Shown here: positions 1 through 34,752 of the stretch, in pieces | Position numbering within the stretch: position 1 is the stretch's first letter | Layout: every line of letters begins with the position of its first letter | Source: Myxococcales bacterium | GTDB taxonomy: Bacteria; Myxococcota_A; Polyangia; GCA-2747355 | Length of the DNA: 34,752 nt | NCBI GenBank assembly: GCA_020431405.1 | Contig: JAGQIK010000688.1 | Span: 1 to 34,752, forward strand | Direction: 5' to 3' | Notes under the pieces: model-generated | Told to the model about the DNA's origin: nothing | The model's database searches: none | The model's input: only the letters and a program-made list of their open reading frames with translations | Position numbers and translations under genes: made by a program

Positions 1-3000
1 CGCCGCCTCGTCGCCATCGGCACGCGGCGCCCGCGCGAGCTCCACCAGCGCCTCGATGGCCGCCGCCAGCTGCCGCGCCTCCTCGGAGCGCAGAAAGCCC
101 GCCAACACGTCCACGGTGCGCGCGTCGCCGCGCCGCGCCAGCGCCACGGCCGCCTTCATGCGCAGATCCTCGTGGTCGCTCTCGAGCGCGCGCCCCAGCG
201 CCGCCGCCACGCGCTCGTCGCGCGCGTCGATCAGACGATCGACCACGGCGAGCCGCACGTCGGCCTGGCTGCACTCGAGCGCCAGCAGCCACGGCTCGAG
301 GCTGCCCTGCTCGTAGAGGCGCGGCAGCCGCTCGAGCGCGTAGCGACGCACCTCGGCGCTCGGCGCCTCGAGCGCGCCCTTGACCAGCGCCGACGCGCGC
401 TGCTGCGTCGCATCGCTTTGGCTCTGCGCCGCGGCCAGCAGCTCGTCGACGGCACCACGCCCCACATCGGCTGCCTCGGCCTCGAGCGCGAGCGCCAGCG
501 GCTCGAGCGAGTCGGCCTCGTAGAGCTCGCGCAGCGCGGCGAGCGCCGCCTTTCGCACCAGGTGGTTGGGGTCGCTCAGCGCGCGCCGGATCACCGGCAG
601 CACCGCGTCACGGCCGACGGCCCCGTCGGCGCCCAGCACCGCCAGCCGCGCCAGCGCGTCGCGTCGCACACGATGGGTCTCGTCGGCGTCGCCCGACGGC
701 GGCGCCTGTCGCACCAGCCCAGCGAATGTGCCGAAGACGAGGCGCTTGCCCCCCGCGCCGACCAGCGAGTCGTCGCCCTGCCCCGCGTCCGCCGCGGCGC
801 TGAGCACGCCGATAGCCGCCAGCGCTCGCAGCGTGCCCGACGACTCGGCCCCGCGCGCAGCCGCCGGCGCCGTAGCCGCCGCGGACCTGCCGGCGCCGAA
901 GATGCGGCGCACCCAGTCGCGCTTGCGCGGCGCGCGCGCCTCGCCGTCTTCCCAGTTGGTGTGCGGCACCCAGCGCGCCTCGCCGGACGGACCGCGCAGC
1001 CTCGCCGCCTCGCGGAAGTACGCCAGCGGCTGACCGCGCAGCGCCAGCACTTGCGCCGCCGCGTAGCGCAGCGCCGGATGGTCGCTGGCCAGCGCGCTGA
1101 CGACGACGTTGCGCAGCGCCGCCTGCTCGCTCTCCTGCGGCCAGTCCTTCATGTCGCTGACGCGCTCGAGCTTCTGCGGGCCGACCAGCTCGCTGGCCCA
1201 TACCCCGAGCTCCTCCGCGCCCGCGGTCCCGTCGGCCGCCGCGATGCGCGCCTCGAGCGCGCGCGCCGCCGCGAAGCGGATCTCCGGATGCGCCGACGAG
1301 AGCGCCGAGAGCAGCAGATCGGGCGCCAGACCGGCTCGCGCCAGCGCCACGTCGCGCGCGACGATCACGGCAAAGACCAGATCCTGGATCTCGCGATCGG
1401 CATCTTCGAGCCCTTGTAGGATGCCGCGCACCCCGTCGGGTCCCAGAGCGACGAAGCTGAGCAGCGCGCCGATGCGGATCGGCCGGTGCTCGTGTCGCTG
1501 CGTGCCGGCCAGCACCGGGATGGCGCGCGGGTCGCCGAGCTTGGCCAACCCTTCGGCGGCCCAGCTGCGCACGGCCAGATCGCCGTGAGACAGCGCATCG
1601 ACTAGCGGCTGCTCTTCGCCGGGACGACACGCCGTCGCCAGGCCGCGGCCGCCCATCTCGCGCACGGTGCTGTCCTCGTCGTCGAGCAGCGCGACATAGA
1701 ACGTGATCGCCGCCGGGTCGCCGACATCGGCGACGGCGCGCGCGGCGCGCTGGCGCAGCGCGTCCGACGGGCGATTGATATCGCTCTTGGGCAGCGTGAG
1801 CAGCTTCTTCATCGGCTCGACGGCGCGCCGGTCGCGCCGCTTGCCGCAAAGCTCGCCGGCGCGTACGCGCAGCTCGTAGAAGATGCTCGAGAAGGCGAGC
1901 GCGAAGGCCTGCTGGTCGTCGGGCAGCAGCTTGTCGATGGCCTCGATGGCGGCGATGAAGACTTCGCCGTGCTCTTCGTCGAGCAGCTCCACGAGCCGCT
2001 TGCGCAGCGCCGCCGCGTCGGACTCGACACAGCCCTTGGCGCCCGCCGCGCGCACGCTGGGGCGCGGCGAGCTCATCGCGGAAAGGTGCGGCTCGGGCCT
2101 CTTGGCGTCGCCCTTGTTCTTCGTCGCCGCTTTGTAGGCGGCGAGCCCTACGTCAGCGCTGGCGTCGGCGCACAGCGACAGCAACAGCTCGCGCGCCCAG
2201 CCCTCCTTGCGGCTCTCCAGATCGCCGACCACCTTGCGCCGGATGTCGGCGTGACGCGAGGCCGCGGCGCGCTCGAGCGCCACGCGGATGTCCTTGCTAT
2301 GCCACGTCTTGAGCGTCGCGAGCGCTTTGGCGCGCACCTGCGCCGCCTCGTCGTCGAGCGCGTCGCCGAGCAGCGCGTCGGCGCGCGCGTGAAGCGACGT
2401 CGCCTTGGCGTGCTCGCCGTCGCCGCCGAACTTGACCAGCAGCGACAGCCCCGAGACGCGCGTGTCATCGAAGCCGCCGCGCAGCGCGAGCGCGCCGAGC
2501 TCGAGCTCTCCACGCGCGCCGTCGGGCTTGGCCAGCTCCGCGAGCGCTTCGAAGGCCGTGTGGCGCACCGTGGCATCCGCGTCGTCGAGCAGCCACGAGA
2601 GCCGCGTCACCACGCGATCGTCGCCCGGCATGCGCTTGGCGGCGCATGTCAGCGCCTCGACCACGTAGCGCCGCATCGCCGCGTCGGGCTCTCGGCTGAG
2701 CTGCAGCAGCGCGCCCACCGCGCGGCTGTCGCCGAGCAGCGCCAGACAGCGCGCACCACGAAGCGCCGTGTCGGCGCTGCGCGAGGCGATGGCGGCAAAC
2801 AGCGGCTCGAGGTCGGCGTCGTTGATGGTGTCGGCGGGCTGCTTGCTCGTGAAGGCGCCGCGCTTCTCGAGCTCGGCGAGCGCCTTGGCGGTGTGCTGAT
2901 CGGCCGCCTTGAGCCGCGCCGACAGCGACGCGCGCGTGGCCAGCGAGACGAGAAACGCCACGCTGCGCACCTTGTCGTCGGCGTCGTCGAGCGCGCCTTC

Positions 3001-4653
3001 GAGCAGCCGATCGACGGCCGCGCGATCCGATGCCGCGGACGACTGCTCCGCGGCCAACGAGGACGCGCTCTCGGCGCCGAGGCCCAGGCGCGTGACCGCC
3101 TCGGCGCGCACGTCTTCCGGTCCGCGCGCCAGCGCGACGCGGATCGGCTCGAGCGACTGCGGCGGCTCGAGCTCGCTGAGCGCGTCGAGCGCCGCGGCGC
3201 GCACGCGCTTGTGGTCGTCGCGCAGCCGGTCGGCGATGAGCCCTGGCACCAGCGGCGAGACGTCGCGCAGCGCCGGCAGCCGCTTGACCGCCTCGAGGCG
3301 GATACCTTCGTGCTTGCTGCCGAGCGCCGCCTTGAGCGCGGCCAGCGGCGCGTCCTTCTCGATGGCGAGCAGCGCCTCGAAGGCCGCGCGACGTGTATCG
3401 ACATCGCCGTCGTCGAGCGCCGTACGCAGCGCGGGGCGGCTCAGCCGCCGTCCACCGGCGCCGATGTGCTTGGCCGCCAGCCGCCGGATCTCGGGCTTCT
3501 TGTCGCTGCTCAGCGCGCGGTCGAGCAGCACGCGCGCGGCGTCTTCGGGCAGCTCGGAGAGCGCCTTGACCGCCGCCTCGCGCACCTCGTCCTTGGAAGC
3601 GCGCAGATCCTCGGCGAGGCGAGCTAGCTCCGAGAGCAACGTCTCGGGCGACGCCAGCTCCGCCGTCTCGCTGACCTGGTAGAGGTGCAGCTGGCGCTTG
3701 TCGTCGATGACCGCCAGCGTGCCGCCGCGCTTGTCGGCCTTGGCGCGCGGCGAGCCGGACAGCAGCGCCGCGCCGCGAAGCAGAGACGAGACCTCGGTGG
3801 TGCGCGGCTTGCGCCGGCTGTCGAGCTGCCAGGCCTTGACCGTGCCGTCCTCGCTCACCGACAAAAGGCGCCGCTCGAGCTCGCGGTCGGCCTTGTCGGT
3901 CAGACGCGCGCTGTAGATCAACGCGCGCACGGCGGCGCTGTGGGCCGCGTCGCCCGATCGGTTCTCTTCGTCGACGGCACCCTCGAGAAAGCAGACGCGG
4001 ATCGAGCCGTCACCGCAGCCGGCCACCACGCGCCCGTCGCCGGGGAAGCACAGCGCGCCGATGCCACCCTCGCCACACGGCATCTCGCGCACCGCGGCGC
4101 CTTCGAAACCTTGCTCGCTGTCGAGCGGCACGCTTCGGATCACGCCGTCGTCGCCGGCCGCCGCGACGTAGCGGCCGTCGGGATCGATCGCCACCGCGCG
4201 CAGCGGCCGCGACGAGAGCTTGCGCGTGCCCGCCGACTCGATGCCGCCTGCGAGCTGGTAGAGCCGCAGCACGCCGTCCTCGCCGGCCGTCGCGACGAGA
4301 TCCGACGACGACGCGTCGCCCTCGTCGCGCGTGCGGCACGCGATGGCCAGCACCGCGCCCTCGTGCGCGCCCTCGCCACGAAAGCGGCGCGATGGCTCCT
4401 CGCCCTGCGCGTCGTAGCCGGTTAGCGCGCCGTCGCTTCCGCCGACGATCAGCAGGTCGCCAGCGAAGGCCAGCGCGCTCGCAGCCGAGCGCAGCTCGAT
4501 CGACACCGGGCTCCACTTGGGCGCTGACAACAGATGAACGCGCGAGGTCTCGACGGCGTCGCTGTCGCGATAGCCGCCGATGGCGACGAGACGCCCGCTG
4601 CCGGAGGCGGCGACGGCGGCGAGCTGCTCTACGTGAGGGCCGAACTTTGTCAT
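1..4653 (-). CDS. WD40 and HEAT-repeat giant scaffold protein (3' end outside window)
   Basis: Reading the minus strand from the ATG at 4653 gives 1551 codons with no stop before the window edge, so the C-terminus is missing. Residues 1 to about 325 look like a WD40-type beta-propeller: blades end in motifs such as AGEDGVLRLYQL (near 121), GCGDGSIRVCFL (near 211) and SVSEDGTVKAW (near 261). From about 330 on, the protein is a long run of HEAT/PBS-lyase-like helical repeats (for example GDPRAIPVL, DEDSTVREMG, DPNHLVRKAALAALREL). A basic, less regular insert lies near residues 1208-1262. No enzyme motif was seen; both repeat types are protein-binding scaffolds, so a scaffold role is inferred. 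The start ATG overlaps the stop of the upstream gene by four bases (ATGA), implying translational coupling. No signal peptide is visible, so it is probably cytoplasmic. The partner bound is unknown. Confidence 0.85.
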   Translation of the reverse strand, partial: MTKFGPHVEQLAAVAASGSGRLVAIGGYRDSDAVETSRVHLLSAPKWSPVSIELRSAASALAFAGDLLIVGGSDGALTGYDAQGEEPSRRFRGEGAHEGAVLAIACRTRDEGDASSSDLVATAGEDGVLRLYQLAGGIESAGTRKLSSRPLRAVAIDPDGRYVAAAGDDGVIRSVPLDSEQGFEGAAVREMPCGEGGIGALCFPGDGRVVAGCGDGSIRVCFLEGAVDEENRSGDAAHSAAVRALIYSARLTDKADRELERRLLSVSEDGTVKAWQLDSRRKPRTTEVSSLLRGAALLSGSPRAKADKRGGTLAVIDDKRQLHLYQVSETAELASPETLLSELARLAEDLRASKDEVREAAVKALSELPEDAARVLLDRALSSDKKPEIRRLAAKHIGAGGRRLSRPALRTALDDGDVDTRRAAFEALLAIEKDAPLAALKAALGSKHEGIRLEAVKRLPALRDVSPLVPGLIADRLRDDHKRVRAAALDALSELEPPQSLEPIRVALARGPEDVRAEAVTRLGLGAESASSLAAEQSSAASDRAAVDRLLEGALDDADDKVRSVAFLVSLATRASLSARLKAADQHTAKALAELEKRGAFTSKQPADTINDADLEPLFAAIASRSADTALRGARCLALLGDSRAVGALLQLSREPDAAMRRYVVEALTCAAKRMPGDDRVVTRLSWLLDDADATVRHTAFEALAELAKPDGARGELELGALALRGGFDDTRVSGLSLLVKFGGDGEHAKATSLHARADALLGDALDDEAAQVRAKALATLKTWHSKDIRVALERAAASRHADIRRKVVGDLESRKEGWARELLLSLCADASADVGLAAYKAATKNKGDAKRPEPHLSAMSSPRPSVRAAGAKGCVESDAAALRKRLVELLDEEHGEVFIAAIEAIDKLLPDDQQAFALAFSSIFYELRVRAGELCGKRRDRRAVEPMKKLLTLPKSDINRPSDALRQRAARAVADVGDPAAITFYVALLDDEDSTVREMGGRGLATACRPGEEQPLVDALSHGDLAVRSWAAEGLAKLGDPRAIPVLAGTQRHEHRPIRIGALLSFVALGPDGVRGILQGLEDADREIQDLVFAVIVARDVALARAGLAPDLLLSALSSAHPEIRFAAARALEARIAAADGTAGAEELGVWASELVGPQKLERVSDMKDWPQESEQAALRNVVVSALASDHPALRYAAAQVLALRGQPLAYFREAARLRGPSGEARWVPHTNWEDGEARAPRKRDWVRRIFGAGRSAAATAPAAARGAESSGTLRALAAIGVLSAAADAGQGDDSLVGAGGKRLVFGTFAGLVRQAPPSGDADETHRVRRDALARLAVLGADGAVGRDAVLPVIRRALSDPNHLVRKAALAALRELYEADSLEPLALALEAEAADVGRGAVDELLAAAQSQSDATQQRASALVKGALEAPSAEVRRYALERLPRLYEQGSLEPWLLALECSQADVRLAVVDRLIDARDERVAAALGRALESDHEDLRMKAAVALARRGDARTVDVLAGFLRSEEARQLAAAIEALVELARAPRADGDEAA

Positions 4654-7481
4654 CTGTTTGCTAGCTCCCCATCGCGCGCGCGCGGCGTTCCTTCACGCAC
4701 GAACCCGGCGGGCAACGTCGTCTCGATGCCCGGATGCGCGGCGCGGATCGACGCCAGCGCGGCCACGCAGCTCTGCCACTCGCCCTTGGCCTGCGACGTC
4801 ATGAACTCTTCGAGCACCGGCAAGGCCAGCACCGCGAAGTCGCGCTCTTCGATCGACATCGCGCGCACCACCTCGAGCAGCCGCCGCTTGGCCACGCTCG
4901 AAGGCAGCGGCCGATCGGGCAGCGCGTCGCCGGCCACCTCGCGCCGCTCCATGCGCCCTGGCGGCAAGCCGAACATCACCGAGCGCAGAAAGCCGCGCAG
5001 CGCCTCGACGCTACGCTCGTCGCCGGTCAGCGTGGCGCCGCTGTGGCCCGCGAAGCCCTCGCCCTTTTTCGGCGACCACTCGTCAGCGCCACCGAGCGGG
5101 CGGTGCTTGTCCCACAACAGCCGCACCGCGAAGAGCCGCACCTCGCGGTCGGGGCTCTCCATCAACCACGCCAGCCGCGCTGCGCCGCCGACGTCGGCGT
5201 AGTGGCGGCGGATCAGGGTCAGCGCCACCTCGCGCGTGGCCTTGGTCGAGCTCTCGGCCATGCCAAACAGCGCGTCGGCGTCGAGCCAGTCGGCCGGCGG
5301 CACCTTCTTCGGGTCCGCGTCCTCGTCACCGAGCTTGAGCAGCACGCCGAAGGCCACGCCGCGCGTCTCGCGATAGACGCTGTCGGCGAGGCGATACGGC
5401 AGCCGCTTGTCGCCCCAGCGCACCAGCTCCTCGGCAGCGATGGCCGCGCCGAGCCTTCGCACGTCGGCACGCTTGTCGCCGAGCAGCGGCTCGACGCGCG
5501 CCAGCGTGTAAGCGCTTCGCGCGAGCGCCGGCTTGATGCCCAGCGAGCGCGCCTCGCGCAGCGTCGGGCCGAGCTCGGGGTGGTGGTAGCGCAGATACGC
5601 CGAGGCGAACGTGCGCACCGCCTCGGGCTCGTCGCGCCCGCCAGCGAGGCCCCACAGCCGCTCGATGCCAGCCTCGGCATCGCCCGAGTCGTGGAAGTCC
5701 GAAGGCGAGAAGTTCTCGAGCAGGTAGCGATGGGCGAACGTGCTCAACGACTCGTCGGCCTGACGCGCCATCGCCAAGAGCCATGGCAAGCCGATCGTCT
5801 TGGGCTCGACGAGCTTGCGATCGCCGAGCACGGCCAGCGCGTCGCCGCGCAGCTGCGGGCGCATGGTCAGCCCCTTGAGCCACTCGACGTCGAGGTCTGC
5901 GCCCTTGAGCTTGCCCGCCTTGAGCCAAGACCACGCGTCGCGCGCCACGCGGGAGTCGAGCACGGCGCGCTTGAACCACGCCTGACCGATCTCGGCGCCG
6001 TCGCGCTTCTTGAGCGCTCCGACGGCCAGCTTGCGCGCTTGATAATCGCAGCGATCGTCCTCGAGCAGCTTGCAAAGGTACTTGGCGGGGACCTTGGCCT
6101 TTTTTTCCGAATAGAGCTTCGCGATGAAATCGCGCTGCTCGCGCTCGCCGAGGGCCAGATCGACGTAGAGCTGCTCGTCGACGTCGGCCGGCGTCAGCGC
6201 GGCGGCGAGCTTCTTGCGCGCCATCTCGCTGGCGGCGCTCACGCCGAGCAGGCGCGCCAGCATCTTGATGCCGATGTCACCCGCCGCGCGGCGCTCGAGC
6301 TGGGCCACCGCCAGCTCGCGAACCTCCTTGGCCCCTTCGTCGGCGAGCTTGACCAGGCGCTCGATGTCGATCTCGCCGCCGTGCGCCTTGGCGTAGTCGA
6401 TGGCGAACTTGCGCGCCTTAGCGCTCGGCGAGAGCAAAAAGTCGAGCGCCATCTCGCCCAGGCCCTGCGCCGCGAGCTTCGACGGATGAAGCTCGGGCCG
6501 CGACTCGCACAGCTTGACCACGAACTCGTGCACGGAGCCGAAGGCGCGGCGCGCCACGCGCGCGATCCACTCCACGTCGACTTTCTCGAGCGCGCTGGGA
6601 AAGTCCTTCTCGAGGCTGCGGATGGCGAAGTCGCAGACCTTGTCGTTGCGCGCGTCCTCGAGCAGCCGCAGCAGCGGGTCGGCCGAGGTCTTCCAGGCCT
6701 CGTCGAAGGCGCGCTTCTTGAGCTCCTTGGGCGGCCCGTCGACGTATGCCGTCGTCTCGCCGCGCAGGTTCTCGTGCGCCCAGATGTGCGCGCTCAGCCA
6801 GCTGCCGGTGAAGTTGAACGACGGCGGATAGTGACGCAGCACCTCGACGGCGAACTGCGGATACAGCTCGGGCAACGCCTGGCCGAGGTGGCGCAGATAA
6901 CGCCAGGCGCGCCGCTGCATGTAGATCAAGGTGCCCATTTGCACCTCGTCGCGAATGCGCGCTGGCCCGCCGCCCATCTGCAGCTCGTCGAGCCGATAGG
7001 CGAGCACGCCGAACATCGCCGCGTCGTGGCGCTCTTCGGCGCGCTTGTAGATCTGCTTGAGCGCCTTCCAGAGGCCCCAGCCGACGCGCCCGCGACGAAC
7101 GATGGCCATCAGCGCGGCGCGCCCCTGCTCGGCGCCGCTGTCGTAGAGCTCGATCAGCACGTCGCCGAGCAGAAGCCGCGGCGGCGGGTGGTCGGTGGCG
7201 AGCAGCGACTGCCACGACTCGCGGCGCGCGACCTTGCGCTCGGTGGCGGTCTTGGCGGCCAGCGCCCCCGGGTTGATCGTGCTCTTGAGCCGCTGCAGCG
7301 TCCAGTCGTCGCGCCCCGGCGCGGGCGGCGCGTCGGCCGGATCCTCGGGCGGCTCTTCGGGCTGACCCGGCGCCGGGTCCGGCTGCTCGAGAAAACGCAC
7401 CACGAGATCCGCCAGCTGCGGATCCGCGTCACGAACGGCGCGCTTGATATCGGAGAAGGTGACTTCGCGCTCGGACGCCAT
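4650..7481 (-). CDS. Large HEAT-like helical repeat protein
   Basis: A 943-residue protein. I chose the ATG at 7481 because GAGGG lies six bases upstream; a GTG at 7514 would add 11 residues but has no such site. After a short helical head (MASEREVTFSDIKRAV) comes a Pro/Glu/Asp-rich linker (about residues 33-57), then long alpha-helical repeats with HEAT-like patterns (AREVALTLIRRHYADVG, DREVRLFAVRLLW). There is no Walker motif, catalytic signature, signal peptide or membrane segment. It is first in a two-gene operon with the WD40-HEAT protein (ATGA overlap), so the two probably act together. The pair is divergent from a RadA-like ATPase and a DNA ligase. Function is not recognised. HEAT plus beta-propeller pairs do occur as scaffolds in multi-gene NTP-dependent conflict systems, but no MoxR or vWA gene is present in this window to support that. 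Confidence 0.85.
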   Translation of the reverse strand: MASEREVTFSDIKRAVRDADPQLADLVVRFLEQPDPAPGQPEEPPEDPADAPPAPGRDDWTLQRLKSTINPGALAAKTATERKVARRESWQSLLATDHPPPRLLLGDVLIELYDSGAEQGRAALMAIVRRGRVGWGLWKALKQIYKRAEERHDAAMFGVLAYRLDELQMGGGPARIRDEVQMGTLIYMQRRAWRYLRHLGQALPELYPQFAVEVLRHYPPSFNFTGSWLSAHIWAHENLRGETTAYVDGPPKELKKRAFDEAWKTSADPLLRLLEDARNDKVCDFAIRSLEKDFPSALEKVDVEWIARVARRAFGSVHEFVVKLCESRPELHPSKLAAQGLGEMALDFLLSPSAKARKFAIDYAKAHGGEIDIERLVKLADEGAKEVRELAVAQLERRAAGDIGIKMLARLLGVSAASEMARKKLAAALTPADVDEQLYVDLALGEREQRDFIAKLYSEKKAKVPAKYLCKLLEDDRCDYQARKLAVGALKKRDGAEIGQAWFKRAVLDSRVARDAWSWLKAGKLKGADLDVEWLKGLTMRPQLRGDALAVLGDRKLVEPKTIGLPWLLAMARQADESLSTFAHRYLLENFSPSDFHDSGDAEAGIERLWGLAGGRDEPEAVRTFASAYLRYHHPELGPTLREARSLGIKPALARSAYTLARVEPLLGDKRADVRRLGAAIAAEELVRWGDKRLPYRLADSVYRETRGVAFGVLLKLGDEDADPKKVPPADWLDADALFGMAESSTKATREVALTLIRRHYADVGGAARLAWLMESPDREVRLFAVRLLWDKHRPLGGADEWSPKKGEGFAGHSGATLTGDERSVEALRGFLRSVMFGLPPGRMERREVAGDALPDRPLPSSVAKRRLLEVVRAMSIEERDFAVLALPVLEEFMTSQAKGEWQSCVAALASIRAAHPGIETTLPAGFVREGTPRARDGELANR

Positions 7482-7587
7482 CAGAGTCCCTCGGCGGCAG
7501 ACGCACCACGACACTCGGAGCGCCCGCTACTAGAAAACGGACGTCCGCGCGCACGTTGCGATCGATGAAACGGCTAGGGAGAATCGC

Positions 7588-7617
7588 ACGCTACGCGCGC
7601 TGCGCTACGCGCGTCAA
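7588..7617 (-). promoter_or_regulatory. Weak candidate promoter for the HEAT operon
   Basis: On the minus strand TTGACG is followed after 18 bases by TAGCGT, about 105 bases upstream of the start at 7481. The -35 matches the housekeeping consensus well, the -10 poorly. The 233-bp divergent spacer (7482-7714) holds nothing else I recognise apart from a GATCT/AGATC inverted repeat near 7640. Confidence 0.2.
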
Positions 7618-7714
7618 GCCTGCTTCGGATCCACCCGGATCTAGGGGGAGATCTCACCGCGCTCGCCGCGTCGTCGCCGTGCTACGCTCGCGCTCCTACC
7701 GACGAGCGAGACCG

Positions 7715-8983
7715 ATGCCACCGAAAAAGAAAAAGACGAGCAAGAGCGCTGACGCCGAGGGCGCCGAGCAGCAGCAGCCCGGCATGATGCAGCCCGGCAT
7801 GATGCAGCCGAACATGATGCAGCCGAACATGATGCAGCCCGGCATGCAGCAGCCCGGCATGATGCAGCCCGGAATGCAGCAGCCCGGCATGATGCAGCCC
7901 GGCATGCAGCCCGGCATGATGCAGCCGGGAATGCAGCCCGGCATGATGCAGCCCGGCATGATGCAGCCCGGCATGATGCCGGGGATGATGCCCGCCGCCG
8001 GCGGCAACCCGATGTTCGCCATGATGCAGATGATGCAGATGATGATGGGCGGCGGCGGGATGCCCGGCGACCCCGCGGCGGCGCCCTTCGCGCGGCCGCA
8101 CACCGTCGACGACGACGACGCCGGCCTCGACGCCGAGATCATCCGCCCTGCGACCTTCGACGATTTGATCAAAGCGCAAGAAGGCGTGCCGCTCGGCTCG
8201 GTCTTCGATCTCCTGTGCCTCACCGACGACGGCCAGAACGCTCTCGGCGGCGTGCCGCAAGGCTGCACCATCGCCATCGCCGGCCCGCCCGGCGCCGGCA
8301 AGACGCGCACCGCGCTGGCGGGCCTCGCGCGCGTGGCGCTCAGCGGCGAGAAGGTGCTCTTTGTCGTTGCCGAGGAGGGCTTTCACGACGAGGAAGGCTC
8401 GGGCCGCGACGACCTCTGCTCGCGCATGGTCAAGATCGGCATGGCCGCCACCGGCCTCGACGAGAAGGCCTTCCGCGAGAAGGTGCTCGACAAGATCTAC
8501 GTGCTCGAGAGCCAGTACCACAAGAACCACACTTGGGATGACTTCATCACCAAGTACCGCTACCTCACCGAGCGCGAGGAGATCCGCTTCGTCATCATCG
8601 ACTCGCTCAACATGCTCGACCCGACCAAGAACCGCACCGCAGACCACCTCTCGGCGCTCAAGACCTACAACCACGAGATCGGCGTGACCTGCATCTGCAT
8701 CGGTCAGATCCGCGACACGGGTCAGCCCGCCGGCGGCGAGGCACTGCAGCACACCGCCGACGTGGTGTTTCTGATCGAGGAGATGTCGCTCGGCTCGAAG
8801 GAGATCGCCGCGCAGTGGGGCGGCAAATACCGCGACAAGATTCACGTCATCCGCGCGGTGAAGAGCGTCACTACGCCAACGTTTCAGCACCCGGTGCGCC
8901 TCGGCCGCGAGGAGACCACCGGCGCGCTGGTGGTGCACGAGTCGCAGCCGGAGGAGTTCGCCGTGCTGCCGCCGAAGGGCTAA
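7715..8983 (+). CDS. RadA/KaiC-like RecA-fold ATPase with PGMMQ-repeat N-terminus
   Basis: A 422-residue protein. The head is a lysine patch (MPPKKKKTSK), then a Pro-Gly-Met-Met-Gln repeat region (residues 21-93), then a Met/Gly-rich stretch, then a RecA-fold ATPase from about residue 145. Walker A is GPPGAGKT (190-197, Lys196). Walker B is FVIIDS with Asp296. The later segment GGEALQHTADVVFLIEE resembles the RadA/Sms core, but the RadA zinc finger, the KNRFG motif (here IRAVKSVTT) and the Lon-like C-terminal domain are absent. RadA and KaiC relatives are ATP-driven DNA motors or switches; the exact role here is not known. I prefer the ATG at 7715 to upstream in-frame starts because the basic head begins there. 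The DNA ligase gene follows 18 bases later, so the pair is probably one transcript working in DNA repair (inference). Confidence 0.85.
   Translation: MPPKKKKTSKSADAEGAEQQQPGMMQPGMMQPNMMQPNMMQPGMQQPGMMQPGMQQPGMMQPGMQPGMMQPGMQPGMMQPGMMQPGMMPGMMPAAGGNPMFAMMQMMQMMMGGGGMPGDPAAAPFARPHTVDDDDAGLDAEIIRPATFDDLIKAQEGVPLGSVFDLLCLTDDGQNALGGVPQGCTIAIAGPPGAGKTRTALAGLARVALSGEKVLFVVAEEGFHDEEGSGRDDLCSRMVKIGMAATGLDEKAFREKVLDKIYVLESQYHKNHTWDDFITKYRYLTEREEIRFVIIDSLNMLDPTKNRTADHLSALKTYNHEIGVTCICIGQIRDTGQPAGGEALQHTADVVFLIEEMSLGSKEIAAQWGGKYRDKIHVIRAVKSVTTPTFQHPVRLGREETTGALVVHESQPEEFAVLPPKG
7775..7993 (+). repeat. In-frame tandem repeat coding for PGM(M)Q units
   Basis: Units of 12 or 15 bases built on CAGCCCGGCATGATG recur about 15 times and code for PGMMQ, PNMMQ, PGMQ and PGMQQ variants. 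The copies are nearly identical in DNA, as expected for recent slippage-driven growth, so unit number may vary between strains. Confidence 0.9.
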
Positions 8984-9001
8984 GCGGAGCCGCGGCGCCC
9001 G

Positions 9002-10960
9002 ATGAAGACACAGCAGGGCATCAACTTCGTCGAGACGGCCGACGTGCGGCGCTGGCTGCGCGACTCGGGCAAGCTGCGCGACTACACGCGCCGCATCGGC
9101 CAGAGCCGTCTCGACGGCAACTACCTCGAGCAAGAGCTCGGGCTGCCACTGCACCTGCGCTTCGTCATCGAGCGCCTCTCCGACGCCGACCCCGAAGGCG
9201 AGGTCGAGCACGAGTACGTGCTCTCCTCGATCCCCTTCTACAGCCTCTGCACGGGGCTGTTCTTGCCGCTCTCGGGCATGCAGCCCGACAAGACCGCCTA
9301 CATCTTCGGCCTCGAGACGGACGCGCCGCCGATGGCTGCCGAACGCGAGCAGCTGCTGGCGACCTTCGTCGAAAAAGACGTCGGCCTCACGCTGGTGCAG
9401 AAGCTGGCCTGCATCCTCGGCGACCCGTTCCTCGGCCGCCCGAGCACGTTTCGCCGCGACAGCCTGGTGCGCCTGCTGCTGTCGATGGTGCTGCGCTCGC
9501 GCCGCGAGATGGTCGACCGGCTGACCATCGTCGGCGAGGTCGCCGTGCTGTTCGCCGAGAGCCGCCCCACGCTCAAGCAAGAGCCGCCGCTCACCGCCGC
9601 CGAGGTGCTCGAGACGCTGCGCCTGATGCCAGCCGAAAAGCGCCTCTTCAAGTTCGACATCCTGCGCTCGCTCTTCGACCGCTGCGGCAAGCTCGAAGCG
9701 TACTTCCTGGCGCGGCTGATCCTGCGCAAGGCAGGCTTCGGCTTCGACTACCAGGGGCCGCTGATCGCGCGCAAGCTCGCCGAGCACTTCGGCGCGCGCG
9801 AAGAGCAGGTCGCGCACGCGATGGCGCTCACCGACGCCTTCCACGTGGCGCGCATCCTCGCCGACGAAGGCCCCGAGGGGCTGCGCAAGGTGCAGCTGCA
9901 GCCGCTGGTGCCGGTGCGCCCGGCGCTCGCCACCGGCTCGGCGGCAGACGTCAAAAAGTACCCGGTGTGGGTCGAGCGCAAGTACGACGGCATTCGCCTG
10001 ATGCTGCACAAGTCCACCGACTCGCGCGGCGGCATCCTATGCGGCGCCTACACGCGAACCCGCGGCGACTGGCTCGAGCAGATCCCCGGCATCGACTACA
10101 CCATCAAGTCGCTGCCGTGCCGCAACTGCATCGTCGACGGCGAGCTCTACGGCACCGTGCTCGACGTCGATCGCGGCTCGCGTCCGGCCTCGGTCTACGA
10201 CGTCTTCGCCATGCTGCAGGGCGAGCGCCCCGGCGCGCCGCTCAATCTCAAGTTCGCGGCCTTCGATCTGATCTACCTCAACGGCGAGGACCTGACGCAG
10301 CTTCCGCTCTCCGAGCGCCGCCGCCGGCTGCAGATGCTGCTCGCGCCGACCGCGCAGATGCCGCTGCCGGTGCCGATCTCGCTGTCCGAAGGCCAGCTGG
10401 CCAAAGACAAAGACGACGTCAACCGCCTCTACCAGCACTTCAGACACCAAGGCTACGAAGGCATCATCGCCAAGGACCTCGACGGCCCGTACCTTTTGTC
10501 ATCGCGCGACCCGACGTGGCTCAAGCGCAAGCCGATGATCACCCTCGACCTGGTGGTCCTCGCCGCCGTCTTCGCCGTCACGACGAAAGAGCGCGCCGGC
10601 CTCTTCGGCAGCTACGTCATCGGCGCGCGCACCAAGGAGAACACCTTCGAGGACGTGGGCGACGTGGCCGGCGTCGACCGCGTGCGCGACGCCGAGATCC
10701 AGACCGAGATCATGCGCGAGGGGCTGATCACCGGCCGGCGTATCGAGCGGCAGAGCGCCTCGGGCGTGCGCCCGGGCCTCGAGCTCAAGCCGCACCTCGT
10801 CATCACCGTGCGCTTCGAGGGCATCACGCGCGACTATCAGACCCAGGTCCTGAGCCTGCGCGATCCCAAGCTGGTGCACATCCGTTCCGACAAGACGCCA
10901 CTCGAGGCGAGCACTGTCGATGACATCGAAGAGATCTTTCTGCGCCAGCGCGTTGGCTAG
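9002..10960 (+). CDS. ATP-dependent DNA ligase, ligase-I type with N-terminal DNA-binding domain
   Basis: A 652-residue protein that should seal nicks in duplex DNA using ATP. The adenylation motif is KYDGIR with Lys327 as the AMP-accepting lysine. Other nucleotidyltransferase motifs are visible: FAAFDLIYLNG, EGIIAKDL and WLKRKP. Residues about 130-310 match the all-helical DNA-binding domain of archaeal and eukaryotic ligase I (FDILRSLFDRCGKLEAYFLA), and an OB-fold domain follows the catalytic core up to about residue 645. The first 125 residues are extra and unrecognised. Bacterial ATP-dependent ligases are accessory repair enzymes beside the NAD-dependent LigA. It starts 18 bases after the RadA-like ATPase gene, with GGAG about 12 bases upstream of the ATG. 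The 3' end overlaps the next gene's ATG by 41 bases. There is no Ku, polymerase or nuclease domain, so it is not LigD. Confidence 0.93.
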   Translation: MKTQQGINFVETADVRRWLRDSGKLRDYTRRIGQSRLDGNYLEQELGLPLHLRFVIERLSDADPEGEVEHEYVLSSIPFYSLCTGLFLPLSGMQPDKTAYIFGLETDAPPMAAEREQLLATFVEKDVGLTLVQKLACILGDPFLGRPSTFRRDSLVRLLLSMVLRSRREMVDRLTIVGEVAVLFAESRPTLKQEPPLTAAEVLETLRLMPAEKRLFKFDILRSLFDRCGKLEAYFLARLILRKAGFGFDYQGPLIARKLAEHFGAREEQVAHAMALTDAFHVARILADEGPEGLRKVQLQPLVPVRPALATGSAADVKKYPVWVERKYDGIRLMLHKSTDSRGGILCGAYTRTRGDWLEQIPGIDYTIKSLPCRNCIVDGELYGTVLDVDRGSRPASVYDVFAMLQGERPGAPLNLKFAAFDLIYLNGEDLTQLPLSERRRRLQMLLAPTAQMPLPVPISLSEGQLAKDKDDVNRLYQHFRHQGYEGIIAKDLDGPYLLSSRDPTWLKRKPMITLDLVVLAAVFAVTTKERAGLFGSYVIGARTKENTFEDVGDVAGVDRVRDAEIQTEIMREGLITGRRIERQSASGVRPGLELKPHLVITVRFEGITRDYQTQVLSLRDPKLVHIRSDKTPLEASTVDDIEEIFLRQRVG

Positions 10961-11567
10961 CGCGTTGACCAGCGCGTGCGCCCGCGCGCTGATCGTCGCC
11001 GCGACGCTGCTGCTCGCTGTCGGCTGCGGCGCGCGCAGCGGCCAGCGCAGCGCCCACGACAGCGACGGCTCGCCCGTGCCACCGCGCGACAGCGGTGTTC
11101 GCGACAACCTGCTGCTCGACACGCCGGGGCCACCGCTCGACATGCGCCGCGTCGACAGCTGCCTGCCGATTCCGGCCAGCCAGGTGCAGGGCACCTACGC
11201 CGGCAAGTGGACGGGCACCTACCGCTGCCCGGGACAGCTCAGCGTGACCGTCAACGGCGAGCTCAAGTTCACGCTCTCACCCGCCGACACACCCGACTCC
11301 TTTCGCGTGCGCGGCGACATGGTCGGCACGGTTGTGAGCGTCGGCGTGCCCTTCGCCACGCCCATCGAGGGCACCATGGGCTGTACCGCGCTCGACGCTC
11401 AGCTGCCGCGTATCGCGGTTGGCAGCGGCACCGAGGTCTTCCTCGGCACGGGCACGCTGCGCGGTACCTTCGTCGCGTCGCCGCGCAGTTTTCCCAACGG
11501 CAGCTGGCGCGCGCAGCAGAGCAACAGCTCCTGCACCGCCAGCGGCACCTGGAGCGCCTTCCGCTAG
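10920..11567 (+). CDS. Small predicted lipoprotein of unknown function
   Basis: A 215-residue protein if the ATG at 10920 is used; this start lies inside the ligase gene. TTG codons at 10953 and 10965 are alternatives, the second one just after the ligase stop. A positively charged head and hydrophobic stretch lead to a lipobox, LLLAVGC, with Cys36 as the lipidated residue. After an Asp/Pro-rich linker comes a compact beta-rich domain (about residues 85-215) with a GTYAGKWTGTYRCPG opening and paired cysteines (Cys80 region, RCPG, GCTA, SSCTASG) that may form disulfides. No enzyme motif was seen. It ends 18 bases from the convergent cytochrome gene. The overlap with the ligase may just be compact packing; a lipoprotein has no obvious part in DNA repair. 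Confidence 0.75.
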   Translation: MTSKRSFCASALASALTSACARALIVAATLLLAVGCGARSGQRSAHDSDGSPVPPRDSGVRDNLLLDTPGPPLDMRRVDSCLPIPASQVQGTYAGKWTGTYRCPGQLSVTVNGELKFTLSPADTPDSFRVRGDMVGTVVSVGVPFATPIEGTMGCTALDAQLPRIAVGSGTEVFLGTGTLRGTFVASPRSFPNGSWRAQQSNSSCTASGTWSAFR

Positions 11568-11585
11568 CGCCTCGCCCGCTGTCGG

Positions 11586-12095
11586 CTACGGGTGCAGGAC
11601 GATCTTGCCGGCCGCCTGCACCGTCAGCGGCGCCGACAGCGCGACGCCGTTGGCCTTGAGGTCGAAGGCGAGGATCGCCAGGTACTCGTCCGCCGCGAGC
11701 GTGCCGGGTTTTTTTGCCGGCATGTACTTCATCACCCATTTCCCCACGTCGAGCGCCGTACGGAACTTGACCTGCCGCGCCTTGGCCGATGACGGCGGAT
11801 CGAGCGGCAGCGCCGACTTGCCCACCACGGCCGGTGCGCCGCCGCTGCCCTGGCCCGCGTTTCCGTGACAGCCAGCGCAGTATTGGCCATAGAGCTTCTG
11901 CCCACGTGCGATCTGCGCCGAGACGTCGCCCGCCCCGCCGCCAGCCGCGGCCACGGGCGTGCTGGCGCCGGCGCTGGTGCTGCCGGGCTTGCTGCAGCCC
12001 GCGGCGAGCGCGAGCAGCACGAGGGCAAACGAGACGTGTAGCAGACAGATTCGTCGCAGAAGACTTTTCGGCGACCAGCCAGTTCGGTATTCCAT
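11586..12095 (-). CDS. Lipid-anchored mono-haem c-type cytochrome
   Basis: A 169-residue protein starting at the ATG at 12095, with AAGGGAG about eight bases upstream; longer in-frame starts lack such a site. The signal peptide ends in the lipobox LALAAGC (Cys34). After an Ala/Gly/Ser linker there is one haem-binding motif, YCAGCHG (Cys73, Cys76, His77), with axial Met likely Met125 in KYMPAKKPG. This is a class I cytochrome c fold on the periplasmic side of a membrane, where it would carry electrons. No oxidase or dehydrogenase is adjacent. It is divergent from the ECF sigma factor gene, with 115 bases between the starts. A TGTAAC element on the minus strand at 12145-12150 could be a sigma-factor -35 for this gene too, though I do not see a good matching -10. 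Confidence 0.9.
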   Translation of the reverse strand: MEYRTGWSPKSLLRRICLLHVSFALVLLALAAGCSKPGSTSAGASTPVAAAGGGAGDVSAQIARGQKLYGQYCAGCHGNAGQGSGGAPAVVGKSALPLDPPSSAKARQVKFRTALDVGKWVMKYMPAKKPGTLAADEYLAILAFDLKANGVALSAPLTVQAAGKIVLHP

Positions 12096-12164
12096 GTCGA
12101 GGCTCCCTTCTTTGCCGAGCATCGAGGCGCGAGGGGCTGCGGTTGTTACATGTTGATTTCGTGC

Positions 12165-12190
12165 GTAACGTCTGGCCGCGGCGGCGCGTC
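12165..12190 (+). promoter_or_regulatory. Candidate ECF-type promoter of the sigma factor gene
   Basis: GTAAC at 12165-12169 and CGTC at 12187-12190 are 17 bases apart, the 'AAC ... CGTC' pattern common to promoters that ECF sigma factors use for their own genes. The predicted start of transcription is only about 15 bases from the ATG at 12211, and a strong GGAGGAGG site lies between. An inverted GTTAC at 12145-12149 faces the divergent cytochrome gene. This suggests self-activation (inference). Confidence 0.45.
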
Positions 12191-12210
12191 GTTGAGGGAG
12201 GAGGACGCAC

Positions 12211-12918
12211 ATGATCGGAGCGGCGGCAGTCCAGCGCGACTACGGAGCCATCGAGGACGCCGAGATCGTCGAGCGCGTGCGCGCTGGCGATCGCGAGCTC
12301 TTCGAGGTGTTGATGCGGCGCTACAACCAGCGCCTCTTTCGGGTGGCGCGGGCGGTGCTCGGCGACGACGCGCGCGCCGAGGAGGCGGTGCAAGAGGCCT
12401 ACCTGCGCGCCTACACGCAGCTCGCGCAGCTCGCCAGCGGCGCCGCGTTCGGCGCCTGGGTCACGCGCATCACCGTGCGCGAGGCCTGCACGCGCCGGCG
12501 CCGCGACGCGCGCGAGGCCAGCGTCGAGGCCGAGCGCGCCGAGCGCATCGCCGCCGACGCCGACGCGCCGATCCCGCTGCACCGCACCCTCGCTCGAGAC
12601 CCCGAGACGGCCGCAGCGCAGCGCCAGCTGAGGCAGGTGCTCGAAACGGCCATCGAGGAGCTGCCCGAAGGCGCGCGCGAGGTCTTCGTGCTGCGCGAGC
12701 TCGAGGAGCTCTCCAGCGCGGAGACCGCCGAGTGTCTGGGGATCACCGACTCGGCCGTTCGCGTGCGGCTTCACCGCGCGCGCGCGCACCTGCGGGCCGT
12801 CATCGAGCGCGAGATCGGCGTCGCCTGCAAGGACATCTTCGCCTTCGCCGGCGCCCGCTGCGACCGCATCGTGCGCGCCGTGCTGGCGATGATCGCCGCA
12901 GGCCCCCGCGCGCTCTAG
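12211..12918 (+). CDS. ECF-family RNA polymerase sigma factor
   Basis: A 235-residue sigma-70 family protein of the ECF class. Region 2 is at about residues 20-95 (FEVLMRRYNQRLFRVARAVL, then EEAVQEAYLRAY). Region 4 with its helix-turn-helix is at about 150-205 (LPEGAREVFVLRELEELS, then LGITDSAVRVRLHRARAHL). The C-terminal tail has the paired-cysteine pattern CKDIFAFAGARCDRIV, seen in a subset of ECF factors. The start is well supported by GGAGGAGG just upstream. No anti-sigma gene is next to it: the neighbours are a cytochrome lipoprotein and an amidohydrolase lipoprotein, so control may be by the tail cysteines or by a distant partner (inference). Likely targets are itself, the divergent cytochrome gene and perhaps the downstream amidohydrolase gene 40 bases away. 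Confidence 0.95.
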   Translation: MIGAAAVQRDYGAIEDAEIVERVRAGDRELFEVLMRRYNQRLFRVARAVLGDDARAEEAVQEAYLRAYTQLAQLASGAAFGAWVTRITVREACTRRRRDAREASVEAERAERIAADADAPIPLHRTLARDPETAAAQRQLRQVLETAIEELPEGAREVFVLRELEELSSAETAECLGITDSAVRVRLHRARAHLRAVIEREIGVACKDIFAFAGARCDRIVRAVLAMIAAGPRAL

Positions 12919-12958
12919 AGACTTGCCGCCCGGCCATCCTCTGTCGTAGAGGAGAGGC

Positions 12959-14137
12959 ATGTGTGTCCTGCTCCGCAAAGCGCTGCTGCCCGCGGTCTTG
13001 ACCTTGCTGCTCGTTGCCTGTCCGGCGCGTGATGGTCAGGGCCCACATGGCTCGAAGCTCGCCAAGGTCCCGCGCGGCAAGACGCGGCGCGGCGTGGCGG
13101 CGCTGCCGCTCGCCGACTGGGCGCCGCGATCGATGCTGGAGGTCAAGCGCACGCCGATCAGCAAGCCCTCGCATCCGGTCGTCGACGTGCACACGCACCT
13201 CGGCCACACCGCCGACGTCGCTGCCGCCGTCAAGATGATGGACAAGCTCGGCATCGAGACCGTGGTCAACCTCGACGGCTCGTGGGGCAAGCGCCTGCGC
13301 GAGAACCTGGCGCGCTTCGACAAAAAGTACCCAGGCCGCTTTCTGACCTACGCGCTGATCGACTTTTCTGGCATCGACGGGGCCGACTGGGGCAAGAAGC
13401 GCGCGGCACAGCTGGCCAAGGACTTCGAGGCCGGCGCCAAGGGGCTCAAGATCCACAAGTCGCTGGGGCTGACGATCCGCTACAAGGACGGGCGCCGGCT
13501 GGCGCTCGACGACGCCAAGCTCGATCCGATCTGGCGCACCTGCGCGCGCTACAAACGCCCCGTCGAGTGGCACGTCGCAGACCCAGCGGCCTTCTTCACC
13601 AAGCTCGACCGCAACAACGAACGCTGGCACGAGCTGGGCGAGCACCCGCACTGGTCCTTCGCCGACCGCAAGCGCTTCCCCACGCGCGCGCAGCTGTTCA
13701 TGGAGCGCGAGCGCGTGCTCAAGCGCCACCGCGAGACGACGTTCATCGGCGCGCACATGGGCAACTGGCCCGAGAACCTGGCGCAGGTCGGCAGGTGGCT
13801 CGACGCGCATCCGAACTTCTTCGTCGACATCGACGCGCGCATCAACGAGCTCGGCCGCCAACCCTACACGGCGCGGCGCTTTCTGATGCGCTACCAGGAC
13901 CGCGTGCTCTTCGGCACCGACACCGGCGCCATCACGCGCCCCGTCTACGAGACGTACTACCGCTTCCTCGAGACCGACGACGAGTACTTCGACACCGCCC
14001 CGGCCAACGGACGGCAAGGCTTCTGGATGGTCTACGGCCTCAAGCTGCCCAAGGCGGTGCTGCGCAAGCTCTACCGCGACAACGCGCGGCGACTGCTGGC
14101 GTTCGAGCCGTACAAGCCGCCCGCCGGAAACAAGTAG
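12959..14137 (+). CDS. Amidohydrolase-2 family lipoprotein
   Basis: A 392-residue protein with lipobox TLLLVAC (Cys21), so probably lipid-anchored in the envelope. The TIM-barrel metal site of the amidohydrolase_2 family is visible: VDVHTHLGH (His78, His80), WHVADP (His205), GAHMGNW (His266) and FGTDTG (Asp321). This family includes decarboxylases and lactone or amide hydrolases; the substrate cannot be read from sequence. Most relatives are cytoplasmic, so the export signal is unusual. AGAGGAGAGGC precedes the ATG. It lies 40 bases after the sigma factor gene in the same direction, so co-transcription is plausible. A repeat-rich spacer separates it from the convergent GH36 gene. Confidence 0.88.
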   Translation: MCVLLRKALLPAVLTLLLVACPARDGQGPHGSKLAKVPRGKTRRGVAALPLADWAPRSMLEVKRTPISKPSHPVVDVHTHLGHTADVAAAVKMMDKLGIETVVNLDGSWGKRLRENLARFDKKYPGRFLTYALIDFSGIDGADWGKKRAAQLAKDFEAGAKGLKIHKSLGLTIRYKDGRRLALDDAKLDPIWRTCARYKRPVEWHVADPAAFFTKLDRNNERWHELGEHPHWSFADRKRFPTRAQLFMERERVLKRHRETTFIGAHMGNWPENLAQVGRWLDAHPNFFVDIDARINELGRQPYTARRFLMRYQDRVLFGTDTGAITRPVYETYYRFLETDDEYFDTAPANGRQGFWMVYGLKLPKAVLRKLYRDNARRLLAFEPYKPPAGNK

Positions 14138-14148
14138 GGCAGCAAGCA

Positions 14149-14179
14149 GGGCCTCGGGCCTCGGGCCTCGGGCCTCGGG
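14149..14179 (+). repeat. Four tandem GGGCCTC heptamers
   Basis: Four perfect copies of the 7-base unit plus GGG lie 11 bases after the stop of the amidohydrolase gene. The same unit recurs at 30744-30771, and its complement is at 14275-14302. Together with the latter it could form a long stem with a loop of about 95 bases between two convergent genes and act as a two-way terminator (inference). Confidence 0.9.
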
Positions 14180-14274
14180 ACTCCACGCCGGCGCCCTGCA
14201 CCGTTCGCACGGGCCCGGTTGTCTACGTCGTGGCACTGCGAGGCGCGAAGCGCGAGCCTACGGTGCGACCTGAA

Positions 14275-14302
14275 GCCCGAGGCCTGAGGCCCGAGGCCTG
14301 AC
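14275..14302 (-). repeat. Four tandem GCCYGAG heptamers, inverse of 14149-14179
   Basis: The units GCCCGAG, GCCTGAG, GCCCGAG and GCCTGAC are the reverse complement (with C/T changes) of the heptamer at 14149-14179. The array sits directly after the stop of the leftward GH36 gene. The 95 bases between the two arrays contain no gene I can support. Confidence 0.85.
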
Positions 14303-14303
14303 G

Positions 14304-16466
14304 CTACTTCAGCGGCTGCGCCTCGACGAGCAGATGGTCGACGAAGCTGACGTCGAGCCGCGGCGGCGCGCCGCCGGCCTTGACCTGCACCTCGCCGAGC
14401 GCCTTCTTGGCGACGTAGTCGACGATGCGGTAGCGCCCCGGCGCGAGCCCGCGCAGCTCGAGCGCGCCACGAAAGGCGCCCTTGGCGAAGACGCCGTAGT
14501 GCAGCACGTGGTCCTTCTCGACGACGTGCACCTCGGGGCGGTCGAAGCCGATGTCGTAGAGCTCGCCACGGTAGCGCCCGCTGGCGAGGCCCTGCTCGTT
14601 GAAGACGCGGATCCAGCGCGTCCAGTGGCGCTCTTTGCCCGCGTCGAGAAACATCGTCTGGCGCCCCTGGTCGGGCAGCGCGCGGCTCGGTCGCGGCCAG
14701 GTGAACTTGGTGCCGACCACGGCGCCGGTACCGATCGAGGCGGCGAAGTCGCGGCCGACCTCTTTGCCTTTGTCGAAGCGGGTCAGCTCGACGTGGTCGC
14801 CGTAGACGGCGAAGTGATCGCCAAGCAGCGCCTTGAGCAGCTTGACGCGCCGCCGCACCTGCACGCTGCCGACGGGATCGGCGGTCACCGCCTGGTTCAT
14901 GTAGGGCAGCCAGACGTGGTGCGGCGTGGTGCCGCAGGGACAGATCTCGGTCACCGCCTGCGGCTTGAGCTTGTGCGTGGTGCTGTAGATCTCGCGCATG
15001 ATCTCGGCGAGGGCGCGCGGTGCGTCGTCGGGGCTCTTGTGCTTGTGCGCCGGGTTGTGACACGGCGGTACGGCGAAAACGACGTCGAGCTTGTGGCCGT
15101 CGAAGCCCCAGCGCTTGATGAAGCGCTCGGTGAGCAGGTGCACGTAGGCGCGCACGTCGGGCAGCGCCGGACAGAGCAGCGCGAGGTCGCGCACGCCGCG
15201 CGCCACCTTTCCATGCTTGTCGAGGATCAGCCACTCGGGGTGGCGCTTGGCCACCAGCGAATCCTGATAGACGTGCGAGGCGTAGCGCTTGCCCTTGGTC
15301 TCGACGACCAGCGGGATCCACCACAGCTTGACCTTCAGCCCGGCCTCGTGCGCGGTGCGCACCAGCAGCTTGAGGCCTTGGCCCGTGCTGCCATAGAGCG
15401 ACTTGCGCGGCGTCCAGTCGCCGTAGCGTTCGAACCAGCGGTCGTCGACCACCAGCCAGCGCAGGCCCAGCGCCTTGAGCTTGAAGATCACGCCCGTCAT
15501 CTCGTCGACGGCCGCGTTGAACTCGTAGCCCCACGAGCACCAGATCCCTTCGTAGGCAGACTGCGGCGGCTTCGGCGCGCGCAGCCCCTGGTCAGCGAGC
15601 ATGCGACGGTAGGTCGAGACGGCGCGATAGAAGTCGCCGGCGTGCGCGTGCACGAACCCGGGCAAGCTCGCGAGCTCGGCGCCCGGTGCAAGCGGCGCCA
15701 GCGCGCGCTGCTCGAGCGCCAGCGTCACCGCGCCGCGCGCGTCGCGCTCGAGCGGCGCGTAGGCCGCCGAGTATGCCTCGGGCGAGCTATGGCCAACGGC
15801 GACGCCAGCGCTGCGCGACCAGACGTCGTTGAGCGGCAGGCCGCCGCCGGCGCCTTTGCCCGCGGGCGCCGCACCGAGGAAGTTCTCGGAGCGCTGCGCC
15901 TTGGCCAGCGAAAAGACGTACGGCTTGCCCCACTTGATGGCCGCCCCCTGGAACGCCCAGCGCGCAGCCGCGCGCAACGTGATGTTGGTCTGGCGAAAAC
16001 GCGCCAAACGCAGCGGTGTCTTGCCGCCGTTCTTTAGGCGCGCCGAGACGAACAGCGTGCCGGCGTAGCGCGGGTAGCGATCGATGAACACCGACAGCGT
16101 CAGCACGCCACGGCGCGCGACCACCGTGACGCGCTCGCCGCGGCCGAAGGCGCCGGCAAGCGCTTGCCGTGTCGGGCGCGCGCCGTCGGCGACGATGAAG
16201 TCGCCCGAAGAGACGCCCGCGATCGCCGCGTCGAAGAGCGCGGGCGAAGGCGCGTCGTCGGGGCTGAGGCGGATCCAGCTGCCCGAGCGCTCGTACCACA
16301 GCGTTGGCCGCAGCCGTCGGTCGAGCGCCAGCTTGAGCGCGCCGCTTTGCACCAGCGCCGCGACGGCTTGATGCGCGGGACCACGCGGCGGACGCGCTGG
16401 ACAGCTCGCTAGCGCGAGCAGCGCGGCGGACAGCGCGACGGCGCGCGCGCGCAGAACCCGCCTCAC
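14304..16466 (-). CDS. GH36-like alpha-galactosidase lipoprotein
   Basis: A 720-residue protein. I take the GTG at 16466 as start because it overlaps the bioB stop by four bases (GTGA) and opens a lipoprotein signal peptide, MRRVLRARAV then LALASC (Cys22). Upstream in-frame sequence is the antisense-like shadow of bioB. The middle holds a GH27/GH36-type (beta/alpha) barrel: GIWCSWGYEFN, WLVVDDRWFERYGDW, KLWWIPLVV, then WGFDGHKLD with Asp461 as likely nucleophile and TADPVGS with Asp530 as likely acid/base. The 69-residue spacing fits known family members. An N-terminal beta domain and a C-terminal beta domain flank the barrel. It should cleave alpha-galactosides or related alpha-linked sugars at the cell surface; exact substrate unknown. 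It is last in the run with bioB, although no metabolic link to biotin is obvious. Confidence 0.85.
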   Translation of the reverse strand: MRRVLRARAVALSAALLALASCPARPPRGPAHQAVAALVQSGALKLALDRRLRPTLWYERSGSWIRLSPDDAPSPALFDAAIAGVSSGDFIVADGARPTRQALAGAFGRGERVTVVARRGVLTLSVFIDRYPRYAGTLFVSARLKNGGKTPLRLARFRQTNITLRAAARWAFQGAAIKWGKPYVFSLAKAQRSENFLGAAPAGKGAGGGLPLNDVWSRSAGVAVGHSSPEAYSAAYAPLERDARGAVTLALEQRALAPLAPGAELASLPGFVHAHAGDFYRAVSTYRRMLADQGLRAPKPPQSAYEGIWCSWGYEFNAAVDEMTGVIFKLKALGLRWLVVDDRWFERYGDWTPRKSLYGSTGQGLKLLVRTAHEAGLKVKLWWIPLVVETKGKRYASHVYQDSLVAKRHPEWLILDKHGKVARGVRDLALLCPALPDVRAYVHLLTERFIKRWGFDGHKLDVVFAVPPCHNPAHKHKSPDDAPRALAEIMREIYSTTHKLKPQAVTEICPCGTTPHHVWLPYMNQAVTADPVGSVQVRRRVKLLKALLGDHFAVYGDHVELTRFDKGKEVGRDFAASIGTGAVVGTKFTWPRPSRALPDQGRQTMFLDAGKERHWTRWIRVFNEQGLASGRYRGELYDIGFDRPEVHVVEKDHVLHYGVFAKGAFRGALELRGLAPGRYRIVDYVAKKALGEVQVKAGGAPPRLDVSFVDHLLVEAQPLK

Positions 16467-17461
16467 GGGCGAATGGGCATGCCCAAGTCGGCGATGAGCT
16501 TGAGGTCGTCCTCGGGCGCGATGCCCGTGGTGGTGAGGTAGTTGCCGATGATCATCGCGTTGACGCCGCCCGTCAGACCGAGCGCCGCTAGATCGCGCAG
16601 CACGAGCTCGCGTCCGCCGCCGTAGCGCAGCACCACGTCGGGCAGCACCAGCCGATAGATCGCGCAGATCTTGAGCGCGTCCATGGCGCCGAGCTTGGGA
16701 CGATCGCCGAGCGGCGTGCCCGGACGCGGGTTGAGGAAGTTGAGCGGAACCTCGTCGACGCCGAGCTCGCGCAGCTCGAAGGCCATCTCGACGCGCTGTC
16801 GCCAGCTCTCGCCCATGCCGAAGATGCCGCCCGAGCAGAGCCCCATGCCGACGCGCTTGGCGCGCTTGCACGTCTCGACGCGCTCCTCCCAGCGGTGCGT
16901 CTGCACGATGTTGGGAAAGAAGCTGCGCGCCGCCTCGAGGTTGTGGTTGTAGTGATGCACGCCGGCGTCAGCGAGGCGCTGCGCCTGCTCGTCGGTGAGC
17001 AGCCCCAGCGAGCAGTCGACCTTCATCGAGGTCTCGGCGTGGATCAGATCGATCGCCTCGAGCACGCGCCGCATCAGCGGCTCGTCGGGTCCGCGTACGG
17101 CGACGACGATGCAGTACTGGGTCGCGCCGGCGGCCTCGCTCGCCTTGGCCCCCTCGAGGATCACGTCCGGCTTGAGCAGCGGGTGCCGGTCGATGGGGCT
17201 CTGATAGCGCACCGACTGCGAGCAGAAGGCGCAGTCTTCGATGCAGCCGCCGGTCTTGGCGCTGATCAGCGACTCGACCTCGACCCCTTCGCCGCAGTAG
17301 TGCAGGCGCACGCGATGTGCGAGGGCCAACAGATCGGGCATACGAGGCGCGTCGAGCTCGGTCAACGCGAGCGCGGTCTCGAAGTCGACCAGGCCCTTGT
17401 CTTCGAGGAGCACGCGCTCGGTGCGCGCGAGGAGATCTGCCGCGGAAGTGGTGTCGATCAT
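16463..17461 (-). CDS. bioB: Biotin synthase
   Basis: A 332-residue radical-SAM enzyme that inserts sulfur into dethiobiotin, the last step of biotin synthesis, in the cytoplasm. The radical-SAM cluster motif is GGCIEDCAFCSQS (Cys73, Cys77, Cys80). The cysteines and arginine that hold the second, sulfur-donating cluster in the Escherichia coli enzyme have clear matches: QYCIVVAVRGP, KVDCSLGLL, GLCSGGIFGMGE and LRYGGGRE. The C-terminal GNYLTTTG pattern resembles actinobacterial-type BioB. I choose the ATG at 17461; a TTG 12 codons upstream is possible, and no strong ribosome site is seen for either. No other bio gene is in the window. The upstream genes are an O-methyltransferase (52-base gap) and a biotinidase-like amidase. 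Confidence 0.96.
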   Translation of the reverse strand: MIDTTSAADLLARTERVLLEDKGLVDFETALALTELDAPRMPDLLALAHRVRLHYCGEGVEVESLISAKTGGCIEDCAFCSQSVRYQSPIDRHPLLKPDVILEGAKASEAAGATQYCIVVAVRGPDEPLMRRVLEAIDLIHAETSMKVDCSLGLLTDEQAQRLADAGVHHYNHNLEAARSFFPNIVQTHRWEERVETCKRAKRVGMGLCSGGIFGMGESWRQRVEMAFELRELGVDEVPLNFLNPRPGTPLGDRPKLGAMDALKICAIYRLVLPDVVLRYGGGRELVLRDLAALGLTGGVNAMIIGNYLTTTGIAPEDDLKLIADLGMPIRP

Positions 17462-17513
17462 CGCTGGGGTTGTACCCGGCGACCGCAGCCGACGCAACCG
17501 CCAGCGCAGCGTG

Positions 17514-18146
17514 CTAGGCGAGGCGCACGTGCAGGCTCACGCCGTCGCGCACCGGCATCAGGCTCGACAAGAAGCGCGCGTCGCCCCACATGCGCGCGAT
17601 GAAGCGGCGAATGCCTTGCGTGTCGGCGCTCTGGTCGCCGCGCGCCACGCGCCCTGACCAGACGATATTGTCGACCACGATCACGCCGCCGACGCGCACG
17701 CGCTCGCACATCAGGTCGGCGACGTCGGGGTACTGATGCTTGTCGATGTCGCAGAAGACGATGTCGAACGGCCCGGCCGTCGCCGCGAGGTGCGTGCCGG
17801 CGTCGCCCGTGAGAAATCGCACGCGCTCGGCAACACCCGCGCGCTCGAGAAAGTCGCGCGCCAGCGCCGTGTTGGCGGGGTCGCCGTCGGTGTGAAAGAT
17901 CTCGGCGCCCACCCCGGCGGCCCGCGCGAACCACAGCGTGCTGTAGCCGAAGCCCGAGCCGAGCTCGAAGATGCGCTTGGCGCCGCCGAGCGTGGTCAGC
18001 TGCGCGACGAGCCGTCCGACTTCGGGGCCGATGATGGGAAAGCCGCGCTGCTTGGCGAGCGCGTGCATCTCGTCGAGGATAGCGTCGCCCGAGACTTGGG
18101 CGACGCCCTTGAGCCATTCGGCGACGTCTTCGGCGATAACCGCCAC
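17514..18146 (-). CDS. Class I SAM-dependent O-methyltransferase (family 3, CCoAOMT-like)
   Basis: A 210-residue protein, normal length for the cation-dependent O-methyltransferase family. SAM motif I is ELGSGFGYS (61-69). Likely metal ligands are Asp133 in FCDIDKHQYPD and Asp159-Asn160 in VVDNIVWSG, as in catechol and caffeoyl-CoA methyltransferases. It would methylate a hydroxyl group, often on a catechol, but the substrate is not known. The GTG at 18146 is chosen because it begins one base after the stop of the upstream nitrilase gene, implying coupling; longer reading is shadow of that gene. It is not BioC: BioC is a different methyltransferase family that acts on malonyl-ACP. Confidence 0.88.
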   Translation of the reverse strand: MAVIAEDVAEWLKGVAQVSGDAILDEMHALAKQRGFPIIGPEVGRLVAQLTTLGGAKRIFELGSGFGYSTLWFARAAGVGAEIFHTDGDPANTALARDFLERAGVAERVRFLTGDAGTHLAATAGPFDIVFCDIDKHQYPDVADLMCERVRVGGVIVVDNIVWSGRVARGDQSADTQGIRRFIARMWGDARFLSSLMPVRDGVSLHVRLA

Positions 18147-18147
18147 G

Positions 18148-19164
18148 CTACTTCTTGATCGGGATCTCGCCGTAGATGATGGCCGGCTTGCCCGTATCGC
18201 TGGCGGTGACCTCTTCGCCGCCGGGCTTGAAGATGCCGCCGCCCTGACCCGGGCCGCTGGCGGTGTTGGCCGCGATGACCCACTGCTTGGCGTCAACCGC
18301 GTACTTCTTCTGCACGTTGAGCGGCCACCACGCCGAGCTGCCGGCGTTGGTCGGCCCGACCGTCCAGTACGCCGAGAAGAACGTCGCCACCGCGCCCTGC
18401 CGCGTGTACTCCTGCAGCAGCGCGAGGTTGCGCGCCGGACAGTCCGGGCCGGTGCCGTAGACGATGCACTGGATGTCGGCGCAGATCAGCAGGCCGACCT
18501 TGCCGGCGGGCGTATCGAAGAAGTTGGTCGTGACGTTGTCGCCGGCGGTGAGCGAGGTGTTCTCGTTGCCGAAGAGGTGGAACTTGTAGTGGCGCGCGAG
18601 GACCTTGCCCTCCTCGCCGATGGCGAGCTGCGTATTGTAGAGCTTGGCGCTCGAGCCACTGCCGGCCTGGGTGATGGCGTTGAAGACGACCGTCACTTTG
18701 AGCTGCACCGCGAGCTTGGCCATGGAGCTGATGATCTTGCCCTCGGGCCAGCGCGAGTCATCGATCACCTTCTCGCCCTGGTCGGGTGAAACCTCGGCGG
18801 TCTTCTGGCCGAAGGCGTACTCGGGCGTGACGATGATCTTGGCGCCGTTCTTGGCGGCGTTGGTGATCAGCTCCGACAGCGCACAGATGGTGGTGCCGCA
18901 GTTGTTGACCTGACCGAACTGATCGGAGCCAAACTGGATCGCGGCGACCTTGAGCGCCGTCGCGGGCGTGCCCGCGTCGCCGCCGCCGCCGCCGGTATCG
19001 GAGCCGCCGCCGTCCTTGTTTCCACCACCGGTGTCCGTATTGCCGGAGGTCGTGTCCTGACTCGGCGTGCTGCTGTCGTCACTGCACGCGACGGCACTAA
19101 AGAAAAGCGCCATCGAGGCGATAAGCGCGATGCCGAGCTGTCTGACCTTGCTCGTCCTGAACAT
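18148..19164 (-). CDS. Nitrilase-superfamily amidase lipoprotein, vanin/biotinidase-like
   Basis: A 338-residue protein. The ATG at 19164 has GGGAG eight bases upstream. The signal peptide ends in lipobox SAVAC (Cys27), followed by a Ser/Thr/Gly/Asp linker (28-70). The carbon-nitrogen hydrolase domain starts at LKVAAIQFGS. The catalytic triad is Glu115 (VTPEYAF), Lys194 (RHYKFHLFG) and Cys228 (VGLLICADIQC). The patterns YKFHLFG, FFDTPAGKVGLLICAD and ANTASGPGQGGGIF resemble the vanin (pantetheinase) and biotinidase branch, and the Lys-to-Cys distance (34) is close to theirs (33). That branch cuts amide bonds in pantetheine or biotinyl-lysine outside the cell. Being surface-anchored and upstream of bioB, it may free biotin from biocytin; pantetheine is the main alternative. 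It is first in the four-gene run. Confidence 0.85.
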   Translation of the reverse strand: MFRTSKVRQLGIALIASMALFFSAVACSDDSSTPSQDTTSGNTDTGGGNKDGGGSDTGGGGGDAGTPATALKVAAIQFGSDQFGQVNNCGTTICALSELITNAAKNGAKIIVTPEYAFGQKTAEVSPDQGEKVIDDSRWPEGKIISSMAKLAVQLKVTVVFNAITQAGSGSSAKLYNTQLAIGEEGKVLARHYKFHLFGNENTSLTAGDNVTTNFFDTPAGKVGLLICADIQCIVYGTGPDCPARNLALLQEYTRQGAVATFFSAYWTVGPTNAGSSAWWPLNVQKKYAVDAKQWVIAANTASGPGQGGGIFKPGGEEVTASDTGKPAIIYGEIPIKK

Positions 19165-19255
19165 ACCCACGTCTCCCAGAGCGGATCACAAAACAAATAC
19201 GTACGACGCGGCCCCCGCTCACGGCCCGCGTTTTTCGTCTGCCGCGAAGGCGATG

Positions 19256-20032
19256 CTACTTGCCGAAGCCCTTGCCGAATCTCGGCAGCTCTTCGATGTT
19301 GGGCATCAGCACGATCTCGATGCGCCGATTGCTGCGCTTGCCATCTTTGGTCGAGTTGTCGCCGACGGGGTCATACTCGGAGTAGCCGGCGGCCGCGAGG
19401 TGTTTCGGGTCGACGCCCTGGCGCTGCAGGAACTTGACGACCTGCACGGCGCGGGCAGCCGAGAGCTCCCAGTTGCTGCGGAAGCGGCGCGTGCGGATCG
19501 GGACGTTGTCGGTGTGACCGGCGACGAGGAAGTCGCGCTTGTCGATCTCCTTGAGCACCGCGGCGAGCTCTTTGAGGGCCGCGCTGCCGTCCTTCTTGAG
19601 CTTGGTCTTGCCGGGGTCGAAGAGGATCTTGTCCTTGAGCTTGACGATCATGCGCCCCTTGCGCGTGGTCACCTCGAGCTTGCCTGAATCGATCATCTTG
19701 CGCAGGCGGCTGAGCAGCTTGCGGAACGTCGCTAGGCGCTTGGCCTCGAGCGCGCGCGCGCGGCGCAGCTGCTCGATCTCCTTGCGCGTCGCGCCGAGCC
19801 GCTTGGCCAGCGCGTCCTTCTGGCCGCCGAGCGCGGCCTTCTCCTCTTCGAGGCGCTTGTTGTCGCCTTGCGACTTGCTCAGGTCACCCTTGGTCTTGGC
19901 CAGCTCCGCGCGGATGCGGGCGAGGTCCTTCTTGAGGGCGTTGTGCTGCTCTTCGGGGATGCCGCAGGCGGCACCGAAGACGAGGGCCGTGGCGAGGGCC
20001 AGCAGAGAGAAGGTCGAGATCGTGCGTCGCAT
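19256..20032 (-). CDS. OmpA-family lipoprotein with coiled coil
   Basis: A 258-residue protein starting at the ATG at 20032 behind GGAGAG. The lipobox is VFGAAC (Cys23). Residues about 26-115 are a charged coiled coil (Lys/Glu/Leu heptads such as RIRAELAKTKGDL). Residues about 130-248 are an OmpA/MotB peptidoglycan-binding domain: ILFDPGKTKLKKDG, VAGHTDNVPI, NWELSAARA and the late RSNRRIEIVLM, whose Asp and Arg bind diaminopimelate in this family. It should tether the outer membrane to the cell wall. The spacer to the next leftward gene is 91 bases. A MotB stator role is unlikely because MotB has an N-terminal membrane segment, not a lipobox. Confidence 0.92.
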   Translation of the reverse strand: MRRTISTFSLLALATALVFGAACGIPEEQHNALKKDLARIRAELAKTKGDLSKSQGDNKRLEEEKAALGGQKDALAKRLGATRKEIEQLRRARALEAKRLATFRKLLSRLRKMIDSGKLEVTTRKGRMIVKLKDKILFDPGKTKLKKDGSAALKELAAVLKEIDKRDFLVAGHTDNVPIRTRRFRSNWELSAARAVQVVKFLQRQGVDPKHLAAAGYSEYDPVGDNSTKDGKRSNRRIEIVLMPNIEELPRFGKGFGK

Positions 20033-20135
20033 CGGCTCTCCGTAGTTCAGGTTGAAGTCAGCTGCAGCGGAGAATACATCTATAAAATTAAGCAGTTGCG
20101 GTCCGGCTTGGCGGTCCGTGGCCGCGGTTCGGCGG

Positions 20136-20164
20136 AACATACTCTTTCTGCTGCGTTGCGGCAA
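20136..20164 (-). promoter_or_regulatory. Candidate promoter of the OmpA-family gene
   Basis: TTGCCG and TATGTT on the minus strand are 17 bases apart. The leader would be about 95 bases and contains the only AT-rich stretch nearby (around 20075-20090). Confidence 0.35.
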
Positions 20165-20173
20165 GCCATCGAC

Positions 20174-20202
20174 TTGGAGCCTCGCGGCGAAGGGGGTAAG
20201 AT
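20174..20202 (+). promoter_or_regulatory. Candidate sigma-70 promoter of ftsK
   Basis: TTGGAG (20174-20179) and TAAGAT (20197-20202) are 17 bases apart, a good housekeeping promoter match. Transcription would begin about 15 bases before the ATG at 20224, leaving no room for a ribosome site; none is seen, so translation may be near-leaderless. Confidence 0.5.
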
Positions 20203-20223
20203 ACGAGCGTACTTTGTAGTCAT

Positions 20224-23200
20224 ATGTGCGCCGACCGAGGACTGCCGCCCTTGAGCCGCAAGCGTTCGCAATCGAAGAGCAAGAAGCCCAAGTCCACCAC
20301 GCGCGAGGTCAAGCCGACCCCCGCAGCCGACCGTACGAGCACGCCGAGCCGCGGCGAGCCTGCTGGACGTCGCACGCACGAGGTATTCGGCATCATCACG
20401 ATGGCCTCGGCGCTGCTCGTCGGGCCGAGCCTCGTCTCGGTGCAGTTCGGCAGCGGCGATCTGATGGGCCCCTTCGGGCGCACCGTCGGCCACGCCATCA
20501 ACTGGGCGCTCGGCATCGCCGGCTTCGTCGTGGTGGCGGCGCTGGTCGCCGTGGCGATCCGCATCTTCGCCGGGGCGCTGGGGCGCGGGGCCGCACCGCC
20601 GCCGCTCTACGCGCAGTGGCGCCAGCGCATCGCGCTGACCATGGCGCTCGTCTTCGGCGCGATCTTTCTGCATCTCGCCTTCCGCCCCGACCGGCTCGAC
20701 GGCGCGTCCTACGGCGGGTTGCTCGGAGAGGCGGCGGCCGAGCTGCTCTGTGCGCTGGTCTCGACGCCCGGCGCCTGGATCGTCTGTCTGGCTGGGCTGT
20801 CGCTCGCGCTGGTGCTCGGCACGCGCTTCTCGTGGGTGCGCAGCGCGCTGGCGGCGGCGAAGGCGAGCGGTCGCGCGCTCGCCGTGGTCGGCCGCTCGCT
20901 GGCGCGCGTGCCCGAGCGGCTGTCGGCGCTCGGCACCTTCGTGGCGCGTCAGATCGCGCAGAGCCGCCGCGAGGCGATCGCCACCAACCCCAACGGCACG
21001 GCGGCGATGCCGCCTGTGCTGCGTATCGATCTCGAGGCCGAGGCCGAGCGGCGCGGGCTGACGCGTGCCGAGAAGCGCGCCGCCAAGAAGGCGGCCAAGC
21101 GCGCAGCCAAAGAAGCGGCTGACAAGAGCGGGCCGCAGCCGATGCCGGCCGACCTCGAGATCGGCCGCCCTGCGGTGGCGCCGCCGATCATGTTGCCGCT
21201 GCCCGAGTCGATCGACGCGCCGCCCGTTGCTGCGCCTGCGCCTGTGTCTAGAAGCGACGCACCAGACGAGCCGACGCTCGACGAGGTCGTCGCCGCTGCC
21301 GACGACGACGTGATCATCGAGGCGCGCAGCGAGACGGCGCCAGCGAGCGACGCGGACGCGCGCCGGGCCGCGCCCAAGCGCGCCACGCCGCGCTCGCGCG
21401 CGCGCGATGATCAATCGACGCGCGCCGAAGACATCTTCGACGCCAGCGAGCTGATCATCGAGGCCATGCAAGCGATGGCCGAAGAGACCATCGCCGCCGA
21501 CGACGACGAGCCGCTCGACGCGCGACCTGACGAGGAGGACGTCGCAGACGTCGTCGCGGACATCGCGCACGGCGCGCGCGCGGACGCAGACAGCGACGAC
21601 GAGGGCGACGAGCTGACCATCGTGCAGTCGGACTTTCGCCGCGAGCTCGACGCTGGCGGCGAAGCGGCTGCAGAGGAACAAGCGGTGCGCGAGGCCGAGC
21701 GCGCCGGTTTCGTGCTCAACGGCGACAGCTACCGACCGCCGCCGCTTTCGCTGTTCGAGGTGCACGAGAGCGACCGCAGCGATATCGACCGCGAGGCGAT
21801 CTATACGCAGGCCGAGCGCCTGGCGCAGACCCTCGCCGACTACAAGATCTTCGGCAAGGTCACCAAGGTGCACCCCGGTCCGGTCGTCACGATGTACGAG
21901 TTCGTGCCGGCGCCGGGCACGCGCATCAGCAAGATCGCCAACCTCTCCAACGACCTCGCCATGTCGCTGGCCGCCAAGCGCGTGCGCATCGTGGCGCCGA
22001 TCCCAGGCAAGGGCGCGATCGGCATCGAGGTGCCCAACGCGCAGCGCGAGATGGTCTCGTTCAAAGAGATCGTCGCCGACCCCGCCTTCCGCAACCCGAA
22101 GTTCTCGCTGAGCATGGCGCTCGGCAAGAACATCTTCGGCGCGCCCGTGGCCGTCGACTTGGCCAAGATGCCGCACCTGCTCGTCGCCGGCGCCACCGGC
22201 GCGGGCAAGTCGGTCAGCGTCAACGCGATGATCTGCAGCCTGCTGGTGCGCTGCGCACCCGACCAGGTGCGCATGATCATGATCGACCCGAAGTTCCTCG
22301 AGCTGTCGGGCTACAACGACATCCCGCACCTGCTGCTTCCTGTGGTCACCGACCCGAAGCAGGCCAACACCGCGCTGCGCTGGGCGGTGGCCGAGATGGA
22401 GCGCCGCTACCAGCTGCTCGCCGAGATGCGCGTGCGCGACATCGCGTCGTTCAACCGCAAGGTGGACAAGCTGCGCGGCGAGGTGGTGGCCGAAGAGGCG
22501 CCCGCCGACGGGCTCGACCAGGCATCCATCGAGGAGTCGGCGCCGTCGAAGGTCACGGTGGTACGCAAGAACGCCGACGGCACCGAGGAGCATCTCGCGG
22601 GCGGCGAGCTTCTCGACGGCGCCGACGACGACGACAGCGAGAGCACGAGCATGGCGAACGCCGAGCAGATGCCGCTGGCGGGCGTCGACGGCGGCGCAGC
22701 CGGCGCGAGCCGCAGCAAGAAGCGCAAGAAGCGGCGCCTCGCGGACATCCCCGATCGCCTGCCTTACATCGTGGTCGTCATCGACGAGTTCGCCGACCTG
22801 ATGATGGTCGCCTCGAAGGAGGTCGAGACGTCGGTGGCGCGGCTGGCGCAGAAGGCGCGCGCCGCCGGCATACACGTGATCCTCGCCACGCAGCGCCCGT
22901 CGGTGGACGTCATCACGGGTCTGATCAAGGCCAACTTCCCCTCGCGCATCGCCTTCCAGGTCGCGTCGAGCCACGACTCGAAGACGATCCTCAACTCGCA
23001 TGGCGCCGAGAACCTGCTTGGCTCGGGCGACATGCTGGTGCTCGACCGCGGCACCGAGATGAAACGCGTGCACGGCGCGTACATCAGCGACGACGAGATC
23101 CAGGCCGTTATCGATCACCTCAAGTCGCAAGGCCGCCCCGTCTACGACATGGACATCCTCAAAGACGAGGACGCGGACGGCGATGGCGAAGGTGGGCTCG

Positions 23201-23406
23201 AGGACGCCGAGAAGGACGAGATGTACGACCGCGCGGTGCAGATCGTCGCCGAGAGCGGCAAGGTCTCGATCTCGATGATCCAGCGCAGGCTGCGCATCGG
23301 CTACAACCGCTCGGCGCGCATCGTGGAGATGATGGAGGCGCAGGGCATCGTCTCCGAGCCCGATGGTCCGCGCGGCCGCTCGGTGCTCATCGGCGACCCG
23401 CGCTGA
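20224..23406 (+). CDS. ftsK: FtsK/SpoIIIE-family DNA translocase
   Basis: A 1060-residue septal DNA pump that moves the chromosome during division. The basic head (1-50) is followed by four membrane segments (about 54-75, 92-117, 136-153, 165-200), an acidic, Ala/Asp-rich linker (about 300-500), the motor, and the C-terminal winged-helix gamma domain (about 990-1060). Walker A is GATGAGKS (656-663, Lys662). Walker B is VVVIDEFADLM with Asp854. These are 192 residues apart against about 124 in the Escherichia coli protein, because an insert rich in Asp, Glu and then Lys/Arg (SRSKKRKKRR) lies before Walker B. The ATG at 20224 has no ribosome site; a TTG at 20251 is an alternative start. It should act with XerCD at dif. 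Its last 87 bases are repeated downstream. Confidence 0.96.
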   Translation: MCADRGLPPLSRKRSQSKSKKPKSTTREVKPTPAADRTSTPSRGEPAGRRTHEVFGIITMASALLVGPSLVSVQFGSGDLMGPFGRTVGHAINWALGIAGFVVVAALVAVAIRIFAGALGRGAAPPPLYAQWRQRIALTMALVFGAIFLHLAFRPDRLDGASYGGLLGEAAAELLCALVSTPGAWIVCLAGLSLALVLGTRFSWVRSALAAAKASGRALAVVGRSLARVPERLSALGTFVARQIAQSRREAIATNPNGTAAMPPVLRIDLEAEAERRGLTRAEKRAAKKAAKRAAKEAADKSGPQPMPADLEIGRPAVAPPIMLPLPESIDAPPVAAPAPVSRSDAPDEPTLDEVVAAADDDVIIEARSETAPASDADARRAAPKRATPRSRARDDQSTRAEDIFDASELIIEAMQAMAEETIAADDDEPLDARPDEEDVADVVADIAHGARADADSDDEGDELTIVQSDFRRELDAGGEAAAEEQAVREAERAGFVLNGDSYRPPPLSLFEVHESDRSDIDREAIYTQAERLAQTLADYKIFGKVTKVHPGPVVTMYEFVPAPGTRISKIANLSNDLAMSLAAKRVRIVAPIPGKGAIGIEVPNAQREMVSFKEIVADPAFRNPKFSLSMALGKNIFGAPVAVDLAKMPHLLVAGATGAGKSVSVNAMICSLLVRCAPDQVRMIMIDPKFLELSGYNDIPHLLLPVVTDPKQANTALRWAVAEMERRYQLLAEMRVRDIASFNRKVDKLRGEVVAEEAPADGLDQASIEESAPSKVTVVRKNADGTEEHLAGGELLDGADDDDSESTSMANAEQMPLAGVDGGAAGASRSKKRKKRRLADIPDRLPYIVVVIDEFADLMMVASKEVETSVARLAQKARAAGIHVILATQRPSVDVITGLIKANFPSRIAFQVASSHDSKTILNSHGAENLLGSGDMLVLDRGTEMKRVHGAYISDDEIQAVIDHLKSQGRPVYDMDILKDEDADGDGEGGLEDAEKDEMYDRAVQIVAESGKVSISMIQRRLRIGYNRSARIVEMMEAQGIVSEPDGPRGRSVLIGDPR
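23320..23406 (+). repeat. 87-bp direct repeat, copy 1 (3' end of ftsK)
   Basis: This segment, from ATCGTGGAGATGATGGAGG to the ftsK stop codon, is identical base for base to 23522-23608. It codes for the end of the FtsK gamma domain. Confidence 0.95.
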
Positions 23407-23467
23407 CCTCCACCGACGCGAGGCCGAAGGCCGAGCAGAGGCGGGCGGAGCCCGACATCGGGGGTGA

Positions 23468-23492
23468 GCCGCGGGGATTCACTTCCCGCGGC
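23468..23492 (+). terminator. Strong hairpin downstream of ftsK (1)
   Basis: GCCGCGGG (23468-23475) pairs perfectly with CCCGCGGC (23485-23492) around a 9-base loop. No T-run follows, so if it ends transcription it does so with help. Smaller hairpins, GGCC-GAA-GGCC (near 23422) and CGGGC-GGA-GCCCG (23442-23454), lie just before it. Confidence 0.5.
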
Positions 23493-23493
23493 G

Positions 23494-23516
23494 AGGGGGG
23501 CTGGGACAGCCCCCCT
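23494..23516 (+). terminator. Strong hairpin downstream of ftsK (2)
   Basis: AGGGGGGCT (23494-23502) pairs perfectly over nine bases with AGCCCCCCT (23508-23516) around the loop GGGAC. This is the most stable hairpin in the window by eye and a likely end point of the ftsK transcript. No T-run follows. Confidence 0.55.
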
Positions 23517-23521
23517 TCGTG

Positions 23522-23608
23522 ATCGTGGAGATGATGGAGGCGCAGGGCATCGTCTCCGAGCCCGATGGTCCGCGCGGCCGCTCGGTGCTCATCGGCGACC
23601 CGCGCTGA
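23522..23608 (+). repeat. 87-bp direct repeat, copy 2 (displaced ftsK tail)
   Basis: Exact copy of 23320-23406, including the stop codon, placed 202 bases downstream after the hairpin cluster. It has no start codon or ribosome site of its own in the FtsK frame, so it is a non-coding gene fragment. It lies about 35 bases before the next lipoprotein gene and forms part of that gene's upstream region. Confidence 0.95.
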
Positions 23609-23645
23609 TCAGCAGCGCTCGCGTGCTATCGTCGTTCTTGTGGCG

Positions 23646-24359
23646 GTGAGCACGAAGGTCGCGCTGCTGCTCGGGCTCGCAGTCGCTATCGGCGGCTGCA
23701 GACACGAGCCCAATATCTCGTCGGGCGCGGATGGCAGCGCCGATGCCGCCACGGATGCTGCCCAACCCGACACCACGTCCGACGCACCGGCGGGCGACGC
23801 GCCAGTAGCCGACGCGAGCGCAGATGGCGTCGCCGACCTGCTGGTCATCGACGTGGTGGTACGCGATCTCGTCGGCCCGTCCGCCTGCGCGATCACGAAG
23901 ATCACGGAGGTCGGGCCGTTCTTCCTCTGCGGCGGGGCCGCCAAGACGCAGTGCGAGGCGCACGAGCTGTGCGGGTCTGGATATCGGCTCTGCACCGCAA
24001 ACGAGTACTACAAAGACATCAAAGGCACGTCGCCTTACTTTACGGTGCGCGCGGCCGCGGCGTGGATCGCTGGATGCGTCCGCGACGGAAACCAGGCAGC
24101 GGCGCTGCTCGATGGCGTCTGCTCGACCTGCGACACCACCACGATCAGCAGCGTCAGCGCCAACGTCAGCAACGTATGCGGTGCGGGTTGCACGGCGCCC
24201 GCGACCAACGCGCTGCAGCACGTCGGCGTCGTCACCGACCTGATGTGCAACAGCCTCGGCGCAACGTGCCCTGCCGGCGCGAACGTCGCGACCTACTGGC
24301 AGGCGTTGACGGCGTCGGCCAAGCGCGACCGCGCGCTGTGTTGCAAGAGCGGCAGCTAG
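23646..24359 (+). CDS. Cysteine-rich predicted lipoprotein
   Basis: A 237-residue protein from the GTG at 23646 (a GTG at 23640 is equally possible; neither has a clear ribosome site). The signal peptide MSTKVALLLGLAVAIGGC ends in Cys18. An Asp/Ala/Pro/Thr linker (about 24-70) follows. The rest holds about 14 cysteines in a pattern that suggests disulfides: VGPFFLCGG, HELCGSGYRLCT, WIAGC, DGVCSTC, VCGAGC, DLMCNSLGATC and ALCC near the end. I do not recognise the domain; similar Cys-rich secreted lipoproteins are common in myxobacteria. Longer reading upstream runs into the duplicated ftsK tail, so that part is not the true start. A TGCTATCGT -10-like element lies at 23628-23636. It ends 37 bases from a convergent esterase gene. 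Confidence 0.75.
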   Translation: MSTKVALLLGLAVAIGGCRHEPNISSGADGSADAATDAAQPDTTSDAPAGDAPVADASADGVADLLVIDVVVRDLVGPSACAITKITEVGPFFLCGGAAKTQCEAHELCGSGYRLCTANEYYKDIKGTSPYFTVRAAAAWIAGCVRDGNQAAALLDGVCSTCDTTTISSVSANVSNVCGAGCTAPATNALQHVGVVTDLMCNSLGATCPAGANVATYWQALTASAKRDRALCCKSGS

Positions 24360-24396
24360 CGAGGGCAAGGGCGAGGCGCGATCAGCTCAGCTCAGA

Positions 24397-25623
24397 TCAG
24401 ATCGGACAGCCGGGCGGATCGCACTGCCCGGTGCGCGGCGTGGGCGTGGCGCCGACGGCGCACCACGGGATGCCGTAGGGCGCGCTGACGCCGCCGCCGA
24501 GCGGCGATTGCCCGGCGGGCAGCCAGAACGGGTGCTCGAGCGCGAACTCCCAGATCGGCGAGAAGCGCGACTTGCCTGGCGGCGCGACCACGGGCGGCAC
24601 GCCGTGCTGGCAGTTGTGCGTGCACTCGATGTAGTAGTGGCCGCCTGCCTGCAAGTTGCTGATCAGCTCCTTGGACGCGACCTCGAAGTTGAGCAGCGCG
24701 CAGCTGTCGGCGGGACCGCCCCACAGCACGAGCGTCGGCATCTTGTGCGCCGGCGGCGTGAGCGGGCGCAGCCACATGTTGACCAGCCCCTGCGAGCCGA
24801 CGCCGCCCGACAGCGAGATCACCGACGAGAGGTACTCGCCGCGCGCGCCCGCGAGCTGCGCGATGTACAGCGCGCCGGCGCTGACGCCCGTCGCGCTGAC
24901 GCACTCCTTGTTGACGGGTAGCTGCTTCGAGACGCAGGCGAGCATGTCGTCGAAGAACGTGAACTCTTCGTCGTAGCGCGCCTGCGGCGTGATGTTGAGA
25001 ATCGGCCAAGGCAGATCGACGAGCCCGAAGAGGCTTAGGTCGCCTTTGGCCTCGGGCAGCACAGCGATGAAGCGCTGCTGCTCGACCGCCGCCGCGAGGT
25101 CGCCCTCGTCGACGAACTTCTGCGCTTTGCCCTTGAGCCAGTGCCAGGCAAACATCACCGGCAGCGTCTCGCCGGGTTGGATCTTCGAGGGGAAGATCAG
25201 GATGAACTTCCGCGAGCCCCCGGCGGTGGTGATCGTGTTGGTGCCGCTCATCAGCTGCGGGCAGGTGCCGCCGCTGTACGCCTTGGGCGACGCGGCGAGC
25301 GTGACGTTGGCCGGCGGCGTGGTGCGGCAGGTGACGCCTTTGAGGTCGATGGCGGCGGCCGCGTCAGGCGCTGCGATGGCGTCGCCGACGGCGGTGTCTA
25401 CCGCGGCGCCGTCGGCGCTCGACGTCGACTGATCGGCGGCGGGCGTCGTGTCGGACCTGCCCGTGTCAGGGCGAGGCGTGCTGTTGTCAGGCGCAGCGCT
25501 GATGTCGGCGCCGGCCTCGGCGCCTGGCGCAGTGCTGTCCGTGGAGCTGCCGCTGTCGCCGCATGCAGCGGCCAGCAACGACACCACGAACGAAACGACG
25601 ATCAATCCCCGGCGAACGAACAT
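24397..25623 (-). CDS. Alpha/beta-hydrolase (esterase/PHB-depolymerase-like) lipoprotein
   Basis: A 408-residue protein from the ATG at 25623 behind GAGAGGGTGG. The lipobox is SLLAAAC (Cys21), and a long Asp/Ala/Pro/Thr/Ser linker runs to about residue 93. The catalytic domain follows: FILIFPSKI and PVMFAWHWLKG as early strands and oxyanion region, nucleophile Ser248 in ATGVSAGALY (GxSxG), likely acid Asp306 in LWGGPADSC, and His336 or His340 in ECTHNCQHGV. This layout fits the LpqC/feruloyl-esterase/polyhydroxybutyrate-depolymerase group of secreted esterases. Substrate is unknown; a surface-anchored polymer or ester hydrolase is likely. Extra cysteines (SCALL, ECTHNC, WCAV, QCDPPGC) may form disulfides. 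On the minus strand TGCTAGGTT at 25672-25680 is a candidate -10 element. Confidence 0.82.
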   Translation of the reverse strand: MFVRRGLIVVSFVVSLLAAACGDSGSSTDSTAPGAEAGADISAAPDNSTPRPDTGRSDTTPAADQSTSSADGAAVDTAVGDAIAAPDAAAAIDLKGVTCRTTPPANVTLAASPKAYSGGTCPQLMSGTNTITTAGGSRKFILIFPSKIQPGETLPVMFAWHWLKGKAQKFVDEGDLAAAVEQQRFIAVLPEAKGDLSLFGLVDLPWPILNITPQARYDEEFTFFDDMLACVSKQLPVNKECVSATGVSAGALYIAQLAGARGEYLSSVISLSGGVGSQGLVNMWLRPLTPPAHKMPTLVLWGGPADSCALLNFEVASKELISNLQAGGHYYIECTHNCQHGVPPVVAPPGKSRFSPIWEFALEHPFWLPAGQSPLGGGVSAPYGIPWCAVGATPTPRTGQCDPPGCPI

Positions 25624-25784
25624 CGAATACCACCCTCTCGCCAGACGCCTCCCTTGTCCGGCGAGGTGAGCAACCTAGCACAGTCGGCCCGCCGGCCGGT
25701 CGAAAAACGCGCCGCACAGCTGGATTATGTCATTGTGCTCTATTCGCGCTTTGATCCCGAGGGCTTGCGGATCAGAGAGTGACC

Positions 25785-26462
25785 CTATTTGCGCATTTTG
25801 GCGGCGTTGATGACGCGCGTGCCGGCGGGTGGCTTGAACTGGAAGCGCCAGGGGCGCAGCTTGGTGTTGGTCTCGAGGTTGGTGAAGAGGAAGTGGTTGC
25901 GCGCGTTGCGCTGCACGATCACCGACTCGGTGACGGCGTGGTCGCTGGGGCGCACGGCGAGCAGCAGGTAGAGATACTGGCCGGTGGGTTTGATCGGCAG
26001 CAGCTTGAGCGTGTAGTGGTCGGGGCCGCCGAGCACGTCCTTCTTGTCGCTGGCGTAGCTGATGCGGAACTCTTTGAGCAGGTTGCCCGAGCCGAGCAGG
26101 AAGGTCAGGCCGGTGCCGAGCGTCGCGGTGTTGAGCGGGTTTTTGAAGGCCTGCTTGCTGCGCGGCTCCCAGACCCACAGCGTCTTGCCGTTGGCGATGA
26201 AGGCCTTGCGCTCCGGCGAGACGTAGTTCCAGCGCATCATGCCGGGCTTCTTGACGTAGAGGTAGCCGTAGCTGGTTCGCTTGGAGCCGTAGAGCGTGTC
26301 GGTGTAGACCTGCTTGAACTTGCCCTTGAGGTCCTTGGTGCCGTTGTAGAAGGCCTGCATCTTGTTGACGACGTCGGCCACGGGCGGGGCGGCGGCGGCG
26401 GCTGCCCGAGTGCTGGCGATGGCGCACAAAGACAGCGCGGCGAGGGGGAGCATCTTTCGCAT
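25785..26462 (-). CDS. lolA: Outer-membrane lipoprotein carrier protein LolA
   Basis: A 225-residue periplasmic protein from the ATG at 26462, which has GGAGG six bases upstream; a longer start is less likely. The signal peptide (MRKMLPLAALSLCAIASTRA, then an Ala run) has an AxA cleavage site and no lipobox, as expected for a soluble carrier. The LolA fold is visible: VVNKMQAFYNGTKDLKGKF at the start, YGYLYVKKPGMMRWNY, FIANGKTLWVWEP and a closing FQFKPPAGTRVI. LolA takes lipoproteins from the LolCDE complex in the inner membrane to the outer membrane. That fits the many lipoprotein genes around it. No LolB or LolCDE is in the window, and non-enteric bacteria often lack LolB. It is divergent from the TerB-like gene. 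Confidence 0.93.
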   Translation of the reverse strand: MRKMLPLAALSLCAIASTRAAAAAAPPVADVVNKMQAFYNGTKDLKGKFKQVYTDTLYGSKRTSYGYLYVKKPGMMRWNYVSPERKAFIANGKTLWVWEPRSKQAFKNPLNTATLGTGLTFLLGSGNLLKEFRISYASDKKDVLGGPDHYTLKLLPIKPTGQYLYLLLAVRPSDHAVTESVIVQRNARNHFLFTNLETNTKLRPWRFQFKPPAGTRVINAAKMRK

Positions 26463-26493
26463 GGGAGCCTCCGAGAAAGCCAAGCGGCTGAGG

Positions 26494-26523
26494 AGCCTAG
26501 TACAGCGCGGTCGTGCGCCGCAA
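26494..26523 (-). promoter_or_regulatory. Candidate promoter of lolA
   Basis: TTGCGG and TAGGCT on the minus strand are 18 bases apart, giving a leader of about 25 bases with the GGAGG site. The -35 overlaps the left arm of an inverted repeat (26520-26527). Confidence 0.4.
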
Positions 26524-26552
26524 ACTCACTTGGATAAGACGCGCGAGTTTGC
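26520..26552. promoter_or_regulatory. Inverted repeat between divergent promoters, possible operator
   Basis: GCAAACTC (26520-26527) and GAGTTTGC (26545-26552) are perfect 8-base arms separated by 17 bases. They straddle the -35 regions of both the lolA and TerB-like promoters, a good place for a dimeric regulator. No regulator gene is adjacent. Confidence 0.4.
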
Positions 26553-26560
26553 GCTAGATT
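26530..26560 (+). promoter_or_regulatory. Candidate promoter of the TerB-YkgJ-desulfhydrase run
   Basis: TTGGAT (26530-26535) and TAGATT (26555-26560) are 19 bases apart (18 if CTAGAT is used). The ATG at 26568 would be almost at the transcript start, so the message looks leaderless; no ribosome site is seen. Confidence 0.4.
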
Positions 26561-26567
26561 TCACTCG

Positions 26568-27653
26568 ATGTCGGACCCACAACGATCTCTACAGGTTGGC
26601 AAGCAGCTGCAGCTCGTCATCGCGGCTGCCGACGATCTGCCGCGACACCTCGAGCCGATGCGCGCGCGGCGCGCGCGGCGCAGCACCAAGATCGCCGCTG
26701 GCGTTGGCGCCGCGACGTCGGCCGCCGTCGGCGGCGTGATGTGGATGGCCAACGTGGGCTTCTGGGCGGGCGTCGGCGCCGCGCTCGGCGCCGCGGCGCT
26801 GCCCATCGTCGTCACCGTCGGTGCGGGCGGGCTCGCGCTGGGCTACGGCCGCAGGCGCGCCAAGGACGACGCCTACGCGCGCGAGAAGGCGCAGGTCGAG
26901 CTCACGTTGGCGGTATTTCAGCGCATGGCCGAGGCCGACGGGCGCATCTCCGACGAGGAGCGCACCATGCTCAGCGCGGTGCTGTTGCGCTATCCGCTCG
27001 AGGACGCCGACCGCGAGCGCCTCGAACGCGAGGGCCCCGGCGCCGACGTGATCGCGAGCGCGGCGTCGCACGACGAAGCGCTGCGACGCCAGGTGGCGCG
27101 TGGCGCCTGGATGCTCGCCGAAGCCGACGGTGTCTCGCCCGAAGAGGAGACGCTCTTCGACACGCTGTGCGCCGAGCTCGTCCTCGCCGACGACGCGCGC
27201 GAGCTCAAGCGCGAGAGCCGCGAGCTGTCGGCGGCGCTCAACGATCTGGTGACGCAGATGTTTCGCACCTGCCAGCACGTGCTCGAGCCGCGGCTCGGCC
27301 AGGGGCCGGTCAACGAGTTTCTCGAGTCGCTAGCCAACATCGCCGCCACGCCGCCGGCGCGGCGCTCGCTGCGCAACTCGATGACGAGCGGCTTTTCTGC
27401 CGGCGGCGTCGCGCGCACGCTCGACCAGCACGGCGCGCCGCAGAAGCTCGTCGCGCAGGCCGCCAACGCCGTGCGCGCCACGGCAGCCGCCGACGCCGAC
27501 ATGCGCAAGGCCGGACGCACGCGCCTGCTCGAGCTCGCCGACAGCACGTCACGCGGGCGTGGCGAGGCCAAACGCGTCGCAGCCGACTTCGACGTGCTGT
27601 TCGACGAGGCGCTCGCCGCCAGCGCCACGTCGCCCGACGACGCCACGAGCTGA
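26568..27653 (+). CDS. TerB-like domain membrane protein
   Basis: A 361-residue protein. A short basic head (RARRARRSTK) is followed by two Gly/Ala-rich membrane segments (about 41-62 and 64-93) and then a TerB-like helical domain (about 108-210). That domain shows two acidic EADG motifs typical of TerB/DjlA-N folds: MAEADGRISDEER (120-132) and LAEADGVSPEEE. The C-terminal 150 residues are helical and unrecognised. TerB-like domains sit near membranes in stress and phage-defence-type systems and may bind metals, but no tellurite operon partner (TerC, TerD) is present. It heads a rightward run: the YkgJ gene begins 21 bases later. Function is open. Confidence 0.8.
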   Translation: MSDPQRSLQVGKQLQLVIAAADDLPRHLEPMRARRARRSTKIAAGVGAATSAAVGGVMWMANVGFWAGVGAALGAAALPIVVTVGAGGLALGYGRRRAKDDAYAREKAQVELTLAVFQRMAEADGRISDEERTMLSAVLLRYPLEDADRERLEREGPGADVIASAASHDEALRRQVARGAWMLAEADGVSPEEETLFDTLCAELVLADDARELKRESRELSAALNDLVTQMFRTCQHVLEPRLGQGPVNEFLESLANIAATPPARRSLRNSMTSGFSAGGVARTLDQHGAPQKLVAQAANAVRATAAADADMRKAGRTRLLELADSTSRGRGEAKRVAADFDVLFDEALAASATSPDDATS

Positions 27654-27674
27654 GCTGCAGGACCTGCGAACGTC

Positions 27675-28874
27675 GTGGCGCGCGGAGATCCGAAGCTGCC
27701 GAAGAACGCCCGTTTCAGCTGCCAGAGCTGCGGGCGCTGTTGCGAGGGTTGGACCGTGACGGTCGACGCCACCAAGGTCGAACGCCTGCGCCAGCACGAC
27801 TGGGGCGACGATCCGTTCGTGGCGCTGCGCGGCGAGGGCGACGAGTTTTCGATCAAGCTCGTCGACGGCAAGTGCTTCTTTCTCGACGCGGACAAGCGCT
27901 GTCGCATCCACAGCGAGCTCGGCTACGAAGAAAAGCCCGACGGCTGCAAGGCCTTCCCGCTGCGCATGGCGCGCGTGGGCGGCGAGATGCGCGCGCGGCT
28001 GAGCTTCTGGTGCCCGACCGTCAGCGACGACGAAGGCAAGCCCCTGCGCGATCAGATGCGCTGGGTGCGCGCCACGGCGAAAGCCGCCGGCGACGTGGAC
28101 CGCAAAGAAAAGCTCACCCTCGACGACGAGCTCGAGCTCACGCTGCGCGACGTCGAAGCGATCGAGGCGCCGCTGCTGACGCTGCTCGACGACGAGTCGG
28201 CCGCGCACGCCGATCGCCTCGCCGCCGCTGCCGCGCTGCTCGCCGAGCTCTCCAAGGCGCTCGAGGAGAAGGGCAAGAAGGCGCTGCGCGCCGAGCTCGA
28301 GCGACTCGCCAAAGATGGGCTCGCCGCGCTAGCCGAGCGCGGGCGCGCTGGCGGCCGCGCGGCGCGCGCTGGGCCCGTGCTGTCGCTCTTTCTCGGCGCG
28401 GACGGTGGGCGCGGCGCGCTGTCGCGCGTGGGGCGCTTCTTCGTGGTGCGCGGCTTCAACCTCGGCGTCAGCGCGTTGCGCTCGCGCGTGATGGGCGGCG
28501 CCAAGGCGAGCTGGCGTCAGATACGCGCCGTCAAGCTCGAGCAGAGCGAAAGCTCGGCAGCGCTGCTGACGCGCTATCTGACGAGCAAGGTGCGCTCGCG
28601 GCGCTACCTGATGGGCGAGGCTTCGGTGATCGGCGGCGTCAACCTGCTCGTCGCCGCCTACGCCGTGATCAACGTGCTGGCGCGGCTCAAAGCCGCCTCC
28701 GAAGGGCGCGCCGCGACGAGCGCCGCCGATGTCCGCGAGGCGGTGCAGGCCGCCGACTTGCTGGTGGTCGAGCACACGGCGCTCTATCGTGGACCGATGT
28801 TCACCGCGCTGGTGGAAACCGTGCTCGCTGATCCCACGCTGTGCGCCTCCGTGCTGGCGCGTCTGGAGAGCTGA
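27675..28874 (+). CDS. YkgJ/FliB-type CxxCxxCC cysteine-cluster protein
   Basis: A 399-residue protein with a GTG start at 27675; ribosome site weak. The N-terminus has the CxxCxxCC motif FSCQSCGRCCEGW (Cys16, Cys19, Cys22, Cys23), then KCFFLDADKRCRIH (Cys67, Cys76) and GCKAFPLR (Cys91). This family (PF03692) is thought to bind a metal or Fe-S cluster and includes flagellin lysine methylase FliB. The region 95-399 is long for the family: a helical, Ala/Glu/Leu-rich part, an Arg-rich part, and a possible membrane or amphipathic helix near 312-335 (VNLLVAAYAVINVLARL). No flagellar genes are near, so a FliB role is not supported. Its stop shares one base with the ATG of the next gene (TGATG), so the two are probably co-translated. 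Confidence 0.85.
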   Translation: MARGDPKLPKNARFSCQSCGRCCEGWTVTVDATKVERLRQHDWGDDPFVALRGEGDEFSIKLVDGKCFFLDADKRCRIHSELGYEEKPDGCKAFPLRMARVGGEMRARLSFWCPTVSDDEGKPLRDQMRWVRATAKAAGDVDRKEKLTLDDELELTLRDVEAIEAPLLTLLDDESAAHADRLAAAAALLAELSKALEEKGKKALRAELERLAKDGLAALAERGRAGGRAARAGPVLSLFLGADGGRGALSRVGRFFVVRGFNLGVSALRSRVMGGAKASWRQIRAVKLEQSESSAALLTRYLTSKVRSRRYLMGEASVIGGVNLLVAAYAVINVLARLKAASEGRAATSAADVREAVQAADLLVVEHTALYRGPMFTALVETVLADPTLCASVLARLES

Positions 28875-29863
28875 TGGTCGCCTACCCACCCTCGTTGGAT
28901 CTCGCCCGCCTCGACACGCCGCTGCAGCCGCTGGAGCGCCTCTCCGAGCAGCTCGGCATCGAGACGCTGGTCAAACGCGACGACATGACCGGCGTGCTGC
29001 TGTCGGGAAACAAAGTGCGCAAGCTCGAGTTCCTGCTCGCGGCGGCGGTGGACGCCGGCGCGCGCGGCGTCATCACGTGCGGCGGTCAGCAGAGCAACCA
29101 CGCGCGCGCCACGGCGCTGTCAGCGGCGCGACTCGGGCTCGGCTGCGAGCTGCTGCTGCGCTGCACCGATCCAGAGAGCCCGCCCACGCCGAGCGCCAAC
29201 ATCCTGCTCGACCGCGTGGCGGGCGCCAAGATCGAGTGGATCACCAAGGCGCAGTACGCCGAGCGTGACGCACTGATGGCCGAGCGCGCGGCGGCGCTCG
29301 AGCAGCAGACCGGCGGGCCATGGTACGTCGTGCCCGAGGGCGGCTCCAACGCGCTCGGCGCCTGGGGCTACGTGCGCTGTCTGCACGAGCTGCGCGCCGA
29401 GCTGGGCGACCAGCCGGCGACGATCGTCTGCGCTGTCGGCTCGGGCGGCACGGTGGCGGGGCTGGTGGCGGGCTGTCGCATCTACGACATGCCTTATCGC
29501 GTGGTGGGCTTCTGCGTCTGCGACGACCGGCCAACGTTTCAGCAGCGCATCGCCGCGATCCTCGACGAGATGGCCAGCGACTACGACGTCGACGTGGCCA
29601 CCGAGCCGGAGGGTATCGAGATCATCGACGCCTACGTCGGCGACGGCTACGCGCTCAGCCGCGACGAGGAGCTGGTCTCGATCATCGAGGTCGCACGCCT
29701 CGAGGGCATCGTCACCGACCCCGTCTACACCGGCAAAGCGCTCTATGGGCTGCGCCAGGAGATCGCCAAAGGCAAGCGCTTCGACGGCCCGCTGGTGTTT
29801 CTGCACACCGGCGGCATCTATGGCCTGCTCGCCAAAGCGCAACAGATCACGCCGCTGCTGTAG
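28874..29863 (+). CDS. D-cysteine desulfhydrase / ACC deaminase family PLP enzyme
   Basis: A 329-residue pyridoxal-phosphate enzyme of the usual family length. Lys47 in SGNKVRKLEFLL is the cofactor lysine. GGQQSNHARAT holds the conserved Ser-Asn-His group, AVGSGGTVAGL binds the phosphate, and FLHTGGIYGL ends the fold. His after QSN is typical of D-cysteine desulfhydrases, whereas classic ACC deaminases have Gln, so I favour D-cysteine desulfhydrase: D-cysteine to pyruvate, sulfide and ammonia. Family members with other substrates (L-cysteate, D-amino acids) cannot be excluded. The ATG at 28874 has GGAGAG just upstream and shares one base with the previous stop. Sulfide release next to a Cys-cluster protein is suggestive but unproven. 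Confidence 0.9.
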   Translation: MVAYPPSLDLARLDTPLQPLERLSEQLGIETLVKRDDMTGVLLSGNKVRKLEFLLAAAVDAGARGVITCGGQQSNHARATALSAARLGLGCELLLRCTDPESPPTPSANILLDRVAGAKIEWITKAQYAERDALMAERAAALEQQTGGPWYVVPEGGSNALGAWGYVRCLHELRAELGDQPATIVCAVGSGGTVAGLVAGCRIYDMPYRVVGFCVCDDRPTFQQRIAAILDEMASDYDVDVATEPEGIEIIDAYVGDGYALSRDEELVSIIEVARLEGIVTDPVYTGKALYGLRQEIAKGKRFDGPLVFLHTGGIYGLLAKAQQITPLL

Positions 29864-29875
29864 CGCAATGCGCTA
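29861..29875 (+). other. Small hairpin over the stop codon of the PLP gene
   Basis: TAGCGC-AAT-GCGCTA is a perfect 6-base stem starting at the stop codon. It overlaps a CGCTAGGCT -10-like element for the next gene, so it might limit read-through or mark the promoter. Weak evidence. Confidence 0.25.
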
Positions 29876-29880
29876 GGCTA

Positions 29881-30726
29881 GTGAGCGTGAAGCGCGCTGT
29901 GTCGCTACTGCTGCCACTCGTGATCGCCGCCGCGGGCTGCAGCGGTGGCGAGACCACGCCGGCGGGCGACAAGGGCGTCGACCAATTCGTCGAGCCCGAC
30001 ATCTCGCCGCCGCAAGACATCGGCGTGCCGTTCGACACGCGGCCGCGCGACGCGTCGGTGGACAGCACCGACGACGCGATCGCACCCGACACGGCGCCGC
30101 CCTGCACGGTCGGCACGCCCGACAACTGCAAGCAGTGCGGTGACAAGTGCCCGGGCCCGGTGGGCACGCAGCACACGCAGCGCGTCTGCCTCAGCCCCGA
30201 CTGCTCGATCCAGTGTCTCGGCGAGCACTACGACGTCAACGGCCAAGTGGTCGACGGCTGCGAGGCGATGGACGACCTGCCGATCCATGACTCGGAGCCG
30301 ACGTCGGCAGACATGGGCACGCACTCCGACTGCGCCGGCGTGCAGTCGACGATGGCGGTGATGCCATCCGACCAGCAGTTGCACATCACGGCGCCGACGC
30401 AGCGCGAAAACGGCCGCCCCGATTGGTTCAAGCTCAAGATCAACGACAACGCCGGCTGCTCGGTGGAGGCCAAGGTCGCCGTCAAGCTGACGGGGCTTCA
30501 CCCCAGCGCCACGTTTCGCGTCACGGCGCAGTACGTCTGCAACGACAACACGCGCCTCGGCCAGAGCGCGACGTCGGTTCAGGGCGGTCAGACGGCGTCG
30601 CTGACGCCTGACACGGGCTGCAGCTTCGGCGGCTTCGGCGACGACGGCGGCACGGTCTACATCAGCGTGACCAAGCTGCTCGGCCAACACAGCGCCGGCA
30701 ACTACACCGTCGAGGTAGAACCCTGA
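29881..30726 (+). CDS. Predicted lipoprotein with Cys-rich DGCE-type module
   Basis: A 281-residue protein from the GTG at 29881 (a GTG at 29887 is also possible). The signal peptide MSVKRAVSLLLPLVIAAAGC ends in Cys20. An Asp/Pro-rich linker follows (about 26-75). Residues about 76-125 form a Cys-rich module, DNCKQCGDKCPGP, RVCLSPDCSIQCLGEHYD and VDGCEAMDD, of a type common in myxobacterial surface proteins. The C-terminal 150 residues look like a beta-sandwich domain ending in AGNYTVEVEP, similar in style to pre-peptidase C-terminal or DVUA-type domains that respond to hydration of secreted proteins; this match is loose. No catalytic motif was seen. It follows the PLP gene by 17 bases and ends at a hairpin. 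Confidence 0.78.
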   Translation: MSVKRAVSLLLPLVIAAAGCSGGETTPAGDKGVDQFVEPDISPPQDIGVPFDTRPRDASVDSTDDAIAPDTAPPCTVGTPDNCKQCGDKCPGPVGTQHTQRVCLSPDCSIQCLGEHYDVNGQVVDGCEAMDDLPIHDSEPTSADMGTHSDCAGVQSTMAVMPSDQQLHITAPTQRENGRPDWFKLKINDNAGCSVEAKVAVKLTGLHPSATFRVTAQYVCNDNTRLGQSATSVQGGQTASLTPDTGCSFGGFGDDGGTVYISVTKLLGQHSAGNYTVEVEP

Positions 30727-30743
30727 GCGCGGCTTCGCCGCGC
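30727..30743 (+). terminator. Hairpin directly after the lipoprotein stop
   Basis: GCGCGGC and GCCGCGC pair perfectly over seven bases around TTC, starting on the base after the stop codon. No T-run follows; the heptamer array comes next. Likely transcript end between convergent genes. Confidence 0.5.
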
Positions 30744-30771
30744 GGCCTCGGGCCTCGGGCCTCGGGCCTCG
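30744..30771 (+). repeat. Four tandem GGCCTCG heptamers
   Basis: Same unit (in another phase) as at 14149-14179, again four copies and again between convergent genes. It sits just before the stop codon of the leftward membrane-protein gene. Confidence 0.9.
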
Positions 30772-30775
30772 GGGG

Positions 30776-31528
30776 CTAGGCTCGCTCGCTTCGCTCGCTT
30801 CGCAGTACGGTGGCTGCTTTGTGCACGAGGGGGGCGATTGCGAGGGTGCTGGCGAGCAACGCGACGCCGAGCATTAGCGGCAGGCCGTAGCGGTGGGCGT
30901 TGGTGACGTAGGGCTGCTGCAGCAGCTCGGCGACGAAGAGGCCCTGGGCGACGAAGGCGGCGACCAGCGGCAGCAACGCCGCCGTGCGCAGCAGCAGCAG
31001 GCCGAGCATCGAAAGCACGCCGAGCACGACGACGGTGGCTGCGACGCTCGGCGCGACCTGACGCCAACCGTAGACCAGGCCGAGCGCCACGCTCTGCGCG
31101 ACGATCAGCGCGCGCAGCTGCAGATCGAGGCGGCTCTCGAGCAGCTCGCTCCAGCGGTTGAGCCATCCGCCGGCGCGGCCTTCGAAGCGCTGGCGCATGG
31201 ACTTGCCCGCGAGCAGGCCCGCGAGCGCGAGCGGTCCGCCGACCTGCAGCCACAGCCACGGATACGACCAGGCGGCGTACCAGTCGGCGCCGCCCAGCCG
31301 GATCGCCGCCAGCGAGGCGCAAAAGCAGATCACGAAGTAGCGCGCCCAGAACATGCCGAGCGCGAGGCCCAGCACGCCGATGGGATACAGCAGCGTGGCG
31401 GCGGGATCGCGCCACAGCCCGCCGTGCATGGCGGAGTAGCCGTAGTAGCTGGCGGCCGCGCCGGCGAGCAGCACCGTCGCGAGGATGTGGCGAGCGAGGG
31501 GCAAGCGAGCACGAAGTGCGATGGGCAT
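30776..31528 (-). CDS. Integral membrane protein of unknown family
   Basis: A 250-residue protein from the ATG at 31528, without a clear ribosome site. About six or seven hydrophobic segments are seen, for example ILATVLLAGAAASYYGYSAM (near 14-33), LLYPIGVLGLALGMFWARYF (46-65), SYPWLWLQVGGPLALAGLLA, VAATVVVLGVLSMLGLLLL, and two more near the end. A charged loop (KSMRQRFEGRAGG) lies mid-protein. Conserved-looking aromatic pairs occur, but I do not recognise a transporter or enzyme motif. The last residues, RSERSERA, come from a CGCTCGCTT direct repeat next to the heptamer array, so the tail may be repeat-derived. The 172-bp divergent spacer (31529-31700) shows no strong promoter by eye. Confidence 0.75.
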   Translation of the reverse strand: MPIALRARLPLARHILATVLLAGAAASYYGYSAMHGGLWRDPAATLLYPIGVLGLALGMFWARYFVICFCASLAAIRLGGADWYAAWSYPWLWLQVGGPLALAGLLAGKSMRQRFEGRAGGWLNRWSELLESRLDLQLRALIVAQSVALGLVYGWRQVAPSVAATVVVLGVLSMLGLLLLRTAALLPLVAAFVAQGLFVAELLQQPYVTNAHRYGLPLMLGVALLASTLAIAPLVHKAATVLRSERSERA

Positions 31529-31700
31529 GTCTCTGTTGTAGCGGCATCAGTCCCCCAACGCACGCCACAGAACGTGGGCTACATCCCCCTACACTCTCGT
31601 TTTCAAGGCCCGAGCGCAGCGTAAGCGCGCGAGATCCGGCGCGCGCGTGATCGGCACCGCCCTTGCGATACTCATCGTGCCGCGCGGGATCGGGTGACGT

Positions 31701-33266
31701 ATGCGTCCGCTGCTCTCGCTATTGCTCGCCGTGCTGCTCGCCAGCGCGTGCTCCGAATCGACGTCGTCGCGCGAAGGCTCGCGCGCACGCACCGGCACCA
31801 CTGGCCCCGGCTCGGCGCTGGTGACGTTCGAGTACCCGGCGCAGAAGAGCCGCACCGATCCAGGCGGCTGGGGCGCGGTGCTGACAGACATCGACAACCA
31901 CCTGCCCTCCAAGTACGGCAGCACCTACTACGACAGCGACCGCGTGACGCACGGCCACGAGACGACGCACGGCATCAACTCGGAGCTGCGCAACAGCCAC
32001 AACACGACCGGCGCCAAAGCCAACGGCTTCTACCTGCTGGAAAACCGAGGCGTGGTGATCGCCGAGCCGAACATGTCCAAGGCGCGCGTGGCGGCGCTGG
32101 TGCCGAGCGGTCTGCGCGGCTCGCGCTTTTCGCTCTACGTCAGCGGTCAGACGGCGTGGAACGACCGCCCGCTGTATCTGTTCGACGAGTGGGTGGCCTA
32201 CATCAACGGCGCCGCGGTAGGTGTGGATTTGATGAAGGCCGGCAAGTGGACCTACGGCAATCGCGACGCGGTGGCCGGCGCGCTCGAGTTCGTCAGCTAC
32301 GGCGTCGCCACGGCGATGGCCATCGAGCAGAACGACCCGAGCTACTTCACGAGCAACGACCAGTTCCGCGAGCTGTTGGCCTTTCTGCTGCGGCGCGCGA
32401 TGAAGCTCTTCTACGCCGGAAAGGACTACGCCCCGTTTCAGTTTCAGAGTCAGGCCAAGCTCTTCGCCGAGCTGACCGGCAGCGGCGGCAAGTCGATCCG
32501 CGACTGGGTCGAAAAGACATTTGGCAAGGCGTTCAGCGACGAGGTGTTCTTCAACGTCACCGCGCCGCAAAGTGACGACGCCGGTCCAGGCGCCGACACG
32601 ACGCTGCCCGCGCCAGATAGCGGTGCCGCCGACAGTGCGCCGTCCTCCGACGCGACACAGGACAGCGCCACGCCCGACGCAGGTGCCGGCGGCGACGCCA
32701 CGCCTGATACCCACGACAGCGGCACCGACGGCGCCGACAACGAGCCGCCCAAGGTCACGATCCTCACGCCGTCAGCCAACGAGCGCGTGGCGCAGCAGAT
32801 CACCGTGCGCGCACAGATCAGCGACAACGTCGCGATCCTCGACGCGGAGCTGTATCTCGGCGAGCTGCTGGCGACTTCGCGCGGCGCGCCGCCATGGGAC
32901 TTCGTCGTCAACCTTCCGCCCGGCCCGGCGCTGCTGCGCGTCATCGCCCGCGACACGTCGGGCAATCGCGGCGTCGCCGACGTGCGCGTGGAGGTCGAAG
33001 GCGAGGTCGTGCCCACGCCACCGCATCCCGAAGAACCCGACGCCGGTCCGGGCCTCGACGGGTCGCCCGACGCGGGGGCGCCGCCGCCACCGCCGAGCCC
33101 ACCCCAGGCGCCGCCGGCCGCGTCCCCAGATCAGCAGACCACCACTGGCAGCCTATCCTGCAGCGCCGCGCCAGGCAGCGGCGCACCGCCCGCGTCGTCG
33201 CTGCTGCTGTTGGCGTTGCTCGCGCTGCGGAGAAGGCGACGGAGTCGCTACTTGCGCCGCAGGTAG
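31701..33266 (+). CDS. HEXXH metallopeptidase-like lipoprotein with Ig-like domain and MYXO-CTERM tail
   Basis: A 521-residue protein. The lipobox is LLASAC (Cys17). The N-terminal domain (about 40-290) contains HGHETTHGIN with His86-Glu87-xx-His90, a zinc-protease motif; Glu163 in FDEWVAYING is a possible third ligand 76 residues on. An Asp/Ser/Thr/Ala/Pro linker (291-345) leads to a bacterial Ig-like domain (about 348-432: PPKVTILTPSANERV to GVADVRVEVEG). A second Pro/Asp-rich linker ends in a MYXO-CTERM-type signal: LSCSAAPGSGAPP with Cys487, hydrophobic 498-509, then an Arg run. MYXO-CTERM tails sort proteins to the myxobacterial surface. Having both a lipobox and this tail is odd. The peptidase activity is inferred from motif only. 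Its 3' end overlaps the convergent gene by 19 bases. Confidence 0.82.
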   Translation: MRPLLSLLLAVLLASACSESTSSREGSRARTGTTGPGSALVTFEYPAQKSRTDPGGWGAVLTDIDNHLPSKYGSTYYDSDRVTHGHETTHGINSELRNSHNTTGAKANGFYLLENRGVVIAEPNMSKARVAALVPSGLRGSRFSLYVSGQTAWNDRPLYLFDEWVAYINGAAVGVDLMKAGKWTYGNRDAVAGALEFVSYGVATAMAIEQNDPSYFTSNDQFRELLAFLLRRAMKLFYAGKDYAPFQFQSQAKLFAELTGSGGKSIRDWVEKTFGKAFSDEVFFNVTAPQSDDAGPGADTTLPAPDSGAADSAPSSDATQDSATPDAGAGGDATPDTHDSGTDGADNEPPKVTILTPSANERVAQQITVRAQISDNVAILDAELYLGELLATSRGAPPWDFVVNLPPGPALLRVIARDTSGNRGVADVRVEVEGEVVPTPPHPEEPDAGPGLDGSPDAGAPPPPPSPPQAPPAASPDQQTTTGSLSCSAAPGSGAPPASSLLLLALLALRRRRRSRYLRRR

Positions 33267-33922
33267 CGAACGCAGCGCTTGCCATCGATGCGCGCGCTGT
33301 GGCCGTCGCGCCCGAGCACGATGACGAGCTTGCGCCACGGTGTCTGGCGCTTGGTTATCTCGAAGACCAGCTTGCGGCCTTTTCGCGAGACGAGCTTGAG
33401 CCGCCCCGAGATCTCGGCGGTGCCCTTGGCGCCGCGCTTGATGTAGTCGGCGAACGTGAAGTGCCAGGCGTTGGTGTAGGCGCTCTTGCTGCCGCGCGGG
33501 ATCCAGGTGCCGTAGATCTCGAGCGCCTCGGGCGGCTTCTTCATGCCGAGCTTCCAGACGTCGCGGCCGAGGCGCACGCGCTTGCCCGCCTCGAGCACCG
33601 TCATCTCGAGCTCGATCGGCTTTTCCTTGCGCCCGAAGAGCACGCGGTCGAAGAGCACCAGCACCTGCTGCTTGCCGCGGCGGCCCACGCGATAGCGCCC
33701 GCTCTGCGCCTTGGGTGGATAGCACGACTGCGCGAAGCGCCCGCGCGCGTCGAAAGCAAACGAGCAGCGAAAGCCCATGCCGCCCTTGCTGCCGCCCGAC
33801 GCCCAGACGCCGACGAGCGCGCTGGCGTCGTAGGCGTGCGCCGTCTTGGCGGGCGCGCTCGACGCCGGCGACGCCAGCGCGACGCCGGCCACGACGGCGA
33901 GCATGGACGCGAGGCGCGACAC
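33248..33922 (-). CDS. Secreted protein of unknown function
   Basis: A 224-residue protein. The GTG at 33922 is chosen because its first base is the last base of the upstream stop (TAGTG), so it is probably translated by coupling; an ATG at 33904 is an alternative. A signal peptide (MSRLASMLAVVAGVALASPA, cleavage near SSA) shows export to the periplasm or beyond, with no lipobox. The mature part opens with VGVWASGGSKGGMGFRCSF, like the lipocalin-style beta-barrels that begin with G-x-W, and continues with alternating basic strands (SGRYRVGRRGKQQVLVLF). That barrel idea is a guess from pattern. Rich in Lys/Arg. Cysteines are few (RCSF, QSCYPP, RCVRY). The 3' end overlaps the convergent metallopeptidase gene. 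Confidence 0.78.
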   Translation of the reverse strand: MSRLASMLAVVAGVALASPASSAPAKTAHAYDASALVGVWASGGSKGGMGFRCSFAFDARGRFAQSCYPPKAQSGRYRVGRRGKQQVLVLFDRVLFGRKEKPIELEMTVLEAGKRVRLGRDVWKLGMKKPPEALEIYGTWIPRGSKSAYTNAWHFTFADYIKRGAKGTAEISGRLKLVSRKGRKLVFEITKRQTPWRKLVIVLGRDGHSARIDGKRCVRYLRRK

Positions 33923-34752
33923 TACTTGCCCTGCGGGAGCGCGTGCAGCGCTTGTTTGATGCGCTCGCGCACGCAGCCATAGCGGTAGCGGTGGCGGAAG
34001 AAGCCGGCCCGCGCGCGCTTGGCGTGCTCGAGGATCTTGCGCACGCGCGGATCATCGCCGTGGCGCGCGAGGCGATCGATCACGTGGCGCCGCTTGATCT
34101 GGCGGCAGGACAGCTGCCGCAGGTCGAGCTCGAGGCTGCGCACCCAGTCGATCTGCTTGTCGATGCCGAGGCGGGTGGCCGACGCCGCGGCGGCGTGACG
34201 CACGGCGCGCTGGCGGTTGGTCGCGGCCTTGATGATCACCGGGTGACCGACCTTGCCGAGGTGCTTTTCGATGAATGACAGCGCAGCGAGGCGCGTGTCG
34301 CGCGAGCGCAGCGCCAGCAGCCCCGTCACGTCGCGTGCCACGCGCTTGTCGCTGGCGAGCGCCGCTTCGAGCTTCAGCGCGCGCGCGTAGCTCTCGAGGC
34401 CCTGCCGATGCTGGCCGCTGCAGATCTGCGCCGACCCCATCAGGTAGTGCGCGAAGGCGACGTTGGGCCGCTTGGCGAGCAGTCCCTGCAGCGTGGTACG
34501 CGCCGCGCGGCAGGCGTAGCGGTCGAGCAGCTTGCGCGCGGCGACCAGCCGCTGCGCGGTGGGCTTGTCGAGCTTGTTGGACGCGCTCGGCTCGAGCTTG
34601 GCCGGGGGCGCGATCACAGCGCTGCCGCCGCCGCTGCCCGCGCTGCCGCTGCTGCTGCCCGCGCCGCTGCCCTGCGCAGAGCCGCTGCCCGCGGCGAGCG
34701 CCGCGATGATCGCCGCCGAGCTCGATCCCGACCCGGGGGTGCCGCCGCGCGA
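33922..34752 (-). CDS. TPR/HEAT-like protein with Gly/Ser linker (5' end outside window)
   Basis: The frame is open from the right edge through 276 codons to the TAG at 33922-33924, so the N-terminus is missing; a GTG at 34617 is only an internal codon of this frame. The visible part begins with a Gly/Ser/Ala-rich low-complexity linker (about 50 residues), then a TPR-like helix pair (AHYLMGSAQICSGQHRQGLE, SYARALKLEAAL) and HEAT-like helices (VIIKAATNRQRAVRHAAAAS). Several cysteines occur near basic residues (YACRAARTT, SCRQIKRR, YGCVRERI). In myxobacteria such a C-terminal part often follows a Ser/Thr kinase domain and membrane segment, but neither is visible here. The stop overlaps the next gene's GTG by one base. 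Confidence 0.8.
   Translation of the reverse strand, partial: SRGGTPGSGSSSAAIIAALAAGSGSAQGSGAGSSSGSAGSGGGSAVIAPPAKLEPSASNKLDKPTAQRLVAARKLLDRYACRAARTTLQGLLAKRPNVAFAHYLMGSAQICSGQHRQGLESYARALKLEAALASDKRVARDVTGLLALRSRDTRLAALSFIEKHLGKVGHPVIIKAATNRQRAVRHAAAASATRLGIDKQIDWVRSLELDLRQLSCRQIKRRHVIDRLARHGDDPRVRKILEHAKRARAGFFRHRYRYGCVRERIKQALHALPQGK

What the first reader, a model, noticed from the sequence alone, without database searches (positions are those of the whole stretch)
1..10960. Divergent scaffold plus DNA-repair locus: WD40-HEAT, HEAT-like, RadA-like ATPase, ATP ligase
Two overlapping scaffold genes and two adjacent DNA-enzyme genes diverge from one 233-bp spacer. I know of no described system with this exact set. 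It could be a repair or stress module in which the HEAT/WD40 proteins organise the ATPase and ligase, or part of a larger conflict system continuing to the left of the window.
Basis: partly seen in the sequence, partly recalled or inferred. Interest (0 to 1): 0.62.

Follow-up and report, generated by a model that had tools for sequence, protein, structure and literature searches.

The report
Cut-off retron beside repair gene pair
The four genes are two unrelated units that happen to be neighbours: the broken front half of a known type of bacterial antiviral retron (type XIII), and a so far undescribed pair, a RecA-like motor protein and a DNA ligase, whose genes occur together in genomes of two distant phyla even when they are not neighbours.

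Summary
The genes are there as described, but the four-gene module is not. It splits into two units.

Left: both 'scaffold' genes match PADLOC HEAT-ARM_XIII (E 8e-290, 2e-258), the accessory proteins of type XIII retrons. The contig ends inside the WD40-HEAT gene. The rest lies on contig C531 of the same genome: WD40-HEAT C-terminus, SWIM_XIII, a covarying msr-msd RNA, RT_XIII and a WGR protein. The two scaffold genes are adjacent in 20 of 20 other loci, never beside the ATPase or ligase.

Right: the RecA/KaiC-fold ATPase and the archaeal-like ATP-dependent ligase form their own pair. In 361 Myxococcota genomes both occur in the same 6. In 372 genomes of the phylum of a Planctomycetales MAG each occurs in 13, 12 shared. 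They co-occur though unlinked in at least nine genomes, their distances correlate (r = 0.90), and neither sits beside retron genes outside this window.

The retron is a known kind. I found no description of the ATPase-ligase pair; it is most likely a two-protein DNA-joining module, which is inferred, not shown.

The parts
1..4653 (-). 5' part (1551 aa) of the WD40-HEAT accessory protein of a type XIII retron, cut by the contig end; its C-terminal part is on contig G000:C531 (L115:3-2033), with roughly 90-100 codons missing between the contigs
   Evidence: Pfam WD40 and HEAT_2; PADLOC HEAT-ARM_XIII PDLC02919, E 8.4e-290, profile 3-1340 of 1972; the G356 homologue aligns 85-1610 to the window part and 1707-2308 to L115
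4650..7481 (-). 943-aa HEAT/ARM accessory protein of the type XIII retron, first gene of the operon
   Evidence: PADLOC HEAT-ARM_XIII PDLC02921, E 2.4e-258, 6-920 of the protein on 2-867/869 of the profile; adjacent to the WD40-HEAT gene in 20/20 homologous loci
7482..7714 (.). 233-bp divergent spacer between the two unrelated units; holds no msr-msd
   Evidence: ncRNA model R1 finds nothing in the window; no Rfam match
7588..7617 (-). tentative promoter of the retron operon (TTGACG-17-GTAGCGT), weak evidence
   Evidence: read by eye from upstream regions of homologues, e.g. L089 TTGATC-17-CTAGCGT, position; the sigma-70 scan found no site
7715..8983 (+). RecA/KaiC-fold ATPase (422 aa); residues 1-138 are a Lys-rich then Met/Pro/Gly-rich low-complexity tail with a conserved NPMxxMMQMMQ segment
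   Evidence: PF06745 KaiC 51.5 bits against cut-off 26.6; Walker A GPPGAGKT residue 190, Walker B IDSLN 295, GQIRDTG 330; Foldseek to RecA, KaiC, RAD51C/XRCC3 and PH0284
9002..10960 (+). ATP-dependent DNA ligase (652 aa), archaeal/Lig1-like three-domain architecture, 18 bp downstream of the ATPase gene
   Evidence: DNA_ligase_A_N, A_M and A_C; nucleotidyl-transferase motifs KYDG 327, DGEL 379, AFDL 420, EGII 486, KRKP 508; best PDB matches are Thermococcus, Pyrococcus and Archaeoglobus ligases

Best explanation
The window joins two independent units by chance. (1) 1-7481 (-) is the front half of a type XIII retron, cut by the contig end. Shown by sequence: the operon order is HEAT-ARM (943 aa), WD40-HEAT (about 2.2 kaa), SWIM/winged-helix protein, msr-msd RNA, retron reverse transcriptase, WGR protein. 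Inferred from other retrons: the RT copies the msd hairpin into msDNA, the RT-msDNA-accessory complex stays inactive, and phage interference with it releases a defence response; the HEAT/WD40 proteins would be the sensing or effector scaffold. (2) 7715-10960 (+) is a two-gene module, a RecA/KaiC-fold ATPase and an archaeal/Lig1-like ATP-dependent ligase. Shown: genome-level co-occurrence in two phyla, linked or unlinked, correlated evolution, intact catalytic motifs. Inferred: the ATPase assembles on or remodels DNA ends or single strands and positions the ligase to seal them, in some lineages together with a PHP-type PolX that fills gaps.
For: Retron: PADLOC HEAT-ARM_XIII for both window proteins, SWIM_XIII and RT_XIII for the continuation on C531; RT motifs NARAH, YADD and VTG; msr-msd in the SWIM-RT gap, 41 of 61 consensus pairs with compensatory changes, RNA model finds it in 10 of 96 relatives; scaffold pair adjacent in 20/20 loci and followed by SWIM and RT where contigs allow. 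Pair: same 6 of 361 Myxococcota genomes, 7/7 ligase genomes have the ATPase; 12 shared of 13 and 13 in 372 genomes of the G382 phylum; Fisher 3e-13 and 1e-20, phylogeny not corrected; ATPase and ligase on different contigs or far apart in G371, G356, G226, G489, G433, G453, G471, G408, G664; distance correlation r = 0.90, Mantel p 2e-4; PHP-PolX next to the ATPase gene in G356, G371, G226 and G062. Independence.
Against: No expression or biochemical data. The type XIII retron also occurs in 5 of the 7 Myxococcota genomes with the ATPase-ligase pair (G000, G226, G356, G325, and G371), more than its background of about 10% (p 0.001 per genome, which counts 4 of 6; 0.07 per genus), so some functional link is not excluded. 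C515 and C531 do not overlap, so their join is inferred from homologues. The repair function rests on domain content.
Confidence: 0.88

Rival explanations
1. One functional locus: the retron accessory proteins and the ATPase-ligase pair act together, for example the pair repairs or processes msDNA or phage-broken DNA for the retron.
For: Divergent neighbours here; retron XIII is over-represented among Myxococcota genomes that carry the pair (4 of 6 in the common sample, p 0.001; G371 also has it).
Against: Never adjacent elsewhere; most retron XIII genomes (31 of 35) lack the ATPase; at genus level the enrichment is p 0.07 and large genomes carry more of everything.
Confidence: 0.06
2. The ATPase-ligase pair is a mobile or phage-derived replication/repair cassette rather than a host repair pathway.
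For: Patchy distribution; G000 groups with the Planctomycetales MAG G382 and G325 with G426 in both trees, as if the pair moved between phyla.
Against: ATPase absent from 50,697 phage and 72,556 plasmid records and not found in viral contigs with the patterns tried; ligase only distantly matched in phages; in L138 and L142 the pair sits beside a ribosomal-protein cluster, identified here only by reading the sequences.
Confidence: 0.12
3. The ligase is an ordinary LigB or LigD repair ligase and its ATPase neighbour is incidental.
For: Has the DNA_ligase_A_N domain of LigB-type enzymes; many bacteria carry ATP-dependent ligases.
Against: Co-occurs with this one ATPase family even when unlinked; scores 147 bits against a cut-off of 641 for PRK03180 and 121 against 228 for the NHEJ ligase model.
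Confidence: 0.06

Closest known systems
Type XIII retron (PADLOC-DB; retron typing of Mestre et al. 2020, cited in PMC12548924)
   Same: HEAT-ARM_XIII twice, SWIM_XIII, RT_XIII, msr-msd RNA, WGR-domain protein, in one operon
   Different: Nothing essential. Here it is split over two contigs. In relatives the msr-msd sits in the SWIM-RT gap, downstream of the RT, or upstream of the operon, and can be in 2-3 copies
LigB-type bacterial ATP-dependent ligases with the Lhr helicase / phosphoesterase operon (described in PMC10140301, citing Ejaz and Shuman 2018)
   Same: Three-domain ATP-dependent ligase with DNA_ligase_A_N in a bacterium, presumed repair role, paired with an ATP-driven DNA enzyme
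   Different: The partner is a RecA/KaiC-fold ATPase, not Lhr; sequence far below the LigB-type and archaeal LigA cut-offs; about 30% identity to other ligases of the phylum
KaiC/RadA-family ATPases of archaea (RadB, KaiC-like, PH0284)
   Same: Single RecA-fold ATPase with Walker A/B and a conserved GQ(I/K)DTGxPxGGEAL loop
   Different: No zinc finger or Lon-like domain of bacterial RadA/Sms; long Met/Pro/Gly N-terminal tail; below all equivalog cut-offs
NHEJ: Ku plus LigD
   Same: Possible end-joining with ligase and polymerase (PolX near the ATPase in some genomes)
   Different: No LigD polymerase or nuclease domain in the ligase; ligase below the LigD/NHEJ cut-offs; Ku not searched genome-wide

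Membership tests
Type XIII retron | HEAT-ARM_XIII accessory proteins | tested here: met
   8.4e-290 and 2.4e-258
Type XIII retron | RT_XIII reverse transcriptase with retron motifs (NAxxH, YADD, VTG) | tested here: met
   on C531 of the same genome: RT_XIII 4.6e-158, motifs
Type XIII retron | SWIM_XIII protein in the operon | tested here: met
   L115:2097-3908, 6.1e-148
Type XIII retron | WGR-domain protein | tested here: inconclusive
   L115:5692-6195 resembles the WGR protein of G191 (41% identity; PF05406 in G191) but does not reach PADLOC WGR_XIII
Type XIII retron | msr-msd ncRNA with long msd hairpin and conserved flanks | tested here: met
   L115:4065-4206, 133 bits; 41 of 61 pairs with compensatory changes; no convincing Rfam match
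Type XIII retron | All parts on one contiguous stretch | tested here: inconclusive
   C515 and C531 end in the same gene with about 90-100 codons missing between them; contiguous in relatives such as L157
Type XIII retron | msDNA production and anti-phage activity | not testable with these tools
   needs experiment
ATP-dependent DNA ligase (Lig1/LigB architecture) | A_N DNA-binding, adenylation and OB domains with KxDG and downstream motifs | tested here: met
LigB-Lhr repair operon | Lhr helicase and phosphoesterase genes next to the ligase | tested here: not met
   none among window neighbours scanned with Pfam; no gene except the ATPase is shared between ligase loci of different genera
LigD / NHEJ ligase | Score above the NHEJ ligase cut-off; Ku partner | tested here: not met
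   121 against 228 bits; Ku not searched genome-wide
Bacterial RadA/Sms | Equivalog score, N-terminal C4 zinc finger, Lon-like C-terminus | tested here: not met
   24 bits against 403; no Cys motif and no C-terminal domain in the alignment
KaiC/RecA superfamily ATPase | RecA fold with Walker A/B | tested here: met
   PF06745 51.5 against 26.6 bits; Foldseek probability 1.00 to KaiC and RecA (model confidence good only for residues of about 152-420)

The most novel reading that the evidence does not exclude
The RecA/KaiC-fold ATPase and the archaeal-like ligase form an undescribed, self-standing DNA-joining pathway of Myxococcota and Planctomycetota, in which the ATPase synapses or anneals DNA and delivers it to the ligase, with PHP-PolX as a gap filler in some lineages, and which is passed between phyla as a unit.
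Probability: 0.45. Interest if true: 0.62.

Novelty: new variant of a known kind. Interest (0 to 1): 0.5.

Why it matters
The retron part shows how a contig end can hide a known defence system as an unexplained 'scaffold' locus. It also yields a covarying RNA model of the type XIII msr-msd that finds further copies in relatives, useful for retron annotation and for single-stranded DNA tools. The ATPase-ligase pair, if it is what co-occurrence suggests, is a minimal two-protein DNA-joining module outside Ku-LigD and LigB-Lhr, and it can be tested directly with two purified proteins.

Tried and rejected
A msr-msd in the 233-bp spacer: rejected, no RNA model or Rfam match in the window, although in G325, G315 and G051 the ncRNA does lie upstream of the operon. 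Phage or plasmid origin of the ATPase: no match. PADLOC for the ATPase and ligase: no specific defence family. Rfam for the ncRNA: only sub-threshold noise. Literature: the library holds one passing mention of type XIII retrons and nothing I could find on the ATPase-ligase pair; the paper that defined the retron types is not held, so whether the type XIII ncRNA was drawn before is not verified. The structural model of the ligase has poor domain packing (pTM 0.47), so only fold-level statements are made from it. The single genome-contig scan found one relative.
Full report
OBSERVATION. The window is an entire contig (G000:C515, 34,752 b) of an 11.2-Mb, 733-contig genome with only three relatives held in its order. 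The WD40-HEAT frame is open at base 1, i.e. at the contig end.

THE FOUR GENES DO NOT TRAVEL TOGETHER. I searched Myxococcota genomes with each side. The 943-aa protein has relatives in 35 of 361 genomes. In all 20 loci I fetched, the gene after it is the WD40-HEAT gene, and none of the 20 has the ATPase or ligase. Conversely the close ligase family (58-65% identity, against about 30% for all other ligases) occurs in 7 of 379 genomes, and none of the ATPase or ligase loci outside the window holds a retron gene. Upstream neighbours of the scaffold pair are otherwise not shared, apart from a few two-locus cases.

LEFT UNIT: A TYPE XIII RETRON. In relatives the order is 943-aa protein, WD40-HEAT (2,100-2,370 aa), a protein of about 600 aa, an RVT_1 reverse transcriptase of about 440 aa and sometimes a WGR protein. 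PADLOC names them HEAT-ARM_XIII (both window proteins, 8.4e-290 and 2.4e-258), SWIM_XIII and RT_XIII. Searching the window's own genome with the RT found contig C531. It begins inside the WD40-HEAT gene and continues with SWIM_XIII, a 373-bp gap, RT_XIII and a WGR-like gene. Aligned to G356, the window part ends near residue 1610 and C531 begins near 1700, so roughly 90-100 codons are missing between the contigs. G291 shows the same kind of split, with its retron on two contigs.

THE RETRON RNA. The SWIM-RT gap of C531 folds into a retron-like msr-msd with outer inverted repeats and a long hairpin. The same element was recognised by its conserved flanks in the retron loci of further genomes, in the SWIM-RT gap, downstream of the RT, or upstream of the operon. 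On 12 aligned copies, 41 of 61 consensus pairs show compensatory changes. A covariance model finds it at 112-146 bits in the retron loci and not in the window. It also finds it in relatives that were not used to build it: G371, G291, G221, G368, G065 and G798. In G371, G291 and G798 it lies beside a type XIII RT. No convincing Rfam family matches. Several genomes carry two or three copies (G356, G325, G371, G368).

RIGHT UNIT: AN ATPASE-LIGASE PAIR. The ATPase has a RecA/KaiC fold with intact Walker motifs and an extremely conserved core, plus a low-complexity Met/Pro/Gly tail. The ligase has the full three-domain architecture and catalytic motifs and is nearest to archaeal and Lig1 enzymes. 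Both are far below the curated cut-offs of every named NCBIfam family tested.

CO-OCCURRENCE. In Myxococcota the ATPase is in 6 of 361 genomes, all with the ligase, and the seventh ligase genome also has it. In the phylum of a MAG titled 'Planctomycetales bacterium' (phylum identity taken from the record title only), the ATPase is in 13 and the ligase in 13 of 372 genomes, 12 shared. Of the two exceptions, G546's ligase starts 53 b from a contig end, where the ATPase would be expected, and G505 may be incomplete. The genes are directly adjacent in about half of the genomes but unlinked in at least nine. Fisher p is 3e-13 and 1e-20 without correction for phylogeny. Pairwise distances correlate, r = 0.90, Mantel p 2e-4, over 18 genomes, and both trees join G000 with G382 and G325 with G426, which suggests that the pair moved between phyla as a unit or that those MAGs are misassigned. 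Next to the ATPase gene in G356, G371, G226 and G062 there is a PHP-type DNA polymerase X. Function as a DNA-joining module is inference from domains and partners.

POSSIBLE LINK. The type XIII retron is over-represented among carriers of the pair in Myxococcota (4 of 6 in the common sample, p 0.001; genus level p 0.07), and G371 has it as well. I regard this as most likely an effect of large genomes and shared genera, but it is not excluded.

VERDICT. Observation right; four-gene module not supported; the 'conflict system continuing to the left' reading right for the scaffold pair. The retron is a member of a known type. The ATPase-ligase pair is, to my knowledge and in the library searched, undescribed; it is filed as a new variant of ATP-dependent repair-ligase systems until its function is tested.

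Noticed in passing
L102:9966-10416, L094:11797-12827, L157:12765-14953: Type XIII retrons with two or three copies of the msr-msd RNA, some downstream of the RT.
   Followed up: partly
L158:8299-8443 and 11588-11732, L160:9840-9984, L159:9380-9521: Copies of the same ncRNA with no type XIII gene within several kb; in L158 and L160 one lies beside the same small gene family (about 260 aa, YSRSQLLIIAEG). They may be orphan templates served by an RT in trans.
   Followed up: partly
L116 (G000:C550) and L117 (G000:C327): Two further retron-like RT loci in the same genome: L116 has RT_XIII, SWIM_XIII and WGR_XIII; L117 has an RT-like frame with unnamed neighbours.
   Followed up: partly
L119:10983-13130, L120, L121, L045:14683-16724: PHP-type DNA polymerase X next to the ATPase gene in four Myxococcota genomes of two families; in L045 its frame appears broken in two pieces.
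   Followed up: partly
window 7715-8130: Met/Pro/Gly-rich tail of the ATPase with GMMQP repeats, followed by a conserved NPMxxMMQMMQ segment present even in relatives with short tails.
   Followed up: partly
window 20224-23406: Complete FtsK/SpoIIIE DNA translocase gene; ordinary.
   Followed up: no
window 12211-12918: ECF-type sigma factor gene, followed by an amidohydrolase gene; ordinary.
   Followed up: no
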